A stretch of 64,000 bases of DNA from Paracoccus seriniphilus (lineage in GTDB: Bacteria > Pseudomonadota > Alphaproteobacteria > Rhodobacterales > Rhodobacteraceae): positions 2,710,501-2,774,500 of the forward strand of contig NZ_CP067129.1 of the NCBI RefSeq assembly GCF_028553745.1, read 5' to 3'. Below the pieces are notes generated by a model. It ran no database searches, was not told the DNA's origin, and saw nothing but the letters and a program-made list of their open reading frames with translations. A program made the translations under genes and the position numbers. Of the stretch, positions 1 to 64,000 are shown in pieces. Each line of letters opens with the position of its first letter. Positions within the stretch are counted from its first letter, which is position 1.

Positions 1-155
1 GCCTGCATGGTGGCAACCGCATCGGCAGGGGCTTTCGCATCGACATGCACGGCAACCTTTGCCCCGCCTTCAGCCCAGATCCGCGCCATGCGGGCCGCCA
101 TGTCCAGATCGGCATGACACAACAGGATCACCCCAAGCTCGACGGCCCCGGTCAT
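1..155 (-). CDS. Core-2/I-branching type glycosyltransferase, N-terminal fragment
   Basis: Only the first 51 codons lie inside the window; the gene runs off the left edge. Translation from the ATG at 155 gives MTGAVELGVILLCHADLD followed by a segment ending in AVHVDAK. A start of the form LCH...HVD is typical of the beta-1,6-N-acetylglucosaminyltransferase-like (core-2/I-branching) enzymes found in Rhodobacterales polysaccharide loci. The start overlaps the stop of the preceding GT2 gene by ATGA, so the two should be translationally coupled. It would be the last visible gene of the galU-galE-GT2-GT2 operon. The family call rests on a short N-terminus and is tentative. Confidence 0.6.
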   Translation of the reverse strand, partial: MTGAVELGVILLCHADLDMAARMARIWAEGGAKVAVHVDAKAPADAVATMQ

Positions 156-1189
156 GCCCAATTCCCCCGCGAGATCAGGCCCAGATCTTCCAGTTGCCGC
201 CAGTCCTGATATTGTCGCGACTCTTCGCACCACAGGCTGATGCCGCTTTGCAGCCCTGCATCATAGGCGCGGTATTCCTGACTGTTGGCATAATGCTGAC
301 GGCGCTTCAGTTCCTCGGCCGATTTCTCGACGAAGGTGGACAGGAACTTGGCATGCAGCAGGCAGCCCGAGGCCATCTCTCCGCCATCCTCGTCATAGAC
401 CTGATTCAATTGCCGGGGCAGCAGCATATGGGTCGAACTGACATAGGCATAGCGCCAATGCCATTTGACCAGCGGCGTCTTGTTCAGGGCCGGTCCGCTC
501 AGCGGATCATGCGAGAAAAAGGCGCGCGTGCGCGGCCCGCCCTGGATCCACAGATTGCCGAAATAATGGTTCTTGGAAATCGCGTAATTGGCCGGATCGA
601 ACCAGTTCACGATCTCGAAGGGATTCTGACCTTCATGATAGGGTTCCTCGTCCAGCATGCCGCGGGGATACATGTCCAGCAGCATGGCCGGAAACGACCT
701 GCGCCCCGAGGCATCCAGCCAGTTCGTCAGTGCCGGCAGGGACCTGCTGTCGCAATGGGGATAGACCAGAAACTCATCCGGATCGACCGTCAGGCACCAA
801 TGGTTGCGACCATAGCGCATCAGCAGCCAGTTGATCCAATCCATGCCGAAACGCGCCCGCTTGTAGCTGGCCTTGGTGGTCCAGAAGGACACATCCCGCT
901 GCTGGCGCAGAAAATCCGCGCTGCCGTCATCGCTGTCATTGTCCACAAAGAGGAAATGCGACACGCCCAGATCGCGGTAATAGTCCAGAAAATAGGGCAG
1001 ACGGACCCGTTCATTCCTCTGGGTGACAAAGGCCAGGATATCGCCAGGCTTGATATCGGCGGTCCTGTTGGAAACCGATTTCAGCGCGCCACGCCGGTTG
1101 ACGGCCCGGCCGATCAGCCACTGGCGTTCGACCCGACGACGAAAGCGATCGGAAAGAACCGGTTTCCGAAAGGCCCTGATCACTGGCAA
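152..1189 (-). CDS. Glycosyltransferase family 2 protein (tandem paralogue A)
   Basis: A predicted cytoplasmic glycosyltransferase of about 345 residues. It has the nucleotide-sugar binding signature VDNDSDDGS (about residues 91-99) and a later TVDPDEFLVYP segment that supplies the metal-binding acidic residues. It closely resembles the next gene upstream (1282-2346) along its whole length, sharing ARFGMDW and a YPRG segment, so the pair looks like a tandem duplication. The longest reading frame begins with TTG at 1189; no ATG with a good ribosome site is visible, so the start is uncertain. Its stop overlaps the start of the partial core-2-type transferase. The acceptor and sugar cannot be told from sequence; surface polysaccharide synthesis is inferred from galU/galE. 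Confidence 0.8.
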   Translation of the reverse strand: MPVIRAFRKPVLSDRFRRRVERQWLIGRAVNRRGALKSVSNRTADIKPGDILAFVTQRNERVRLPYFLDYYRDLGVSHFLFVDNDSDDGSADFLRQQRDVSFWTTKASYKRARFGMDWINWLLMRYGRNHWCLTVDPDEFLVYPHCDSRSLPALTNWLDASGRRSFPAMLLDMYPRGMLDEEPYHEGQNPFEIVNWFDPANYAISKNHYFGNLWIQGGPRTRAFFSHDPLSGPALNKTPLVKWHWRYAYVSSTHMLLPRQLNQVYDEDGGEMASGCLLHAKFLSTFVEKSAEELKRRQHYANSQEYRAYDAGLQSGISLWCEESRQYQDWRQLEDLGLISRGNWA

Positions 1190-1281
1190 GCACCACCGCT
1201 GCGTGTCACGTTAAAATACATTGCTTCTGACATGCTGTTTCAAAGTTCTTCCTGCAAGGTTCCCCACCCCGGTGTTGCGGT

Positions 1282-2346
1282 TCAGCCTGCCTGATCGCGG
1301 GTACACCAATTTCCCGCTTTCATCAAACCAAGCCGCACCAATTGCTCTGGCCCATCATAGCGTTGCGACTGTTCTCGCCACAGAACCGGAGCCTCGGCAA
1401 GGGCCTGATGATAGCCGGCATAGGCGTCGGGATCATTGAAATGTTGCCGACGAACCAGTTCTTCCCGCGATTTCGAAACGATCTCGGGCAGGAACTTGCT
1501 GTGCAGCAGCACGCAGGACAGCCGGTCATCCTCCGGCCCGTCATAAAGGTCATTCAGGGTTGGCGGCAGCATGGAATGGGTCGAGTTCACATAGACGTAT
1601 CGCCGGTTCCAGAAGATCAGCGGCAGCTTGTTCAACGTCGGCCCCCGCTCGGGCCGTTCGGAAAAGAAACACCGCTCGCGCACGCCCCCCTGGACCCAGC
1701 GATTGCGCCTTGGGCTTTGAACGCGGCAACGATAGGGTCCGGCATCGAAATAGGGCAACCGTTGAACCAGCGGTGCATCTTCATCGGCATCGGCCCGGTC
1801 CAGCCGCCCGCGCGGATAAAGGTCCAGCATCAACCCGCCGATCCCGCGGATGTTCTGCCCTTGCAGATATGAAGTCATCTCGCGCAGGTCGCGCTGGTCA
1901 CAGTCGGGATAGACCAGCAATTCATCGGCATCGACGGTCACACACCAGTGCCCGTGACCATGGCGGAACAACAGCGCCCCCAGCCAGTCCATGCCAAAGC
2001 GTGCCTGCCGGTAGGACGCCCCTGTCCGCCACAGGGACACATCAGGTTGCGCAGCCAGAAGCCGGGCCGAGCCGTCATCACTGTCATTGTCCACCACGAG
2101 GAAATGCGACACGCCCAATGCGCGATAATGGGACAGGAACTCTGGCAGCCGTCCGATTTCATTGCGGATGGTGGCAAAGACCAGAATATCCCCCGACCGG
2201 ATCCCGGACGTGCGGTCGGTCAGCGGAGTCAACTGTCTGAATGCGCGGATGCAACGCCAAAGCAGTTCTCGCCGCTTCCAGCGCAAACGATATGCCGCCC
2301 AGCCTCGCCGGAAGCGGCCGCCAATCCGGGCGGCCGCGCCGGTCAC
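1282..2346 (-). CDS. Glycosyltransferase family 2 protein (tandem paralogue B)
   Basis: A GT2-type enzyme of about 354 residues with the donor-binding motif VDNDSDDGS and a TVDADELLVYP segment, matching its neighbour at 152-1189. I chose the GTG at 2346 because it overlaps the galE stop as GTGA, a common coupling arrangement. A longer form from the GTG at 2373 is possible but would overlap galE by 31 nt. The basic N-terminal segment (RFRRGW, RWKRREL) has no clear signal peptide. Co-transcription with galE and galU suggests transfer of a UDP-glucose or UDP-galactose derived sugar; the true donor is unknown. Confidence 0.8.
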   Translation of the reverse strand: MTGAAARIGGRFRRGWAAYRLRWKRRELLWRCIRAFRQLTPLTDRTSGIRSGDILVFATIRNEIGRLPEFLSHYRALGVSHFLVVDNDSDDGSARLLAAQPDVSLWRTGASYRQARFGMDWLGALLFRHGHGHWCVTVDADELLVYPDCDQRDLREMTSYLQGQNIRGIGGLMLDLYPRGRLDRADADEDAPLVQRLPYFDAGPYRCRVQSPRRNRWVQGGVRERCFFSERPERGPTLNKLPLIFWNRRYVYVNSTHSMLPPTLNDLYDGPEDDRLSCVLLHSKFLPEIVSKSREELVRRQHFNDPDAYAGYHQALAEAPVLWREQSQRYDGPEQLVRLGLMKAGNWCTRDQAG

Positions 2347-3329
2347 GACGAATAGGATCCGTTCTGATGCCACCGCCAGGCGTCACCGATCATCTGTGGC
2401 ATTGTCGAACGCGAAGGCTCCCAGCCCAGCTCCTCGCGCGCTCTCTTGCTGCCGCAGACCAGCTTGACGGCATCGCCACCGCGACGGGGGCCATCCTGCA
2501 TCGGCACCGCGCGGTTCGTGACATGACGCGTGGCATCAACCACCTCGCGCACCGAGAACCCGTCACCCGTTCCAAGGCAGAACACCCGGTCACCCTTGCC
2601 CGCGCGCAGCCATTCCAGCCCGCGCACATGCGCATCGACCAGATCCGACACATGCACGTAGTCGCGGATACAGGTTCCATCCGGCGTCGGATAGTCCGTG
2701 CCGTGAATGGTCAGCGCAGCACGCTTGCCATCCACCGCATCCAGAATCAGCGGAATCAGATGCGTCTCGGGTTGATGGAATTCACCCACTTCGGCATCGG
2801 GGTCGGCACCTGCGACATTGAAATAGCGAAAGATGACATGGCGCAGCCCATGAGCAGCGCTGAAATCGACCAGCATATCCTCGATGGCGCGCTTGCTGGC
2901 ACCATAGGCATTCAGCGGTGCCTGCGGAGTATTCTCGTCCAGAACCTCTCCATCGCGATCACCATAGGTCGCGCATGTCGAACTGAAGACAAAATTCATG
3001 CAACCCGCATCCACCGCCGCTTCGATCAGGTTCAACGAGCCCGACACATTGTTGCGCCAGTATTTCCCCGGTTGGGACATGGCTTCGCCGACCTGACTCA
3101 GCGCGGCGAAATGCATCACCGCAACGGGTTCATGTTCGGCAAAGGCACGGTCCAGCGATGCCCTGTCCAGCAAGTCCGCCTCGACCAGCGGCCCGAATTT
3201 CACCGCATCCCGCCAGCCGGTTGACAGATTGTCCAGCGTGACCGGCGTATAGCCCGCCCGCGCCAGCGCCTTGCAGGCATGCGAGCCGATATAACCGGCA
3301 CCACCGGTCACAAGAACTTTCTTTGACAT
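2343..3329 (-). CDS. galE: UDP-glucose 4-epimerase
   Basis: An extended short-chain dehydrogenase that interconverts UDP-glucose and UDP-galactose. The N-terminal Rossmann motif GGAGYIGSH follows the start MSKKVLVT. The catalytic Ser is in FSSTCATYG and the YxxxK motif in YGASKRAIE. Length is 328 residues, normal for the family. The ATG at 3329 shares one base with the galU stop (TAATG); the longer open frame upstream only overlaps galU and is not credible. Downstream are two glycosyltransferases, so it probably supplies UDP-galactose for a surface glycan. Confidence 0.95.
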   Translation of the reverse strand: MSKKVLVTGGAGYIGSHACKALARAGYTPVTLDNLSTGWRDAVKFGPLVEADLLDRASLDRAFAEHEPVAVMHFAALSQVGEAMSQPGKYWRNNVSGSLNLIEAAVDAGCMNFVFSSTCATYGDRDGEVLDENTPQAPLNAYGASKRAIEDMLVDFSAAHGLRHVIFRYFNVAGADPDAEVGEFHQPETHLIPLILDAVDGKRAALTIHGTDYPTPDGTCIRDYVHVSDLVDAHVRGLEWLRAGKGDRVFCLGTGDGFSVREVVDATRHVTNRAVPMQDGPRRGGDAVKLVCGSKRAREELGWEPSRSTMPQMIGDAWRWHQNGSYSS

Positions 3330-4225
3330 TATTCGGCAGCCCGTCCCATTCCCACGACATCGCTCAGATATTCCATGAACTCTGCCTGAAGCTCTTCCCG
3401 TTCCAGCCCGAATGCCACGGTCGCCTGCAGGAACCCGGCCTTGGACCCGCAATCGAACCGCTGTCCGCGGAAGCGCAGGCCATAGACGCCGCGCCCAGCC
3501 TCGATTTCATCGGCGATGGCGTCGGTCAGCTGGATCTCTCCGCCGGAACCGGCCTTCAGCTTGTTGAGGTTCTGCATCACTGTCGGCGCCAGGATATAGC
3601 GCCCGATCACGGCAAGATTCGAAGGCGCGGTTCCCTCGGCAGGCTTTTCGACCATGCCGCGGACCTTGACGATGGCGCCCATATCCTCGCTGACATCCAG
3701 AACGCCATATGACTTTGCCTTTTCCGCAGGCACTTCCATGGTGGCGACCATGCTGCCACCTGTTTCGCCATAGGCCTCGATCATCTGTTGCAGGCAGGGC
3801 GGTTCGCCCTTGATGACGTCATCCGTCAGGATCACGGCAAAAGGTTCATCCGCAGACAGAAGACGGCGAGCGCACCAGACTGCATGCCCCAGCCCCAGCG
3901 CCTTGTGCTGACGGATATAGGCGATCGCACCCGACTCCATATTGGTTTCGCGCAGCAGATCCAGCAGTTCCGTCTTGCCGGATTTCTTCAGGCTGCGTTC
4001 CAACTCATGGGCGTGATCGAAGTAGTCTTCCAAGGCACCCTTGCCGCGCGACGTGACGAAGATGAACTCCTTGATCCCGGCTGCGCGCGCCTCGTCAATC
4101 GCGTACTGGATCAACGGACGATCAACCAAGGTCATGATTTCCTTTGGAATACTCTTTGTCGCAGGCAGAAAACGCGTTCCCAGACCGGCCACGGGAAAGA
4201 TAGCTTTTGTTACCTTGCGACTCAT
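3329..4225 (-). CDS. galU: UTP-glucose-1-phosphate uridylyltransferase
   Basis: Makes UDP-glucose from glucose-1-phosphate and UTP. The protein is 298 residues. Its N-terminal nucleotidyltransferase signature is AGLGTRFLPATKSIPKE, followed by VDRPLIQYAIDEA and the metal-binding VILTDDVI segment, as in GalU/CelY proteins. It is the first gene of the galU-galE-GT2-GT2-GT operon on the minus strand. An inverted repeat lies about 65-85 nt upstream (4289-4309). It provides precursor for capsule, LPS or exopolysaccharide; which one is not shown here. Confidence 0.96.
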   Translation of the reverse strand: MSRKVTKAIFPVAGLGTRFLPATKSIPKEIMTLVDRPLIQYAIDEARAAGIKEFIFVTSRGKGALEDYFDHAHELERSLKKSGKTELLDLLRETNMESGAIAYIRQHKALGLGHAVWCARRLLSADEPFAVILTDDVIKGEPPCLQQMIEAYGETGGSMVATMEVPAEKAKSYGVLDVSEDMGAIVKVRGMVEKPAEGTAPSNLAVIGRYILAPTVMQNLNKLKAGSGGEIQLTDAIADEIEAGRGVYGLRFRGQRFDCGSKAGFLQATVAFGLEREELQAEFMEYLSDVVGMGRAAE

Positions 4226-4288
4226 AGCACATCACCTTTGCTCAACTTCAAAACCCCGAGGACGGATTACCCGCCCCCTCAATTATCA

Positions 4289-4309
4289 ACCAATTACGCG
4301 GCGATTGGT
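4289..4309. promoter_or_regulatory. Inverted repeat upstream of galU
   Basis: ACCAAT and ATTGGT face each other across 9 bases in the 211-nt galU-kdsB gap. The site lies 64-84 nt before the galU start, where an operator or promoter element would be expected. No known regulator is recognised, and a chance occurrence is possible with 6-bp arms. Confidence 0.35.
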
Positions 4310-4388
4310 CCCGCCCGTACACTACAGATTTATTGTATCAGGCACGAAATCGCCAAGATGTTCCACCCAAATCAACCAGTGGGTGTGG

Positions 4389-4421
4389 AATGCGCCAGAA
4401 AGATCTCCTTTCCGGCGCATT
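4389..4421 (-). terminator. Hairpin after kdsB
   Basis: The arms AATGCGCC-A-GAAAG and CTTTC-C-GGCGCATT pair over 13 base pairs with one mismatch and a 5-base loop. The hairpin begins 15 nt beyond the kdsB stop on the minus strand. There is no good U-run, so it may be a weak or Rho-assisted terminator, or an mRNA-stabilising end. Confidence 0.6.
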
Positions 4422-4436
4422 TGCTCAGTCGATTGT

Positions 4437-5237
4437 TCAGTCGATTCCCATTTCCTGCATCATGGCTTCGAGACGGGGAACATCTTCAGGATTGTTCAAT
4501 TCCCAGAATTGACGTCCGCGCGCCTCGACCTCGACGCAAAGCAACCTCCGTCCCCGCTCGAGGAAGCGCAGTTGCTCCAGGCCTTCCAGCCGCTCCAGCG
4601 GCCCCTCGCCCCATTCCGCATAGGATGCAAGCGCATCGGGACGATAGGCATAGACGCCCACATGGTGAAAGACCGGGCTGTCCTCGTCATCGCCGAAGGT
4701 TCCGGCTGCATAGGGCAGGACTTCCTTCGAAAAATAGAGCGCCTGCTTGTCGGCCCCGAACACGGCTGTAGTTCCGCCCACGCGTCCGGCCATGCGATCC
4801 GCGATCAGATCGGCCCGCATTTTCCCCGAACACCGCAGCACCGGCGTCGCAACGCCGGCCTGCGGATCGGCACGCAACCCGGCAACCAGATCCTCGACGA
4901 ACCAGGCGGGTGTCAGCGGGGCATCACCCTGCAAATTCACCACGATTTCGGGCGAGATGCCCAGATTCGCGATGGCCTCGGCGCAGCGTTCGGTGCCGTT
5001 GCGACATTGCTCCGAGGTCATCACCACCTCGGCGCCGAAACCTTCGGCATGTTCCTGAATGCGCGAGTCATCGGTTGCAATGACAACCCGATCAGCACCG
5101 CTGACGGCTGACGCGGCGTCCCAGCTGCGGCGAATCAGGCTGCGGGCCTCTCCACCGGCGCCGCGCAGATCCACAAGCGGCTTGCCGGGATATCGGCTGG
5201 AGGCATGGCGGGCGGGAATGATGATCACGACCGACAT
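4437..5237 (-). CDS. kdsB: 3-deoxy-manno-octulosonate cytidylyltransferase (CMP-Kdo synthetase)
   Basis: Activates Kdo with CTP for lipopolysaccharide or capsule synthesis. The N-terminus VIIIPARHASSRYPGKPL is the classic CMP-Kdo synthetase signature, and VVIATDD follows. The normally conserved QGDEP motif reads NLQGDAPLT here, a Glu-to-Ala change beside the metal-binding Asp; I believe related Rhodobacterales proteins share it. The protein is 266 residues, slightly longer than E. coli KdsB. Only one base separates its start from the stop of cysQ, so the pair is co-transcribed cysQ to kdsB. Confidence 0.88.
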   Translation of the reverse strand: MSVVIIIPARHASSRYPGKPLVDLRGAGGEARSLIRRSWDAASAVSGADRVVIATDDSRIQEHAEGFGAEVVMTSEQCRNGTERCAEAIANLGISPEIVVNLQGDAPLTPAWFVEDLVAGLRADPQAGVATPVLRCSGKMRADLIADRMAGRVGGTTAVFGADKQALYFSKEVLPYAAGTFGDDEDSPVFHHVGVYAYRPDALASYAEWGEGPLERLEGLEQLRFLERGRRLLCVEVEARGRQFWELNNPEDVPRLEAMMQEMGID

Positions 5238-5238
5238 A

Positions 5239-6036
5239 TCAGTTCTTCACCAACAGGACGCCAGGTGCGAAGGCGATGAAAAACGGGTTCTCGAAACCGG
5301 GTTTGCCATAGGTCAGCGTGCTGTGATCGTCAAAGCGCACGACTTCGCCACCGGCACCGCGCAGCACGGCATCACCTGCGGCCGTATCCCACTCCATGGT
5401 CCGGCCCAGCCGCGGATAGAGATCCGCCTCACCGGTCGCCACAAGGCAGAATTTCAGCGACGACCCCGCGCTGGTCATGTCGCGTACGCCGTATTTGGAA
5501 ATATAGTCGTCCGTGGCAGCATCGCGGTGCGATTTGGACGCAACAACCATCAATCCACGGTTGTCCGGCGTCGGATTGACGCCTACCGGTGCAATTTCGC
5601 CCGGTTCTTCCCCGAAGGGCCCGCGTTCCTCGACCGAGCGGCCATCGGCCGTGGTGTAGAACAGGCGCTGCTTGGCCGGCGCATAGACAACGCCGCGCAC
5701 CGGCACGCCGTTCTCGACATAGGCAATGTTCACGGTGAAATCGCCACGACGCTTGATGAATTCCTTGGTCCCGTCCAGCGGATCGACGATCAGGAAGGTC
5801 GAGATTGCCTGTTCATGGGTCGCAGACTGCTCTTCGGTCACAAGCGGAATATCGGGAAATGCCTCGCGAAGACCGGCCGAAATGATGGCATCGGCGGCTT
5901 CATCAGCCTCGGTGACGGGTGACGCATCGGACTTGGCCCGCACATCGAAATCGTCAGAGGCATAGATTTCCATGATCCGCTCACCGGCCCGCAGCGCAAG
6001 CCGGCGCATTTCGGCGGTCAGTCGGTCAAACTGCAT
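5239..6036 (-). CDS. cysQ: 3'(2'),5'-bisphosphate nucleotidase CysQ
   Basis: An inositol-monophosphatase-fold enzyme that removes the 3'-phosphate from PAP/PAPS, linked to sulfate assimilation. The diagnostic metal-binding motif DPLDGTKEFIKR is present, with upstream VTEADEAAD and the C-terminal WDTAAGDAVL motif. The ATG at 6036 (MQFDRLTAEMRR) is preceded by AAGGAA and gives 265 residues, the usual length. The open frame extends 163 codons further upstream, but that region has no family similarity and overlaps the divergent permease gene. It is followed immediately by kdsB. Confidence 0.92.
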   Translation of the reverse strand: MQFDRLTAEMRRLALRAGERIMEIYASDDFDVRAKSDASPVTEADEAADAIISAGLREAFPDIPLVTEEQSATHEQAISTFLIVDPLDGTKEFIKRRGDFTVNIAYVENGVPVRGVVYAPAKQRLFYTTADGRSVEERGPFGEEPGEIAPVGVNPTPDNRGLMVVASKSHRDAATDDYISKYGVRDMTSAGSSLKFCLVATGEADLYPRLGRTMEWDTAAGDAVLRGAGGEVVRFDDHSTLTYGKPGFENPFFIAFAPGVLLVKN

Positions 6037-6207
6037 GTAATATTCCTTCTTACCAGTCACCTCGGGACGGACGCGTGATTGTCCGGCCGGCCAACCTCCC
6101 TTATGGTCGTGCCAAGTGGCTTGGGCAAGGACTGCCACGCCCAAAGACTTTTCGCCGCGCCCATTCGAGGGCTTTGTGTCACAGTCACAACAAACGGAAC
6201 CGTCCAA

Positions 6208-7029
6208 GTGTTCAGACAAAGACATACCCGCAACATCCTCGAAGCCGCGGGCACCACGCTGACCCTGATCTATCACCAGACCGTCTACAATCTTCGCACC
6301 GACCACAGGAATGCTGTGGTGGGACTGCTGATCACGATTGCCCAGACCATGATCTTCATGGCTGCCTTCCTTGTCATCTTCATGGTGCTGGGCGTCCGGC
6401 AATCTCCGATTCGCGGCGATTTCATCCTCTATATCATGTCCGGCATCTTCATGTTCATGACGCATGTCAAAACCGTCAGTGCGGTCTCGGGCAGCCATTC
6501 GATTTCCGGCGGATTGATCAAGCACGAGCCACTGAACCCTGCCGTTCTGATCGCAGCTTCATCGATTGCGGTTCTCTATCGCCAGACGATCAGCTGTCTG
6601 GCCATTCTGTGGCTGTATCACGTCCTGTTCGGGCCGATTACCATCTCTCAGCCGATCGGGGCGGTCGCCATGTATCTCGAGGCCTGGTTTTCGGGCGTCT
6701 GCGTGGGGCTGGTCTTTCTGGGCATGCGGCCCTGGGCGCCCCGGGCGTCAACGCTGCTGGCAACGGCCTATCAGCGCATCAACATGTTCGCCTCGGGCAA
6801 GATGTTCGTCGCCAATGTCCTGCCCAATTTCATGATGCCCTGGTTCATCTGGAACCCGCTTTTCCACATCATCGATCAGGAGCGCGGCTTCTTGTTCGTC
6901 AACTATTCGCCGCACAAAACCGATCCGCTCTACGCCATCTGGTTTTCTCTGGGGGCGCTGCTGATCGGGCTGCTGGTCAATTTCTCGACGCGCAAACATG
7001 AATCCCTCAGCTGGTCGGCGGGGCAATAG
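6208..7029 (+). CDS. ABC-2 type capsule/polysaccharide export permease
   Basis: An integral membrane protein of about 273 residues with six or so hydrophobic segments, e.g. VVGLLITIAQTMIFMAAF and the one containing LYIMSGIFMFM. It matches the ABC-2/KpsM-type permeases of Rhodobacterales surface-polysaccharide loci. The GTG at 6208 (VFRQRHTRN) fits the usual N-terminus; an ATG at 6103 or 6079 in the same frame is possible. No ATPase partner is adjacent, so the KpsT-like subunit must be elsewhere. It is divergent from cysQ-kdsB, consistent with a Kdo-containing capsule, though the substrate is inferred. Confidence 0.8.
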   Translation: MFRQRHTRNILEAAGTTLTLIYHQTVYNLRTDHRNAVVGLLITIAQTMIFMAAFLVIFMVLGVRQSPIRGDFILYIMSGIFMFMTHVKTVSAVSGSHSISGGLIKHEPLNPAVLIAASSIAVLYRQTISCLAILWLYHVLFGPITISQPIGAVAMYLEAWFSGVCVGLVFLGMRPWAPRASTLLATAYQRINMFASGKMFVANVLPNFMMPWFIWNPLFHIIDQERGFLFVNYSPHKTDPLYAIWFSLGALLIGLLVNFSTRKHESLSWSAGQ

Positions 7030-7097
7030 CCGCGCCGCCTGCCTGGTTTTTTGCATGAACGAAGCCCCGAATTGCGCAAATTTGCGGGTTCAGAACG

Positions 7098-7126
7098 CTT
7101 GCGGGCCGGAAAACCATCCCTATATA
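7098..7126 (+). promoter_or_regulatory. Sigma-32 (heat-shock) promoter of dnaK
   Basis: CTTG at 7098-7101 and CCTATATA at 7119-7126 are separated by exactly 17 nt. This matches the alphaproteobacterial sigma-32 pattern CTTG-N17/18-CYTAT. The site lies about 110 nt before the dnaK start in an otherwise gene-free 209-nt gap. Confidence 0.85.
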
Positions 7127-7238
7127 CACCCCCGAAGCGTCCGGATGCTTCCGGACACATACAATCTCAACGGGATCGGGCTACGGGGGCCATAACGGAC
7201 CCAAGGTCCATTTTATCGCCGCAAGAAAGGTTACATCT

Positions 7239-9158
7239 ATGTCCAAAGTCATCGGGATCGACCTCGGCACAACCAACAGCTGCGTGGCCATCATGGATGG
7301 CAGCCAGCCGAAGGTTATCGAAAACAGCGAAGGCGCACGCACGACGCCCTCGATCGTCGGCTTCACCGACGGCGAGCGTCTGGTCGGACAGGCCGCGAAG
7401 CGTCAGGCCGTGACCAATCCAAGCAATACCGTATTTGCCGTCAAACGCCTGATCGGCCGTCGCACCACCGACGAAGCCGTCGAGAAAGACAAGAAACTGG
7501 TTCCCTACGCCATCGTCGATGGCGGCAATGGTGATGCCTGGGTCGAAGTCAAGGGCGAGAAATATTCTCCGGCACAGGTCAGCGCGATGATCCTTCAGAA
7601 AATGAAGGAAACCGCCGAATCCTATCTGGGCGAGGACGTGACGCAGGCCGTCATCACCGTTCCGGCCTATTTCAACGACGCTCAGCGTCAGGCCACCAAG
7701 GATGCCGGCAAGATCGCGGGTCTTGAAGTCCTGCGCATCATCAACGAGCCGACCGCAGCCGCACTGGCCTATGGTCTGGACAAGAAGGAAACCAAAACCA
7801 TCGCGGTCTATGACCTTGGTGGCGGCACCTTCGATATCACCATTCTGGAAATCGACGACGGCCTGTTCGAAGTGAAATCGACCAACGGGGATACCTTCCT
7901 TGGCGGCGAAGATTTTGACATGCGCATCGTCAGCTATCTGGCCGACGAGTTCAAAAAGGAACACGGCGTCGATCTGACCAAGGACAAGATGGCTCTGCAG
8001 CGCCTGAAAGAGGCCGCCGAGAAAGCCAAGATCGAACTGTCCAGCTCCAGCCAGACCGAGATCAACCAACCGTTCATCTCGATGGACAAGGATTCGGGCA
8101 CGCCGCTTCACATGGTGATCAAGCTGACCCGCGCCAAGCTGGAATCGCTGGTTGGCGACCTGATCAAGCGCACCATGAAGCCCGTGCAGGAAGCGCTAAA
8201 GGATGCTGGCGTCAGCAAGGGCGAAATCGACGAGGTCGTTCTGGTTGGCGGCATGACCCGCATGCCCAAGGTCATCGCGGAAGTGACCTCCTTCTTCGGC
8301 AAGGAACCCCACAAGGGCGTCAACCCCGACGAAGTCGTGGCGCTGGGTGCCGCCATTCAGGCCGGCGTGCTGCAGGGTGACGTCAAGGACGTGGTGCTGC
8401 TGGACGTGACGCCGCTGTCCCTGGGGATCGAAACCCTGGGTGGCGTGTTCACGCGCCTGATCGACCGCAACACCACCATTCCGACCAAGAAGAGCCAGAT
8501 CTTCTCGACCGCCGAAGACAATCAGAACGCCGTGACGATCCGGGTCTTCCAGGGCGAGCGTGAAATGGCCGCCGACAACAAGATGCTGGGTCAGTTCAAC
8601 CTCGAGGACATTCCGCCCGCACCGCGCGGCATGCCCCAGATCGAGGTGACCTTCGACATCGACGCCAACGGCATCGTCTCGGTCAGCGCCAAGGACAAGG
8701 GCACCGGCAAAGAGCAGAACATCACCATTCAGGCTTCGGGCGGCTTGTCCGACGAGGATATCGAACGGATGGTGAAAGACGCCGAAGCCAATGCCGAGGC
8801 CGACAAGGACCGCCGCGAACTGGTCGAAGCCAAGAACCAGGCCGAAAGCCTGATCCACAGCACGCGCAAGTCGCTGGACGATCACGGTGACAAGGTCGAC
8901 GCCTCGACCGTCGAAGCGATCGAACTGGCCATTGGCGCGCTTGAGGAAGCGCTGAAGTCCGAAGACGCCGGCAAGATCAAATCGGGCATCCAGAACGTGA
9001 TGGATGCATCGATGAAGCTGGGCGAAGCGATCTACAAGTCGCAACAGGGTTCGGAAGAAGCCGCTGGCGACACCGGTGCCGACGCGCCCCGCGATGTCGA
9101 TGATGATATCGTGGATGCCGATTTCGAAGATCTCGGCGACGACAAAAACCGCGGCTGA
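7239..9158 (+). CDS. dnaK: Chaperone DnaK (Hsp70)
   Basis: Cytoplasmic ATP-dependent chaperone of 639 residues, full length. The Hsp70 signatures are visible: [13 protein letters not shown] at the N-terminus, [13 protein letters not shown] near residue 190, and [12 protein letters not shown] near residue 335. The C-terminal substrate-binding domain ends in an acidic tail ([14 protein letters not shown]). A ribosome site (AAGAAAGG) precedes the ATG. It lies behind a sigma-32-type promoter and is followed by dnaJ after an 82-nt gap with a hairpin. Its substrates are unfolded proteins; DnaJ and GrpE are its partners. Confidence 0.99.
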
Positions 9159-9179
9159 TCTGGGCCGCTCCCCTCTCGG

Positions 9180-9208
9180 GCCGGTCCGCAGTCTCTATGC
9201 GGGCCGGC
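9180..9208 (+). terminator. Intercistronic hairpin between dnaK and dnaJ
   Basis: An 11-bp stem (GCCGGTCCGCA with TGCGGGCCGGC, one G-U pair) with a 7-nt loop, followed only by TGTTTCG. It probably acts as a partial terminator or 3'-end stabiliser giving more dnaK than dnaJ mRNA. Confidence 0.6.
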
Positions 9209-9240
9209 TGTTTCGTTGGGGCAAGTGAACAGGAACGAAG

Positions 9241-10404
9241 ATGGCCAAGCGTTGCTATTACGAGGTTCTGGGCGTCTCGCGCGGGGCCTCTGCGGAAGAA
9301 ATCAAGAAAGCCTATCGCCGCAAGGCGAAAGAGCTTCACCCAGACCGCAACAAGGATGATTCACAGGCCGAAGCGCGCTTCAAGGAAGCCAATGAAGCCT
9401 ATGACTGCCTGAAGGACGAACAGAAGAAAGCCGCCTATGACCGCTTTGGTCATGCCGCATTCGAAAACGGCGGCATGGGTGCGCGTGGCGGCGGCGGCGG
9501 TGGCCATCCGGGTGACTTTGGCTCGGCTTTTGCCGATGTGTTCGAGGATCTGTTTGGCGACATGATGGGTCGGCGCGGCGGTGGCGGCGGACGATCGCGT
9601 GCCCAACGCGGTCAGGATCTGCGCTACAACCTGCGTGTTTCCCTGGAGGACGCCTATCGCGGCGTGCAGAAAGCGATCAGCGTGCCGGGTTCGGTCGCCT
9701 GCGAGGAATGCGAAGGCACCGGGGCCGAAGGCGCAACGCAGCCGGCCACCTGCCCGACCTGCGGCGGCATGGGCAAGGTGCGCGCGCAACAGGGCTTCTT
9801 CACGGTCGAGCGGACCTGCCCGACCTGCGGCGGACAAGGCCAGATCGTCAAGAACCCCTGCAAGGCCTGCCATGGTGCCGGCCGGATCGAGCGCGAAAGA
9901 ACACTGTCGGTCAATATTCCCGCCGGTGTCGAAACCGGCACGCGCATTCGTCTTGCCGGCGAAGGCGAGGCGGGATTGCGCGGCGGACCTGCGGGCGATC
10001 TGTATATCTTCATCGAAGTCGCCGAGCACGAGATCTTCCTGCGCGAGGGCAAGACGCTTGCCTGCCAGGTGCCGGTCAGCATGGCCACGGCCGCCCTTGG
10101 TGGCGAGGTCGAGGTGCCGACGATCGACGGCGGCCGCACGCGCGTGAAGGTGCCTGCCGGCAGCCAGTCCGGCCGCCAGATGCGCCTGCGTGGCAAAGGC
10201 ATGCCGCCGTTGCGTCATGGCGCCGGGGCACAGGGTGAAATGGGCGACATGCTGATCGAACTGGTCGTCGAAACCCCCGTCAACCTGACCGGACGTCAAA
10301 AGGAATTGCTGCGCGAGTTCGAAGCCGTCAAGGCGGACAACAGCCCGCAATCCGACAACTTCTTCAACAAGGTCAAAAGCTTCTGGGACGACATGACCCG
10401 CTGA
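9241..10404 (+). CDS. dnaJ: Chaperone DnaJ (Hsp40)
   Basis: Co-chaperone that stimulates the DnaK ATPase and delivers substrates. The type I architecture is complete in 387 residues: J-domain with HPD at residues 33-35, Gly-rich linker with runs of GGGG, zinc-binding region with four CxxCxGxG repeats ([32 protein letters not shown]), and the C-terminal beta domains. The ATG at 9241 follows GGAACGAAG. It is transcribed with dnaK, partly isolated by the hairpin at 9180-9208. Confidence 0.99.
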
Positions 10405-10457
10405 AGCCCTGATGGCGCGTTAACCAGTTCTTCACGGATATCGCGCCATCTTTCGGC

Positions 10458-11237
10458 ATGGACAAGAATCATGCCTTCGGGGAAATGCCCCTTCCTCTGT
10501 TCGCACCGGCCGAAGACGACGTCGCCATGCCGCGGCGCGATTCACGTGGCCGTGCCGGGTCGCAGCTGTCCTATCTTGCCGATCATCGCGCCCGACTGCG
10601 CGAACGCTTCATGAATGGCGGCGCGGCTGCCATGCCCGATTACGAGCTTCTCGAACTGGTGCTGTTTCGCGCCATCCCGCGTCAGGATGTCAAGCCGCTG
10701 GCGCGGCGGCTGATCGACAGCTTTGGTGATTTCAATCGTGTTCTTTCTGCCCCCGCCGCGCGGCTTTCCGACATCAGTGGTGTCGGGCCCGCCGTCATCA
10801 CCGAACTGAAGATCGTCGAGGCCGCCGCACAGCGTCTGGCCCGGGCCAGGGTCATGAACCGTCCCGTGCTGTCAGGATGGCAGGAATTGCTGGACTATTG
10901 CCACACCGCCATGGCCCATCGCGAGACCGAACAGTTTCGGGTTCTTTTCCTGGACCGCAAGAATGTTCTGATCGCCGATGACGAACAGGGCCAGGGCACG
11001 GTCGATCACGTGCCGGTCTATCCGCGCGAAATCATTCGCCGGGCCTTGGAGTTGAACGCCTCGGCACTGATTCTGGTCCACAACCACCCGTCGGGTGACC
11101 CGACTCCATCAGAGACAGATATAACCATGACCGCGCGCATCGCACAGGCCGCCGACTGCATGGGAATTACCATTCACGATCATCTGATTATCGGAAAATC
11201 ACGGGAACTCAGCTTCCGCGCACAGGGATTGCTGTAG
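10458..11237 (+). CDS. radC: RadC family JAB-domain protein
   Basis: A 259-residue protein with N-terminal helix-hairpin-helix-like segments (ISGVGPAVITELK) and a C-terminal JAB/MPN+ metalloprotease fold. The zinc motif HNHPSGDPTPSETD is intact near residue 213. RadC proteins are widespread; the old DNA-repair assignment is weakly supported and the biochemical role is unclear. The start at 10458 has no strong ribosome site; in-frame ATGs at 10482 and 10527 are alternatives. It stands alone between dnaJ and the bc1 operon. Confidence 0.93.
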   Translation: MDKNHAFGEMPLPLFAPAEDDVAMPRRDSRGRAGSQLSYLADHRARLRERFMNGGAAAMPDYELLELVLFRAIPRQDVKPLARRLIDSFGDFNRVLSAPAARLSDISGVGPAVITELKIVEAAAQRLARARVMNRPVLSGWQELLDYCHTAMAHRETEQFRVLFLDRKNVLIADDEQGQGTVDHVPVYPREIIRRALELNASALILVHNHPSGDPTPSETDITMTARIAQAADCMGITIHDHLIIGKSRELSFRAQGLL

Positions 11238-11473
11238 GCGCGGCCATCCCGCAGCAGTTCGCAAACGGTCCGTCACGGGCGTATCATCCGGGTCGCTCTG
11301 GTCCGGCCAGCGACATATTTTCAACATATGCGTCGATATCTCACACCGAGGAAAGGGTTATCGGCTGGACTGACGCATATTTGAACGCTAGAACCGCGAC
11401 GCGAAGGCTGCAATCACTTGCCGCCCAGAATGTCGTATCGGCCGGGCTTCCGGCCCGAAATGGAGTATGATCC

Positions 11474-12034
11474 GTGTCCCACGCAGATGACCACGTAGGC
11501 ACCCGGAGGGATTTCCTCTATTATGCCACGGCGGGCGCAGGCACGGTGGCCGCCGGAGCCGCCGCCTGGACGCTTGTGAACCAGATGAATCCCTCGGCTG
11601 ATGTTCAGGCATTGTCCTCGATCCAGGTCGATGTCAGTGGCGTCGATGTCGGCACCCAGTTGACCGTGAAATGGTTGGGCAAGCCGGTGTTCATTCGCCG
11701 CCGGACCGAAACCGAGATCGAGGAAGGTCGCGCCGTTCCGCTGAACGAGCTGATCGACCCGGATGCCGAAAACCTCAACAAGCCGGGCGAGCCCGCCACC
11801 GACGAGAACCGCACGCTGGACGAAGCCGGCGAATGGCTGGTCATGATCGGCGTCTGCACCCATCTGGGTTGCGTGCCGATGGGCGACGGTGCCGGTGATT
11901 TCGACGGCTGGTTCTGCCCCTGCCACGGATCGCATTACGACACGGCCGGACGTATCCGCAAAGGTCCCGCGCCGCAGAACCTGCATATTCCTGTCGCTGA
12001 ATTCGTCAACGACACCACCATCAAGCTGGGCTGA
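11474..12034 (+). CDS. petA: Ubiquinol-cytochrome c reductase, Rieske iron-sulfur subunit
   Basis: Carries the 2Fe-2S cluster of the cytochrome bc1 complex, on the periplasmic side. The protein is 186 residues. The N-terminal [14 protein letters not shown] segment combines a twin-arginine motif with the membrane anchor. Cluster ligands lie in CTHLGC (128-133) and CPCHGSH (148-154). The start is GTG at 11474 with GGAG 8 nt upstream. The 236-nt gap before it must hold the operon promoter; I see a small CGGGC/GCCCG hairpin just before the ribosome site but no clear promoter. First gene of petABC (fbcFBC). Confidence 0.98.
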
Positions 12035-12048
12035 GGAGGGCACTGCAT

Positions 12049-13371
12049 ATGGCCGGAATTCCGCACGACCATTACGAGCCCAAATCGGGCCCCGAACGCT
12101 GGCTGCACCGCCGTTTGCCGGTGGTCGGTCTGCTTTACGACACATTGATGATCCCCACCCCCAAGAACCTGAACTGGATGTGGATCTGGGGCATCGTCCT
12201 GACATTCTGCCTGGCGCTGCAGATCGTCACCGGCATCGTTCTGGTGATGCATTACACGCCCCATGTCGATCTGGCCTTCGCCAGCGTCGAACATATCATG
12301 CGTGACGTGAATGGCGGCTATATGCTGCGCTATCTGCATGCCAATGGCGCATCGCTGTTCTTCCTTGCGGTCTACCTGCATATCTTCCGCGGCCTCTACT
12401 ATGGTAGCTACAAGGCCCCGCGCGAGGTGACATGGATCATCGGCATGCTGATCTATCTGGCCATGATGGCCACGGCGTTCATGGGCTATGTGCTGCCCTG
12501 GGGTCAGATGTCCTTCTGGGGCGCGACGGTGATCACCGGCCTGTTCGGCGCGATTCCGGGCATTGGCGAACCCATCCAGACCTGGCTGCTTGGCGGACCG
12601 GCGGTGGATAACGCCACGCTGAACCGCTTCTTCTCGCTGCATTACCTGCTGCCCTTCGTGATCGCGGCGCTTGTCGTCGTCCACATCTGGGCGTTCCACA
12701 CGACCGGCAACAACAACCCGACCGGCGTCGAAGTGCGGCGCACCAGCCGGGAAGAGGCCGAGAAAGATACCCTGCCCTTCTGGCCCTATTTCGTCATCAA
12801 GGACCTGTTTGCACTGGCTGTCATTCTGGTCGTGTTCTTTGCCGTGGTCGGCTTCATGCCGAACTACCTGGGACACCCGGACAACTATGTCGAGGCGAAC
12901 CCGCTGGCGACTCCGGCGCATATCGTGCCCGAATGGTACTTCCTGCCGTTCTACGCCATCCTTCGTGCCTTCACCTCGGATGTCTGGGTCGTGCAATTGG
13001 TCAACTTCCTGTCCTTTGGCATCATCGACGCCAAGTTCTTCGGGGTTCTGGCAATGTTCGGTGCCATCATCGTCATGGCGCTGGTGCCCTGGCTGGATAC
13101 CAGCCGCGTACGCTCGGGCCGTTTCCGCCCGCAGTTCAAGTGGTGGTTCTGGCTGGTCGCCGTCGACTTCGTGATCCTGATGTGGGTCGGAGCCATGCCG
13201 GCAGAGGGCATCTATCCCTATATCGCTCTGGCCGGTGCGGCCTATTGGTTCGCCTATTTCCTCGTCATCCTGCCCCTGCTGGGCGTGATCGAGAAGCCCG
13301 AGCCGATGCCCGCGACGATCGAAGAAGATTTTCTCGCCCATTACGACGCGCCCAAGCGCATGGCCGAGTAA
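12049..13371 (+). CDS. petB: Cytochrome b of the bc1 complex
   Basis: Membrane subunit of 440 residues carrying hemes bL and bH and the quinol oxidation and reduction sites. Characteristic elements are visible: WMWIWGIVL, the [10 protein letters not shown] and [12 protein letters not shown] heme-binding region, [19 protein letters not shown], and the Qo-site motif [13 protein letters not shown]. The ATG at 12049 follows GAGGAGG. It lies 14 nt after petA and 12 nt before petC. The length and the fused b6/subunit IV form are those of bacterial bc1 complexes. Confidence 0.99.
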
Positions 13372-13383
13372 GGAGTGCCATCA

Positions 13384-14604
13384 ATGACCTTGAGAACCAA
13401 GACGCTCACGGCTGTTGCGGCCCTGACCCTCTCTGCGACCGGCTTTGCGCTGGCGCAGGAGACCGCGACACCTGCGCCGACCGAGCAGGCAGCGGAGCAG
13501 GCGCCGGTCGCCCCCGCCGCTGAAGCCGCCGCTCCCGAAGCGGTCGAAGCCCCCGCAGACGCGGCGGCTGACGGCACGGCGGATGACGCTGCACCGGAGA
13601 GCACCGTCGCCGAGCAGCAGGACGCGGCCGAACTGCAGCCCACGGAATCGGCGGATCAGCCCGCCGCCGAGGAAGAACTGCAGGATGAAGCTGCCCCGTC
13701 GGCTGACGAGATGGCCATCGAAGAAAGCGCTGCCGAGCAGGACGCTGCGGCAGGCGATGACGCCGAAACCGCGGTTGAAGAGGAATCGGCAGCGGCTCCG
13801 ACGGAAGCCATGGAAGCCGAGTCCCATGCTGAAGAGCATGCCGAGGAACACGCCGAAGAAGAAGAACACGGCAGCAGCCATGGCGGCGGCCATATCGAGG
13901 ATATCTCCTACAGCTTCGAGGGCCCCTTCGGCAAATTCGACCAGTTCCAGCTGCAGCGCGGCCTGCAGGTCTATACCGAGGTCTGCTCGGCCTGCCACGG
14001 CATGAAATTCGTGCCGCTGCGGACCCTGCATGACGAAGGTGGCCCGGCACTGCCGGAAGATCAGGTGCGTGCCTATGCTGCCAATTTCGACATCACCGAC
14101 CCTGAAACCGGCGAGGATCGTCCGCGCCTGCCGACCGATCACTTCCCCACGGTCACCGGTGACGGCATGGGCCCGGACCTGTCCCTGATGGCCAAGGCCC
14201 GCGCGGGCTTCCACGGCCCCTATGGGACCGGGATCAACCAACTGTTCAAAGGCATCGGCGGACCCGAATACATCCATGCGATCCTGACCAGCTATACCGG
14301 CGAGGAAATGGAACAGGCAGGCAGCGTCTTCTATGAAAACACCGCCTTCTCGACCGGCTACATCGCCATGCCTCCCCCGCTTTCGGATGACTTGGTGACC
14401 TATGAGGACGGAACTCCGGCCACGGTCGATCAGATGGCACGCGACGTCGCGGCCTTCCTGATGTGGACGGCAGAGCCGAAGATGATGGACCGCAAGATGG
14501 TCGGCCTGGTCTCGGTTCTGTTCCTGATCGTTCTCAGCGCCCTGCTCTATCTGACCAACAAGCGGATCTGGGCACCGCACAAGGGCAAGAAGCAACACGC
14601 CTGA
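13384..14604 (+). CDS. petC: Cytochrome c1 with long acidic N-terminal extension
   Basis: Heme c subunit of the bc1 complex, 406 residues. A signal peptide ([16 protein letters not shown], ending ALA-QE) is followed by about 150 residues rich in Ala, Glu, Asp and Pro. The heme site CSACH comes only at residues 201-205. The C-terminus has one membrane anchor ([18 protein letters not shown]). Typical c1 proteins are near 250-280 residues; the acidic insert is a known Paracoccus feature thought to help dock cytochrome c. The ATG at 13384 lies 8 nt after AGGAG; the GTG at 13375 is too close to that site. Confidence 0.97.
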
Positions 14605-14627
14605 TATTCCGGCCATTGCATCGACAC

Positions 14628-14655
14628 AAAGCGCGCCCCATCGGGCGCGCTTTTT
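14628..14655 (+). terminator. Rho-independent terminator of petABC
   Basis: A perfect 11-bp stem, AAAGCGCGCCC with GGGCGCGCTTT, and a short loop, running into TTTTTCTTG. It begins 23 nt after the petC stop. Confidence 0.9.
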
Positions 14656-14712
14656 CTTGTCTGGACAAGCCCAGGCTGCGGCGGTCAGATAACTTCAACA
14701 AGGGAATGAACC

Positions 14713-15591
14713 ATGGCAATCTGGAATCTGGGTTCGATCAATATCGATCACGTCTACCGTCTGGCGCATCTGCCCCAGCCCGGCGAAACCATCGCGGCAC
14801 AAGGCTATGCCCTTGGCCTTGGCGGAAAGGGTGCCAACCAGTCGATCGCCGCAGCGCGCGCGGGCGCGTCAACACTGCATCTTGGCGCCATGTCGGATGG
14901 CGATGATTGGGTGCCCCGACGCCTTGTCGACTATGGTGTTCAGACCCATCTGATCCAAAGGCAGCCGGGACAGACAACGGGCCATGCCATCATCTTGCTG
15001 GAAAGCTCGGGCGAGAATTCGATCGTGATCCATCCCGGCGCGAATCGTCAGATCGATTCCGCCGCCCTGATGGCAGCCATGGACGAAATCACCGCTGCCG
15101 ACACGCTGCTGCTGCAGAATGAAACCAGCCTTCAGGTCCAGGCCGCACAGGCTGCGCGCGCCAAGGGAGCGAAGGTCATCTACTCTGCCGCGCCTTTCGA
15201 CCTGCAGGCCTTGCGCGAGGTTCTGCCCTATGTCTCGGTCCTGGCCATGAATGCAGGAGAGGCCGAGCAATTATTCGCAGCCATGCCCGGCGAGATTCCC
15301 GTGGAGGGGTTGCTGATCACGCGCGGCGCCGAGGGCGCGGAATATCGCGACCTGACCACAGGCGAGACCACCCATCAGCCTGCCTTTGCCGTACGCCCCG
15401 TGGACACGACCGGGGCCGGAGATACCTTTGCCGGCTATTTCGCCGCCGCACGGGATGGGGGCGCAACCATTGCAGCGGCGCTGGAACTGGCCGCAGCTGC
15501 CGCTGCGCTGAAGGTCACGCGCGCGGGCGCGGGCGATGCCATCCCGACATATGACGAGGTGCAGGAGTTTCTGCAGAGCTTCCCCGGCTGA
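14713..15591 (+). CDS. rbsK: Ribokinase-type PfkB carbohydrate kinase
   Basis: Phosphorylates ribose (or a related sugar) with ATP. The 292-residue protein has the PfkB family signatures: GGKGANQSIAAARAG near residue 37 and the catalytic DTTGAGDTFAGYF near residue 233, including the Asp base. The ATG at 14713 follows AAGGGAATG. It lies alone between the pet terminator and the convergent phoB, with no ribose transporter nearby. Ribokinase is the best match by the N-terminal GSINIDHVY segment, but the sugar is not proven. Confidence 0.85.
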   Translation: MAIWNLGSINIDHVYRLAHLPQPGETIAAQGYALGLGGKGANQSIAAARAGASTLHLGAMSDGDDWVPRRLVDYGVQTHLIQRQPGQTTGHAIILLESSGENSIVIHPGANRQIDSAALMAAMDEITAADTLLLQNETSLQVQAAQAARAKGAKVIYSAAPFDLQALREVLPYVSVLAMNAGEAEQLFAAMPGEIPVEGLLITRGAEGAEYRDLTTGETTHQPAFAVRPVDTTGAGDTFAGYFAAARDGGATIAAALELAAAAAALKVTRAGAGDAIPTYDEVQEFLQSFPG

Positions 15592-15599
15592 CGCCGGTC

Positions 15600-16289
15600 T
15601 CAGCCCAAGGCATATCCGGTGCCGCGCACGGTGCGAACCGGATTGTCACCGCCATTCTGCATCAGCGCCTTGCGCAGACGCCCGACATGAACATCGATGG
15701 TGCGGGTATCGACATAGATGTCACGCCCCCAGACCCGGTCCAGCAGTTGTTCACGCGACCAGACCCGCCCCGGCTTTTCCATCAATGTGGACAGCAGCCG
15801 GAATTCGGTCGGCCCCAGATGCAGCGGCTGACCACCGCGAAAGACGCGATGTTCGGCGGCATCCAGAATGATATCGCCGAAGCTGAGCCGTTCCCCCATG
15901 CTGGCGGGACGGGTGCGGCGCAGCTGCGTGCGCAGCCGTGCCATCAGCTCGACCACGGAATAGGGTTTGACGACATAGTCGTCGGCCCCGGTTTCCAGCC
16001 CGCGCACGCGGTCGGTTTCCTCGCCACGTGCCGACAGCATGATGATGGGAATGCCGCGGGTCGCGGGATCTGCCTTGACCTGACGGCAGACTTCGATGCC
16101 GCTGACCTTGGGAAGCATCCAGTCCAGAACCAGCAGATCGGGCTGCTCCTCCTGAACCAGCAACAGCGCATCCTCGCCGTTGTCGGCAACCACAACCTCG
16201 AAACCTTCGGCTTCGAGGTTGTATTGCAGAACCTCGCGCTGTGCGCCCTCATCCTCGACGACCAGAACACAGGGGCTTTGTCGCGCCAT
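15600..16289 (-). CDS. phoB: Phosphate regulon response regulator PhoB
   Basis: OmpR-family transcription factor of 229 residues. The receiver domain (VLVVEDEGAQREVL, phospho-acceptor Asp in LLVLDWMLPKVSG) is followed by a winged-helix domain (VWSREQLLDRVWG, TIDVHVGRLRKAL). The ATG at 16289 has GGGAG upstream; the longer frame runs into phoU. It is the last gene of pstSCAB-phoU-phoB. The sensor kinase gene phoR is not in the window. It should bind the Pho box upstream of pstS (21726-21754). Confidence 0.95.
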   Translation of the reverse strand: MARQSPCVLVVEDEGAQREVLQYNLEAEGFEVVVADNGEDALLLVQEEQPDLLVLDWMLPKVSGIEVCRQVKADPATRGIPIIMLSARGEETDRVRGLETGADDYVVKPYSVVELMARLRTQLRRTRPASMGERLSFGDIILDAAEHRVFRGGQPLHLGPTEFRLLSTLMEKPGRVWSREQLLDRVWGRDIYVDTRTIDVHVGRLRKALMQNGGDNPVRTVRGTGYALG

Positions 16290-16293
16290 AGAC

Positions 16294-17019
16294 TTAGTCT
16301 CCCGCCAGGGCCGCTCCGTCACCGGTCGGAACGTTGTTTGATTTTGGGCGTGGATCATCCGGAAGTTCTCCCGTGACAAGATATATGACCTGTTCGGCAA
16401 TCGATGTCGCGTGATCGCCCATCCGTTCGGTGTTCTTGGCGATGAAATGCAGATGCATGCAGGCGGTAATGTTGCGCGGGTCTTCCATCATATGGGTCAG
16501 GAACTCGCGGAACAGCGCGTTATACATCTGGTCGACCTCCAGATCGCGCATGCGGACATCTTCGGCCAGTTCCGCGTCGCGGCGGATATAGCTGTCCAAG
16601 GCGTCCTGAAGCATCTTGTTGACCGCCGCACTCATCCGGCGCAGCGCCAGCCCCGAGCCCTCGATTGCGGGCATATGCGACAGGACATCGGTGCGTTTGG
16701 CGATATTCTTGGCATAATCGCCGCAGCGCTCCAGCGAAGCGCCGATCTTGATCACCGCCAGAACCATGCGCAGATCGGTGGCTGTCGGTGCCCGCAGCGC
16801 GATCAGACGGGCGGCATCCTCGTTGATCTGCGCTTCCATCAGGTCGATGGCCTTGTCGCGGCGCCGGACCTGTTCGGCCAGTTCCTCGTCACGGTTTTCC
16901 AATGCCGTGGCTGCGTCATTGATGGCGGCCTCGACCATGCCACCCATCTTGACGACCAGCGCCTGGATGGTTTCCAGATCGCGGTCGAATGCCGAAGAGA
17001 TATGTTTGTCGCGGTTCAT
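16294..17019 (-). CDS. phoU: Phosphate transport system regulator PhoU
   Basis: A 241-residue protein of two similar three-helix PhoU repeats. The conserved metal-binding stretches are ALENRDEELAEQVRRRD with the helix around SLERCGDYAKNIAKR, and in the second half NTERMGDHATSIAEQV. PhoU links the Pst transporter to PhoR and dampens the phosphate response. The ATG at 17019 (MNRDKHISSAFDRDLE) is the family start. It sits 19 nt after pstB and 4 nt before phoB. Confidence 0.96.
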   Translation of the reverse strand: MNRDKHISSAFDRDLETIQALVVKMGGMVEAAINDAATALENRDEELAEQVRRRDKAIDLMEAQINEDAARLIALRAPTATDLRMVLAVIKIGASLERCGDYAKNIAKRTDVLSHMPAIEGSGLALRRMSAAVNKMLQDALDSYIRRDAELAEDVRMRDLEVDQMYNALFREFLTHMMEDPRNITACMHLHFIAKNTERMGDHATSIAEQVIYLVTGELPDDPRPKSNNVPTGDGAALAGD

Positions 17020-17038
17020 TGTGCCAGCCTCCTGATCG

Positions 17039-17842
17039 TCAACCGATCCGGCCCGAGATATAGGCCTCGGTCCGCGAATCCTTCGGTTTGGTAAAGATGT
17101 CGTCGGTGTCGCCATATTCCACCAGATTGCCAAGGTGGAAGAAGGCGGTTTTCTGACTGACCCGCGCTGCCTGCTGCATGGAATGCGTGACGATCACCAC
17201 CGAAAACTGCGTGCGCAGCTGCTCGATCAGCTCCTCGACCTGACCGGTCGCGATCGGGTCCAGAGCCGAGCAGGGCTCATCCATCAACAGCACCTCGGGC
17301 GCGGTCGCCACAGCCCGCGCAATGCACAGACGCTGTTGCTGACCACCCGACAGGCCGGTGCCCGGTTCCTGCAGGCGATCCTTGACTTCGTTCCATAGGG
17401 CTGCGCCACGCAGCGACTGTTCGACGATATCATCCAACTCGTCACGATTGCGCGCCAGACCGTGGATACGCGGCCCATAGGCGACATTGTCAAAGATGGA
17501 TTTCGGGAAGGGATTCGGCTTCTGGAACACCATGCCGACGCGGGCGCGCAGCTGCACCGGGTCGATGCGGCGGTCATAGATATCCTGGCCGTCCAGCCTG
17601 ATCTCTCCCTCGATGCGGGCAATCGGAATGGTGTCATTCATCCGGTTGATGCAGCGCAAAAAGGTCGATTTTCCGCAGCCGGACGGACCGATAAAGGCGG
17701 TGACCGTCTTGTCCAGAATTTCGACATTCACATCCTTGATGGCATGTTTGTCGCCGTAATAGACCTGCACATTCCTTGCCGAGATCTTGATTTCGTCCTG
17801 GTCCACGGCGTTCTCCACTCGGTCTCGGTTCATGTCATACAT
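17039..17842 (-). CDS. pstB: Phosphate ABC transporter ATP-binding protein PstB
   Basis: ATPase subunit of the high-affinity phosphate importer, 267 residues. It has Walker [10 protein letters not shown], the signature [14 protein letters not shown], Walker [14 protein letters not shown] and a switch His in VTHSMQQA. The start follows AAAGGAGG at good spacing. The gene order pstS-pstC-pstA-pstB-phoU-phoB is standard. Confidence 0.98.
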
Positions 17843-17862
17843 CTCTGGCCTCCTTTCAGCCC

Positions 17863-19155
17863 TTACCAGCGGCGCTCAAAACGGCTGCGCAGGAAGATGG
17901 CGATTGCGTTCATCATCACGAGAAAGCCCAACAGCACCAGAATAGCGGCCGAAGTGCGTGCAACGAAACCCCGTTCCGGGCTGTCGGCCCAGATGAAGAT
18001 CTGCGTCGGCAGCGCTGTCGAGGCATCAAAGGGCGTTGCCGGTGCCGCCGTCACAAAGGCATTCATGCCGATCAGCAGCAGCGGTGCCGTTTCCCCAAGG
18101 GCCTGCGCCAGGCCGATGATCGTGCCGGTCAGGATGCCCGGCATGGCCAGAGGCAGGACGTGACCAAAGACCACCTGCTGCTTGGAGGCGCCGATTCCCA
18201 GCGCCGCCTCGCGGATCGAGGGCGGCACCGCCTTCAACGCCGCACGGGTGGCGATGATGATCGTCGGCAGCGTCATCAGCGCCAGCGTCAGCCCGCCGAC
18301 AAAGGGCGCAGACCTTGGCATCCCGAACCAGCCCAGAAACACCGCCAGGGCAAGCAGGCCGAAAACGACCGAGGGCACGGCGGCCAGATTGTTGATATTC
18401 ACCTCGATCACATCGCTGAACCGGTTCTTGGGCGCGAATTCCTCAAGATAGATCGCAGCGCCGATTCCCAGCGGAAAAGAGATCAGAAAGCAGACAAGCA
18501 GCGCATAAGCCGAACCGATGATCGCACCGCGCAGACCGGCGAGTTCAGGAAAGCGGGAATCCGCATTGGTGATCAGCCCCCAGTTCAGCGGCAGGGTGAT
18601 GCGGCCCTGATCCTTCAATTCCTGAAAGGCGGCAATATCCGCATCGCTGAGGCGTCGATGCGATTCATCCGAATCGACATCCACATTGCCCTTGTTCAGC
18701 TGATCATAGGGGTCCGAGACCGGCACATTGATTTCGACCGATCTGCCGATCAGCGAGGGATCGGCCACGACCTCGTCACGCACCAGGAACTGGGCGGCAT
18801 TGGACAGGATGCCCGAAAGCCCCTTCAGTTCCGAACTGTCTGCCTCGGGGAAAGTCCCCTGCATCGCGTCGCGCATGATGCGGCGATAATTTCCCTTTGC
18901 CGGGTTCTCGGGATCGACCAGTTCGGCCGAAACCGGAACCTCGATTGCAACATGGGTCTGACGGAACGCCTGCGTCCCACCCGAGATCAGCGTCCACAGC
19001 AGGATCGCCAGCATCAGGAATGCCAATCCGATCGCGCCCAGACCAAGACCGCGAAGGATCGTCTCGTTCCGGCGACGGCGGGACAGGTTCTTGCGGAACC
19101 GCTCCGAGGTCCAGTCATGGTTGCGCGCCAGAGAGCCGCTTGATTGATCGGTCAT
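17863..19155 (-). CDS. pstA: Phosphate ABC transporter permease PstA
   Basis: Inner-membrane permease, about 430 residues. It has an N-terminal anchor ([17 protein letters not shown]) and then about 180 residues of mostly hydrophilic sequence before the permease core, an arrangement common in alphaproteobacterial PstA. The EAA loop is in [22 protein letters not shown]. The start is uncertain: ATG at 19155 (MTDQSSGSL) fits relatives and lies just after the pstC stop; ATGs at 19176 and 19185 would overlap pstC. Confidence 0.93.
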
Positions 19156-19168
19156 GTCGCTTCGAGCC

Positions 19169-20545
19169 TCAGTCATAGAGTTCACGGTATTTGTGCACGA
19201 CGCGCAGGGCGACGATATTGATCAGCAGGGTCACGATGAACAGCATCAGACCCAGCGCAAAGGCGGCCAGTGTCTTGGGGCTGTCAAAGGCGGTGTCGCC
19301 GATCAGCAGGGTCACGATCTGAACGGTCACCGTGGTGACACTGTCCAGCGGGTTGATCGTCATCTTGGCAATAAGACCCGCCGCCATCACCACGATCATG
19401 GTTTCACCGATGGCACGGCTGATGGCCAGAAGAACGCCCCCGACGATGCCCGGGATGGCCGCCGGGAACAGCACCTTCAACACGGTTTCCGAGCGCGTCG
19501 CACCCAGGGCCATGCTGCCGTCGCGCAGGCTGCCGGGAACCGCTGACAGCGCATCATCGGCGAAGGAGGAAATGAACGGGATCAGCATGATCCCCATGAC
19601 CCCGCCCGCGGCAAGCGCAGTATTGGGGGCCACCGGAATCCCCAGCGCCTCGCCCCAGGCGCGGATTGCCGGGGCCACGGTCAGAATGGCAAAGAAGCCG
19701 TAAACAACGGTCGGGATGCCCGCCAGGATCTCGAGGACCGGCTTGGCAACGGCGCGAAAGCGCTTGCTGGCAAATTCGTTCAGATAGATCGCCGACATCA
19801 GCCCGACCGGAACGGCGATCATGATCGCGACAAAGGTAATGACCAGCGTGCCCATCAGCACCGGAAGCCAGCCGAATGCGCCTTCTGCGGCAATCTGATC
19901 GGCACGGATCGGCATCTGCGGTTCCCACTGGGTGCCAAAGAGGAAATCGGTTAGCGGCACCATCTGGAAGAAGCGGATCGATTCAAAGACCAGCGACAGG
20001 ACGATGCCCAGGGTCACGAAGATGGCCGCGACAGAACAGGAAATCAGCAGCCCGAGAATGATCCGCTCGACCGCCTGACGGGCCCGGAAATGGGCCGAGA
20101 CCGACCTGCGCGTCACGTAGAGCGCGGCGGCAATCACCGCGGCAACAACCGCGACCAGCAACCAGCCCGAAAGCGCCCACAGCAGGTTCAGCCGCGCGGC
20201 GGCATCGATCTTCCACTGCTCGGGGGTGCCAAAGATCCGTCCCTGCGAAATCGACTGGATCTCGCTTTGAACCAACTGGCGTGCGCCATGGTCCAATGAA
20301 TCCAGCGCTTCATGGGGCAGACCTGCCATCACGATCGAGTTGATGACCGCCCCCTGCAGGGCCAGCCACAAGAGTGTGACCACGATGGCGGGCACCAGAA
20401 CGGCCAATGCAGCATACAATCCGTGGAACATTCCCAGAGAATGGAGACGTTGCCCGCCGTCGCGCAGGGCCAATGCGGCCCGTCTGTTCATCATATATCC
20501 AGCAAGCGCCGCCGTAAGCAGCATCGCAAAGGCTATTCCCGTCAT
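19169..20545 (-). CDS. pstC: Phosphate ABC transporter permease PstC
   Basis: Partner permease of PstA, about 458 residues. It has an extended N-terminal part with two or three membrane spans before the conserved core. The EAA loop is in LRDGSMALGATRSETVLKVLFPAAIPG. The ATG at 20545 (MTGIAFAMLL) follows GAGG; the longer frame would begin with TTG. A strong hairpin (20565-20592) between pstS and pstC probably lowers expression of the membrane subunits relative to PstS. Confidence 0.94.
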   Translation of the reverse strand: MTGIAFAMLLTAALAGYMMNRRAALALRDGGQRLHSLGMFHGLYAALAVLVPAIVVTLLWLALQGAVINSIVMAGLPHEALDSLDHGARQLVQSEIQSISQGRIFGTPEQWKIDAAARLNLLWALSGWLLVAVVAAVIAAALYVTRRSVSAHFRARQAVERIILGLLISCSVAAIFVTLGIVLSLVFESIRFFQMVPLTDFLFGTQWEPQMPIRADQIAAEGAFGWLPVLMGTLVITFVAIMIAVPVGLMSAIYLNEFASKRFRAVAKPVLEILAGIPTVVYGFFAILTVAPAIRAWGEALGIPVAPNTALAAGGVMGIMLIPFISSFADDALSAVPGSLRDGSMALGATRSETVLKVLFPAAIPGIVGGVLLAISRAIGETMIVVMAAGLIAKMTINPLDSVTTVTVQIVTLLIGDTAFDSPKTLAAFALGLMLFIVTLLINIVALRVVHKYRELYD

Positions 20546-20564
20546 CGCGACCTCGTGCAAAATT

Positions 20565-20592
20565 GCCCCGCCCGGATGGTTCCGGGCGGGGC
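20565..20592 (-). terminator. Intercistronic hairpin between pstS and pstC
   Basis: A perfect 11-bp GC-rich stem (GCCCCGCCCGG with CCGGGCGGGGC) and 6-nt loop, 13 nt after the pstS stop. On the transcribed strand it is followed by AATTTTGC. It is probably a partial terminator that keeps the binding protein in excess. Confidence 0.75.
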
Positions 20593-20605
20593 TGGTAAGA
20601 AATGG

Positions 20606-21655
20606 TTACTCGGTCACTTCAAGCTTGACCGAACCGGTCGTGACAGCTTCCTGCAGCGCAGCGCGTTCGGCGTCATCCAATGCGACCAGACCACGCTCTT
20701 CCAGATATCCACCGGGTGCCAGGGCGTTTTCCGACATGTATTCCTCGACGAATTCCTGCAGATTCGGGATCACGCCGCGATGCGCGTTCTTGACGTAGAA
20801 GAACAGCGGACGCGACAGCGGATAGTCCCCCGAAGCAATGGTCTCCATCGTAGACTCGACGCCGTTCAGCTTGACGTCTTTCAGCGTGTCCCGGTTTTCG
20901 AACAGGAAGGAATAGCCAAAGATGCCCAGGGCGTTGGGGTCGCTGTTCAGACGCTGCACGATCAGATTGTCGTTTTCACCAGCTTCGATGAACGGACCGT
21001 CGGTGCGCATGCGCGAGCAGTTTTCCTTGACCCAGTCGTCATTGCCCGAAGCTTCGGCGATGGCCTCGATTTCCTCGATCGATTCACAGCCGGCATGCAT
21101 GGCCAGCTCGACGAAAGCATCGCGGGTCCCCGAGGTCGGGGGCGGGCCCAGAACAACGATATCGGTGTCGGGCAGCGAGCTGTCGATTTCCGACCATTTC
21201 GTATAGGGGTTCGCAACCATCTTGCCGTCCTGGGGCACTTCGGCGGCCAGAGCCATGAAGACCTGGGCCAGCGTCAGGTTCCAGTCGGTCTCATTCTCGC
21301 GGCTGACGGCCAGCGACAGACCGTCATATCCGATCAGGGCTTCCGAGATATCGGTCACGCCATTGCTGACGCAGAGATCGTATTCCGATTTCTTCATGGC
21401 GCGCGAAGCACCGGTCAGATCGGCGGTATCTTCACCAATGCCCTCGCAGAAGATCTGCATGCCACCACCGGTGCCGGTCGATTCGACGATCGGCGCGGGC
21501 GCTCCGGTCTGATTGGCGAATTCTTCTGCCACGGCTTGGGTATAGGGGAAAACGGTCGACGAACCGACGATGCGGATCTGGTCGCGTGCAGCGGCGGCGG
21601 TCGCCGAAACCGCGATCAATGCAATCGCCGATACGGTGAATTTCGTGGTGTTCAT
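20606..21655 (-). CDS. pstS: Periplasmic phosphate-binding protein PstS
   Basis: Captures phosphate for PstCAB. The 349-residue precursor has a signal peptide (MNTTKFTVSAIALIAVSA, cleaved after an AAA-A stretch) and then RIVGSSTVFPYT, the standard PstS N-terminal phosphate loop. A second binding stretch is STGTGGGMQIFCEG, and a third is GPPPTSGTRDAF. Two Cys (FCEG and DLC) could form a disulfide. It is the first gene of the operon, with a three-repeat Pho box 71-99 nt upstream of the ATG, and so should be induced by phosphate starvation through PhoB. Confidence 0.97.
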   Translation of the reverse strand: MNTTKFTVSAIALIAVSATAAAARDQIRIVGSSTVFPYTQAVAEEFANQTGAPAPIVESTGTGGGMQIFCEGIGEDTADLTGASRAMKKSEYDLCVSNGVTDISEALIGYDGLSLAVSRENETDWNLTLAQVFMALAAEVPQDGKMVANPYTKWSEIDSSLPDTDIVVLGPPPTSGTRDAFVELAMHAGCESIEEIEAIAEASGNDDWVKENCSRMRTDGPFIEAGENDNLIVQRLNSDPNALGIFGYSFLFENRDTLKDVKLNGVESTMETIASGDYPLSRPLFFYVKNAHRGVIPNLQEFVEEYMSENALAPGGYLEERGLVALDDAERAALQEAVTTGSVKLEVTE

Positions 21656-21725
21656 GGATCACTCCTGGGTCGGTCATTTCCCTGAAAGGGCTGCCCCCGA
21701 CCTAAGCGTGAAGAATGACGCTCAC

Positions 21726-21754
21726 ACGACAAATAGATGACAGTTATGTAACAG
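21726..21754 (-). promoter_or_regulatory. Pho box (three PhoB half-sites) upstream of pstS
   Basis: Read on the minus strand there are three 7-bp direct repeats, CTGTTAC, CTGTCAT and TTGTCGT, each separated by 4 nt (11-bp period). The consensus PhoB half-site is CTGTCAT. A normal box has two; the third repeat lies on the pstS-proximal side. Its placement 71-99 nt before the pstS ATG fits a PhoB-activated promoter. Confidence 0.88.
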
Positions 21755-21795
21755 CACCGACCAGAAGCCCGGCCGACACCCTGCGGTTGTCACAT

Positions 21796-22896
21796 TCAGC
21801 CGATTTCACCACGTTTCCCGCCGGTCTGGGCACGATCCATCATCAGATGATCCAACAGGACGCAGGCAGCCATGGCCTCGGCCACCGGCACGGCACGGAT
21901 TCCGACGCAGGGATCATGACGGCCCTTGGTGATCAGATCGACCTCCTGCCCATGCTGGTTGATCGTCTTGCGTGGCGTTGTGATCGAACTGGTCGGCTTG
22001 ACCGAAAAGCGCACCGCGATGTCCTGCCCGGTCGAGATTCCGCCCAGAATCCCCCCCGCGTGATTGGACAGGAACTGCGGACCGTCCGGACCCATGCGGA
22101 TTTCATCGGCATTTTCCGTGCCCGTCAGCGCGGCGGCAGCCATGCCTTCGCCGATTTCGACGCCCTTGACCGCGTTGATCGACATCATGGCTGCTGCCAG
22201 ATCGGTATCCAGCTTGGCATAGACGGGGGCACCCAGCCCGGCGGGACAGCCCTGGATCAGCACTTCGAGCGCCGCGCCGACGCTGTTCCGGGATTTGCGG
22301 ATGCCATCCAGATAATCCGACCATGCCTGGACTGCGGTCGCATCGGGCAGAAAGAACGGGTTGCCGGAAATGGCCTGCGGATCAAAGCGGGCGCGATCCA
22401 GATGCATCTCGCCCATCTGCACCATGTAGCCGGTGATCTTCAGTTCGGGCAGCAGATGCGCCAACACCGCCTGCGCCACACCGCCCGCCGCGACCCGCGC
22501 AGCGGTTTCGCGCGCGCTGGAACGCCCGCCGCCGCGATAATCGCGCAGGCCGTATTTCAGATGATAGCTGATATCGGCATGGCCGGGGCGAAAGCTGGTC
22601 GCGATCTCGCCGTAATCCTTGGAGCGCTGGTCGGTGTTTTCAATCATCAGCTGGATCGGCGTGCCGGTGGTGCGACCCTCGAACACGCCCGACAGGATGC
22701 GCACCTGATCGGGTTCCTTGCGCTGGGTCGTGTGTTTCGACGTGCCGGGGCGCCGACGGTCCAGGAACTGCTGGATGAACTCTTCGCTCAGCGGCACGCC
22801 GGGCGGTGTCCCATCGACGGTCGCGCCAAGCGCAGGACCGTGGCTTTCTCCCCAGGTGGTGAACCGGAATTCGCGACCGAAAGTGTTATAGCTCAT
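21796..22896 (-). CDS. aroC: Chorismate synthase
   Basis: Last enzyme of the shikimate pathway; converts EPSP to chorismate using reduced FMN. The 366-residue protein starts [20 protein letters not shown], the FMN-binding N-terminal signature. Other signatures are [21 protein letters not shown] and near the C-terminus [10 protein letters not shown] and [15 protein letters not shown]. It overlaps the mutS stop by ATGA, so the two are coupled. Confidence 0.98.
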
Positions 22897-25529
22897 GCGG
22901 TATCTCCGGACAGGGATTTGAGTTCATAGATCAGTTCCAGCGCCTCGCGCGGGGACATTGCATCGGGATGCACGTCTTTCAACCGCGCGTCCAGAGGGCT
23001 GGCCTGACTTTTGGCGGGCTGGGCCACAGGGGGCGCGGCGCGAAACAGCGGCAGATCATCGATCAGGGCTGCCGGGCGCGAGGCCCCCTGGCGTTCACCA
23101 GATTCCAGCGCATCCAGAACTTCGCGCGCGCGCTCGACCACCGAAGCGGGCAGCCCGGCCAGCCGCGCCACCTGCACCCCATAACTGCGATCTGCCGCGC
23201 CCTTGCGCACCTCGTGCAGGAAGATCACATCGCCTTCCCATTCGCGCACGGCCACAGTCGCATTTTCAACCCCGTCCAGACGCGCGGAAAGGGCCGTCAT
23301 CTCGTGGTAATGGGTGGCAAACAGGGCGCGACAACGATTGGCGGCGTGCAGATGCTCCATCACCGCCCAGGCAATGGACAGGCCATCCCAGGTCGCCGTG
23401 CCGCGCCCGATTTCATCCAGAATCACCAGAGCATGATCATCGGCCTGATTCAGGATCGCCGCGGTTTCCACCATCTCGACCATGAAGGTCGACCGCCCCC
23501 GTGCCAGATCATCGGCGGCCCCCACGCGGCTGAACAGCTGGCTGACCAGACCGATATGCGCGCGCCGGGCCGGCACGAAAGAGCCCGCCTGCGCCAGCAC
23601 CGCGATCAGGGCGTTCTGGCGCAGGAAGGTCGATTTACCCGCCATGTTCGGACCGGTCAGCAGCCAGATTGCAGGTGTTTCCCCGCTGGTCAGGTCGCAG
23701 TCATTGGCCACGAAGCTTTCCGATTTGCGCTTCAGCGCACGTTCGACAACAGGGTGACGGCCACCCTCGATCTGAAAGGCACGGCTGTCATCCATCTGCG
23801 GACGCGTCCAGCCCTCACCTGCGGCAATATCGGCAAAGGCGGCTGTCAGGTCGATCTCGGCCAGCGCCCGCGCCGCTGTCCCGATCGGACCCGCCTGCGC
23901 CAGCACCGCCGAACGCAGCCGGGCGAATATCTCTCGCTCGGTCTCCAGTGCGCGGTCACGGGCATTGAGGATGCGTGTTTCCAGCTCGGACAGTTCCACG
24001 GTGGTAAAGCGGATCTGATTGGCCGTGGTCTGGCGATGGATGAAGGTCTCATTCAAGGGCGGCGCCAGCATCTTTTCAGCATGGGTGGCGGTCGTCTCGA
24101 TGAAATAGCCCAGCACGTTGTTATGCTTGATCTTGAGGCTGCTGACCCCCGAGAGTTCCGCATATTGCGCCTGCATTCCCGCAATCACCGCGCGACCTTC
24201 GTCGCGCAGACGCCGGGTCTCGTCCAGATCCTCGTCAAAGCCCGGCGCAACGAAGCCGCCGTCGCGGGCCAGCAACGGCGGTTCGGCGACCAAGGCATCA
24301 TCCAGAAGATCGATCAGTTCGTCATGGCCGGTCAGATCGGCGGCGGCCTCGCGCAGGATCTGCGCGGAATCCGGTGCCACCGTTTCGGCAATCAGCGCCC
24401 CCTGCGTCAGACCAGCGCGGATCGCAGCCAGATCACGCGGGCCGCCGCGCTCCAGCGCCAGACGTGACAGCGCACGGTCCATATCGGGCACGCGGCCAAG
24501 GGCCTCGCGCAGATCAGTGGCCAGCCGCCGATCCTCGACCAGTTGCGCCACGGCGTCCTGCCGGGCCTGTATCAGCGCCAGATCCCGCGACGGCGCACTG
24601 ATGCGCCGCTCCAGCAAGCGTCCACCTGCTGCCGTCACCGTGCGGTCAATCGCCGTCAGCAGCGAACCTTCGCGGCCACCGGACAGGGCCTGCGTCAGCT
24701 CCAGATTGCGCCGGGTTGCCGCATCGATCTGCATCGCCCCTCCCGCGGATTCGCGGACCGGTGGGCGCATCAGCGGCAGTTTGCCCTTTTGAGTCATATC
24801 CAGGTAGTCGACGATCGCACCCATTGCCGACAGTTCGGCGCGTTCAAAGCTGCCAAAGCCGTCCAATGTTTCCACGCCGTAAAGCGCACAAAGCCTGCGC
24901 GCGCCGGCGGTGCTGTCAAAGGCGCCTGCAGGCAGATCGGTCAGTTGCGCGTCGGATTCGGCCGCCAGATCTTCCAGCCCCGATCCCTCGAGCGCCAGCA
25001 ATTCGCGCGGTGCCAGCCGCGCCAGTTCCGGCGCAAGGCGCGACAGGGGACAGGGCATGACCTGAAATGCGCCGGTCGAAATGTCCACCCATGCCAGCGC
25101 TCCTTCCTCGCGGATCTGCGCGAAGGCTGCCAGAAAGTTGTGACGCCGCGCCTCCAGCAGGGTTTCCTCGGTCAGCGTGCCCGGCGTCACCAACCGCACG
25201 ACATCGCGCGCCACGACCGATTTCGAGCCGCGCTTGCGGGCCTCGGCCGGGTCTTCCATCTGTTCCGCAATGGCAACGCGAAAGCCCTTGCGGATCAGGG
25301 TCAGCAGGTAACCTTCGGCCGCATGGACCGGCACGCCGCACATCGGGATCGGCTGTCCGCCATGCGTGCCTCTCTTGGTCAGGGCGATGTCCAGCGCGGC
25401 GGCGGCCTGCACTGCGTCATCAAAGAACATCTCGTAGAAATCGCCCATACGATAGAACAGAAGCGCGCCGGGGTTCGCCTCGCGGATCGCAAGATATTGC
25501 GCCATCATCGGGGTGGGCTGATCGCTCAT
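22893..25529 (-). CDS. mutS: DNA mismatch repair protein MutS
   Basis: Recognises mismatches and starts repair. The full-length protein is 878 residues. The N-terminal mismatch-binding domain has the Phe-x-Glu region as [14 protein letters not shown]. The ATPase domain has Walker [10 protein letters not shown], Walker [17 protein letters not shown] and the C-terminal [10 protein letters not shown] segment. It ends in LYELKSL, typical of the C-terminal dimer region. It is followed by aroC in a four-base overlap; the combination looks accidental functionally. Confidence 0.98.
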
Positions 25530-25633
25530 GGGGGTCCTTCATCTGCGGTTAGAGGCGGTTCTAGCTGTCTGCGCCCGGCTTGAAAACCGCGCTTTCACCT
25601 TGCAGCATTCATCCGCCGCACTATGTTCATCGC

Positions 25634-25758
25634 ATACCTCGGGGGGCCCGGCACCGGGCTGAGACGCGATTCGCGGACCCGTTGAACCTGATCCGGTTAG
25701 CGCCGGCGGAGGGAAGGTTTCGCTGTCCTTTCTTTCGCAATCAGAACCTGAAAGGAGG
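25634..25758 (+). ncRNA. TPP riboswitch with ribosome-site sequestering stem
   Basis: The conserved thi-box elements are visible: GGGGGGCCCGG...CCGGGCTGAGA, then ACCCGTTGAACCTGATCCGG and GCGCCGGCGGAGGGAA. The aptamer spans about 25634-25720. Downstream, CCTTTC at 25727-25732 can pair with GAAAGG at 25750-25755, which overlaps the ribosome site of thiB (AAAGGAGG, 25751-25758). This suggests control of translation initiation: TPP bound, ribosome site hidden. Confidence 0.93.
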
Positions 25759-25765
25759 CCCGGCG

Positions 25766-26752
25766 ATGTTGAAACCGACTGTCCTGACCCTTGCCCTGCT
25801 GACCGCCACGTCAGCAGCCGCGCAGGAAAAGCCCGTTCTGACCGTCTATGCCGGCGATTACATCGCCAGCGAATGGGGTCCCGGCCCGCAAATCGAGGAA
25901 GGTTTCGAATCCTTCTGCGAATGCGATCTGAAATTCGTCACTGGCGACATCCTGCCCCGCATCCTGATGGAGGGCGAGAAGACCGAGGCCGATATCGTCT
26001 TTGGCCTGAACACCGACGTCACCGCCCGCGCGCGTGCCTCGGGGCTGTTTGCGCCGCATGGTCAGGATGTGTCGAATCTGTCTCTGCCCGTCGCATGGCA
26101 GGATGACATCTTTCTGCCCTATAACTGGGGTGAAACCGCCTTCATTTATGACGACACGCGTCTTGAAAACCCGCCCGCAAGCTTCGAAGAGCTGCTGGCA
26201 GCGCCTGACGACCTGAAGATCGTCCTGCAGGACCCACGTTCCTCGATTTCAGGGCTGGCACTGCTGCTGTGGGTCAAGGCCATCTATGGTGACGACGCCG
26301 CGCAGGCCTGGGAAAGGCTGGCGCCCAAGGTGCTGACCGTGACCAAGGGCTGGTCGGAAAGCTATGGCATGTTCACCGAGGGCGAGGCCGATATGGTTCT
26401 GTCCTACACGACATCGCCCGCCTATCATATTGCCGCCGAAGACGATCAAAGCAAACATGCCGCGATCTTTCCCGAAGGGCATTACTTCATGGCCGAACTG
26501 GCCGCGCAGCTTGCCTCGACCGATCAGCCGGAACTGGCTCAGAGCTTCATGGACTGGATCCTGACGCCCGATTTCCAGAAAACCATTCCGCTGGCCAACT
26601 GGTCCCTGCCCGCCAAGCTGGATCAGGACGCATGGCCCGAGGTGATGCGCAACCTTCCGCGCCCCGAAAAGACCCTTTTCTATAGCGAAGACGAGGCAGA
26701 AGAGCTGCGCAAACCGGCGCTGGATGAATGGCTGCAGGCATTTTCGCGGTAA
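25766..26752 (+). CDS. thiB: Thiamine ABC transporter substrate-binding protein
   Basis: Periplasmic thiamine/TPP-binding protein, 328 residues, with a signal peptide (MLKPTVLTLALLTATSAAAQ) followed by KPVLTVYAGDYIASEWG. That opening and the iron/thiamine-type solute-binding fold are characteristic. The ATG at 25766 is 7 nt after AAAGGAGG, under control of the TPP riboswitch. First gene of thiBPQ; it hands thiamine to ThiP. Confidence 0.94.
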   Translation: MLKPTVLTLALLTATSAAAQEKPVLTVYAGDYIASEWGPGPQIEEGFESFCECDLKFVTGDILPRILMEGEKTEADIVFGLNTDVTARARASGLFAPHGQDVSNLSLPVAWQDDIFLPYNWGETAFIYDDTRLENPPASFEELLAAPDDLKIVLQDPRSSISGLALLLWVKAIYGDDAAQAWERLAPKVLTVTKGWSESYGMFTEGEADMVLSYTTSPAYHIAAEDDQSKHAAIFPEGHYFMAELAAQLASTDQPELAQSFMDWILTPDFQKTIPLANWSLPAKLDQDAWPEVMRNLPRPEKTLFYSEDEAEELRKPALDEWLQAFSR

Positions 26753-28272
26753 GGCGCGATGCCGGGGGAATCGCGGTCGCTTCGGGGCTGGCCGCGCTGA
26801 TCCTGGGCACGCTGGCCGCAGTTGCATGGCAGGCCAGGGGTCTGTCGGCACTGCAGATATGGGATTGGCGCGCCGTCTGGTTCACGATCTGGCAGGCAGC
26901 CCTGTCGGCGGCGCTGTCCGCCATTCTGGCGGTGCCGGTGGCCCGTGCGCTGGCTCGGCGGCGCTTTCCGGGACGCAGGGCCCTTGTCACCCTGCTGGGG
27001 GCCCCTTTCATCCTGCCCGTGATCGTGGCGATCATGGGGCTGATCGCCGTATTCGGCAGGACTGGCGCAATCAACGAGACGCTGCGTGCCATCGGCCTGG
27101 GCGAATTTTCTGTCTATGGCTGGCAAGGGGTGATCCTGGCCCATGTCTTCTTCAATCTGCCCCTGTCGGTTCGCCTGATTCTGCAGGGCTGGCAGAGCAT
27201 TCCGGTCGAACGTTTCCGCCTGGCGGAAAGCCTTGGCTTTGCGCCCGCCGACATGAGCCGCCATCTGGAAAGACCGATGCTGCGCGCGGTCCTGCCGGGT
27301 GTCTGTCTGGCCGTGTTCCTGGTCTGCCTGACATCCTTCACGGTAGCGCTGGCGCTGGGGGGCGGTCCTTCGGCCACCACGGTTGAACTGGCCATCTACC
27401 AGGCGTTCCGTTTTGATTTCGATCTGGGGCGCGCGGCCGCGCTGGGACTTGTGCAGATCGCGCTGAGCCTTGCAGCCTTGCTGATGGCACGCCACATCGT
27501 GGCACCGGCTGCCTTTGGCGCGGGACTGGACCTTGATCGGGGTCCGGCTGCTCCGCGCGGCTTTCACCGCCTGGCGGATGCCATTGCAATCACGCTGGCG
27601 ACGCTGTTCCTGCTGTGGCCCATCGGCGCGGTGGCCGTTCAGGGCCTTCCCCGAATCCCTGCCCTGCCCGCCGATGTCTGGGCTGCCGCGCTGCGTTCCA
27701 TCGTGATGGCCCTGCTTTCGGCTCTGCTCGCGGCGGGGCTATGCCTGACCCTTGCACTGACGATTGCCCGGAGCAACAAGAGCTGGCTGGAGGCCGCAGG
27801 CATGTTGCCGCTGGTCGCCTCGCCGCTGGTGCTGGGAACAGGGCTGTTCATCCTGTTGCGCGGCCATCTCTCGACCGATGATCTTGCACTGCCGGTCACG
27901 GTTCTGATCAACGCGGTCATGGCGCTGCCATTCGGGCTGCGCGCACTGATACCCGCAGCACAGACATTGCGGGCCGACTACGGGCGGCTGGCCGAATCGC
28001 TGAACATGACCGGCATGGCGCGCCTGCGCCTGCTGACCCTGCCAAGACTGGCGGCCCCGCTTGGCTTTTCATCCGGGCTGGCAGCCGCGCTGGCAATGGG
28101 GGATCTGGGTGTGATCACCCTTTTCGCGACGGATCAGCCGACCTTGCCATTGAAGCTGTACCAGCTGATGAATTCCTATCGCATGGCGGATGCTTCGGCA
28201 TGTGCGGTGTTGCTGATGGCCATCAGCTTTGCCCTGTTCTGGCTTTTTGACCGCGGAGGCCGCCTTGCTTGA
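26728..28272 (+). CDS. thiP: Thiamine ABC transporter permease
   Basis: A large double-domain permease of 514 residues with about 12 hydrophobic segments and two EAA-type loops (FRLAESLGFAPADM and YGRLAESLNMTGMARLRLL), as in ThiP/FbpB-like fused permeases. The ATG at 26728 overlaps the end of thiB by 25 nt. It is followed by thiQ with an 8-nt overlap, so the three genes form a translationally coupled thiamine uptake operon. Confidence 0.93.
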   Translation: MAAGIFAVRRDAGGIAVASGLAALILGTLAAVAWQARGLSALQIWDWRAVWFTIWQAALSAALSAILAVPVARALARRRFPGRRALVTLLGAPFILPVIVAIMGLIAVFGRTGAINETLRAIGLGEFSVYGWQGVILAHVFFNLPLSVRLILQGWQSIPVERFRLAESLGFAPADMSRHLERPMLRAVLPGVCLAVFLVCLTSFTVALALGGGPSATTVELAIYQAFRFDFDLGRAAALGLVQIALSLAALLMARHIVAPAAFGAGLDLDRGPAAPRGFHRLADAIAITLATLFLLWPIGAVAVQGLPRIPALPADVWAAALRSIVMALLSALLAAGLCLTLALTIARSNKSWLEAAGMLPLVASPLVLGTGLFILLRGHLSTDDLALPVTVLINAVMALPFGLRALIPAAQTLRADYGRLAESLNMTGMARLRLLTLPRLAAPLGFSSGLAAALAMGDLGVITLFATDQPTLPLKLYQLMNSYRMADASACAVLLMAISFALFWLFDRGGRLA

Positions 28273-28957
28273 ATTGCTGGACTTGCGCCTGACGCGAGAA
28301 TCCTTTCGGCTGATGGCCGATCTGACGGTCGAACCGGGTGCCCGCATTGCGGTGATCGGCCCGTCGGGATCAGGGAAATCCACCCTGCTTTCGATGATCG
28401 GCGGCTTCCTGACGCCGGATGCCGGGCACGTCCTGTGGCGGGGCAAGGATATCACCGAAACGCCGCCCGGTCAGAGACCGGTATCCTTTCTGTTTCAGGA
28501 CCAGAATCTCTTTCCACATCTGAGCGTGGCACAGAATATCGGGCTGGGCCTGCGTCCCGATCTGCGGCTGGATGCATCTCAAAAGCGCCGTGTCACACAG
28601 GTCATGGAACAGGTCGGGCTGGGTGGCATGGCCCGACGGCGCCCCGCTGATCTGTCCGGCGGTCAACAAAGCCGGGTCGCCCTTGCCCGGGTCCTGCTGC
28701 GAGCCCGCCCCATCTTGTTGCTGGACGAACCCTTCGCCGCCCTTGGTCCCGCGTTGAAAGCCGAGATGCTTCGGTTGCTGAGCACTATCGCCGCCGAAAC
28801 GCAGGCCACTGTGCTGATGGTCACACATGACCCGGCAGATGCCCGCAACTTCGCCCCCCACACCGTCTTGGTCGATGATGGCACCGTACATCAGCCCGCC
28901 CCGACGGCAGAACTTCTGGCCTCGCCGCCCCCAAGCCTGCGCGCTTACCTGGGATAA
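28265..28957 (+). CDS. thiQ: Thiamine ABC transporter ATP-binding protein
   Basis: ATPase of the thiamine importer, about 230 residues. It has Walker A GPSGSGKST, signature LSGGQQSRVALARVLL, Walker B ILLLDEPFAALGP and a switch His in VTHDPADA. The best start is TTG at 28265 (LLELLDLRLTRESF), which has GGAGG upstream and overlaps the thiP stop by 8 nt; upstream ATG choices only add residues foreign to the family. Short ThiQ proteins of this length are normal. Confidence 0.93.
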   Translation: MLELLDLRLTRESFRLMADLTVEPGARIAVIGPSGSGKSTLLSMIGGFLTPDAGHVLWRGKDITETPPGQRPVSFLFQDQNLFPHLSVAQNIGLGLRPDLRLDASQKRRVTQVMEQVGLGGMARRRPADLSGGQQSRVALARVLLRARPILLLDEPFAALGPALKAEMLRLLSTIAAETQATVLMVTHDPADARNFAPHTVLVDDGTVHQPAPTAELLASPPPSLRAYLG

Positions 28958-29008
28958 TATGTCGACGTACATGCGTCGCTCCGACCTTTGGCGACCATGC
29001 CAAAGCGA

Positions 29009-29791
29009 TCAGGCCGTACCCGAGAGCAAGGTCAATGCGATGCTATAGCGGTTCTGGGCCGAGGAGTTGTTCATCTCTGATCGGAGCAGAAAGCTGTCGA
29101 TCAGACGCTCGATCCCATCTGCGGTAGTCAGATCGGAAAAGGACGAGCTTCCCAGGAACCGCTCGGCGGCCTTGGTAAATTCTTCATACTGTCGGTCGAT
29201 CGACAAATTCGCATAGCCGTCACCAAAGCCGAAGGCCCCTTCAAAGACCGTTTTCAACGGCGTATTTGCAAGGACTTCGTACCACAGGGTGCGATCCGAC
29301 GACTCACGCCCTGACATCCCCTGCAGTTCGCGCTGAGCATTCAACGCCAGACGCAGATTCTCATCGGCTTCACCCACCCTGTATTCGAACTCGCGCTGCA
29401 AATAGTCCCGTGACACCGTATCAATGATACTGTCTGCATCTGCGCCCCCAGCCTGAAAATCAAAGGTGGTGGCAAGGCGCAGGTAGCGTTTGTCGCTGAG
29501 CCGGTTGGCCAGGGAGTTTTCATCCTGCAGATCGGATTCGAGTACCTTTTGAATGAACGCCTTATTGCCTATGTCGTCGTCCAGACCAAAGGCCCGCAGG
29601 GCGACGTGAAGCATTTGGTAGTCCCGAACCAGATCGGCTGCAGAATCGATCGAGCTGATGTTCTTTTCGAACTCTTGGGTGGAACGTTGCACAACAGGAT
29701 CTTGGGACAGAACTTCAAGATGTCGCGCGGCCTGATCCTGAAGAATGCGCCATCCCTGCAACCCAGTTGCGCCGATTGCCAATGTCGCCAT
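29009..29791 (-). CDS. DUF1217 family flagellar protein
   Basis: A 260-residue soluble protein matching the DUF1217 family found in alphaproteobacterial flagellar loci. The diagnostic opening is GATGLQGWRIL, and the middle has repeated helical segments (FGLDDDIGNKAFIQKVLESD, YQMLHVALRAFGL). The ATG at 29791 follows GGGAG; the frame extends to an ATG at 29815 inside flbT territory. It is the last gene of fliC-flaF-flbT-DUF1217. Its molecular role is not established; a filament or hook-associated role has been suggested by context only. Confidence 0.8.
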   Translation of the reverse strand: MATLAIGATGLQGWRILQDQAARHLEVLSQDPVVQRSTQEFEKNISSIDSAADLVRDYQMLHVALRAFGLDDDIGNKAFIQKVLESDLQDENSLANRLSDKRYLRLATTFDFQAGGADADSIIDTVSRDYLQREFEYRVGEADENLRLALNAQRELQGMSGRESSDRTLWYEVLANTPLKTVFEGAFGFGDGYANLSIDRQYEEFTKAAERFLGSSSFSDLTTADGIERLIDSFLLRSEMNNSSAQNRYSIALTLLSGTA

Positions 29792-29801
29792 CCCATGCTC
29801 C

Positions 29802-30203
29802 CTATTGCCTGACACTCAACAAACGGGCCTCGCGTGGCAGCAATTCGCGAAGCCGCCGCAATGATTGATAAGCGTTGCCGCGGACAATATGTTCGGTGGC
29901 TTCTGTCAGAATACGCCGACTATCCCGGTCATCGAAAACCCGGCTTAGTTGTTCGATCGCCATCGACAGTTGCTTCTTTCCCTCGGCCAGGTCTGCATCT
30001 CCTGACAGGATCAACTGAGCGATATAGCAGGCGCGGGCAACTGGCGTGTTGGCCTTGTCAGGATGAATCGCGTCACGCAGGCGCAGCACATTCACGTTCG
30101 GTGTCACGATCGACAGCTTCGTCCGCCGCTCGCCATTCTCTATGACAGCACCATTGATCAGAACGCGTTCGCCCGGGGCAAGCTTCAGCACAAGGCCCGT
30201 CAT
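29802..30203 (-). CDS. flbT: Flagellin synthesis regulator FlbT
   Basis: A 133-residue protein starting MTGLVLKLAPGERVLINGAV, the standard FlbT N-terminus. In Caulobacter FlbT acts after transcription on flagellin mRNA through its 5' leader, lowering stability or translation. The ATG at 30203 shares its first base with the flaF stop (TGATG). Its likely target here is fliC mRNA, whose leader contains two hairpins (31493-31554). Confidence 0.93.
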   Translation of the reverse strand: MTGLVLKLAPGERVLINGAVIENGERRTKLSIVTPNVNVLRLRDAIHPDKANTPVARACYIAQLILSGDADLAEGKKQLSMAIEQLSRVFDDRDSRRILTEATEHIVRGNAYQSLRRLRELLPREARLLSVRQ

Positions 30204-30565
30204 CACTGCACCTCTCCGCGCAGCCCTTTCAGGATCGACATGTTCACCTCGATCAAGGCATCCGTACTGACCTCTCCTGCCAACACCCTGTGCCCATGGC
30301 GGATCGAAAAAGCCGCCAGGGACAGCAATCCGGCTTTGAGTTCATCCGACAACCGGTTTCCAGGAGCTGCCAGATCCGTGGCAAGAAGGGTCCAGAGTTC
30401 GTTATTCTTGTGGACCGCCATGATTGCCTCGGCCGAGCGACATTCCCGGTCAGACTGACGCAAGAGACGAGTGACACGCGAGATGACGTCATATTCTGCG
30501 TCGCGCGCTGTGCGGACAGCATTGGCACCATAGCCGGTCTGGGGCAAAGGAGTTACCGCATTCAA
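30203..30565 (-). CDS. flaF: Flagellin regulator/assembly factor FlaF
   Basis: A 120-residue protein of the FlaF family, with the typical N-terminal TGYGANAVRTARDAEYDVI and C-terminal FSIRHGHRVLAGE. FlaF works with flagellin as a chaperone-like activator and opposes FlbT in alphaproteobacteria. The likely start is TTG at 30565 (MNAVTPL), since no in-frame ATG precedes the conserved region. It lies between fliC and flbT, preceded by a hairpin at 30603-30622. Confidence 0.92.
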   Translation of the reverse strand: MNAVTPLPQTGYGANAVRTARDAEYDVISRVTRLLRQSDRECRSAEAIMAVHKNNELWTLLATDLAAPGNRLSDELKAGLLSLAAFSIRHGHRVLAGEVSTDALIEVNMSILKGLRGEVQ

Positions 30566-30602
30566 TGTTTCAGTTCCCGATTTGCATTGAGCAGAGAAAG
30601 AT

Positions 30603-30622
30603 GGGGCGCCCGAAAGCGCCCC
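30603..30622 (-). terminator. Hairpin between fliC and flaF
   Basis: GGGGCGC and GCGCCCC pair over 7 bp with a 6-nt loop, 9 nt after the fliC stop. There is no U-run directly after it, so partial termination or mRNA 3'-end protection is more likely than full termination. Confidence 0.6.
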
Positions 30623-30631
30623 GCAGGATCA

Positions 30632-31474
30632 TCACCGGAACAGCGACAGGATTGCAGACGGCGCCTGGTTGGCGATGGACAGCGCCTGGATGCCAAGCTG
30701 CTGCTGGGTTTGCAGCGCCTGCAGACGCGCCGAGGCCTCTTCCATATCCGCATCGACAAGCGATCCGATGCCCGCGTCCAGCGAATCGGCCAGTTTGCCA
30801 ACAAAGTTGGCCTGATCCGAGATACGCTTGCCCGCCGAACCAAGGGCAGCCGCACCGTTGACGGCTGTATCGATCAACATCTCCAGCTCACCGACAGCAG
30901 TTTCCGCCGTGCTCTGATCCGCGATGGCAGTCAAGGTGCCGCCCACGATAGTGCCCTCGAAATCGAGCGATGCGACGCTGATGCTGTTTACCGTTGTCGT
31001 TGCCGCACCAACCTCCCGATCCAGCGAAGCCATCACCGTGAAGGACGTCCCACCATCGACACCGTTGGTGCTGAGCAGATTGATACCGTTCATTTGCGTG
31101 CCAGACACGATCGACGCGATCTGTGCCATCTTGGCAGTGATGTCGGTCTGAACCTTGGTGTAGTCGAACCCGTCGGTTCCGGCATTCAGCGCCAGATTTT
31201 TCATCTCTTTCAGCAGATCGACGACCTGTTCGGCGCCGACACGGGCGGTCGCCACCGTCGCCTCGGCAACATTCAGCCCGCTTTGAATGGCCTTGAAGGC
31301 TTCCTGGTCGGTCTCCATGACCTTGGAAATCGCCCAGATTGCCGAGTTGTCCTGCGCATTCGCGACCGATTTTCCGGTCGAGATTTCAGACTGGGCCTTG
31401 TTCAGATCGCTATTGATCGATTTCAGGGTTTGCAGCGCGACAATGGCGCCATTATTGGTCAGAATGCTGGACAT
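30632..31474 (-). CDS. fliC: Flagellin
   Basis: Filament subunit of 280 residues, short but usual for alphaproteobacteria. The conserved N-terminal D0/D1 domain (LTNNGAIVALQTLKSINSDL, then AQSEISTGKSVANAQDNSA) and the C-terminal helix (ASARLQALQTQQQLGIQALSI, ending SILSLFR) are present, with a small variable middle. The ATG at 31474 has a perfect AGGAGGACAAC ribosome site. It starts the fliC-flaF-flbT-DUF1217 operon. Confidence 0.96.
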   Translation of the reverse strand: MSSILTNNGAIVALQTLKSINSDLNKAQSEISTGKSVANAQDNSAIWAISKVMETDQEAFKAIQSGLNVAEATVATARVGAEQVVDLLKEMKNLALNAGTDGFDYTKVQTDITAKMAQIASIVSGTQMNGINLLSTNGVDGGTSFTVMASLDREVGAATTTVNSISVASLDFEGTIVGGTLTAIADQSTAETAVGELEMLIDTAVNGAAALGSAGKRISDQANFVGKLADSLDAGIGSLVDADMEEASARLQALQTQQQLGIQALSIANQAPSAILSLFR

Positions 31475-31492
31475 GTTGTCCTCCTGTGATGG

Positions 31493-31554
31493 GGATGCTT
31501 TGCATCCGCGATTGAGACAGATGGCCTTCTGACCTGACGGCGGAATTATCCGCC
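31493..31554 (-). promoter_or_regulatory. Two hairpins in the fliC leader
   Basis: GGATGC-TTT-GCATCC (31493-31507) lies just upstream of the fliC ribosome site, and GGCGGA-ATTA-TCCGCC (31539-31554) lies 32 nt further. The stems are 6 bp each. They are candidate structures for FlbT-dependent control of flagellin mRNA, as known in Caulobacter. I could not find a convincing sigma-28 or sigma-54 promoter in the 178-nt gap. Confidence 0.45.
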
Positions 31555-31652
31555 CCGCATATTTCTTATGCGCCGCACCCTTTTACGTGGCGCCCTCTTT
31601 ACAAATAGTGAATTCACCGCCTTTCTCAAACACGCTTCAATGCAAATTTTAT

Positions 31653-31967
31653 TCAATATCTCTTTCCGACCGTCGCGGGCGTAAAGGTAACCTGGCGCTG
31701 TCCGCTGTTGTCATATGTTTGCAGACTTCGGGCCGCCAGGATGATCGCACGGACATCCGCGGCCCCCTTGCGGGCACCGCGTAACGAGGATTCGGCGAGT
31801 TCATGCAGTTCCGAAATGCGTTTCCGAAGGATCGGGCGCAGATGATCTGGAACACCTTGCTGACGGACACGATTCGAAAATTCCTCAAGCCCGACAAGGG
31901 CATTTCCGGCATGACCTTTCATGATCTCGGCCCTGGCCCGATCAAGGATGTGCAACAGATCAGCCAC
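31653..31967 (-). CDS. FlgN-like flagellar protein (putative export chaperone)
   Basis: A 104-residue, almost entirely helical protein. The N-terminal half reads like a FlgN coiled helix (LLHILDRARAEIMKGHAGNAL) and the C-terminal half has the alphaproteobacterial FlgN-like ending, AAGx and then LQTYDNSGQRQ. FlgN is the chaperone of hook-filament junction proteins. The start is GTG at 31967, with GGAGG 5 nt upstream, overlapping the rod-binding gene by 8 nt (GTGGCTGA); the track of longer frame to 32039 is unsupported. Assignment is by pattern only and could be wrong. Confidence 0.55.
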   Translation of the reverse strand: MADLLHILDRARAEIMKGHAGNALVGLEEFSNRVRQQGVPDHLRPILRKRISELHELAESSLRGARKGAADVRAIILAARSLQTYDNSGQRQVTFTPATVGKRY

Positions 31968-32211
31968 ATTTGCCTCCTTTCGACAGGACCGATCCGAATC
32001 CGAAATCGAGCTTCTGCGCCATAAGCCCGGCATATTCACGGGTCAGAAAGCTGGAGAACTGCTCCTCTCCAGGTCCACCGGAAAAGCCGCCACCGGATTT
32101 AGAGGCTCCGCAATATTTCAGCATTTCCTCCAGAAACATCGCCTCCAGCCCGTCTTCGAGCTTGGTTGGATTGACCGGGTTAATATTGGTGAAAATTTGA
32201 TCTACCTGCAT
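31960..32211 (-). CDS. FlgJ-like rod-binding protein
   Basis: An 83-residue protein equivalent to the N-terminal rod-binding domain of FlgJ, without the muramidase domain. Matching stretches are LEAMFLEEMLKYC and, after a Gly-rich loop, EEQFSSFLTREYAGLMAQKL. Alphaproteobacteria often have this stand-alone form, which caps the growing rod. The ATG at 32211 follows GGAGGTGAG. It is divergent from fliK across a 100-nt AT-rich gap that must hold both promoters. Confidence 0.8.
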   Translation of the reverse strand: MQVDQIFTNINPVNPTKLEDGLEAMFLEEMLKYCGASKSGGGFSGGPGEEQFSSFLTREYAGLMAQKLDFGFGSVLSKGGKCG

Positions 32212-32311
32212 CTCACCTCCAGAAATATTGATAGAACCGCATTTAATTCACACGGGTAAATATTTGGTAATCGTTTCGGATTAATACGGCCATGAACGAG
32301 GAACAGAGTGC

Positions 32312-33325
32312 ATGAGTGGTGAACTGCTGACACATGGCTTGCCGACACCCCCCGCGGTCCGCAGCGGGGGGGGCGTTTCGGCCAATTCAGATGGAAATCC
32401 GGACGAGGTAGATTTCGAAGAGACTTGGGAAGAGGTCACGCGGATCAAGGCAGCACCGGAAAGCACCGTGCCATCCGAGGCCGAACAGACGGAAGACAGC
32501 CCCTCATCCAATGCCGACCAAACCGCCGTGGGGGATAGCTCGGACGATCCCCATGCCTTGTCGCTGTTCATCGAACAGATCACCGGCATCACTGCAGCGG
32601 TCGCCGATCCATCCGGTCCGGACAGGGCAGTCGTCATGGACATTCCGGCCGGGACATTGCGTGAGGAATTCTCTGAACGACGGTCGCCCCAGACCTCTGA
32701 CGTGGCGGATGTTCGGGGCGTCGCGAGCGATCCAGAGGGCGATCCGGCAACGGCAACGGCTTCGAAGGCCGCTGGTCAAGTTGAACTTGCCGGGGAAGCG
32801 CCGGACTTTCAGGAACCTGCCCATGAACCCCGCGCAACATCTCTGATCGCTTCCCGGCCCCCCGAGGAAATGATGCGGAGCTTGCCATCTGGCGAAGCGG
32901 TCCGAAACATCGGACCTGCCTTACAGCCCGTCGCTGCAATCAAGACGGTATTGGGGCAAATTGCCGACGCCCTCGTCACCGCTGCGGACGATCGGATCGA
33001 GATCACGCTGTCCCCGGAAGAACTGGGCCGAATCCGCCTGATCGTCTCTGGCCCGGATCGCGCGCCCCATGTTTCGGTCTGGGTAGAACGTCCCGAGGTC
33101 ATGGATCTGATCAGGCGCAACACCACCCTTCTGCATCAGCATTTTTCCGCGGCGGGATTCGAAGGGGCGGCGTTCGATTTTCAAGATGGCCAGCAGGAAT
33201 GGCACGACAACCCACCCCCTGCACGCGCCGAATCGGTTGCCATTGCGCAGATTGCCCCGGTGATCTCGGGCGGCTCCGCGCTTCATCCTGCCCGAATTGA
33301 CGGTCGACTCGACATCCGATTGTGA
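32312..33325 (+). CDS. fliK: Flagellar hook-length control protein FliK
   Basis: A 337-residue protein with a long low-complexity hydrophilic N-terminal region and a C-terminal Flg_hook domain. The C-terminal signature is present near residue 225: ITLSPEELGRIRLIVSG, then WVERPEVMDLIRRNTTLLHQ and AGFEGAAFDF. This form, PExLGxVxV-like followed by a helix, defines FliK, the molecular ruler that switches export from hook to filament. The start follows GAGGAA. flgD follows after 12 nt. Confidence 0.88.
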   Translation: MSGELLTHGLPTPPAVRSGGGVSANSDGNPDEVDFEETWEEVTRIKAAPESTVPSEAEQTEDSPSSNADQTAVGDSSDDPHALSLFIEQITGITAAVADPSGPDRAVVMDIPAGTLREEFSERRSPQTSDVADVRGVASDPEGDPATATASKAAGQVELAGEAPDFQEPAHEPRATSLIASRPPEEMMRSLPSGEAVRNIGPALQPVAAIKTVLGQIADALVTAADDRIEITLSPEELGRIRLIVSGPDRAPHVSVWVERPEVMDLIRRNTTLLHQHFSAAGFEGAAFDFQDGQQEWHDNPPPARAESVAIAQIAPVISGGSALHPARIDGRLDIRL

Positions 33326-33337
33326 AAGGACCCCCAC

Positions 33338-33994
33338 ATGATCCAGGCAACAGGTGCAACTTCAATTACGGCCACAACCGCCGCGACAACCAGCACATCA
33401 GCGACAAGCACGGCCGATTTCGACACTTTTCTGCAAATGCTGACTGCACAGTTGAAGAATCAGGATCCGCTCAACCCGATGGAGGGCACTGAATTCGCCG
33501 TTCAGCTGGCAACATTCTCAGGCGTCGAACAGCAAACCAGAACCAACCAACTGCTGGAAGAGATGCTGGCCCATACCAGCGGAGACCTGGGACAGATGGC
33601 GCAATGGATCGGCAAACAGGCCCGCACGACGCAACCCGTCTGGTTCGGCGATTCGTCCCTGACGCTGGAAGTCACCCCCGATCCCTCGGCTGACAGTGTT
33701 CTGCTGGTCACCCGCAATGCCGCCGGCACTGAAATCAGCCGCGAGGAAATCGGCCCCGGATCAGGTCAGATCGAATGGTTCGGCCGCGATGGCAAAGGAG
33801 ATCGCCTTCCCAAAGGGCAATACAGCTTTGAAACCATCAGCATCCGCAATGACGAGGTGATCGGCATCGATCCCGCCAGCGCCTATGGCCGGGTCGTAGA
33901 GGCGCAGCTTGGCCCACAGGGCACCGAGGTCATTCTTGAAGGTGGGTCCGTCGTGCTGGCCGATGAGGTCACGGCGCTGCGTGAAATGGACTAG
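33338..33994 (+). CDS. flgD: Flagellar hook assembly (capping) protein FlgD
   Basis: Scaffold protein that caps the growing hook; 218 residues. It has a Thr/Ala-rich N-terminus, then the conserved FDTFLQMLTAQLKNQDPLNP and FAVQLATFSGVEQQ segments that define FlgD. The C-terminal half has the FlgD Tudor-like/FnIII portion (GQIEWFGRDGKGDRLPKGQY). The ATG at 33338 follows AAAGGA. It is co-transcribed with fliK. Confidence 0.95.
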   Translation: MIQATGATSITATTAATTSTSATSTADFDTFLQMLTAQLKNQDPLNPMEGTEFAVQLATFSGVEQQTRTNQLLEEMLAHTSGDLGQMAQWIGKQARTTQPVWFGDSSLTLEVTPDPSADSVLLVTRNAAGTEISREEIGPGSGQIEWFGRDGKGDRLPKGQYSFETISIRNDEVIGIDPASAYGRVVEAQLGPQGTEVILEGGSVVLADEVTALREMD

Positions 33995-34083
33995 CTTGCA
34001 GACGGACAGCAGACTTGACGCAGGTTCCACAACGGGGCAGGCCCTGACATGCCAAGCTGCATGCGACCACAAGGGACACCGCC

Positions 34084-34773
34084 ATGACTTTCGACCGCAA
34101 GATCAAGATCGCCCCCTCGATCCTTTCCGCAGATTTCGCCGATTTCGGCCGCGAGATTCAGGCGGTCGAAGCGCAGGGGGCCGATTGGGTGCATGTCGAC
34201 GTGATGGACGGGCATTTCGTTCCCAACCTGACTTTTGGCCCGCCCGCAGTGAAGGCATTTCGCCCGCATGTGAAGACCTTCATGGACGTTCATCTGATGA
34301 TCGCGCCCGTCGATCCCTATATCGAGGCCTATGCCGAAGCCGGGGCCGACATGATCACCGCCCATGTCGAGGCCGGCCCGCATCCGCACCGCACGCTTCA
34401 GGCGATTCGCGCAACCGGCAAGAAGGCAGGCATTGCGCTGAATCCGGGCACGCCGCTGGAGTCGGTCGAATATCTGCTGGACCTTTGCGACATGGTGCTG
34501 ATCATGACCGTGAACCCCGGCTTTGGCGGCCAGAAATTCATTCATAGCCAGATCGACAAGATCGCGCGTCTGCGCGGCATGATCGGCGACCGCCCGATCC
34601 ACATCCAGGTCGATGGCGGCGTGGATCCGAAAACGGCGCCGCTGGTTGCCAAGGCGGGCGCGGATGTTCTGGTTGCAGGTTCCGCCGTCTTCAAGGGCGG
34701 ATCTGTCGACAAGGCAGACATCTATGGTGAAAACATGCGTGCACTGCGCGAGGCGATCGAATCCGGGAATTGA
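34084..34773 (+). CDS. rpe: Ribulose-phosphate 3-epimerase
   Basis: Interconverts ribulose-5-phosphate and xylulose-5-phosphate. The 229-residue TIM barrel has [14 protein letters not shown], the metal-binding [25 protein letters not shown], and [13 protein letters not shown] motifs, with IQVDGGV near the end. The sequence is complete and typical. The gene has its own 89-nt upstream gap after flgD and is not linked to a pathway here. Confidence 0.98.
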
Positions 34774-34922
34774 CCTCGCGGCTGTCCCGGCGTCAGTTGA
34801 TGGGCAGTCATCAAGGATCATTGTGGCCGGCACGACCTCTGCCGCGCGGCACAGGGCATATCCGGGCCCATTGCAGGGCAGAAGGTCAAAGCAAGACAGG
34901 GTAACAACAGGAGCAGGGCAAT

Positions 34923-35702
34923 ATGGATCTGGGCATCAAGGGGAAACGAGGGCTGGTCTGCGCAGCCTCGAAAGGTCTTGGCCGGGGATGTGCCGAAGCC
35001 CTGGCCGAAGCCGGGGTCGATCTGGTGATCAACAGCCGCACCGAGGACGACGTCACCCGAACGGCGCAAGAGATATCCCGAAAATACAATGTCAGCGTGA
35101 CCCCCGTGGCCGCCGATATCACGACCGATGAAGGGCGCGCCAAGGTTCTGGCTGCCGCCAGTGGCGTGGACATTCTTGTCACCAATGCGGGCGGTCCGCC
35201 GCCGGGCATGTGGACCGACTGGACCCGCGATGATTTCATCAGGGCCATCGATGCGAACATGCTGTCAGCCATCGCGCTGATGCAGGCTCTGGTTCCCACC
35301 ATGATGGACAGGGGCTGGGGCCGCGTGGTCAATATCACCTCGCAATCGGTGCGTTCCCCCATCGCCGTTCTGGGGCTGTCAAATACCGCGCGGGCAGGTC
35401 TGACGGGTTTTGTTGCGGGCATGGCGCGTCAGGTTGCCGACAAGGGCGTTTGCGTGAACAACCTCCTTCCCGGCATTCATGCCACCGACCGGGCAGACAG
35501 CCTGGACAGCGCCGTGGCGCAAAAGGAAGGCATCAGCATCGAGCAGGCGCGTCAGAACCGCATGGCCGCAATCCCCGCCAAGGCCTATGGCCAGCCCGAG
35601 GATTTCGGCGCGACCTGCGCCTTTCTGTGCAGCCAGCATGCACGTTTTATCATCGGTCAGAATATCCTGCTGGATGGCGGCGCATTGAACGTCACGATCT
35701 AG
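34923..35702 (+). CDS. SDR-family oxidoreductase lacking the catalytic Tyr-Lys pair
   Basis: A 259-residue Rossmann-fold protein of the short-chain dehydrogenase/reductase family. The cofactor loop is CAASKGLGRG, and NAGG and the Ser140 region (NITSQS) are conserved. Where YxxxK is expected, 13 residues after the Ser, the sequence is SNTAR: Tyr is replaced by Ser153 and Lys by Arg157. A known subgroup of 3-oxoacyl-ACP-reductase-like SDRs has this pattern, and its reaction is unclear. Ends GGALNVTI as in many SDRs. The gene is separated from rpe by 149 nt. It is followed by a hairpin at 35720-35743. Confidence 0.88.
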   Translation: MDLGIKGKRGLVCAASKGLGRGCAEALAEAGVDLVINSRTEDDVTRTAQEISRKYNVSVTPVAADITTDEGRAKVLAAASGVDILVTNAGGPPPGMWTDWTRDDFIRAIDANMLSAIALMQALVPTMMDRGWGRVVNITSQSVRSPIAVLGLSNTARAGLTGFVAGMARQVADKGVCVNNLLPGIHATDRADSLDSAVAQKEGISIEQARQNRMAAIPAKAYGQPEDFGATCAFLCSQHARFIIGQNILLDGGALNVTI

Positions 35703-35719
35703 CGCAAACTTGCGACCCG

Positions 35720-35743
35720 CGCCTGCCCCTGCTAGGGCAGGCG
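35720..35743 (+). terminator. Hairpin terminator after the SDR gene
   Basis: CGCCTGCCC and GGGCAGGCG form a perfect 9-bp stem with a 6-nt loop, starting 17 nt after the stop codon. It is followed by AAATCTTGG, which gives only a weak U-run. Confidence 0.65.
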
Positions 35744-35771
35744 AAATCTTGGTAAATGAAACGGCAAAACT

Positions 35772-36851
35772 GTGACCACTTCGCCGCGATTGCAGGTTCG
35801 GAACCTGATCCGCGCCTTTGATGGCCAACGGGTCGTCAACGACGTTTCATTCACCGTCTCACCCGGTGAAGTCGCCTGTCTGCTGGGACCTTCCGGCTGT
35901 GGGAAATCGACGACCCTGCGCATCATTGCGGGCGTGGACATGCAGGACAGCGGCAGCATTCATGTCGATGGCAAGCTGGTCTGTGACACGGTCTACCGGG
36001 TTCCCCCGGAACGTCGCGCCATCGGCCTGATGTTCCAGGATTTCGCGCTGTTTCCGCATCTGCCGGTCTCCGAGAATGTCGCCTTTGGCCTGAAAGGCGG
36101 CTATCGGGCCAATCGCGAACGTGTCGGTGCCTTGCTGGAGCGGGTGCATATGTCGCGCCATGTCGACAGCTATCCCCATGAATTGTCCGGCGGCGAACAG
36201 CAGCGCGTCGCCCTGGCCCGCGCGCTTGCGCCGCAACCGCGCGTGCTGTTGATGGATGAACCCTTCAGCGGACTTGATGAACGGCTGCGCGACGGAATCC
36301 GCGACGACACGCTTGCCCTGTTGAAGGATGAAGGAACGGCAGTTCTGCTGGTCACCCACGAACCGCATGAAGCAATGCGGATGGCGGACCAGATCCTGTT
36401 GATGCGCAACGGGTCGATTGTCCAGCAAGGCGCACCCTACAATCTCTACAATGCACCGGTTGACCGCATGGCGGCGGCGTTTTTCAGCGATATCAACGTT
36501 CTGACCGGGCGCGTGCAGGGCGCATTGACGCAAACCCCATTCGGGCAATTCCTGACTCCGGGTGTCCCCGATGGCAGCGAGGTCGAAATCGTCATCCGCC
36601 CGCAGCATCTGAAGATCGATTTCGATCGTGGCGGACATGGCCCGGCCCCCACGCGCGAGAACGGCACTGCCGCCCTGGCCCGCGTCACCCGCGCGCGTTA
36701 CCTGGGCCGCGAATCGCTTGTCGAATTCACCACGGAAGCCGGAGCGATCGCCTTGACGGCCACGGTCCCCGGCGTTTTCCTGCCTCCGCCGTCGACGCCG
36801 ATGTGGCTGATGCTGCGTCGCGACAGGGTCTTTGTGTTCCCCAAGAACTGA
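35772..36851 (+). CDS. Orphan FbpC/PotA-like ABC transporter ATPase
   Basis: A 359-residue ABC ATPase with Walker [10 protein letters not shown] (residues 39-47), signature LSGGEQQRVALARAL, Walker B VLLMDEPFSGLDE and switch His in VTHEPHEA. A C-terminal TOBE-like regulatory domain follows (EVEIVIRPQHLKIDF ... ARVTRARYLGRESLVEF). This resembles iron(III)/polyamine importers of the FbpC type. No permease or binding protein is adjacent, so the substrate is unknown. The start is GTG at 35772. The neighbouring riboswitch belongs to gcvT downstream. Confidence 0.88.
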   Translation: MTTSPRLQVRNLIRAFDGQRVVNDVSFTVSPGEVACLLGPSGCGKSTTLRIIAGVDMQDSGSIHVDGKLVCDTVYRVPPERRAIGLMFQDFALFPHLPVSENVAFGLKGGYRANRERVGALLERVHMSRHVDSYPHELSGGEQQRVALARALAPQPRVLLMDEPFSGLDERLRDGIRDDTLALLKDEGTAVLLVTHEPHEAMRMADQILLMRNGSIVQQGAPYNLYNAPVDRMAAAFFSDINVLTGRVQGALTQTPFGQFLTPGVPDGSEVEIVIRPQHLKIDFDRGGHGPAPTRENGTAALARVTRARYLGRESLVEFTTEAGAIALTATVPGVFLPPPSTPMWLMLRRDRVFVFPKN

Positions 36852-36953
36852 AGCCGCGGCCCATCATGCAAGGATCAGAGACGACGGTTTCGGCACGATT
36901 TGCGACAAAATGCTTGCCTCGCGCGCGGGCTGCGGCTAGCAGTCGGAAATGAA

Positions 36954-37116
36954 ATTCGGGAGAAGCCGGCAGGAATGCCGGTGCCGAAGGAGCAGCCGCC
37001 CCGGCGAACTCTCAGGCAAAAGGACCGTTTTTCACAAGAACTCTGGAGAGTGGCCGCAAGGCCCGCCGAAGGGATAACGATCTCAGGCGCCCGTCATGGG
37101 CACGGACAGAGGGGGC
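36954..37116 (+). ncRNA. Tandem glycine riboswitch
   Basis: Two glycine aptamers lie in the 331-nt gap before gcvT. The first (about 36954-37029) has TTCGGGAGAAGCCGG, GTGCCGAAGGAGCAGCCG and ACTCTCAGGCAAAAGGACCG. The second (about 37041-37116) starts ACTCTGGAGAGTGGCC and contains GCCGAAGGGATAACGATCTC and ACGGACAGAGGG. Both have the GCCGAAGG core. The tandem form upstream of the glycine cleavage operon is the classic arrangement and should switch expression on when glycine is high. The rest of the gap (36852-36953) shows nothing else clear. Confidence 0.95.
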
Positions 37117-37182
37117 ATCGGAACGCGGGCGCTTCCCGCAATCACGGTGCCGGTCCGTCCGGCGAGGACCTGAGGAGGCCAT

Positions 37183-38307
37183 ATGGCCCAGACATTACGC
37201 CAAACCGGTTTACATGACCTGCATGTCGCCCAGGGAGCCCGCATGGTTCCCTTTGCCGGATGGGAGATGCCCGTCCAATATCCGATGGGGGTCATGGCCG
37301 AACATCTTCACACACGCGAAAAGGCCGGACTGTTCGATGTCAGCCATATGGGACAGGTGCTGGTGCATCCGCAAAGCGGCAATCTGGCCGATGCGGCGCT
37401 GGCGCTGGAAGGCGTGATCGCTGCCGACATCCTTTCTTTGCCCGAGGGACGCCAGCGCTATGGGCTGTTCACCAATGACGCGGGCGGCATTCTGGATGAC
37501 CTGATGTTTGCCAATCGCGGCGATCATTATCTGCTGGTGGTCAACGCAGCCTGTGCCGATCAGGATATCGCCATCCTGCAGGCAGTGCCGGGGGTCGAGA
37601 TCACAGCGGTCACTGATCGCGGCCTGCTGGCCCTGCAGGGCCCCTTGGCGGTTGAGGTTCTGTCCCGCCTTGTCCCCGAGGTCGCAGAGATGCGCTTCAT
37701 GGACAGCCGGGCCCTGACCTGGAATCATGCGGAACTGTGGATTTCTCGTTCTGGCTATACGGGCGAGGACGGGTTCGAGATTTCCATCCCCGATGCCCTG
37801 TTGGTCGAATTTGCCCAAGCCCTGCTGTCCTGTGCCGAAGTTGCACTGATCGGGCTGGGGGCGCGCGACAGCCTGCGGCTGGAGGCGGGGATGCCGCTTT
37901 ACGGGCATGACATGGACGCGACCGTATCGCCGGCCGCTGCGGGTCTGGGCTGGGCAGTTTCCAAGGCCCGCCGCACCGGTGGCAGCCGCGAAGGTGGATT
38001 TCCAGGCGCGAGCGTGGTTCTGCCGGAACTTGCGACAGGCGCCGAGACGGTCCGGCGCGGATTGCGCCCGCAAGGTCGCGCTCCGATCCGTGAAGGCGTC
38101 GAGATATTTGCCCTGCCCGAAGGTGGCACGCCGATTGGAAGCGTCAGTTCAGGTGGATTCGGGCCCTCGATCGGCGGACCGGTCGCGATGGCGCGCATTC
38201 CCGCCGAGATCGAGGAAGGCGCCACGCTTTACGCCGAGCTGCGCGGCAAGCGTCTGCCCGTCACTGTCACCCCACTGCCCTTCATCACCCCAAGCTACAA
38301 ACGCTGA
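37183..38307 (+). CDS. gcvT: Glycine cleavage system T-protein (aminomethyltransferase)
   Basis: Transfers the methylene unit from aminomethyl-lipoyl H-protein to tetrahydrofolate, releasing ammonia. 374 residues. The opening [24 protein letters not shown] segment, VSHMGQV, and [12 protein letters not shown] near residue 190 are conserved T-protein features, as is [17 protein letters not shown]. The ATG at 37183 follows GAGGAGG. It is first in gcvTHP, controlled by the tandem glycine riboswitch. Confidence 0.97.
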
Positions 38308-38318
38308 GGAGCCGACCC

Positions 38319-38678
38319 ATGCTGAAATATACCGCCGAACACGAATGGTTGCGCGCTGAAGGCGACGAGATCGTCGTCGGAATCACCAAACATGCCAGCG
38401 AACAGCTGGGTGATGTGGTGTTCATCGAATTGCCGGAAGAAGGCCGCGAGGTCGAAGCCAATGAAGAGATCGTGGTGATCGAATCGGTCAAGGCTGCCTC
38501 GGATATCACTGCACCGGTGGCTGGCGTCATCACCACCGTGAATGGCGATCTGGCCGACAATCCCGGCGATGTGAATGAAGACCCGATGAAGGCCTGGTTC
38601 TTTCGCATGAAGCCCGCCAGCATGGATGCGCTGGAGGAATTCATGGATGAAGCTGCCTATGCCGAGTTGATTGGCTGA
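38319..38678 (+). CDS. gcvH: Glycine cleavage system H-protein
   Basis: Lipoyl carrier protein of 119 residues. The lipoylated Lys lies in [11 protein letters not shown], the standard ESVKAAS motif. It begins [18 protein letters not shown] and ends [14 protein letters not shown], both standard. It shuttles the aminomethyl group between GcvP and GcvT. It lies 11 nt after gcvT, and a hairpin plus short conserved tail separate it from gcvP. Confidence 0.98.
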
Positions 38679-38687
38679 GGCCGGATA

Positions 38688-38732
38688 CGGGGGCCGATGG
38701 CCCCCGGTTTGGGTATTTGGACAAAGAAGAAG
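38688..38732 (+). terminator. Hairpin with purine-rich tail between gcvH and gcvP
   Basis: CGGGGGCC-GAT-GGCCCCCG (38688-38706) is an 8-bp stem with a 3-nt loop. It is followed by TTTGGGTATTTGG and then ACAAAGAAGAAG (to 38732). The tail looks like one I recall next to many Rhodobacterales genes. It sits only 17 nt before the gcvP start, and so may modulate expression between the genes rather than stop transcription. Confidence 0.55.
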
Positions 38733-38748
38733 GGGCCGTTCCGCCCCG

Positions 38749-41598
38749 ATGGATACGCGCATGACCCGTTGGACGCCGAGCGACTATAACCCCGATGATT
38801 TCGCCAACCGTCGCCATATCGGCCCCTCGCCCGACGAGATGGCCGAGATGCTGAAGGCGGTCGGGGCGGATAGCCTTGATGCCCTGATCGAACAGACCAT
38901 TCCGGTGGAGATCCGGCAGGCTGACCGCCTGGACTGGCCCGCCCTGTCCGAAGCTGCCCTGTTGGCCCGGATGCAGGAGGTCGCCCGCAAGAACCGCGTG
39001 ATGACCAGCCTGATCGGGCAGGGCTATTACGGCACGGTGACCCCGCCGGCAATCCAGCGCAACATTCTGGAAAACCCGGCCTGGTACACGGCCTATACCC
39101 CTTATCAGCCCGAAATCGCGCAGGGCCGGCTGGAAGCATTGCTGAACTTTCAGACCATGGTTGCAGATCTGACAGGACTGCCGATTGCCAATGCCTCACT
39201 GCTGGATGAGGCGACAGCGGCCGCCGAGGCGATGGCCATGGCGCGCCGCCAGTCCAAGTCGAAGGCCGAGGCATTCTTCGTCGCCCATGACCTGCATCCG
39301 CAAACCATCAGCGTGATCGAGACACGGGCCGCGCCCTTGGGGATTCGCATTGTCAGCGGTTCGGTCGATGACCTGAACCCTGAAGAGGTCTTTGGCGCGA
39401 TCTTCCAGTATCCGGGCACCTATGGGCATATCCGTGACCTGACACCCGAGATCGAGGCCCTGCATGCGCAGAAGGCGCTGGCCATTGTCGCCACAGATCT
39501 GCTGGCGCTGTGCCTGCTGAAGGAGCCCGGGGCGATGGGGGCCGATATTGCGGTGGGTTCGGCACAGCGATTTGGCGTGCCCATGGGTTATGGAGGACCG
39601 CATGCAGCCTTCATGTCCTGCACCGATGGCCTGAAGCGCGCCATGCCGGGCCGGATTGTCGGCGTCAGTGTCGATTCCGCCGGCAACAAGGCCTATCGGC
39701 TGTCGTTGCAGACGCGCGAACAACATATTCGCCGCGAAAAGGCGACCAGCAATGTCTGCACGGCGCAGGCACTTCTGGCGGTGATGGCGTCTTTCTATGC
39801 CGTCTTCCACGGACCTGTGGGGCTGCGGGCGATCGCGCAGCGCGTGCATCTGAACGCGGTGACCGTGGCCAATGCACTGCGCGCCGCCGGAGCCGAGGTT
39901 GCGCCCGAAGCATTTTTTGACACGGTGACGGTGAAGGTCGGCGTCGGCCAGCGTGGCATTCTTGCGGCCGCGCGTCATCGCGGGTTGAACCTGCGCAGCG
40001 TCGGACGCGACCGTGTCGGAATCAGCGTTGACGAAACGACTGACGCCACCGTCATTTCGCGTCTTCTGGACGCCTTCGGAATCGAAGACGCGACCGGTCA
40101 GGCCGAGGCCCCCGCAATCCCCGAAGATTTGTTGCGCGACAGCGATTACCTGACCCATCCGGTCTTTCACATGAACCGCGCCGAATCCGAGATGATGCGC
40201 TATATGCGCCGTCTGTCGGATCGGGATCTGGCGCTGGATCGCGCAATGATCCCGCTGGGATCCTGCACCATGAAGCTGAACGCGGCCGCCGAGATGATGC
40301 CGATCACCTGGCCCGAATTCAGTGCCTTGCATCCTTTTGCTCCGGCAGATCAGGCTGCGGGCTATCACGAGGCGATCTCGGATCTGACCGAAAAGCTATG
40401 TCAGATCACGGGTTATGATGCCTTTTCCATGCAGCCCAACAGCGGCGCACAGGGCGAATATGCCGGGCTGCTGACGATCAAGGCCTATCACCGCGCCAAG
40501 GGCGACGATCAGCGCGACATCTGCCTGATCCCGGTTTCGGCCCATGGCACCAACCCGGCTAGCGCGCAAATGTGCGGCATGAAGGTCGTGGTCGTGAAAT
40601 CGGCGCCCAATGGCGATATCGATCTGGAAGATTTCGCGGACAAGGCTGCTGCTGCGGGCGATCGATTGGCGGCGGTGATGATCACCTATCCAAGCACCCA
40701 TGGCGTATTCGAGGATACCGTGCGCCGGGTCTGTCAGATCACTCATGAGCATGGCGGGCAGGTCTATATCGACGGTGCCAATATGAACGCGCTGGTCGGT
40801 CTGGTTAAGCCCGGAGAGATCGGCGGCGATGTCAGTCACCTGAACCTGCACAAGACATTTGCCATTCCCCATGGCGGTGGTGGACCGGGCATGGGGCCGA
40901 TCGGGGTGAAATCCCATCTGGCGCCCTTCCTGCCAGGCGATCCCCGCGGCGGCGAAGGCGCGGTCAGCGCCGCCCCCTATGGCAGCGCGTCGATCCTGCT
41001 GATCTCATGGGCCTATTGCCTGATGATGGGGGGCGATGGGCTGACGCAGGCGACCCGTGTGGCGATCCTGAATGCGAATTACATCGCCAGCCGATTGTCG
41101 GGTGCCTATCCGATCCTGTTCATGGGCAACCGCGGACGCGTGGCACATGAATGCATCATCGACACCCGCCCCTTCGCGGAACATGGGGTCACTGTGGATG
41201 ACATCGCCAAGCGGCTGGTCGACAACGGCTTCCACGCGCCGACCATGAGCTGGCCGGTTGCCGGAACACTGATGGTCGAACCGACTGAATCGGAAACCAA
41301 GGCCGAGATTGATCGCTTCGTGAGCGCACTTCTGGCGATTCGCGAAGAAATCACCGATATCGCCGAAGGGCGTATCGCGGTCGAAGAAAGCCCGCTGCGC
41401 CGCGCCCCCCATACGGTCGAGGATCTGGTCGCGAAATGGGACCGGCCCTATTCACGCGAGCAAGGCTGTTTTCCGGCAGGCGCGTTCCGGGTGGATAAAT
41501 ACTGGCCGCCCGTTGGGCGCGTCGATAATGCTTATGGCGACAGGAACCTGATCTGCACCTGCCCGCCTCTGGAAAGCTATTCCGACGCGGCAGAGTAG
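38749..41598 (+). CDS. gcvP: Glycine dehydrogenase (decarboxylating), P-protein
   Basis: PLP-dependent decarboxylase of the glycine cleavage system. Single-chain form of 949 residues (not split as GcvPA/PB). The N-terminal region has [18 protein letters not shown]; the PLP-Lys motif is [19 protein letters not shown] near residue 700. [12 protein letters not shown] and CTMKLNAA are also typical. Start is ATG at 38749 (MDTRMTRW) or the ATG at 38761 ([10 protein letters not shown]); the frame upstream to 38671 only overlaps gcvH. gcvT and gcvH come before it; the L-protein gene is elsewhere. Confidence 0.97.
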
Positions 41599-41619
41599 AT
41601 CACAACGCAAAGAGGCAAG

Positions 41620-42057
41620 ATGTCCTTCAGAAAACTGATCTGCCTTTCATGCGGTCAGGCGAACCGCGTCGATGAAGACCGGCTGACCGCCGACCCCAAA
41701 TGCGGGGTCTGCGGGGCCGGGCTGCTGACGGCGAAACCACAATCGATAGACGTTGCGATCCTGGCCAAGGCGGCAGGCTTTGACCAGGTGCCGCTGCTGG
41801 TGGATTTCTGGGCGCCATGGTGTGGTCCCTGCCGTGTCATGGCCCCCGAATTCCAGAAGGCCGCGGCGGCGCTGAAGGGCCGCGTCAGGCTGGCCAAGCT
41901 GGACACGCAGGCGAATCCTTCGGCCACCGGACGATGGAATATCCGTGGCATCCCCACCTTGGTGCTGTTTCAGAACCAGCGCGAGATCGGCCGGCTGGCG
42001 GGCGCGCGCAAATCAGCCGAGGTGATCCGCTTTGCGCAGCAGGCACGGAAGAGCTAG
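41620..42057 (+). CDS. trxC: Thioredoxin 2
   Basis: A 145-residue zinc-binding thioredoxin. The N-terminal zinc finger has CxxC pairs at C8/C11 and C28/C31. The thioredoxin domain carries WCGPC (67-71) and the cis-Pro region GIPTLVLF. TrxC is a stress-associated reductant that works with thioredoxin reductase. Its TAG stop overlaps that of the convergent GT61 gene: the four bases CTAG contain both stops. Confidence 0.95.
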   Translation: MSFRKLICLSCGQANRVDEDRLTADPKCGVCGAGLLTAKPQSIDVAILAKAAGFDQVPLLVDFWAPWCGPCRVMAPEFQKAAAALKGRVRLAKLDTQANPSATGRWNIRGIPTLVLFQNQREIGRLAGARKSAEVIRFAQQARKS

Positions 42058-43106
42058 TCGAACAGGTCCAGCGTCGCGAACAATTCGTCGCGATCAAGGT
42101 AAAATTCGCTGTCGCTGCCCTCGGCGACAATCAGGCCGAAACGTTGCCCCAGCCGGTCGCTTTGCTGCTTGAGCGTGGCGGCAACGCGCTCGGGCGGCTG
42201 GATCGGCAGGACCGCCGCGCCTTCGGGTGCAACCGTGATGCCATGGACCAGATGGCTGCCCTCGACCCCGACAATGGCGCGGGCAGCACCACAAGCCTCG
42301 ATCAGTTCATCGACCGTGGCCTCCAGCGGGTCCATGATCAGAAAGCCACGCTCGCGCGCCAGGCTCTCGGCCAGTTCACGTTCATTGACCAACAGGCGCT
42401 GATCCCCGGCATGGCCGCGCAGCAAGAACACGCCCGGCACCGCCCGCGGGCTGCGCCCGGCCAACAGCTTCTCTCGCAAGGCCACCGCACGCGCCGCCTT
42501 TCCACCGTTGTTGGCCAGATCATCGAACAAGGTCAGATCAGAGAAATGAGCGTCGCCTTCCAGCACCCGTGGCGACATCCCGGCAAGTTCCTCGTAGCGG
42601 GCCTGATGGCTGCCGGAGCGCGCGGTGGGCATGGTGGTAACCGGCTGCCCGAAGGTCGCTGCCAGATCATAGGTGACACAGGCGTCCATCAGCCAACTTC
42701 CGAACCAACGATTCGTGGTCCAGCTTTCATAAAGCGTCGCGCTGAGTTCCAACCGTGGACGGCGCGCCAGTGACAGGGGGCGGCGCTTCTGGCGCAGATG
42801 ATGTTCACCGCCCTTGTGATAGAGCACACCATCGATCAGATCGACGCCCTGAAAACGCCAGGCGCGCGTCGGGCCTTCATGGGTCAGCCCTTCGCGGGTC
42901 AGCGCCTCGATCGTGTCCGGCAAGGGCGCAAAAACCGAAGCCCGGATCCGCTCGACCTGTCCCGGCAATGCCAGGGACGGGCGATATTGCAGGGTCTGGG
43001 CGGGGTGAACCTCCCAGCTTTCCTCGGCACCTTCGAAGAAATCGGGCTGCGGCAGCCGGACAAGACGGCGAAACCGGGCGTTGAAGGGTCTGAACAGGTC
43101 TTTCAT
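42054..43106 (-). CDS. Glycosyltransferase family 61 protein
   Basis: A 350-residue protein matching the GT61 (DUF563) family. Characteristic C-terminal elements are VFLLRGH, then ERELAESLARERGFLI, DPLEATVDELIEACGAARAIVGVEGSHLVHGI-type segment with the conserved ligand residues, and the ending PERVAATL. The ATG at 43106 has GGAG upstream; a TTG at 43118 extends the frame by 4 residues. In bacteria such enzymes add sugars to surface glycans; substrate not known. Stands alone between trxC (convergent) and a monooxygenase (divergent). Confidence 0.82.
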   Translation of the reverse strand: MKDLFRPFNARFRRLVRLPQPDFFEGAEESWEVHPAQTLQYRPSLALPGQVERIRASVFAPLPDTIEALTREGLTHEGPTRAWRFQGVDLIDGVLYHKGGEHHLRQKRRPLSLARRPRLELSATLYESWTTNRWFGSWLMDACVTYDLAATFGQPVTTMPTARSGSHQARYEELAGMSPRVLEGDAHFSDLTLFDDLANNGGKAARAVALREKLLAGRSPRAVPGVFLLRGHAGDQRLLVNERELAESLARERGFLIMDPLEATVDELIEACGAARAIVGVEGSHLVHGITVAPEGAAVLPIQPPERVAATLKQQSDRLGQRFGLIVAEGSDSEFYLDRDELFATLDLFD

Positions 43107-43278
43107 GAGGCTCCGCAAGGCTGTTGAAACGGGGGGCTGGTGTTGCCCAAGCTTTCAGCCATTCCGACCGAGGCGCAATTGCAATTCATGCAAAATGCAG
43201 TCGATTTCGGTTGCGATACCGGCAGCGTGACGAAACAGTTGCCCGGTGTTCGTGTTTTTCCCAGAGACAGGGGGCCAC

Positions 43279-43596
43279 ATGTTGGTTCAGATCGTCAGTA
43301 TTCAGGTCGTGCCAGGCCACCGAGAGGCCTTTGTCGAAGCCTTTCGGATCAACTGGGAGGGCACGCGGAACGAGCCGGGAAACCTGCGCTTTGACCTGCT
43401 GGTCGATCCCGAAGATGAAAACAGCTTCACCGTCTACGAGGTCTTTACAGGACCAGATGCGCTGAAACTGCACGGCCAGACGGAACACTATCGGCGCTGT
43501 ATCGAATTGATCACCCCGATCACGACCGGTCAGCGCAGCAAGCGCTATTTCCAGCCGGTGCTGATCGAGGACACCGCTCCGGCAGGCCGACCCTGA
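43279..43596 (+). CDS. Antibiotic biosynthesis monooxygenase (ABM) family protein
   Basis: A 105-residue ferredoxin-like alpha/beta protein. Typical ABM segments are IQVVPGHREAFVEAF at the N-terminus, PGNLRFDLLVDPEDENSFTVYE in the middle and a His-rich HGQTEHYRRC in the C-terminal half. Such small dimeric proteins include putative quinol monooxygenases and the LsrG-like enzymes; the substrate is unknown. The ATG at 43279 follows AGGGGG. It is divergent from the GT61 gene and convergent with argC. Confidence 0.82.
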   Translation: MLVQIVSIQVVPGHREAFVEAFRINWEGTRNEPGNLRFDLLVDPEDENSFTVYEVFTGPDALKLHGQTEHYRRCIELITPITTGQRSKRYFQPVLIEDTAPAGRP

Positions 43597-43602
43597 CGGC
43601 AA

Positions 43603-43625
43603 GGCCGGTGCCGAAGACACCGGCC
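43603..43625. terminator. Bidirectional hairpin between the ABM gene and argC
   Basis: GGCCGGTG and CACCGGCC form a perfect 8-bp stem with a 7-nt loop between two convergent genes. No U-run is present on either side. Confidence 0.65.
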
Positions 43626-43635
43626 CGACATGGGG

Positions 43636-44553
43636 TCAAAGCCCTTGGGCCTCATCCAGATCCAGCATGATGTTCAGGTTCTGAACCGCTGCGCCCGAGG
43701 CCCCCTTGCCCAGGTTGTCCAGGACTGCAAAGACCGTGCCGCAGCCATTGTCATCGCTGCCACAGACGCCGATCTGCATCTGGTTGGTGCCATTCAGCGC
43801 CGTGGGCACGATCCGCGAACCGACCTGGTCCATGGCGATCATCTGCACGAATTGCTGTCCCGCGTAGTGATCTGCCAATGCGTCGAACAGGGCCTTCAGA
43901 CTGCGCTCATCATCCAGATGCAGGGGAATCTGCACCACCATTCCCTGCGCAAAGCTGCCGACCGAGGGGGAAAACACCGGCTGGGTCGTCAGACCGGCAT
44001 AGGTCATGATCTCGGGAATATGCTTGTGCGCCTGATTCAGCCCATAGAAGAAATGCGCGGGGGCAGAGCCATCCTCGTATTCGGCGATCAGCGCCTTGCC
44101 TCCGCCCGTATAGCCGCTGACGGCGTTGATCGAGATCAGTTCGTCATCATCGACCAGACCGGCTTCGATCAGCGGTGCCAGCAATGCAATGGCCCCGGTC
44201 GCATAGCAGCCCGGATTGCTGACCAGTTGCGCTTCGGAGATATGATCGCGCATGTCTGCCGACAATTCGGGGAAACCATAGACCCAATCGTCATCGACCC
44301 GATGCGCCGTCGAGGCATCGATCAGCCGGACATCCAGATCCTGCGTCAGCTCGGCTGCTTCAATGGCGGCGGCATCGGGAAGGCAGAGGATGGCGACATC
44401 GGCCTGCGAAAACGCCTCGCGCCGGGCATCGGAATCCTTGCGCCGTTCGGGGGCGATCTGAATCAGCTTGATATCTTCGCGCGGCGCAAGGCGCTCACGG
44501 ATCTGCAGACCTGTGGTACCGGCTTCGCCGTCGATGAAGATATTATACGCCAT
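43636..44553 (-). CDS. argC: N-acetyl-gamma-glutamyl-phosphate reductase (type 2)
   Basis: Third step of arginine biosynthesis: NADPH-dependent reduction of N-acetylglutamyl phosphate. The 305-residue length and the opening [22 protein letters not shown] indicate the shorter type 2 ArgC. The active-site Cys is in [20 protein letters not shown]. There is no other arginine gene nearby. It is transcribed alone, separated by 69 nt from the DUF779 gene. Confidence 0.95.
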
Positions 44554-44622
44554 GATCGGGCCTCCAATGGAACGCCCTGCTTATAGGTCAATCATGGTGC
44601 CAAAACAATCTGGCCCGAAGGC

Positions 44623-44952
44623 TCAGATCGAACAGATTTCCGAGCGGGTCAGGAATCGCTTTTCGCGCCCGTTGTCCAGGCTGAACATCCCGCCGCGACC
44701 ATCGACAACATCAATGATCAGGTCGGTATGTTTCCAGGTCTCGTACTGGCTGGCGGAAATATAGAAGGGCATGCCGCCGATCTCGCCAATCTTGACATCG
44801 CGATCGCTGACCTTGAAGTCGTCCTGCGGATAGCACATCGGGCTGGAGCCATCGCAACAGCCGCCCGACTGGTGAAACAGCACCGGACCATGATCCGCGA
44901 CAATTTCCGCAATCAGCTTCAGCGCGCCCTCGGTGGCGGTGACAGTGCTCAT
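44623..44952 (-). CDS. DUF779 domain protein
   Basis: A small soluble protein of 109 residues with the DUF779 pattern: FHQSGGCCDGSSPMCYP, then a small beta-rich part with GGMPFYI, ending LTRSEICSI. The CC...C cluster could bind a metal or be redox active. The ATG at 44952 (MSTVTATEGALKLIAE) is the family start. It lies 79 nt after the aldehyde dehydrogenase gene in the same direction; DUF779 genes are often next to acetaldehyde/alcohol dehydrogenase genes, so a linked role is inferred. Function unknown. Confidence 0.85.
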   Translation of the reverse strand: MSTVTATEGALKLIAEIVADHGPVLFHQSGGCCDGSSPMCYPQDDFKVSDRDVKIGEIGGMPFYISASQYETWKHTDLIIDVVDGRGGMFSLDNGREKRFLTRSEICSI

Positions 44953-45031
44953 GGTATCGACCTTTCTTGCCGTTGCTGCGAAATCGCGCATGGCGCGGCC
45001 CGCAGGGGGCCGCGCCGCTGGCATGTGCCGA

Positions 45032-46558
45032 TCAGAAGAAGCCCAGTTTCTTGGGGCTATAGCTGACCAGCATGTTCTTGGTCTGCTGGTAGTGGTCCAG
45101 CATCATCCGGTGGTTTTCGCGCCCGATGCCCGACTGCTTGTAGCCACCAAAGGCCGCATGGGCCGGATAGGCGTGATAGCAGTTGGTCCAGACCCGACCG
45201 GCCTTGATGGCGCGGCCAAAGCGATAGCAGGTGTTGGCCTCGCGCGACCAGACACCGGCACCCAGACCATAAAGCGTGTCATTGGCCAGAGAGAGCGCCT
45301 CGTCCTGATCCTTGAAGGTGGTCACGGACACGACCGGGCCAAAGATTTCCTCCTGGAAGACCCGCATCTTGTTGTGGCCCTTGAGGATGGTCGGCTCGAT
45401 GTAATAGCCGCCGGACAGATCGCCGCCCAGATCAGGCGCCTTGCCGCCCGTCAGCACCTCGGCACCTTCCTTGCGGCCGATGTCGAAATAGCTGAGGATC
45501 TTTTCCTTCTGTTCGCTGCTGGCCTGCGCGCCGATCATCGTGGCACTGTCGCGCGGATCGCCCTGCACGATATCCTTCACCCGCTGCAAGGCGCGTTCCA
45601 TGAAACGATCATAGATCGATTCCGCGATCAATGCGCGCGAGGGGCAGGTGCAGACCTCGCCCTGATTCAGCGCGAACATCACGAAGCCTTCGATGGCCTT
45701 GTCGAAATAGTCGTCATCCTCGCGCGCGACATCCTCAAAGAAGATGTTGGGCGATTTGCCACCCAGTTCCAGCGTGACCGGAATCAGGTTTTCCGATGCA
45801 TATTGCATGATCAGGCGGCCGGTGGTGGTTTCACCGGTAAAGGCGATCTTGGAAATGCGCGGGTTGCTGGCCAGCGGCTTGCCAGCCTCAAGCCCGAAGC
45901 CATTGACGACATTCAACACGCCCGCGGGCAGCAGATCCCCGATCAGATCCATCAGCACCATGATGCTTGCAGGGGTCTGTTCAGCGGGTTTCAGAACCAC
46001 GCAGTTGCCGGCGGCCAGAGCGGGTGCCAGCTTCCAGGTCGCCATCAGCAACGGGAAGTTCCAGGGAATGATCTGCCCCACGACACCCAGAGGTTCATGG
46101 AAGTGATAGGCGACCGTGTCGTGATCGATCTCGGAGATGCCACCTTCCTGCGCGCGCAGAACACCGGCAAAATAGCGGAAATGATCAATGGCCAGAGGCA
46201 GGTCGGCGGCCATGGTTTCGCGGATCGGCTTGCCATTGTCCCAGGTTTCCGCCGTCGCAAGCAGTTCGATGTTCTGCTCGATCCGGTCGGCAATCCGCAT
46301 CAGCACATTCGAACGTTCCGCCGCCGAGGCCTGCCCCCATTGATCCTTGGCCGCATGGGCGGCATCCAGCGCAGCTTCGATATCTTCAGCATTCGAGCGC
46401 GCGATTTCGCCGATGGCACCGCCGGTGATCGGCGTCGTGTTGACGAAATACTTGCCCGATTTCGGCGGCATCCATTGCCCGCCGATGAAGTTGTCATACC
46501 TGCTGGCAAAGGGCATGACGCCCACGCCCTTGAATTCATGTGTCTGATCGTTCGGCAT
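45032..46558 (-). CDS. NAD+-dependent aldehyde dehydrogenase (acetaldehyde/ExaC/AldB type)
   Basis: Oxidises an aliphatic aldehyde to the acid with NAD+. The 508-residue protein has the catalytic Cys in [18 protein letters not shown], the general-base Glu in [15 protein letters not shown], and the NAD-binding stretch IPWNFPLLM and FTGETTTGR. The C-terminal [16 protein letters not shown] element is that of acetaldehyde dehydrogenase II proteins. The ATG at 46558 follows GAGGAGG. A palindromic operator lies at 46670-46689, and an AcoR-like regulator gene lies upstream. It could act after a PQQ alcohol dehydrogenase. Confidence 0.93.
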
Positions 46559-46669
46559 TGGTTTTCCTCCTCTGACATCGCCCGAAATCTCCCGGTTTCG
46601 GGTGCTGTGTCACAGCTTGTCGCAACAAGGTTGCAAATCAATGGGTCGTTCCCCGCCCCACCTGTCTTG

Positions 46670-46689
46670 CTGTCTCAGGGATGAGACAG
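46670..46689. promoter_or_regulatory. Palindromic operator upstream of the aldehyde dehydrogenase gene
   Basis: CTGTCTCA and TGAGACAG face each other across GGGA: perfect 8-bp arms. It lies 112-131 nt upstream of the aldehyde dehydrogenase start, directly after the regulator stop. Such TGTCTCA/TGAGACA palindromes are expected for Fis-type HTH dimers like AcoR. The neighbouring regulator gene is the likely binder. Confidence 0.7.
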
Positions 46690-46695
46690 TTCAAT

Positions 46696-47649
46696 CTATT
46701 TTTCGCCCAGACCCAGCCGCTTCATGCGCCGGTACATGGTCGCGCGACCAATCCCCAGCGCCCGTGCCGCGGCCGAGACATTGCCTTCGGCGCGTGCCAG
46801 CGCGCGGGCGACAGCAGCGCGTTCGGCCCGGTCAAAGCCGCTCAGTTCGTCGTCACGCCCCAGCAGGTCGGCGGCGGGACGCGGGCGCAGATCGCCCTCG
46901 CGCTCCAGTCCGAATGCGCGCCGCGCCGCCCGCGTGGCACCGACAGCCAGATCATCCTTGTCCACCGCCAGCAGCATGGCGGCTTCGGTCATGTCCCCGC
47001 CCGAGGCGACGACAATGCGGGCCCTGGGAAAGCTGGCGCGGAAGAAGGTTGCCTCGATGCTGCGCGCCGCCTGTGCGACCTGCGCCGCGATCAGGCGGTT
47101 ATAGCGCTCGGTCTGATCGGCCCGCGCGCTGCTGACATCCAGCGCCGCCAGCAGCCGCCCGTCCGGCCCCCAGATCGGCGCATCCATGCAGGACATGCCG
47201 GTATTGCGGGTGTGGAAATGCTGGTCACGGTGAATGATGACCTGTCGTCCCTCGGCCAGACAGGTGCCGATGCCATTGGTGCCCTGCATCCTTTCGGACC
47301 AGTCGGCACCCTGCCATAGCCCCCAATCCTGGAATTGTGCGGCATCGCTGTCGCTGACACGCTGGTCCAGCACGATACCATCGGCATCGGTCAGCATCAC
47401 GTTGCATCCCGACATGCCCACCAGCCCGTAAAGCTGGTCAAGCTGCGGCCCCGCAACATGCAGGAAACGTTCGCGGGCGCTGCGCCTCTGCTGCAGTTCC
47501 GATTGCGACAAACGCTCGGGTCGGCGCCGGTCAGCCGGATCGAGCCCATGCTTCAACATCGACCGGCGCCAAGACGCCGCCAATGCCGATGTTGCTGATT
47601 TCGATTGCGACTGTTCGGCCACCATATCGGCGTGGCTGCGGTTCGTCAT
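46696..47649 (-). CDS. AcoR-like GAF/Fis-type transcriptional regulator without AAA+ domain
   Basis: A 317-residue regulator: N-terminal GAF-like sensor domain (about residues 50-210, including YGLVGMSGCNVMLTDADG and GTCLAEG) and a C-terminal Fis-type HTH (GNVSAAARALGIGRATMYRRM, about residues 284-304). AcoR-type activators normally have a central sigma-54 AAA+ module of about 240 residues; none is present here (no GAFTGA, no Walker motif). The linker is about 60 residues. It should bind the palindrome at 46670-46689 and control the aldehyde dehydrogenase. It has its own promoter with a large palindrome (47697-47716). Confidence 0.85.
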   Translation of the reverse strand: MTNRSHADMVAEQSQSKSATSALAASWRRSMLKHGLDPADRRRPERLSQSELQQRRSARERFLHVAGPQLDQLYGLVGMSGCNVMLTDADGIVLDQRVSDSDAAQFQDWGLWQGADWSERMQGTNGIGTCLAEGRQVIIHRDQHFHTRNTGMSCMDAPIWGPDGRLLAALDVSSARADQTERYNRLIAAQVAQAARSIEATFFRASFPRARIVVASGGDMTEAAMLLAVDKDDLAVGATRAARRAFGLEREGDLRPRPAADLLGRDDELSGFDRAERAAVARALARAEGNVSAAARALGIGRATMYRRMKRLGLGEK

Positions 47650-47670
47650 GTTCGCTCTCCCCTTGGGGGG

Positions 47671-47716
47671 AGTATATCAAAATCGCGGCGCGATACGTTA
47701 CAACTTTAGTTGTAAC
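47671..47716 (-). promoter_or_regulatory. Promoter and palindrome of the AcoR-like gene
   Basis: GTTACAACT and AGTTGTAAC are perfect 9-bp arms around a 2-nt centre (47697-47716). On the minus strand a -10-like TATACT (47676-47671) lies 20 nt further, 22-27 nt before the ATG. The palindrome therefore sits near the -35 region, where an activator or repressor dimer would bind. No known regulator consensus is recognised. Confidence 0.6.
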
Positions 47717-47789
47717 CCCGGCATATTGGCGGACCGGCCCTTCAGGCCTGCCGATGCCCGAAGTCATTTCGGTCCTCCCACCGCGGATG

Positions 47790-48926
47790 TCACCCCGGCA
47801 GCGAGGCCGCGCGCGGCACATAGGGGCCAAGCTCGACCCCGTCACGGTAAAGCATGGAGCGGCCTTCGTGAAACAGGTGCAGCGCCTCGGGATCGGCGGT
47901 CAACCGCACGTTGCGCCCATTCATACCGGCATGGATGCCGGGCAGCTTGGCAATGACCGGCGTCACATCTCCTCGGGTGCCGAAATACAATAGTGTCACT
48001 TCGCCAAGGGCTTCGGTCATATCGACCTCGCCCTTGAAGATGGCGGGGCCATCGGTGATGCGCATATCCTCGGGGCGCACCCCGAGATTGACCTTCAGCC
48101 CCATCTCCTCCGGCCGGGTCGAAATGGCGACCTGTGCCTCACCACCGCCATCCAGCGTGACGCCCGTCATCTCTCCGGTCGAGGAAATGCGCCCCGGCAA
48201 CAGGTTCATCGCAGGGCTTCCGATGAATTGCGCGACGAATTCGTTCACGGGGCGCTCATACAGTTCCAGCGGCGCACCGACCTGGGCAATGCCGCCCCCG
48301 GCCAGGACCACGATGCGGTCCGCAAGGGTCATCGCCTCGGTCTGATCATGGGTCACATAGATCATCGTGCGATCGGGCATCGATTCCTTCAGCTGCGCAA
48401 TCTCGATCCGCGTCGCGACGCGCAGGGCAGCGTCCAGGTTCGAAAGCGGCTCATCGAACAGATAGACCTTGGGATCGCGCACGATGGCCCGTCCGATGGC
48501 CACCCGCTGACGCTGCCCGCCAGACAGGGCCTTGGGCAGACGATCCAGATAGGGCGTCAGCTGCAGCATCCTGCCCGCGCGGTCGGTCGCCTCGCGGATC
48601 TGCTGCCTTGATTGTCCGGCGATCCTCAGGGCAAAGGCCATATTGTCGCGCACCGTCATATGCGGATAAAGCGCATAGGACTGAAACACCATCGCGATGC
48701 CGCGCTGGCTGGGCGGGATGTCGTTCATCTTCTGGCCGTCGATTTCAAGCGTGCCGCCGCTGATCCGTTCAAGCCCCGCGATCATCCGCAGCAGCGTGGA
48801 TTTCCCGCAGCCCGAGGGGCCGACGAAAACCACGAATTCGCCCGAGCTGATCTCGAGGTCGATATTGCTCAGAACCTCGACCTCGCCATAGGACTTGGCG
48901 ACTCCCTTCAGTTTCAATTCGGCCAT
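47790..48926 (-). CDS. aglK: Alpha-glucoside ABC transporter ATPase (MalK/UgpC family)
   Basis: Energises alpha-glucoside uptake. The 378-residue ATPase has Walker [10 protein letters not shown], signature LSGGQRQRVAIGRA, Walker B VYLFDEPLSNLDA and a C-terminal TOBE domain (VNLGVRPEDMRITDG). This is the MalK/UgpC (CUT1) type, longer than simple ATPases. It is the last gene of aglEFGAK, 24 nt after aglA. Confidence 0.93.
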   Translation of the reverse strand: MAELKLKGVAKSYGEVEVLSNIDLEISSGEFVVFVGPSGCGKSTLLRMIAGLERISGGTLEIDGQKMNDIPPSQRGIAMVFQSYALYPHMTVRDNMAFALRIAGQSRQQIREATDRAGRMLQLTPYLDRLPKALSGGQRQRVAIGRAIVRDPKVYLFDEPLSNLDAALRVATRIEIAQLKESMPDRTMIYVTHDQTEAMTLADRIVVLAGGGIAQVGAPLELYERPVNEFVAQFIGSPAMNLLPGRISSTGEMTGVTLDGGGEAQVAISTRPEEMGLKVNLGVRPEDMRITDGPAIFKGEVDMTEALGEVTLLYFGTRGDVTPVIAKLPGIHAGMNGRNVRLTADPEALHLFHEGRSMLYRDGVELGPYVPRAASLPG

Positions 48927-48950
48927 TGCCGCCCCCTCCCAGTGGCTTGA

Positions 48951-50495
48951 TCACCCTTCGATGACCTGAACCTGCCACGGTGCCAGATCGGCCACCGTCT
49001 CATCGGACAGATTCGCCCGTATCAGCAATGTCTGCTTGCTGTCGGCACGGACGAAGGACAGGATCGGCCCGTCGGCGCGCAGATCCCTCATCTCGCCCTG
49101 CCGCAGGGCGCTGTGCTTGTTGCGCAGACCGATGGCCCATCGATAGTGATGCAGCATCGATTGAGCATCGGCCTCTTGTCCGACCACGGTGCGCTGCAGA
49201 TGCGCATGCGGCACCGGCAACCATGGCTGACTGGTCGAAAAGCCGCCATTGACGCCCATGTCCCAGACCATCGGCGTCCGGCATCCGTCGCGCCCCTTGT
49301 ATTCGGGCCAGAACTCGATTCCGTATGGATCGCGCAGATCCTCGAACTCCAGTTCGGCCTCGGGCAGGCCCAGTTCCTCGCCCTGATAAAGGCAAACGGA
49401 ACCGCGCAGGCACATCAGCACCGTGCAATAGGCCTTGGCCGCATCATCGGACAGGTTCCAGCGACTGACATGGCGGGTGACGTCATGGTTCGACATCGCC
49501 CAGCAAGGCCAGCCATTGGGCGCAATGGTGTGCAACTTGTCAAAGACATGCACAATGCGTTCCGCGGTCAGCGTGTCGCCGGACAGAAAGTCGAAGACAT
49601 AGGACATCTGCACCCGTCCCGGCACGCCGGTATATTGTTCCAGCAGTTCCAGCCCGCGTTCACTGTCACCGATCTCGCCCACTACCACGGCACCATGCGG
49701 TGCCAGCCTGGCGGCAAAACGCTCCAGAAAAGCCAGGTTCTCGGGCTGCGATTTGTCGTATTTGTGGCTTTGGTGATTATAGGGGTTCACCGCCGGCGCA
49801 GTATCGGATTTGCGCAACTCGGGTGCCAGAGGCGGATTGTCGCGCAGCTGGGCATCATGGAAATAGAAGTTGATCGTATCCAGCCGAAAGCCGTCCACAC
49901 CCTTTTCCAGCCAGAAATCCGCCATCTCCAGCAGGGCATCCTGAACCTCGGGATTGTGAAAGTTCAGATCCGGCTGCGCGGTCAGGAAATTATGCAGGTA
50001 ATACTGCTCGCGCCGCGCATCCCAATGCCAGGCACCGCCGCCGAAGATGGACAGCCAGTTCGTCGGCGCGGTTCCATCGGGCTTGGGATCGGCCCAGACA
50101 TACCAGTCGGCCTTGGGGTTGTCGCGGCTGGACCGGCTTTCGGCAAACCACGGATGCTGGTCCGAACTGTGGGACATGACCAGATCGATCATCACCTTCA
50201 GGCCCAGATCATGGGCACGCTCGACCAGCCAGTCGAAATCTTCCATGGTGCCGAACAGCGGATCGATGCCGCGATAATCGCTGACATCATAGCCGTAGTC
50301 CTTCATCGGAGAGGTGAAGAAAGGCGAAATCCAGACTGCGTCCACCCCCAGAGAAGCGACATAGGGCAAACGCTGCGTGATCCCGGCAAGATCGCCGATT
50401 CCATCTCCGGTCGTGTCCTGAAAACTGCGCGGATAGATCTGATAGATGATCCCGCCCTTCCACCAGTCCTGTTTGTTTTCCTTCAAATCAACCAC
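48951..50495 (-). CDS. aglA: Alpha-glucosidase, GH13
   Basis: Cytoplasmic enzyme that hydrolyses imported alpha-glucosides (sucrose, maltose, trehalose-type sugars are substrates in Sinorhizobium). The 514-residue TIM barrel has GH13 motifs: WWKGGIIYQIYPRSFQDTTG, DLVMSHSSDQHPWF, the nucleophile Asp in GFRLDTINFY, the acid/base Glu in VVGEIGD, and MSNHDVTRH. The start is GTG at 50495, which overlaps the end of aglG by 8 nt. No signal peptide is present. Confidence 0.94.
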   Translation of the reverse strand: MVDLKENKQDWWKGGIIYQIYPRSFQDTTGDGIGDLAGITQRLPYVASLGVDAVWISPFFTSPMKDYGYDVSDYRGIDPLFGTMEDFDWLVERAHDLGLKVMIDLVMSHSSDQHPWFAESRSSRDNPKADWYVWADPKPDGTAPTNWLSIFGGGAWHWDARREQYYLHNFLTAQPDLNFHNPEVQDALLEMADFWLEKGVDGFRLDTINFYFHDAQLRDNPPLAPELRKSDTAPAVNPYNHQSHKYDKSQPENLAFLERFAARLAPHGAVVVGEIGDSERGLELLEQYTGVPGRVQMSYVFDFLSGDTLTAERIVHVFDKLHTIAPNGWPCWAMSNHDVTRHVSRWNLSDDAAKAYCTVLMCLRGSVCLYQGEELGLPEAELEFEDLRDPYGIEFWPEYKGRDGCRTPMVWDMGVNGGFSTSQPWLPVPHAHLQRTVVGQEADAQSMLHHYRWAIGLRNKHSALRQGEMRDLRADGPILSFVRADSKQTLLIRANLSDETVADLAPWQVQVIEG

Positions 50496-51621
50496 CTTTC
50501 ACCGACCCGGCCAAAAGACCTCGTACCAGATATTTTTGCATTGCGAAGAAGACGATCAATGGCACCGAGATCGAAATGAATGCCGAAGTCGCCAGAATTT
50601 CCCATTCGCCGCCCTTTGACCCCATCAGTTCCCGCAGAACACCGGTCATGACCAGTTGCTCACGCGTGTTGCCAAGGAAAACCGTCGCCACCAGCAGATC
50701 GTTCCAGACCCAGAGGAACTGAAAGATCGCGAAAGAAGCCAGCGCCGGAAAGGACAGCGGCAGAATGATCCGCCGGAAAATCTGGAATTCGGTCGCGCCA
50801 TCGACACGTGCGCTTTCGATGACCTCGCGCGGCAGGCCAACCATGTAGTTTCGCAGCAAATAGATCGCCAGAGGCAGGCCAAAGCCGGTATGGGCCAGCC
50901 AGATTCCCAGATAGCCCTTGCCGATGCCAATATCGTTGTGCAGCCGCAGCAAGGGGATCAGCGCCACCTGCAGCGGAACGACCAGCAACCCCACCACTGC
51001 CGCCGTCAGCAACGCGCGCCCCGGGAATTCCATCCATGCCAGCGCATAGGCGGCAAAGGCCGCGATGAGGATCGGGATCACCGTCGCGGGCACCGTCACC
51101 GTCATGGTGTTCATGAAGGCCCGTCCCAGCCCTTCGGCGGTCAGAACACGCTCATAATTGCCGGTGGTGAATTTCGGCGGCGCCATGGTGGTCGTGAAGA
51201 TACGTTCGCCCCGACGCATCTCGAAAGGTTGCCGCGAGGCCAGGCGATAGCTGCCATCCGCCCTTACCGTCAGCTGCCAGCCCTCCTCGATCTCGACAGT
51301 ATCGCCGGGTTGGTATCTGGCCGGTTCACGCGCCCCGGTGCCCCAGGCGACCAGCTTCTGTTCGCCCTTGAGCACATTGCCCTCGATGACATGCAAGCCG
51401 TCCATCTGGATCGCGTCATCCCCGGTACCGGTGCGGACAAAGCCGGTCTGTTCGGACCCGGAAAACGACTGCCACCAGCCACTGGAGGCAATCTGGTCGC
51501 GGTCACGGAAGGACGACACGAACAGCCCCAGCGTCGGGATCGTCCACAGCAGAACCAGCAGGAAGGCGCTGATATTGACCGCCCAGACCAGTGAGGATTT
51601 CTGCCCGGCCATCCCTTCCAT
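50488..51621 (-). CDS. aglG: Alpha-glucoside ABC transporter permease AglG
   Basis: MalG-like inner-membrane permease of 377 residues. After an N-terminal anchor (VWAVNISAFLLVLLWTIP) there is a large soluble loop of about 120 residues (GDTVEIEEGWQLTVRADGSY), a feature of AglG proteins. The core has an EAA loop (VIESARVDGATEFQIFRRIILPLS). The ATG at 51621 shares a base with the aglF stop and has GGGAG upstream. Confidence 0.93.
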   Translation of the reverse strand: MEGMAGQKSSLVWAVNISAFLLVLLWTIPTLGLFVSSFRDRDQIASSGWWQSFSGSEQTGFVRTGTGDDAIQMDGLHVIEGNVLKGEQKLVAWGTGAREPARYQPGDTVEIEEGWQLTVRADGSYRLASRQPFEMRRGERIFTTTMAPPKFTTGNYERVLTAEGLGRAFMNTMTVTVPATVIPILIAAFAAYALAWMEFPGRALLTAAVVGLLVVPLQVALIPLLRLHNDIGIGKGYLGIWLAHTGFGLPLAIYLLRNYMVGLPREVIESARVDGATEFQIFRRIILPLSFPALASFAIFQFLWVWNDLLVATVFLGNTREQLVMTGVLRELMGSKGGEWEILATSAFISISVPLIVFFAMQKYLVRGLLAGSVKGG

Positions 51622-52616
51622 CAGCGCATCTCCCTGCGGGTGTTGCGGATGTTCCAGATCATGATCGGCGTCACCAGAACCATCAGAACCATCGCGATCG
51701 CCGAGCCGCGCCCGTAATCGGGCGTGCCACGGAACATCCAGTCATACATCAGATTGGCCAGAACCTGGGTTCCCCACTGCCCATTGGTCATGACGAAAAC
51801 GATGTCGAAGACCTTCAGCACCACGATGGTGATCGTCGTCCAGACCACCGCGATCGTGCCCATGATCTGGGGCACCTTGATGCGGAAGAACACCTGCCAG
51901 GGAGAGGCCCCGTCCAGAATCGCCGCCTCTATGGTTTCCTCGGGGATGCCACGCAGTGCCGCCGACAGGATGACCATGGCGAAACCCGTCTGGATCCAGA
52001 CCAGCACGATCATCAGAAAGAAATTGTTCCAGGGCATCAGGGTCAGCCAGATTTGCGGCTCGCCCCCGAAGCGGGTGACGATCCAGTTCAGCAGGCCGAT
52101 CTGCGCCTGATCTGCAGCGCGGTATTCATAGATGAATTTCCAGATGACGCCGGCCCCGACGAAACTGATCGCCATGGGCATGAAGATCAGTGATTTGCCG
52201 ATATTGCCCCAGCGGATCCGGTCCGTCAGCTGCGCCGCGATCAGCCCGAACAGTGTGGACAGCGCCGGCACCACCAGCAGCCACAGCATGTTGTTCAGCA
52301 TCGATTCCCGGAACTTGTCGTCGCCCAGCAGCCAGACGTAATTCGCACCCCCGACAAAGCGGCTGCCATCGGAACTGTGCAGCGACCGCCAAAAGCTGTC
52401 GATCACCGGATAGACCAGATACAGCCCCAGAAACAGAAGCGCCGGTCCCAGAAACAGCCAGGGACGGATCTGATTGGCCCTGCGGATATTGTCTCCGGCG
52501 TTTTCACCGCGCGGCGGATAGATGGCGTCCAGAACCATGTTCGAGCCCCAGAACCAGGCGACGCAGCCAAACAGACCAATCGCAATCGTGCTTATGGCAA
52601 GCCACATCAGTTCCAT
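51621..52616 (-). CDS. aglF: Alpha-glucoside ABC transporter permease AglF
   Basis: MalF-like permease of 331 residues with about seven membrane spans, including IRPWLFLGPALLFLGLYL. The EAA-type loop is ETIEAAILDGASPWQVFFRI. It pairs with AglG to form the channel. It lies between aglE and aglG; a gap of about 85 nt after aglE may contain processing or attenuation signals, which I could not identify. Confidence 0.93.
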   Translation of the reverse strand: MELMWLAISTIAIGLFGCVAWFWGSNMVLDAIYPPRGENAGDNIRRANQIRPWLFLGPALLFLGLYLVYPVIDSFWRSLHSSDGSRFVGGANYVWLLGDDKFRESMLNNMLWLLVVPALSTLFGLIAAQLTDRIRWGNIGKSLIFMPMAISFVGAGVIWKFIYEYRAADQAQIGLLNWIVTRFGGEPQIWLTLMPWNNFFLMIVLVWIQTGFAMVILSAALRGIPEETIEAAILDGASPWQVFFRIKVPQIMGTIAVVWTTITIVVLKVFDIVFVMTNGQWGTQVLANLMYDWMFRGTPDYGRGSAIAMVLMVLVTPIMIWNIRNTRREMR

Positions 52617-52701
52617 CGCATTCTCCCTGTCTGGCCGTGACGGCAGGCCAGAGGGATTGCCGCCACGGAAGCTTGGGTCAGACCGAAAGCGGAATCTGCC
52701 C

Positions 52702-54057
52702 TCAGTTCAGCGTCGCCCAGGTCTGCTGGATGCTGTCGGCGACCTCTTGCGCGGATTTTCCGCCGACGAAATCGACCATTCCGGTCCAGAATGCCCCGGC
52801 ACCAATGGCACCCGGCATCAGGTCCGAACCGTCAAAGCGGAAGGTCGTGGCGCCCAGCAGGATATCCCCCATCTTCTTCAGGGTTTCGTCGCCATAGGCT
52901 TCGGGATTGACGCCCTGATAAGGTGTCAGAAAGCCCTTTTGCGCCATCCAGATTTCATGCGCGGCCGGCGTTTTCAGGAAATCGACAAAGGCCATCGCGG
53001 CCGGATTGTCGGACAGAACCGCAAACAGCGTCCCCCCGCCAAGCACGGGCTGCCCCATGCTGCCATCGGCGGGTGCGGGGAAATAGAAGAAATCCGCATC
53101 CAGTCCGATCTCGGTTCCCTCGGGAAAGAACGAGGGGATAAAGCTGGCCTGACGGTGCATGTAGCAGGCCGGGGGACTGTCGAACAAACCCTTGGGGCTT
53201 TCGCGGAAATCGGTCGAGGCAACTGCATCCGCGCCATTGGCGACGAAATCGTCATTCTTCGAGAACCAGCCGAATTCCTCGATCGCCTTGACCACCTTCG
53301 GATCATTGAAGGCCAGGTCATTGGTGGTCCAGGCATCGTAATCCTCGGGGCTGTTCAGACGCAGCATCAGATCCTCGACCCAGTCGGTCGCGGGCCAGCC
53401 GGTCGCACCGCCCGAACCCAACCCGATACACCAGGGCGTCTCGCCGTCGGCCACAATCTGTTCGGTCAGCGCCTTGAGGTCTTCATACGACCGGGGAACC
53501 TCGTATCCGGCATCCTCGAAATTCTCGGGCACATACCAGACCAGCGACTTGACATCGGCCTTGAAGGGAAAGGCATAGACATGTTCGCTGCCGTCCTCGC
53601 CCATATAGGTCGACAGGGCGGCCCAGCTTTCTCCGGCGGCGTAATTGTCGCGCAGCCATTGCCCGGTTTCATCACCCAAGGGCCGCAGATGCCCCTTTCT
53701 GGCCAGGTCCGCCGCCAGTCCCGGCTGCGGGAAGATCGCGATATCGGGGGGCGATCCGGCCTCGCTGTCGATCACGATCTGCTGTTCGAAGCTGTCGGAC
53801 CCCGAGTAATTCACCCTGGCGCCGGTTGCCGCCTCGAAATAGGGCAACAGCGAGGTGAACAGCTCCTGATCAGGACCAAGCCAAGGCCCGAGAAGGTCGA
53901 GTTCCTGTCCCTGCAGATCGCCATGCGCGGCCTTGAAGTCATCCAGGCTCTGCCAGTTGATCCGGTCATCGCTGCCCGGTTCGATCACCATCTCGGCCAG
54001 GGCATGCCCTGTCGTCAGGAACATCAGGGCAGTCGTCATGAGCATCACTTGTTTCAA
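52702..54057 (-). CDS. aglE: Alpha-glucoside ABC transporter binding protein AglE
   Basis: Periplasmic alpha-glucoside receptor, about 451 residues, solute-binding family 1. The signal peptide is MKQVMLMTTALMFLTTGHAL followed by AE. The mature part starts IEPGSDDRINWQSL and carries SGSDSFEQQIVIDSEAGSPP-type binding segments and WPATDWVEDLML. The start is most likely TTG at 54057, just after GGGAGGAAG; ATG at 54045 is the alternative. First gene of aglEFGAK. The regulator gene aglR, usual upstream in Sinorhizobium, is absent here. Confidence 0.9.
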   Translation of the reverse strand: MKQVMLMTTALMFLTTGHALAEMVIEPGSDDRINWQSLDDFKAAHGDLQGQELDLLGPWLGPDQELFTSLLPYFEAATGARVNYSGSDSFEQQIVIDSEAGSPPDIAIFPQPGLAADLARKGHLRPLGDETGQWLRDNYAAGESWAALSTYMGEDGSEHVYAFPFKADVKSLVWYVPENFEDAGYEVPRSYEDLKALTEQIVADGETPWCIGLGSGGATGWPATDWVEDLMLRLNSPEDYDAWTTNDLAFNDPKVVKAIEEFGWFSKNDDFVANGADAVASTDFRESPKGLFDSPPACYMHRQASFIPSFFPEGTEIGLDADFFYFPAPADGSMGQPVLGGGTLFAVLSDNPAAMAFVDFLKTPAAHEIWMAQKGFLTPYQGVNPEAYGDETLKKMGDILLGATTFRFDGSDLMPGAIGAGAFWTGMVDFVGGKSAQEVADSIQQTWATLN

Positions 54058-54145
54058 CGTCTTCCTCCCTTCCTCAAAGGCGGTGTCGACAATCAAGTCC
54101 GCCGATGCCTCAAACGTTGGACAGGGGCGATACATATGTCAAAGG

Positions 54146-55213
54146 TTATTGCTCCCATTCCAGTTCCTTGAAGGATGCTGTCGCATCACGCGCCACTGTT
54201 GCCTCATAGGACTGCCAGCCATTGCGCCAGGCAGACATCCCCTCAACGATCCGGGGCACGGCCCGGGACATGGGCAGCCCGTCGCGAATGGTTTCGCGCG
54301 TGGCGTCGCGCAGCGCCGTCAGAAAGTCCTGCTGTGGCTTCACCGCCTCTGGCCAGTTCTGCGCGACCCGCCCATGTCCGGGCACGATCAGCGAGGGCAC
54401 GGGTGAAGGCGGCATCTCTGCCCAGTCGATCCAGCCCAGAAGCGATCCGTCCACGACCGGCGTCAGTTCCCGGAACAACAGATCTCCGGTGAACAGCGTG
54501 CCGCTGGCGTCATCGAAAACTGTCAGATCATTGTCCGTGTGTGCAGTTCGGGCGGTGCGCAGCAACAGGCTGCGCCCGCCCAGATCTATGGTCATGCTGT
54601 CCGTCACCACCATATCGGGCAGGACGATTTCGGTGCCCAGCATCTGTTCGGCTCCGAACAGCCGCAATGCGTTGTCAAGATAGCTCTGCGCCCGCACGGC
54701 CAGCGCCCGCGGCAGCGCATGATGGGCCACGACCTGCGCCCCCGCCTCGGCAAAGACGGCGGCGCCCAGAACATGGTCGGGATGCATATGGGTCAGGATC
54801 ACATGGCTGATCGGCTTGTCCGATATCTGCCGGATGGCGGTCAGAAACTCTTGCCCCTGCCGTCGCGACACGCCGGAATCGATCACGGCGATCCGGTCCT
54901 CGCCGATCACCACGCCCAGATTGGCGATCCGCCCGTCCGCCGTATCTTCCATCTGTGCGGGACGGCCCTGATAGACATGAACCCCCGGAGCGATTTCGCG
55001 CAGGTCCAGCGCCGGAAGCTGATTGCCGGCGACACAGCGAAATCCGTTCCCCGTCAGATCCGGGTGATCCTGCAGCCAGTCCTGCGTGATTCGCGCCGCG
55101 CCATGGCGACAGTCTTCCCTTGTCGCCGCGCTGCCCGCGGGCAGCAGAACCGGCATGCACAGCGGGGAAGAAGCGGCAAAACAGGCAGTCAAAACAAGAT
55201 GAAACATGAGCAT
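54146..55213 (-). CDS. Quinoprotein relay system zinc metallohydrolase (type 2)
   Basis: An exported metallo-beta-lactamase-fold protein of about 355 residues. The signal region is FHLVLTACFAASSPLC. The zinc motif HMHPDHVLGA and later FTGDLLF and VPGHGRVA match the quinoprotein-associated metallohydrolase 2 family, which occurs with PQQ-dependent dehydrogenases. The ATG at 55213 has AGGA upstream. Divergent from pqqA with 131 nt between. Its substrate is unknown; a role in handling the PQQ dehydrogenase or electron relay is inferred from family context. Confidence 0.85.
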   Translation of the reverse strand: MLMFHLVLTACFAASSPLCMPVLLPAGSAATREDCRHGAARITQDWLQDHPDLTGNGFRCVAGNQLPALDLREIAPGVHVYQGRPAQMEDTADGRIANLGVVIGEDRIAVIDSGVSRRQGQEFLTAIRQISDKPISHVILTHMHPDHVLGAAVFAEAGAQVVAHHALPRALAVRAQSYLDNALRLFGAEQMLGTEIVLPDMVVTDSMTIDLGGRSLLLRTARTAHTDNDLTVFDDASGTLFTGDLLFRELTPVVDGSLLGWIDWAEMPPSPVPSLIVPGHGRVAQNWPEAVKPQQDFLTALRDATRETIRDGLPMSRAVPRIVEGMSAWRNGWQSYEATVARDATASFKELEWEQ

Positions 55214-55269
55214 GTTTTCCTGCATTTGCATGGAAAGACGGCGTTTGGCGCCCTGCTACCTTAGTAGTG

Positions 55270-55297
55270 TTGACCTATCCTGCCCCTCATCTAACAT
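55270..55297 (+). promoter_or_regulatory. Putative promoter of pqqA
   Basis: TTGACC (55270-55275) and TAACAT (55292-55297) are separated by 16 nt, 48 nt before the pqqA start. A short palindrome, CTAC-CTTA-GTAG (55256-55267), lies directly upstream of the -35 and might be a regulator site. Confidence 0.55.
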
Positions 55298-55344
55298 GAA
55301 ATCCAGTCGCTGTGTTGCGACATGGCTTTCGGAGGAGAACGAAT

Positions 55345-55437
55345 ATGGCCTGGACCAAACCGATCCTGAAGGAAATCGCCTGCGGCATGGAAATCAACAT
55401 GTATGCCCCGGCAGAGGACGAGCCCGTACTGTTCTAA
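55345..55437 (+). CDS. pqqA: PQQ precursor peptide PqqA
   Basis: The ribosomal substrate for pyrroloquinoline quinone. Translation gives a 30-residue peptide beginning MAWTKPILKEIACGMEINMY. The conserved Glu16 and Tyr20 (ExxxY) that are cross-linked to make PQQ are exactly in place. GGAGGAG lies 7 nt upstream. It is followed by a hairpin and pqqB. Too short for most ORF callers, but its identity is clear. Confidence 0.97.
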   Translation: MAWTKPILKEIACGMEINMYAPAEDEPVLF

Positions 55438-55464
55438 GGGTTCCTTGGAAAACAGACGTGATAC

Positions 55465-55497
55465 ACGGCCCTGTCCGATCCCCTCGGGCGGGGCCGT
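55465..55497 (+). terminator. Hairpin between pqqA and pqqB
   Basis: ACGGCCC (55465-55471) pairs with GGGCCGT (55491-55497), and CCGA with TCGG inside it. It lies 27 nt after the pqqA stop. There is no U-run. It probably raises pqqA mRNA over pqqB-E, since the peptide is needed in molar excess. Confidence 0.6.
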
Positions 55498-55512
55498 CTG
55501 CCTTGGTGAAAC

Positions 55513-56394
55513 ATGAAAATCGTCATTCTGGGTGCGGCTGCCGGTGGCGGCCTGCCACAATGGAACTGTGGTTGCGCCAATTGTGACGCAGCAAGACAGG
55601 GGCGCATCCCGTCCCTGACGCAAAGCTCTGTCGCGGTCAGCGCGGATGGAACGGATTGGGCGATCCTGAACGCCTCTCCGGACATCCGCATGCAACTGGC
55701 CGCGACGCCGGCTCTGCACCCCACGGGCCCGCGTCGGATGCCCTTGCGAGCCGTGCTGGTCACGAATGGCGATATCGATCATGTCGCCGGATTGCTGACC
55801 CTGCGCGAAAGCCAACCCTTTGCGTTGTTCGCCACCGCAGCCATCCATGACGCGCTGGCCGCCAACCCGATGATGGGGGCGCTGCAGCCCGATATCGTGC
55901 CGCGCCGCACCCTCGCGCTGGATCAGACGATCGATCTGCTTCCGGGTCTGACGGCAACCCTGTTTGCCGTGCCGGGCAAGGTACCGCTGTATCAGGAAGG
56001 CGAGGTCGTCGAGACCGGGTTGATGGGCGAGACGACCGTGGGCGTGGAACTGCGCAGTGCCGAACGGCGCGCCCTTTATATCCCCGGCTGTGCCGAAATG
56101 CCGGGCTGGCTGAAGGCGCGCATTTCCGGCGCCGATGCGCTGCTGTTTGACGGTACGCTGTGGCAGGACGATGAGATGATCCGCATGGGGCTGGGCAAGA
56201 AGACCGGCCGCCGCATGGGCCATATGGCCGCACAGGACAGTATCGCCAGCCTGGCCGATGTGCCGGTGGGACAACGCCTGTTCGTTCATATGAACAATTC
56301 CAATCCGCTGACCGACCCGTCCAGCGCAGAATCCGATGAGGCCGAACGGCAGGGCTGGCGGATCGGCCGCGACGGGATGGAGATCGCCCTATGA
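55513..56394 (+). CDS. pqqB: PQQ biosynthesis protein PqqB
   Basis: A metallo-beta-lactamase-fold hydroxylase, 293 residues, that modifies the Tyr of the PqqA-derived precursor. It begins MKIVILGAAAGGGLPQWNCGC, contains NGDIDHVAGLLTLRE and the C-terminal IFVH-like FVHMNNSNP segment, and has the Cys motif CGCANC. It overlaps the pqqC start by 4 nt. Confidence 0.96.
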   Translation: MKIVILGAAAGGGLPQWNCGCANCDAARQGRIPSLTQSSVAVSADGTDWAILNASPDIRMQLAATPALHPTGPRRMPLRAVLVTNGDIDHVAGLLTLRESQPFALFATAAIHDALAANPMMGALQPDIVPRRTLALDQTIDLLPGLTATLFAVPGKVPLYQEGEVVETGLMGETTVGVELRSAERRALYIPGCAEMPGWLKARISGADALLFDGTLWQDDEMIRMGLGKKTGRRMGHMAAQDSIASLADVPVGQRLFVHMNNSNPLTDPSSAESDEAERQGWRIGRDGMEIAL

Positions 56395-57143
56395 AAGACA
56401 TGCCCGACGCCCCGCAAAGCCGCGAGGAATTCGAAGCCCGTCTGAGGGCCATTGGCGCACAGCGCTATCACGACCGCCATCCGTTCCATGCCCGCCTGCA
56501 CGGAGGAGACTGCACCCCTGACGAGGTGCGCGCCTGGGTCATCAATCGCTGGATGTATCAATCGCGCATCCCGATGAAGGATGCCGCCTTCATGAGCCGG
56601 GTCGAAGATCCCGACCTGCGCCGCGCCTGGCGCAAGCGGATCGAGGATCATGACGGCGGCAGGACCGAAGGCGGCGGGCTGCGCCGCTGGCTGGCCTTGG
56701 CCCGTGCTGTGGGGCTGGATCCCGACTATGTGGCCAGCGGAGTCGGCATCATGCCGGCCACCCGGTTCGCCGTGGAGGCCTATGTGCGCTTCGTGCGCGA
56801 CATGCCGTTGCTGGATGCGGTGGCGGCCAGCCTGACCGAATTGTTCGCGCCCAAGATCCATGCCCAGCGCATCGAAGGCCTGCTGGCCCATTACGATTTT
56901 GCGGATGACAGCAGTCTGGCCTATTTCCGCAAACGCCTGACCGAGGCCCCCGAAGACGTGAAATTCGGGCTGGATTACGTGCTGACCCATGCCGATACCC
57001 GCGAAAAGCAGGATGCGGCGGCAGCGGCGCTGATCTTCAAGACCGATGTTCTCTGGGCGCAGCTTGACGCCCTTTGGCATGGCTATGTCGAGGGCCACAT
57101 CCCCCCCGGCGCATGGCGTCCCGGTGAAGGCATGGCGACATGA
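56391..57143 (+). CDS. pqqC: Pyrroloquinoline-quinone synthase PqqC
   Basis: Cofactor-free oxidase that makes the last step, cyclisation and oxidation to PQQ. The 250-residue helical protein has RYHDRHPFHARLHGG and WVINRWMYQSRIPMKDAAF, both conserved with active-site His, Tyr and Arg residues. Start overlaps pqqB by ATGA and stop overlaps pqqD the same way. Confidence 0.97.
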   Translation: MKDMPDAPQSREEFEARLRAIGAQRYHDRHPFHARLHGGDCTPDEVRAWVINRWMYQSRIPMKDAAFMSRVEDPDLRRAWRKRIEDHDGGRTEGGGLRRWLALARAVGLDPDYVASGVGIMPATRFAVEAYVRFVRDMPLLDAVAASLTELFAPKIHAQRIEGLLAHYDFADDSSLAYFRKRLTEAPEDVKFGLDYVLTHADTREKQDAAAAALIFKTDVLWAQLDALWHGYVEGHIPPGAWRPGEGMAT

Positions 57144-57445
57144 ACAGCCCTTCCTCCCCGCTGATCGGCATGGATGACATCCCCTATCTGCCACGCGGGG
57201 TGCGGCTTCAGGACGACAGGGTGCGGGGCATTCGCGTGTTGCAGGCCCCCGAACGCGCCATACAGCTGGACCAGATCGGCGATGCCATCCTGTCCGAACT
57301 GGACGGAAGCCGCAGCCTGTCCGTGATCGCGGCTCATCTGGCCGCCCGCTATCAGGCCCCCCGGGATCAGATTGCGGCCGACATGCGCGAATTCCTGACC
57401 GGGCTGATCGAACGGCGCATGGTTTTCGTGAAGGACGCGCCATGA
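57140..57445 (+). CDS. pqqD: PQQ biosynthesis chaperone PqqD
   Basis: A 101-residue RiPP recognition element. It binds the PqqA peptide and presents it to PqqE. Sequence features are PYLPRGVRLQDDRVRG, LLxxPER-like LQAPERAIQLDQIG and LSVIAAHLAARYQAP, all PqqD-typical. Overlaps pqqC and pqqE by 4 nt. Confidence 0.95.
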   Translation: MNSPSSPLIGMDDIPYLPRGVRLQDDRVRGIRVLQAPERAIQLDQIGDAILSELDGSRSLSVIAAHLAARYQAPRDQIAADMREFLTGLIERRMVFVKDAP

Positions 57446-58575
57446 AGGACCAACCTGCCCCCCACGACATCGATGGCAACCCGGTCAGCTCTGGCCCGCC
57501 CATGGCCATGCTGGCCGAGATCACCCATCGCTGCCCGCTGGCCTGTCCCTATTGCTCGAACCCGGTCGAACTGACCCGCGCGCAGGCCGAACTTCCCGCC
57601 GAGGACTGGGTGCGGGTCTTCCGTGAGGCGGCGGACCTGGGCGTCTTGCAGGTGCATATATCGGGCGGGGAACCCGGCGCGCGCCGTGATCTGGCGCAGA
57701 TCGTCGCTGGCGCGAAGGATGCCAGGCTCTATGTGAACCTGATCACCTCGGGCATTGGTATCTCCCGTACGCGACTGATCGAACTGGATCGCGCCGGGGT
57801 CGATCATGTCCAGCTGTCCCTGCAAGGCATCCGCCCCGACATGGCCGATCGCATCAGCGGTCATCCGGGATCATGGGACAAGAAGATGGCCTTCGCCGAC
57901 TGGGTGACGGAAATCGGTTTTCCCCTGACCATCAACGCGGTGGTGCATCGCCAGAACATGGATCGCCTGCCCGACATGATCGACTTGGCCGAAGAACTGG
58001 GCGCGCGCCGGATCGAGGTCGCGACCGTGCAGTTCCACGGCTGGGCCGATCTGAACCGCGCCGCACTGATGCCAACGCGCGAACAGGCCGCCATTGCGCG
58101 ACAGGTGGTCAACGCAGCGCGGATTCGGCTGCGCGGACGCATGGTGATCGACTATGTGCCCGCCGACCATCACGCCATTTACCCCAAGGCCTGCATGGGT
58201 GGCTGGGGCAGCACCGGGCTGAATGTCGCTCCTGACGGATCTGTCCTGCCCTGCCACGCCGCACCGTCGATCCCCTGGATGCGTTTTGACAATGTCCGCA
58301 ATCGCAGCCTGTCGGACATCTGGCACCTGTCTGATGCCTTCAACGCCTTTCGCGGCACCGAATGGATGGCCGAGCCATGCCGATCATGTGAGCGGAAAAA
58401 CGTGGATTTTGGCGGCTGTCGATGTCAGGCTATGGCATTGGCGGGAGAGGCGCGGGCGACCGATCCGGTGTGCTCGAAATCGCCGCTGCATGCGCAGGTC
58501 GTCGCGCGGGCCGAGGAGGACGCGGCCACCGACAGGGATGATTTCATCTATCGGCGCATGAAAAAGGGAGGATGA
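57442..58575 (+). CDS. pqqE: Radical SAM PqqA peptide cyclase PqqE
   Basis: Forms the Glu16-Tyr20 C-C bond of PqqA. The 377-residue enzyme has the radical-SAM motif CPLACPYC, GGE motif at SGGEPGAR, and a C-terminal SPASM domain with CMGGWGSTGLNVAPDG and the Cys-rich CRSCERKNVDFGGCRC. It is translated in overlap with pqqD and followed after 3 nt by the SoxYZ-like gene, so the operon is pqqABCDE plus at least one more gene. Confidence 0.97.
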   Translation: MKDQPAPHDIDGNPVSSGPPMAMLAEITHRCPLACPYCSNPVELTRAQAELPAEDWVRVFREAADLGVLQVHISGGEPGARRDLAQIVAGAKDARLYVNLITSGIGISRTRLIELDRAGVDHVQLSLQGIRPDMADRISGHPGSWDKKMAFADWVTEIGFPLTINAVVHRQNMDRLPDMIDLAEELGARRIEVATVQFHGWADLNRAALMPTREQAAIARQVVNAARIRLRGRMVIDYVPADHHAIYPKACMGGWGSTGLNVAPDGSVLPCHAAPSIPWMRFDNVRNRSLSDIWHLSDAFNAFRGTEWMAEPCRSCERKNVDFGGCRCQAMALAGEARATDPVCSKSPLHAQVVARAEEDAATDRDDFIYRRMKKGG

Positions 58576-58578
58576 GAG

Positions 58579-59352
58579 ATGAAGGCATGGCTTTTGACCG
58601 GGCTGCTTCTGGCGTCGCCCGCATTGGCGCAGGAAAACCCGTTGCTGCCATCCGAAACCTGGGAAGATCTGCGCCAAACCGTCGTAGGCCTTGACGAGGA
58701 GCCGCCTCTGAACAGCGCGATCCTGGACCTGGAGGCACCGATGCGCGCCAATGACGCCGCCATCGTGCCCATCCGGCTGACCCAGCCGACAGATGCACCA
58801 CCGATTGACGGCCTGACGCTGGTCATTGATGAAAACCCCGCGCCGGTCGCCGCAGAATATGAATTCGGCCCGGCGCTGATGCCGCTGGATTTCGAAGTCC
58901 GAGTTCGCGTCGATGCCTATTCCGATGTTCGTGCCATTGGCGATCTTGCCGATGGCGGCAAGGTCATGTCAGGGCGTTTCGTCAAGGCATCGGGCGGATG
59001 TTCGGCTCCGGCGGGCAAGGATATGGCCGCGGTCGAACAATCCATGGGGCAGATGCGCTGGAAAAGCACCATGCAGGACGGGCGCAGCATCGGCACCCTG
59101 ATGATCCGTCATCCGATGTTTTCGGGCCTGCAGCGTGATCAGGTCACATTGCTGAATATTCCGGCGAATTTCATCGACCGGCTGCAGGTTCGCCAGGGAG
59201 ATGAGCTGCTGTTCTCGATGCAGGCGGGCATCTCGGTCAGCGAGGATCCGGTGTTCCGCTTTGCCTATGATCCCAACGGCCAGCCGATCACGGTGCATGC
59301 CGAGGATCTGGATGGCCATGTCTGGGATCAGACCTTTGGTGCAAAAGGCTGA
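58579..59352 (+). CDS. Quinoprotein dehydrogenase-associated SoxYZ-like carrier
   Basis: A secreted 257-residue protein with a signal peptide (MKAWLLTGLLLASPALA-QE). It has two lobes like a SoxY-SoxZ fusion: the first with a Cys region ASGGCSAPAGK, the second ending HAEDLDGHVWDQTFGAKG. The family is found with PQQ-dependent dehydrogenases; a sulfur/thiol or electron carrier role is suggested by SoxYZ similarity only. It lies 3 nt after pqqE, so belongs to that operon. Confidence 0.88.
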   Translation: MKAWLLTGLLLASPALAQENPLLPSETWEDLRQTVVGLDEEPPLNSAILDLEAPMRANDAAIVPIRLTQPTDAPPIDGLTLVIDENPAPVAAEYEFGPALMPLDFEVRVRVDAYSDVRAIGDLADGGKVMSGRFVKASGGCSAPAGKDMAAVEQSMGQMRWKSTMQDGRSIGTLMIRHPMFSGLQRDQVTLLNIPANFIDRLQVRQGDELLFSMQAGISVSEDPVFRFAYDPNGQPITVHAEDLDGHVWDQTFGAKG

Positions 59353-59363
59353 ACCGCGACAAG

Positions 59364-59385
59364 GGCCGCCCGGAACCGGGCGGCC
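59364..59385. terminator. Bidirectional terminator between the SoxYZ-like and EF-hand genes
   Basis: GGCCGCCCGG and CCGGGCGGCC form a perfect 10-bp stem around AA, between two convergent genes, 11 nt after the first stop. U-runs are poor on both strands. Confidence 0.75.
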
Positions 59386-59403
59386 AATTCGCATTCCCGC
59401 TGT

Positions 59404-59742
59404 TCATTTCCGGGACTTCTTGTGGGCTTCAGCCATATGCGCAAGCTCGCCTTTGGTCACCACGCCATCCTTGTTCTGATCCAGACGGGCGAACATCTTT
59501 TCGGGGTTCATGTTCGGGCGCTTGCCACCTTCATGCTTGCCCTTGGACCGGTCGCCCTTTTTCGCTTCGCGTTGCTTGGCCCCCTGCATGAACTCTTTCT
59601 TGCTGATCTTGCCGTCCTTGTTTGCATCAAGATGCTGCATCATGGCAGCCGGGGCCATCTTCGGGCGCTGCTGCTCGGCCGATGCGACCCCCGCGAACAG
59701 AACTGACAACCCGGTCATGGCGATGATGATTTTCTTTTGCAC
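59404..59742 (-). CDS. Small exported EF-hand protein
   Basis: A 112-residue precursor with a signal peptide (MQKKIIIAMTGLSVLFAGVA, cleaved near SAEQ). It has two canonical EF-hand loops: residues 39-50 (D-x-N-K-D-G-x-I-S-x-x-E) and 88-99 (D-x-N-K-D-G-x-V-T-x-x-E), separated by a highly basic Lys/Arg/Gly linker. It should bind Ca2+ or another hard metal in the periplasm. It lacks the Pro at loop position 2, the Asp at position 9 and the close EF spacing of lanmodulin. It stands next to the PQQ genes and the two-component operon, so a link to Ca- or lanthanide-dependent quinoproteins is possible but unproven. Confidence 0.82.
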   Translation of the reverse strand: MQKKIIIAMTGLSVLFAGVASAEQQRPKMAPAAMMQHLDANKDGKISKKEFMQGAKQREAKKGDRSKGKHEGGKRPNMNPEKMFARLDQNKDGVVTKGELAHMAEAHKKSRK

Positions 59743-59867
59743 TTTGTCGTCCTTTCAAACATCCGTCGGCATTGCCGCGGTTGAAGGAGGTTTAGACCCA
59801 TCGGAATAAACGCAGGGTAAACGACGAAACCTGTCGCCAAATTTGCATGACTGTGCCCACAGCAGGC

Positions 59868-59895
59868 TTGCTTTACCTTCCACCGCCTCTACAAT
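59868..59895 (+). promoter_or_regulatory. Putative promoter of the response regulator operon
   Basis: TTGCTT (59868-59873) and TACAAT (59890-59895) with a 16-nt spacer, 61 nt upstream of the response regulator start. This is the only good sigma-70-like pair in the 214-nt divergent gap with the EF-hand gene. Confidence 0.55.
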
Positions 59896-59956
59896 CTAAG
59901 TATGAGTTGCAGCGGAGGAGGAGCCTGACTGCACTCTTCTAACGGGAGGAATAACC

Positions 59957-60664
59957 ATGATCACCGCAGCCACAACGGCGCGCGTGTCAAATCCGCCACG
60001 ACTGTGCGCAGATCAGGTCAGAGAAATCCTGATCGTGGATGATCATCCACTCATGTGTGACGCGCTGGCGCTGACATTGAAGATCAGTTTCGGACTGAAA
60101 CATGTCCGTACCGCACGCAGCCTTGCCTCGGCCATCGAACAGATCAAGGCGCAAGGGGCCCCTGACGCCGTCATCCTGGATTTGAACCTGCCCGATGCGC
60201 GCGGATCCGAAGGGATCGTCGCGCTGCGCCGGCAACTGCCCGACGTGCCCATCACGATGATTTCCGCCGATCTGGAGGCGGCAATGATTTCGGCGGCCAT
60301 GGCGGCTGGCGCTCAGGGATATATAAGCAAATCGCTCAGCCGCGAGGCTCTGGTCGACAGCCTGCGGCGCATGTGGGATGGCGAGCATGTCACCCCCGAG
60401 GGCTATCGCCCCGAAGAGGCAGATGCCGATGAACAGGCCAAGGCGGAACTGATGCGCCGTTTCGCCTCGCTGACACCGCAGCAGATGCGCATCCTGCGGC
60501 TGATCTGCCAGGGCAAGGCCAACAAGGAGATCAGCTACGAACTGTCGATCGCCGAGGCGACCGTCAAGACGCATATCACCGCGATCATGTCCAAGATCAA
60601 CGCACGCCGCAGGACTCAGGCAGTCCTGCTGGCAAATTCCATCCGGCTGTTCGAGGCTGGTTGA
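59957..60664 (+). CDS. LuxR-family response regulator (FlhR/AgmR-like)
   Basis: A 235-residue NarL/FixJ-type regulator. The receiver (ILIVDDHPLMCDALALTL; phospho-acceptor Asp in AVILDLNLPDARG; Lys in GYISKSLS) is followed by a LuxR HTH (LTPQQMRILRLICQGKANKE, then SIAEATVKTHITAIMSKINA). It resembles regulators that control methanol/formaldehyde or ethanol oxidation genes (FlhR, AgmR/ErbR). The ATG at 59957 follows GGGAGGAATAACC. Its stop overlaps the FIST gene start (TGATG), so the response regulator, FIST and kinase genes form one operon. Confidence 0.92.
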   Translation: MITAATTARVSNPPRLCADQVREILIVDDHPLMCDALALTLKISFGLKHVRTARSLASAIEQIKAQGAPDAVILDLNLPDARGSEGIVALRRQLPDVPITMISADLEAAMISAAMAAGAQGYISKSLSREALVDSLRRMWDGEHVTPEGYRPEEADADEQAKAELMRRFASLTPQQMRILRLICQGKANKEISYELSIAEATVKTHITAIMSKINARRRTQAVLLANSIRLFEAG

Positions 60665-61839
60665 TGAATACCGGCCTGATTGCAAAGGAGGGTGCCATCG
60701 GGCCGGTGGCTGTGCAGGCCGACCGCGACGCAGACGACGCTCAGGAGTCTCTTTTGGCCGGCCTGCGCGGCATCGATCCCGCATTGGTGCTGCTGTTCAC
60801 CGACGATCAGACCCGGCTGCGCGATCTGGCAAGGGGGCTGCGCGACGCACTGCCGCCCGGCTGTCTTGTCGCAGGCTGTTCCTCGGCCGGGGAGATCGGG
60901 CCTTGCGGCTATACCAGCCAGAGCGTGCTGGCCATCGGATTTCCGGCTTCCGAATTCCGCGCCCATGCCCTGCAGTTGTCCAATCTGTCGGGGCTGCCGG
61001 TCTCGGAATGGATGACGGCACTACGCCGGATGCACAAGGATTTCTGTCCCGATCCGGATCGGTCGTTGTTCGGCCTGTTGCTGGTGGACGGGCTGGCCGG
61101 ACAGGAGGACGCGCTGGTCGCCACCATCGACGCGGCGCTGCCCTCGGTTCCCACGCTTGGCGGCTCGGCCGGGGACGGGCTGGAGTTCGGACATACCTCG
61201 CTGCTGCTGAATGACGAGATCATTTCGAATGCAGCCATATTCCTGATGGTCGAGACCGGCTTGACCATCAGCGAGGTCACCTTTGCCCATTTCAGCCCCA
61301 CCGCGACGCGCGCCGTCGTCACCGCCGCCCTGCCCGACAAGCGCCGGATCCTGGAACTGAACGCCGAACCCGCCGCCGAGGAATACGCCCGTATCATCGG
61401 CGTCCCCCAGGATCAGCTGACCCCGACCGAATTTGCCCGCCATCCGCTGTTGCTGCGCATGGGACGACGCCACCATGTCCGCGCCATCAGCGCCATCACC
61501 GAGGATGGCGGGCTGTCGCTGATGTCTGCAATCGACACCGGCACCGTGCTGACGCTGGGGCGGGCCGACGATCTGACACAGGGATTCGCCGATGCGCTGG
61601 ACGATCTGCCCCATGCGCCGCTGATGGTGCTGGGCTTCGACTGCATTCTGCGACGGCTGGCACTGGAGCGCGCGGGACTCAGCGACCGGATGGGCGATCT
61701 GTTTGCCAAATATCGCGTGGCGGGTTTCAACACCTATGGCGAACAGCACAGCGGCATGCATGTGAATCAGACCTTTGTCGGACTGGCCTTCATGGCGCCG
61801 GACAAGGCTGCGCAGACTGGCAATCCCGATGCTGCGTGA
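60664..61839 (+). CDS. FIST-domain protein, candidate sensor for the adjacent kinase
   Basis: A 391-residue soluble protein with FIST N- and C-terminal domains. The N-terminal FIST domain includes LVAGCSSAGEIGPCGY (near residue 68-83) and PTLGGSAGDGLEF, and the C-terminal half has GFDCILRRLAL followed by FNTYGEQHSGMHVNQTFVG. These Gly-rich turns are typical. FIST domains sense small molecules; NosP, a FIST-type heme protein, senses NO and regulates a co-encoded kinase. Start ATG at 60664 shares a base with the preceding stop; its end overlaps the kinase start by 11 nt. Heme binding or ligand is not shown by sequence. Confidence 0.88.
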   Translation: MNTGLIAKEGAIGPVAVQADRDADDAQESLLAGLRGIDPALVLLFTDDQTRLRDLARGLRDALPPGCLVAGCSSAGEIGPCGYTSQSVLAIGFPASEFRAHALQLSNLSGLPVSEWMTALRRMHKDFCPDPDRSLFGLLLVDGLAGQEDALVATIDAALPSVPTLGGSAGDGLEFGHTSLLLNDEIISNAAIFLMVETGLTISEVTFAHFSPTATRAVVTAALPDKRRILELNAEPAAEEYARIIGVPQDQLTPTEFARHPLLLRMGRRHHVRAISAITEDGGLSLMSAIDTGTVLTLGRADDLTQGFADALDDLPHAPLMVLGFDCILRRLALERAGLSDRMGDLFAKYRVAGFNTYGEQHSGMHVNQTFVGLAFMAPDKAAQTGNPDAA

Positions 61840-63151
61840 GGACGATTCGGCCGCGCGCAAGGTCGAAAAGCTGACCCGCATCAACCAAGTGCTGATCGAC
61901 CGTATCGACCGGCTGGAAGAATCGCGCGGCTCGGCCTGGTCGATGTTTCAGGCCGCCGTCGCACTGGAACAAGAGGTTCTGACCCGCACCCGCCAGTTGG
62001 AACAGGCCATGGCCGATCTGTCACAGCGCAACCGTGAACTGGCCGTGGCCCGCGCGGCCGCCGAAGAGGCCAACCGCTCGAAGACCCGGTTCCTGCGTGC
62101 AGCCAGCCACGATCTGCTGCAACCGCTTTCGGCCGCGCGGCTGTTCCTGTCGGCATTGACCGATACGCCGATGGATCCCCAGCAACTGGAGTTGACCGAC
62201 CGGCTGTCAGGTGCCTTTGAATCGGTGGAACAACTGATGCATGCGGTATTGGATATTTCCCGGCTGGACAGCCAGCGGATCGAGTTCAACCGCCAGCCGG
62301 TGCCGCTGCACGATCTGTTTCGCAAGCTTGCGGCCGAATATGCCCCGCTGGCCGAGGCCAAGAACCTGAAACTGTCCTTCGTCCAGACCGATGCCGTCGT
62401 CGAAAGCGATCCGGTGTTCCTGCGACGCATTGCGCAGAACCTGATATCGAATGCGATCAAATATACCAGCCGCGGGGGTGTCGTGGTCGGAGTGCGCCGG
62501 CAGCGAAACACCTGCTGGCTCTGCATCTATGACACCGGCGCGGGAATACCTGCCGTGGATCGCAACCGCATCTTCGAGGAATTCCAGCGTCTCGGCCATG
62601 ATTCCGGCACGCCGGGGATGGGGCTGGGCCTGTCCATCGTGCGCCGGGCCTGCAACAAGCTGGGCCATCCGATAAGCCTGAATTCCGAAGCCATGCGCGG
62701 CACCGTCTTCAAGGTCGGCCTGCCCCCCGCCGAGAGCGACCACTGCCCCCGCCCCGCCGTCAAGGATCTGCTGACCACCACGTTGCGCGGGCGCGTAGCC
62801 CTGATCATCGAGAATGACGAAGCCATGCGGCGAGGCTATGAGCTGACACTGCAGGATCATCTGGGCATGGTGGCGCGGCTTTGCGGCAGCACCGCCGAAG
62901 CGGTTGCAACCATGGGCGAAGAACCCCCCGAGGTGATCATCGCGGATTACCACCTGGAACATGGCGATACCGGCGTTGCCGCGATCGAGGCCCTGCGCTC
63001 GCGGTTGAACCAGCCGGTTCCCGCAATCATGGTCACCGCCCATCGCGATCCCGATATCGCGCGCACCTGTGCCGCCATGGGCGTGCATCTGATGGAAAAG
63101 CCGCTGCGTCCGTCCGAACTGGGAGAGACATTGGCACGGGTTCTGGGCTGA
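61829..63151 (+). CDS. Soluble hybrid histidine kinase (FlhS/NahK-like)
   Basis: A 440-residue kinase without signal peptide or membrane span. The N-terminal coiled coil (about residues 10-80) leads to the phospho-acceptor His94 in RAASHDLLQPLSAARLFL. The catalytic domain has NLISNAIKYT, DTGAGI and GMGLGLSIVRRA. A C-terminal receiver follows (phospho-acceptor Asp in VIIADYHLEHGDTG). No PAS or GAF domain precedes the His. The ATG at 61829 overlaps the FIST stop, so its input may come through the FIST protein. Similar to FlhS of Paracoccus, which controls C1 oxidation. Confidence 0.92.
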   Translation: MLREDDSAARKVEKLTRINQVLIDRIDRLEESRGSAWSMFQAAVALEQEVLTRTRQLEQAMADLSQRNRELAVARAAAEEANRSKTRFLRAASHDLLQPLSAARLFLSALTDTPMDPQQLELTDRLSGAFESVEQLMHAVLDISRLDSQRIEFNRQPVPLHDLFRKLAAEYAPLAEAKNLKLSFVQTDAVVESDPVFLRRIAQNLISNAIKYTSRGGVVVGVRRQRNTCWLCIYDTGAGIPAVDRNRIFEEFQRLGHDSGTPGMGLGLSIVRRACNKLGHPISLNSEAMRGTVFKVGLPPAESDHCPRPAVKDLLTTTLRGRVALIIENDEAMRRGYELTLQDHLGMVARLCGSTAEAVATMGEEPPEVIIADYHLEHGDTGVAAIEALRSRLNQPVPAIMVTAHRDPDIARTCAAMGVHLMEKPLRPSELGETLARVLG

Positions 63152-63242
63152 GCTCTGCGACCAAGGGCTGATGGACGACAGGCGGGGGCTTGCCCTGCGG
63201 CGCACACCCCGCAACTGTGAGATGGACATGGAGGAGAGGTCA

Positions 63243-63860
63243 ATGAGACGCCTATTCGCAATCATGCTGGTATCAATGCTGGCGGGGCTTGCCAGCGGGC
63301 CTGTGGTGGCGGGCGAGGCGGGCGATATCGTCTTTGCCAATCGGGGCCCATGGTCGCTGCCTGACAGTTCGATCGCCTGGACCGTGAATGTCGCGGGCCC
63401 CGAGGCACCCGGTTTCCTGCCAGTGCATGATGGGTCGGTGACGCTGGCGGAAATCATCGACCCGTCAGATCAGCAACCCGCGCTGCAACTGATCCGCAAG
63501 ACGGATGCACGGAGCCAGAAGATCGGTCCCTTTCCGATCTCGGGCGGCGATCCGGTGCTGACCTTTTTCCTTGAACAGACCTCGCGCGACATGGCGCGGC
63601 TGACCGGCGGAAGCCCGTTCTACATCCGCAACCGCATCAAGGACGCGGTCTTTCGCGGCGGGCAGATCGCACGGGATGGCGATTCCGTCGTCGCGACATT
63701 CCAACCTTTCGCTGCCGATCCCAATGCCGCGAAGATGAACGGGTTCCAGACACTGAAGCTGACCTTCGTGCTGGATGATCCGGCCGCGCCCATCCGCGAG
63801 CTGCGCGCCGAGACAGAAGGCGATATCCCCGGCTATCTCAACCACATGGTTCTGCAATGA
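63243..63860 (+). CDS. Exported protein of unknown function in the kinase operon
   Basis: A 205-residue precursor with a clear signal peptide (MRRLFAIMLVSMLAGLASG, cleavage near VVA-GE). The rest is mostly beta-strand-like, with RGPWSLPDSSIAW, SGGDPVLTFFLEQ and PFYIRNRIKDAVF segments; I do not recognise a domain. The ATG at 63243 follows GGAGGAGAGG, while the frame to 63171 has no ribosome site. Its stop overlaps the next start (ATGA). Placement suggests a periplasmic role in quinoprotein-linked oxidation or its sensing; function unknown. Confidence 0.8.
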   Translation: MRRLFAIMLVSMLAGLASGPVVAGEAGDIVFANRGPWSLPDSSIAWTVNVAGPEAPGFLPVHDGSVTLAEIIDPSDQQPALQLIRKTDARSQKIGPFPISGGDPVLTFFLEQTSRDMARLTGGSPFYIRNRIKDAVFRGGQIARDGDSVVATFQPFAADPNAAKMNGFQTLKLTFVLDDPAAPIRELRAETEGDIPGYLNHMVLQ

Positions 63861-64000
63861 AGAAACGGCTTGCGACGGCCTGCCTGGCGCTTGCGGCGGC
63901 GACCCCGGGCTGGGGTCAGGCGGTGAATGACTATCCGACCAATGCGCGGGCAGAATATGTCTTTACCTGCATGGCAACCAATGGCCAGAACCGCGCCATG
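63857..64000 (+). CDS. Exported protein of unknown function, N-terminal fragment
   Basis: 48 residues are visible before the right edge. A signal peptide (MKKRLATACLALAAATPGWG) is followed by a short segment with YVFTCMATNGQ. I recall similar small exported proteins with this segment in methylotrophic alphaproteobacteria, but no function is known to me. Its start overlaps the preceding gene by ATGA, so the two are translationally coupled. Confidence 0.7.
   Translation, partial: MKKRLATACLALAAATPGWGQAVNDYPTNARAEYVFTCMATNGQNRAM

Follow-up and report, generated by a model that had tools for sequence, protein, structure and literature searches.

The window analyzed here, a stretch of 64,000 nucleotides from Paracoccus seriniphilus, carries a three-gene operon for a response regulator (RR), a FIST protein, and a soluble hybrid histidine kinase (HK), which we read, at somewhat better than even confidence, as an FlhRS/AfdRS-type two-component system with a separate FIST input, driving methanol and formaldehyde oxidation (Table 1). 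That FIST and kinase act as a two-protein sensor is highly probable, and control of C1/PQQ genes by the operon is nearly as probable. New in this analysis are the co-occurrence of a kinase coil with FIST genes, the finding that FIST follows quinoprotein alcohol dehydrogenase (ADH) and not NO-forming nitrite reductase (nir), and a set of near-invariant Cys/His residues with changed neighbors in the C1 subclade.

Table 1. Features of the operon and its surroundings (positions in the window)
Feature	Position	Strand	Description
Quinoprotein relay system zinc metallohydrolase 2	54146..55231	-	TIGR04559 above cut-off
pqqA-pqqB-pqqC-pqqD-pqqE	55345..58575	+	PQQ biosynthesis; pqqC by TIGR02111
Quinoprotein dehydrogenase-associated SoxYZ-like carrier	58579..59352	+	TIGR04557 above cut-off
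Sigma-70-like promoter elements	59868..59895	+	TTGCTT, 16-nt spacer, TACAAT; read by eye
Response regulator	59957..60664	+	REC and LuxR-type HTH (GerE), FlhR/AfdR-like; REC Asp in LDLNLPD
FIST protein, 391 aa	60664..61839	+	FIST_N and FIST_C; GfdT/AfdT/RfdT/orf2-like, NosP family
Soluble hybrid histidine kinase, 440 aa	61829..63151	+	Coil-DHp-CA-REC, without PAS; FlhS/AfdS-like, NahK/ErcS family
Kinase N-terminal coil, ~residues 11-81	61859..62071	+	Common to FIST-partner kinases; proposed FIST docking site
205-aa protein	63243..63860	+	Probably secreted, no family recognized; conserved in block
d113 start	63857..64000	+	113-aa four-cysteine protein, probably secreted; conserved in block

Direct reading bears out the preliminary description, in which the three genes are coupled by overlapping starts and stops: the regulator stop and the FIST ATG share 1 base (TGATG at 60662-60666), and the FIST stop and the kinase ATG overlap by 11 nt at 61829-61839. 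The FIST start used is ATG 60664, with TTG 60661 (from the ORF tool) as an alternative. Pfam assigns REC and GerE domains to the regulator, making it a DNA-binding type and not a c-di-GMP enzyme; against the nearest NCBIfam model, ErdR (NF041830), it scores 176.2 bits and does not reach the cut-off of 390. The kinase has HisKA, HATPase_c, and REC domains by Pfam and was described correctly as lacking a sensor domain or membrane segment: neither PAS nor any other sensor domain was found, and no segment is membrane-like (highest 19-residue hydropathy 0.95). It scores 343.9 bits against the NahK/ErcS family model (NF041832), below the cut-off of 400. As the short kinase lacks PAS, the FIST protein is its sole recognized input.

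The order of the three genes is conserved beyond chance. In a comparison of 80 named relatives, selected as the strongest FIST matches out of at least 359, the regulator lies immediately 5' of the FIST gene in 79 and the kinase immediately 3' in 78, and all three missing neighbors fall at contig ends. The commonest gaps are -1 and -4 (RR-FIST) and -4 and -11 (FIST-kinase), counted with starts taken nearest the preceding stop, which biases them towards overlaps. In 64/80 loci the flanks contain one or more matches to PQQ or C1 genes (tblastn, at least 45 bits), and the flanking stretches examined in the other 16 contain none. Some Rhodobacteraceae loci have the order gfa-RR-FIST-HK (gfa matches in 14/80 loci), and a Sinorhizobium plasmid locus is followed by formaldehyde and PQQ methanol dehydrogenase genes. 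Nor is FIST generally missing beside the kinase in relatives that bear pqq: 27 of 32 pqqC-bearing family genomes have a strong FIST match, and 17 have the window-type operon.

FIST-partner kinases open with one common coil of ~75 residues. Every one of the 69 coil matches in 150 family genomes comes immediately after a FIST gene, and the coil is present at 69 of 70 FIST loci; in 249 Pseudomonadota genomes, 52/52 matches lie immediately behind FIST. It is shared by the kinases behind NosP equivalogs; 12 tandem second kinases showed no such coil. Because the coil is found only behind FIST genes, it is the likely FIST docking site, strongly indicated by co-occurrence, and together with the conserved pairing it supports the earlier proposal that FIST is a detached sensor of the kinase. 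As a marker of FIST-partner kinases across much of Pseudomonadota, the coil allows other FIST circuits to be found and mapped. Kinase length follows FIST clade, being short in 49/49 of one clade and long in 27/27 of its sister; PAS was assessed by Pfam for the window kinase and the second kinase of its genome, the others being judged by length. Among the 80 loci the short kinases make up a single clade, yet they also occur behind FIST elsewhere (open frames ~450-520), so we claim no single origin of PAS-less kinases beyond these loci.

From these elements we propose that FIST docks on the coil and sets the autokinase level, and that the kinase would pass phosphate to the LuxR-type regulator, directly or via its own receiver domain. 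The regulator would then turn on methanol and formaldehyde oxidation and probably PQQ synthesis, judging from gene settings and the published FlhRS/AfdRS genetics. The signal would most likely be something that C1 oxidation produces, or the state of that pathway, for example formaldehyde or its glutathione adduct, presumably read by FIST residues in the 325-372 stretch.

By family models the window FIST (PF08495, FIST_N, and PF10442, FIST_C, both over cut-off) is related to NosP but falls short of the threshold for that family: it scores 321.4 bits against model NF041558 (curated cut-off 450), the second FIST of the same genome scores 347.9, and 0/150 family genomes have a protein above the cut-off. 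A sequence search for a PDB match, with E up to 1, gave none. FIST proteins, in an alignment that left out L069 (broken) and L002 (duplicate), share two near-invariant cysteines, C72 and C327, and an invariant H366, within a near-invariant polar residue set that suggests a putative binding site. F325, H362, and V372 are typical of the C1 subclade, and these three residues differ in NosP equivalogs. Since C72, C327, and H366 are equally conserved in NosP equivalogs, they give no preference for formaldehyde over heme-NO. An alternative is that FIST is a heme-based NO sensor as in NosP, with NO gating the kinase and hence alcohol/C1 oxidation; the NosP-family match and the shared residues speak for it and the score under the cut-off and the three changed residues against it, and we regard it as unlikely.

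The nearer published parallel, unnamed in the preliminary description, is the formaldehyde-responsive FlhRS/AfdRS of Paracoccus and Rhodobacter. FlhR-orf2-FlhS (Paracoccus denitrificans), AfdR-AfdT-AfdS, and RfdR-RfdT-RfdS (Rhodobacter sphaeroides) come from the same genus or family and have the same regulator-middle gene-kinase order; the equivalence rests on order, genus, and the database name GfdT, carried by several FIST relatives. FlhR belongs to the LuxR class, and the window regulator is likewise LuxR-type; unlike those described, the window operon adjoins pqqABCDE. The three operons are reported to control glutathione-dependent formaldehyde and methanol oxidation, and in the passages describing them no clear function is assigned to the middle gene and the name FIST does not occur (PMC4776306, PMC8879981). 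FlhR is described as binding DNA (PMC8879981); AfdRS and RfdRS are described as lacking conserved cysteines, their mode of formaldehyde sensing being given as unknown (PMC4776306). Among the matches listed in our literature search, which included GfdT, no paper links FIST to formaldehyde.

How FlhRS/AfdRS sense formaldehyde has been a standing question since 2001-2004, and it becomes testable with the middle gene as a FIST partner carrying Cys/His residues and a co-occurring coil. We tentatively suggest, while holding it rather doubtful, that the C1-subclade FIST is the missing formaldehyde sensor, with its Cys/His site and a docking coil to a sensorless kinase. C72, C327, and H366, with the clade-specific F325 and H362, might conceivably read formaldehyde or S-hydroxymethylglutathione, and NosP-type NO sensing may, just as tentatively, be a sister use of the FIST module. 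A competing explanation is that FIST is a non-sensing kinase accessory (in assembly, stability, or phosphatase control) and the signal enters elsewhere. The R. sphaeroides rfdT mutant is reported to leave adhI expression unchanged (PMC4776306), so FIST may be of minor importance in that species or have its effect elsewhere. Furthermore, in two genomes (G004 and G076) xoxF-type genes persist together with d113 and the 205-aa gene, and the stretch read there has no match to FIST, RR, or kinase (G004 has its pqq genes in this stretch, G076 on another contig); the corresponding stretch of G049 retains no more than a weak match to the kinase (25%). An accessory role is nonetheless improbable to us, given that the PAS-less kinase has no other recognized input, that the polar residue set suggests a binding site, and that reviews report NO and/or heme binding by FIST domains of relatives.

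The likeness first noted to Pseudomonas aeruginosa holds: nosP, nahK/ercS', and erbR are described as lying beside exa/pqq (PMC12997753). In NosP-NahK/ErcS' (PA1975-PA1976) and in PP_2663-PedS1 of P. putida, FIST lies directly before a soluble hybrid kinase and, by these accounts, near PQQ alcohol-oxidation genes, as in the window; relative to NosP-NahK/ErcS', however, the window proteins score 321 against 450 (FIST) and 344 against 400 (kinase), residues 325, 362, and 372 are changed, the kinase lacks PAS domains, and the regulator is inside the operon. Burkholderia NosR-NosP-NosK is described as the same RR, FIST, and HK three-gene operon, with a NosK that has ~130 residues and no recognized sensor domain ahead of DHp; its regulator is given a degenerate HD-GYP c-di-GMP domain, unlike the LuxR-type HTH here (PMC12570481). 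NosP-dependent control of kinases by NO is reported for P. aeruginosa, Legionella, and Burkholderia, in favor of an NO sensor; that the window regulator is DNA-binding counts against one.

Across 150 family genomes, FIST tracks quinoprotein/C1 metabolism, not denitrification, as its main correlate. FIST and quinoprotein ADH co-occur with an odds ratio of 52 (40/17/4/89), and window-type FIST and gfa with one of 364 (14/5/1/130); FIST with nirS/nirK gives 1.5 (p 0.28, not significant), and 1.06 and 1.15 within quinoprotein-positive and -negative genomes, indicating independence. FIST was tallied in 57 genomes (raw 59) after dropping five weak partial places, including the sole matches of G004 and G066; ADH, gfa, and nirK were counted only above curated cut-offs (raw at E 0.001: 149, 71, and 79 of 150) and nirS at E below 1e-90 (raw 60). 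Window-type FIST leans weakly to nir (odds ratio 3.4, uncorrected p 0.018) and NnrS (3.3, uncorrected p 0.028), and NnrS is present in the window's genome, as an NO sensor would have it; but d113, which is not known to sense NO, shows an equal lean to nir (3.7, p 0.006), and the genome has no nirK match and, for nirS, only a noncredible cytochrome-d1 match (6.7e-4). Because relatives go with methanol/formaldehyde genes more than with NO-making genes, an NO switch is possible and not the best-supported reading. The proposal that alcohol/C1 oxidation is gated by a diffusible ligand such as NO through a two-protein sensor is thus supported for the two-protein sensor and not, as stated, for the NO step, in line also with the curated NosP and NahK-family cut-offs; as default ligand NO was lowered by these co-occurrence tests and retained as a rival. 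Provided that FIST senses, NO is an improbable ligand, a formaldehyde-type ligand has an appreciable chance short of even, and some other ligand comes close to even.

FIST-family proteins as a whole are not C1-specific. In 16 FIST2-type loci from ADH-negative genomes (the 17th such genome, G042, is of window type and outside this count), no C1/PQQ match was found in the stretches examined; CODH-like genes adjoin 8/16, ExaC 1/16, and neither the rest, ruling out a C1-only reading of all FIST proteins.

Around the operon, pqqA occupies 55345-55437 in the upstream cluster, whose pqqA, pqqB, pqqD, and pqqE we take to be such from sequence and gene order. The promoter elements upstream of the regulator are partly conserved in an alignment of 30 sequences, which gave promoter-like elements only and no shared regulator-binding motif. 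A gfa-flhA-fghA-xoxF cluster lies distant from the operon in the same genome, which weighs against the C1 reading, and a second RR-FIST-kinase locus is found there near a PQQ alcohol dehydrogenase. Downstream, and absent from the preliminary description, the 205-aa gene (73/80 relative loci) and d113 (74/80; its coding part runs past the window to ~64195) are co-directional members of the conserved block.

The three genes lie and couple as the preliminary description had them, as we confirmed by reading the sequence directly, and its statement that the kinase has neither a recognisable sensor domain nor a membrane segment is upheld by domain and hydropathy scans of that protein, in which neither feature turned up. 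By domain content the regulator is receiver plus LuxR-type HTH, the middle protein FIST_N plus FIST_C, and the kinase HisKA, HATPase, and receiver; upstream of the operon lie pqqABCDE and the gene of a SoxYZ-like quinoprotein carrier. The organism-named top-scoring FIST relatives are Paracoccus proteins, bar one from an Alphaproteobacteria MAG, and several top-scoring relatives carry the name GfdT. We class the operon among FlhRS/AfdRS-type systems and its auxiliary sensor in the NosP family, apart from NosP proper, to which the window FIST is a family relative only. The available text on FlhRS of P. denitrificans describes it as formaldehyde-responsive and controlling formaldehyde production and removal (PMC8879981), and an FlhS homologue is listed for P. 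aminophilus in the portion available of PMC3925955. In two XoxF papers, regulator terms led to nothing on this operon. Between carrier and regulator sits a small EF-hand protein whose N-terminus is signal-like, for which no match of at least 45 bits appeared among the matches listed for related loci.

Coordinates and loci of features discussed in the text
Feature	In the window	Elsewhere
Companion (205 aa) and d113 (113 aa), probably secreted	63243-63860; 63857 onward	L083:1743-2360; L083:2357-2698
Small EF-hand protein	59404-59742	
Additional, coil-less hybrid kinase placed in tandem after the FIST-partner kinase		L034, L039-L045, L047, L049-L051
Window-type FIST locus of genome G042		G042:C16:455065-467045
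Second-type loci with cox-like genes		L123, L125, L127, L129, L131, L133, L134, L135
ExaC-type acetaldehyde dehydrogenase over cut-off		L122:11699-13240

Among 80 named loci picked by FIST match (the best 80 of at least 359, spanning Paracoccus and other Rhodobacteraceae as well as Sinorhizobium and further groups), FIST has the regulator as its immediate upstream neighbour in 79 and the kinase as its immediate downstream neighbour in 78, the misses falling at contig ends. Two further proteins, probably secreted and outside any known family, have matches in 73/80 and 74/80 loci; one or more PQQ or C1 genes are matched in the flanks of 64/80, and pqq genes were seen at 27/80 (tblastn E 1e-6, at least 45 bits). 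Several Rhodobacteraceae have the order gfa-RR-FIST-kinase, and in the 15 kb after the block a Sinorhizobium plasmid has genes with the annotations SoxYZ-like carrier, S-(hydroxymethyl)glutathione dehydrogenase, fghA, and PQQ methanol/ethanol dehydrogenase together with its cytochrome; flhA, xoxF, xoxG, and xoxJ are our own labels for such genes. The window genome carries its gfa-flhA-fghA-xoxF-xoxG-xoxJ cluster away from the operon (L117). It also has RR, FIST, and kinase genes at a second locus, where the kinase (750 aa) bears PAS domains and the nearby genes encode a PQQ alcohol dehydrogenase, a cytochrome of the PedF type, and a CXXCW protein.

Kinase length follows the FIST tree: the 49 kinases measuring 420-479 aa all partner FIST proteins of one clade and the 27 measuring 735-764 aa all partner those of its sister clade, four of the 80 loci having yielded no full kinase and standing outside these counts. 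The window kinase has kept an N-terminal coil and has no PAS domains, so that FIST is its only recognised input. Its first ~80 residues score 116 against the PAS-bearing second kinase (500 shuffles: 31.5 +/- 5.5, maximum 52), compared with 27-50 for 12 tandem second kinases from related loci. All 30 kinases read behind FIST at loci L085-L114 of a phylum-wide search outscore their own shuffles, the lowest (L108) with 66 against 30 +/- 4, the reading frame having been selected by that same score. Using a profile built from 38 FIST-partner kinase stretches, which may miss weaker coils elsewhere, we obtained 69 hits in 150 family genomes (E 1e-8, at most 36 candidates scored per genome), every one 17-107 bases from a FIST match and together covering 69 of the family's 70 FIST loci (exception G039). 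Across 249 Pseudomonadota genomes (E 1e-6, at most 22 candidates per genome), 52/52 hits lay beside FIST and the coil was found at 52/66 FIST matches (at least about 238 bits), 11 of the 14 coil-less ones coming from one family. The simplest reading is that the coil would be a dedicated FIST docking segment, which strengthens the earlier idea of a two-protein sensor; inheritance of FIST and kinase as one unit through common ancestry would likewise produce a large part of what is seen.

Since the 80 loci were selected by FIST, they are uninformative on how often it is absent, and we used whole genomes instead: 150 from the family to which the window belongs (taken to be Rhodobacteraceae), sampled at close to one per genus. 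Of these, 57 have strong FIST hits to the NosP model. Counted as both/FIST only/other only/neither, with p-values uncorrected and kinship ignored, FIST co-occurs with quinoprotein ADH over cut-off (40/17/4/89, odds ratio 52, p 2e-18), pqqC (27/30/5/88, 15.8, p 2e-9), and gfa (14/43/1/92, 30, p 5e-6), as against 22/35/27/66 (1.5, p 0.28) for nirS or nirK. The nir odds ratio is 1.06 in quinoprotein-positive and 1.15 in quinoprotein-negative genomes; nirS alone gives 2.4 (p 0.04) and NnrS 1.7 (p 0.13), the positive control nir x NnrS giving 12.9. The window-type operon, scored in 19 genomes by d113 near FIST on the same contig (within ~4 kb; ~10 kb in G020), has odds ratios of 73 with ADH, 364 with gfa, 3.4 with nir (p 0.018; 2.8, p 0.13, within ADH-positive genomes), and 3.3 with NnrS (p 0.028). 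The window genome has NnrS, no nirK match, and no credible nirS match. Given these figures, NO is not the main correlate of FIST in the family, and the NO gate first proposed drops to a rival with a weak link left.

On related systems, the sources say in the parts available: a ped review argues from homology that the FIST-kinase pair of P. putida is linked to NO, allowing alcohols too; a c-di-GMP review holds that FIST may bind NO and/or haem by a little-known mechanism (PMC8846402); and Burkholderia NosP inhibits its kinase, more strongly with an NO donor (PMC12570481). The accessible text of PMC4776306 gives AfdRS and RfdRS as devoid of conserved cysteines, leaves AfdT/RfdT unexplained, and reports an rfdT mutant without effect on adhI, a point against a sensor role for FIST. 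Comparing 83 window-clade, 19 second-type, and 18 NosP-equivalog sequences, we find C72, D142, E148, R273, R330, E360, H366, and N368 invariant and C327 nearly so; FIST supplies the conserved cysteines that AfdRS and RfdRS lack. The window clade is marked by F325 (100%), H362 (100%), and V372 (96%); the second type and NosP equivalogs mostly have C at 325 (95%, 89%) and T at 372 (100%), position 362 being mixed in the former (commonest V, 26%) and F in the latter (78%). These residues may share one pocket, and alone they do not discriminate ligands because NosP has the same Cys/His.

The two probably secreted proteins track XoxF/gfa genomes. The smaller, d113, has four conserved cysteines and the motif NDYPT and occurs in 22/150 family genomes (quinoprotein ADH being present in 21 of the 22), covering 15/15 gfa genomes; in G004 and G076 it lies near xoxF-type genes, with no FIST match within the stretch read. 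Databases label it hypothetical, secreted, or HdeA/HdeB family; lysyl-tRNA synthetase, the label from one source, does not fit.

Genome G042 has a window-type FIST locus and no quinoprotein ADH over cut-off, a pqqC match split in two, and a gfa match with an internal stop; this may be a C1 pathway in decay that has retained its regulator. In 8 of 16 quinoprotein-negative genomes examined, a second-type RR-FIST-kinase locus flanks coxG-, coxS-, and coxL-like genes plus a fourth gene common to these loci; the cox-like genes belong to a CO dehydrogenase-like molybdenum hydroxylase, whose single large subunit scanned scores below cut-off. CO would make a classic haem ligand. Besides L122, an ExaC-type acetaldehyde dehydrogenase lies near FIST in L025 and L026 (75-78% matches).
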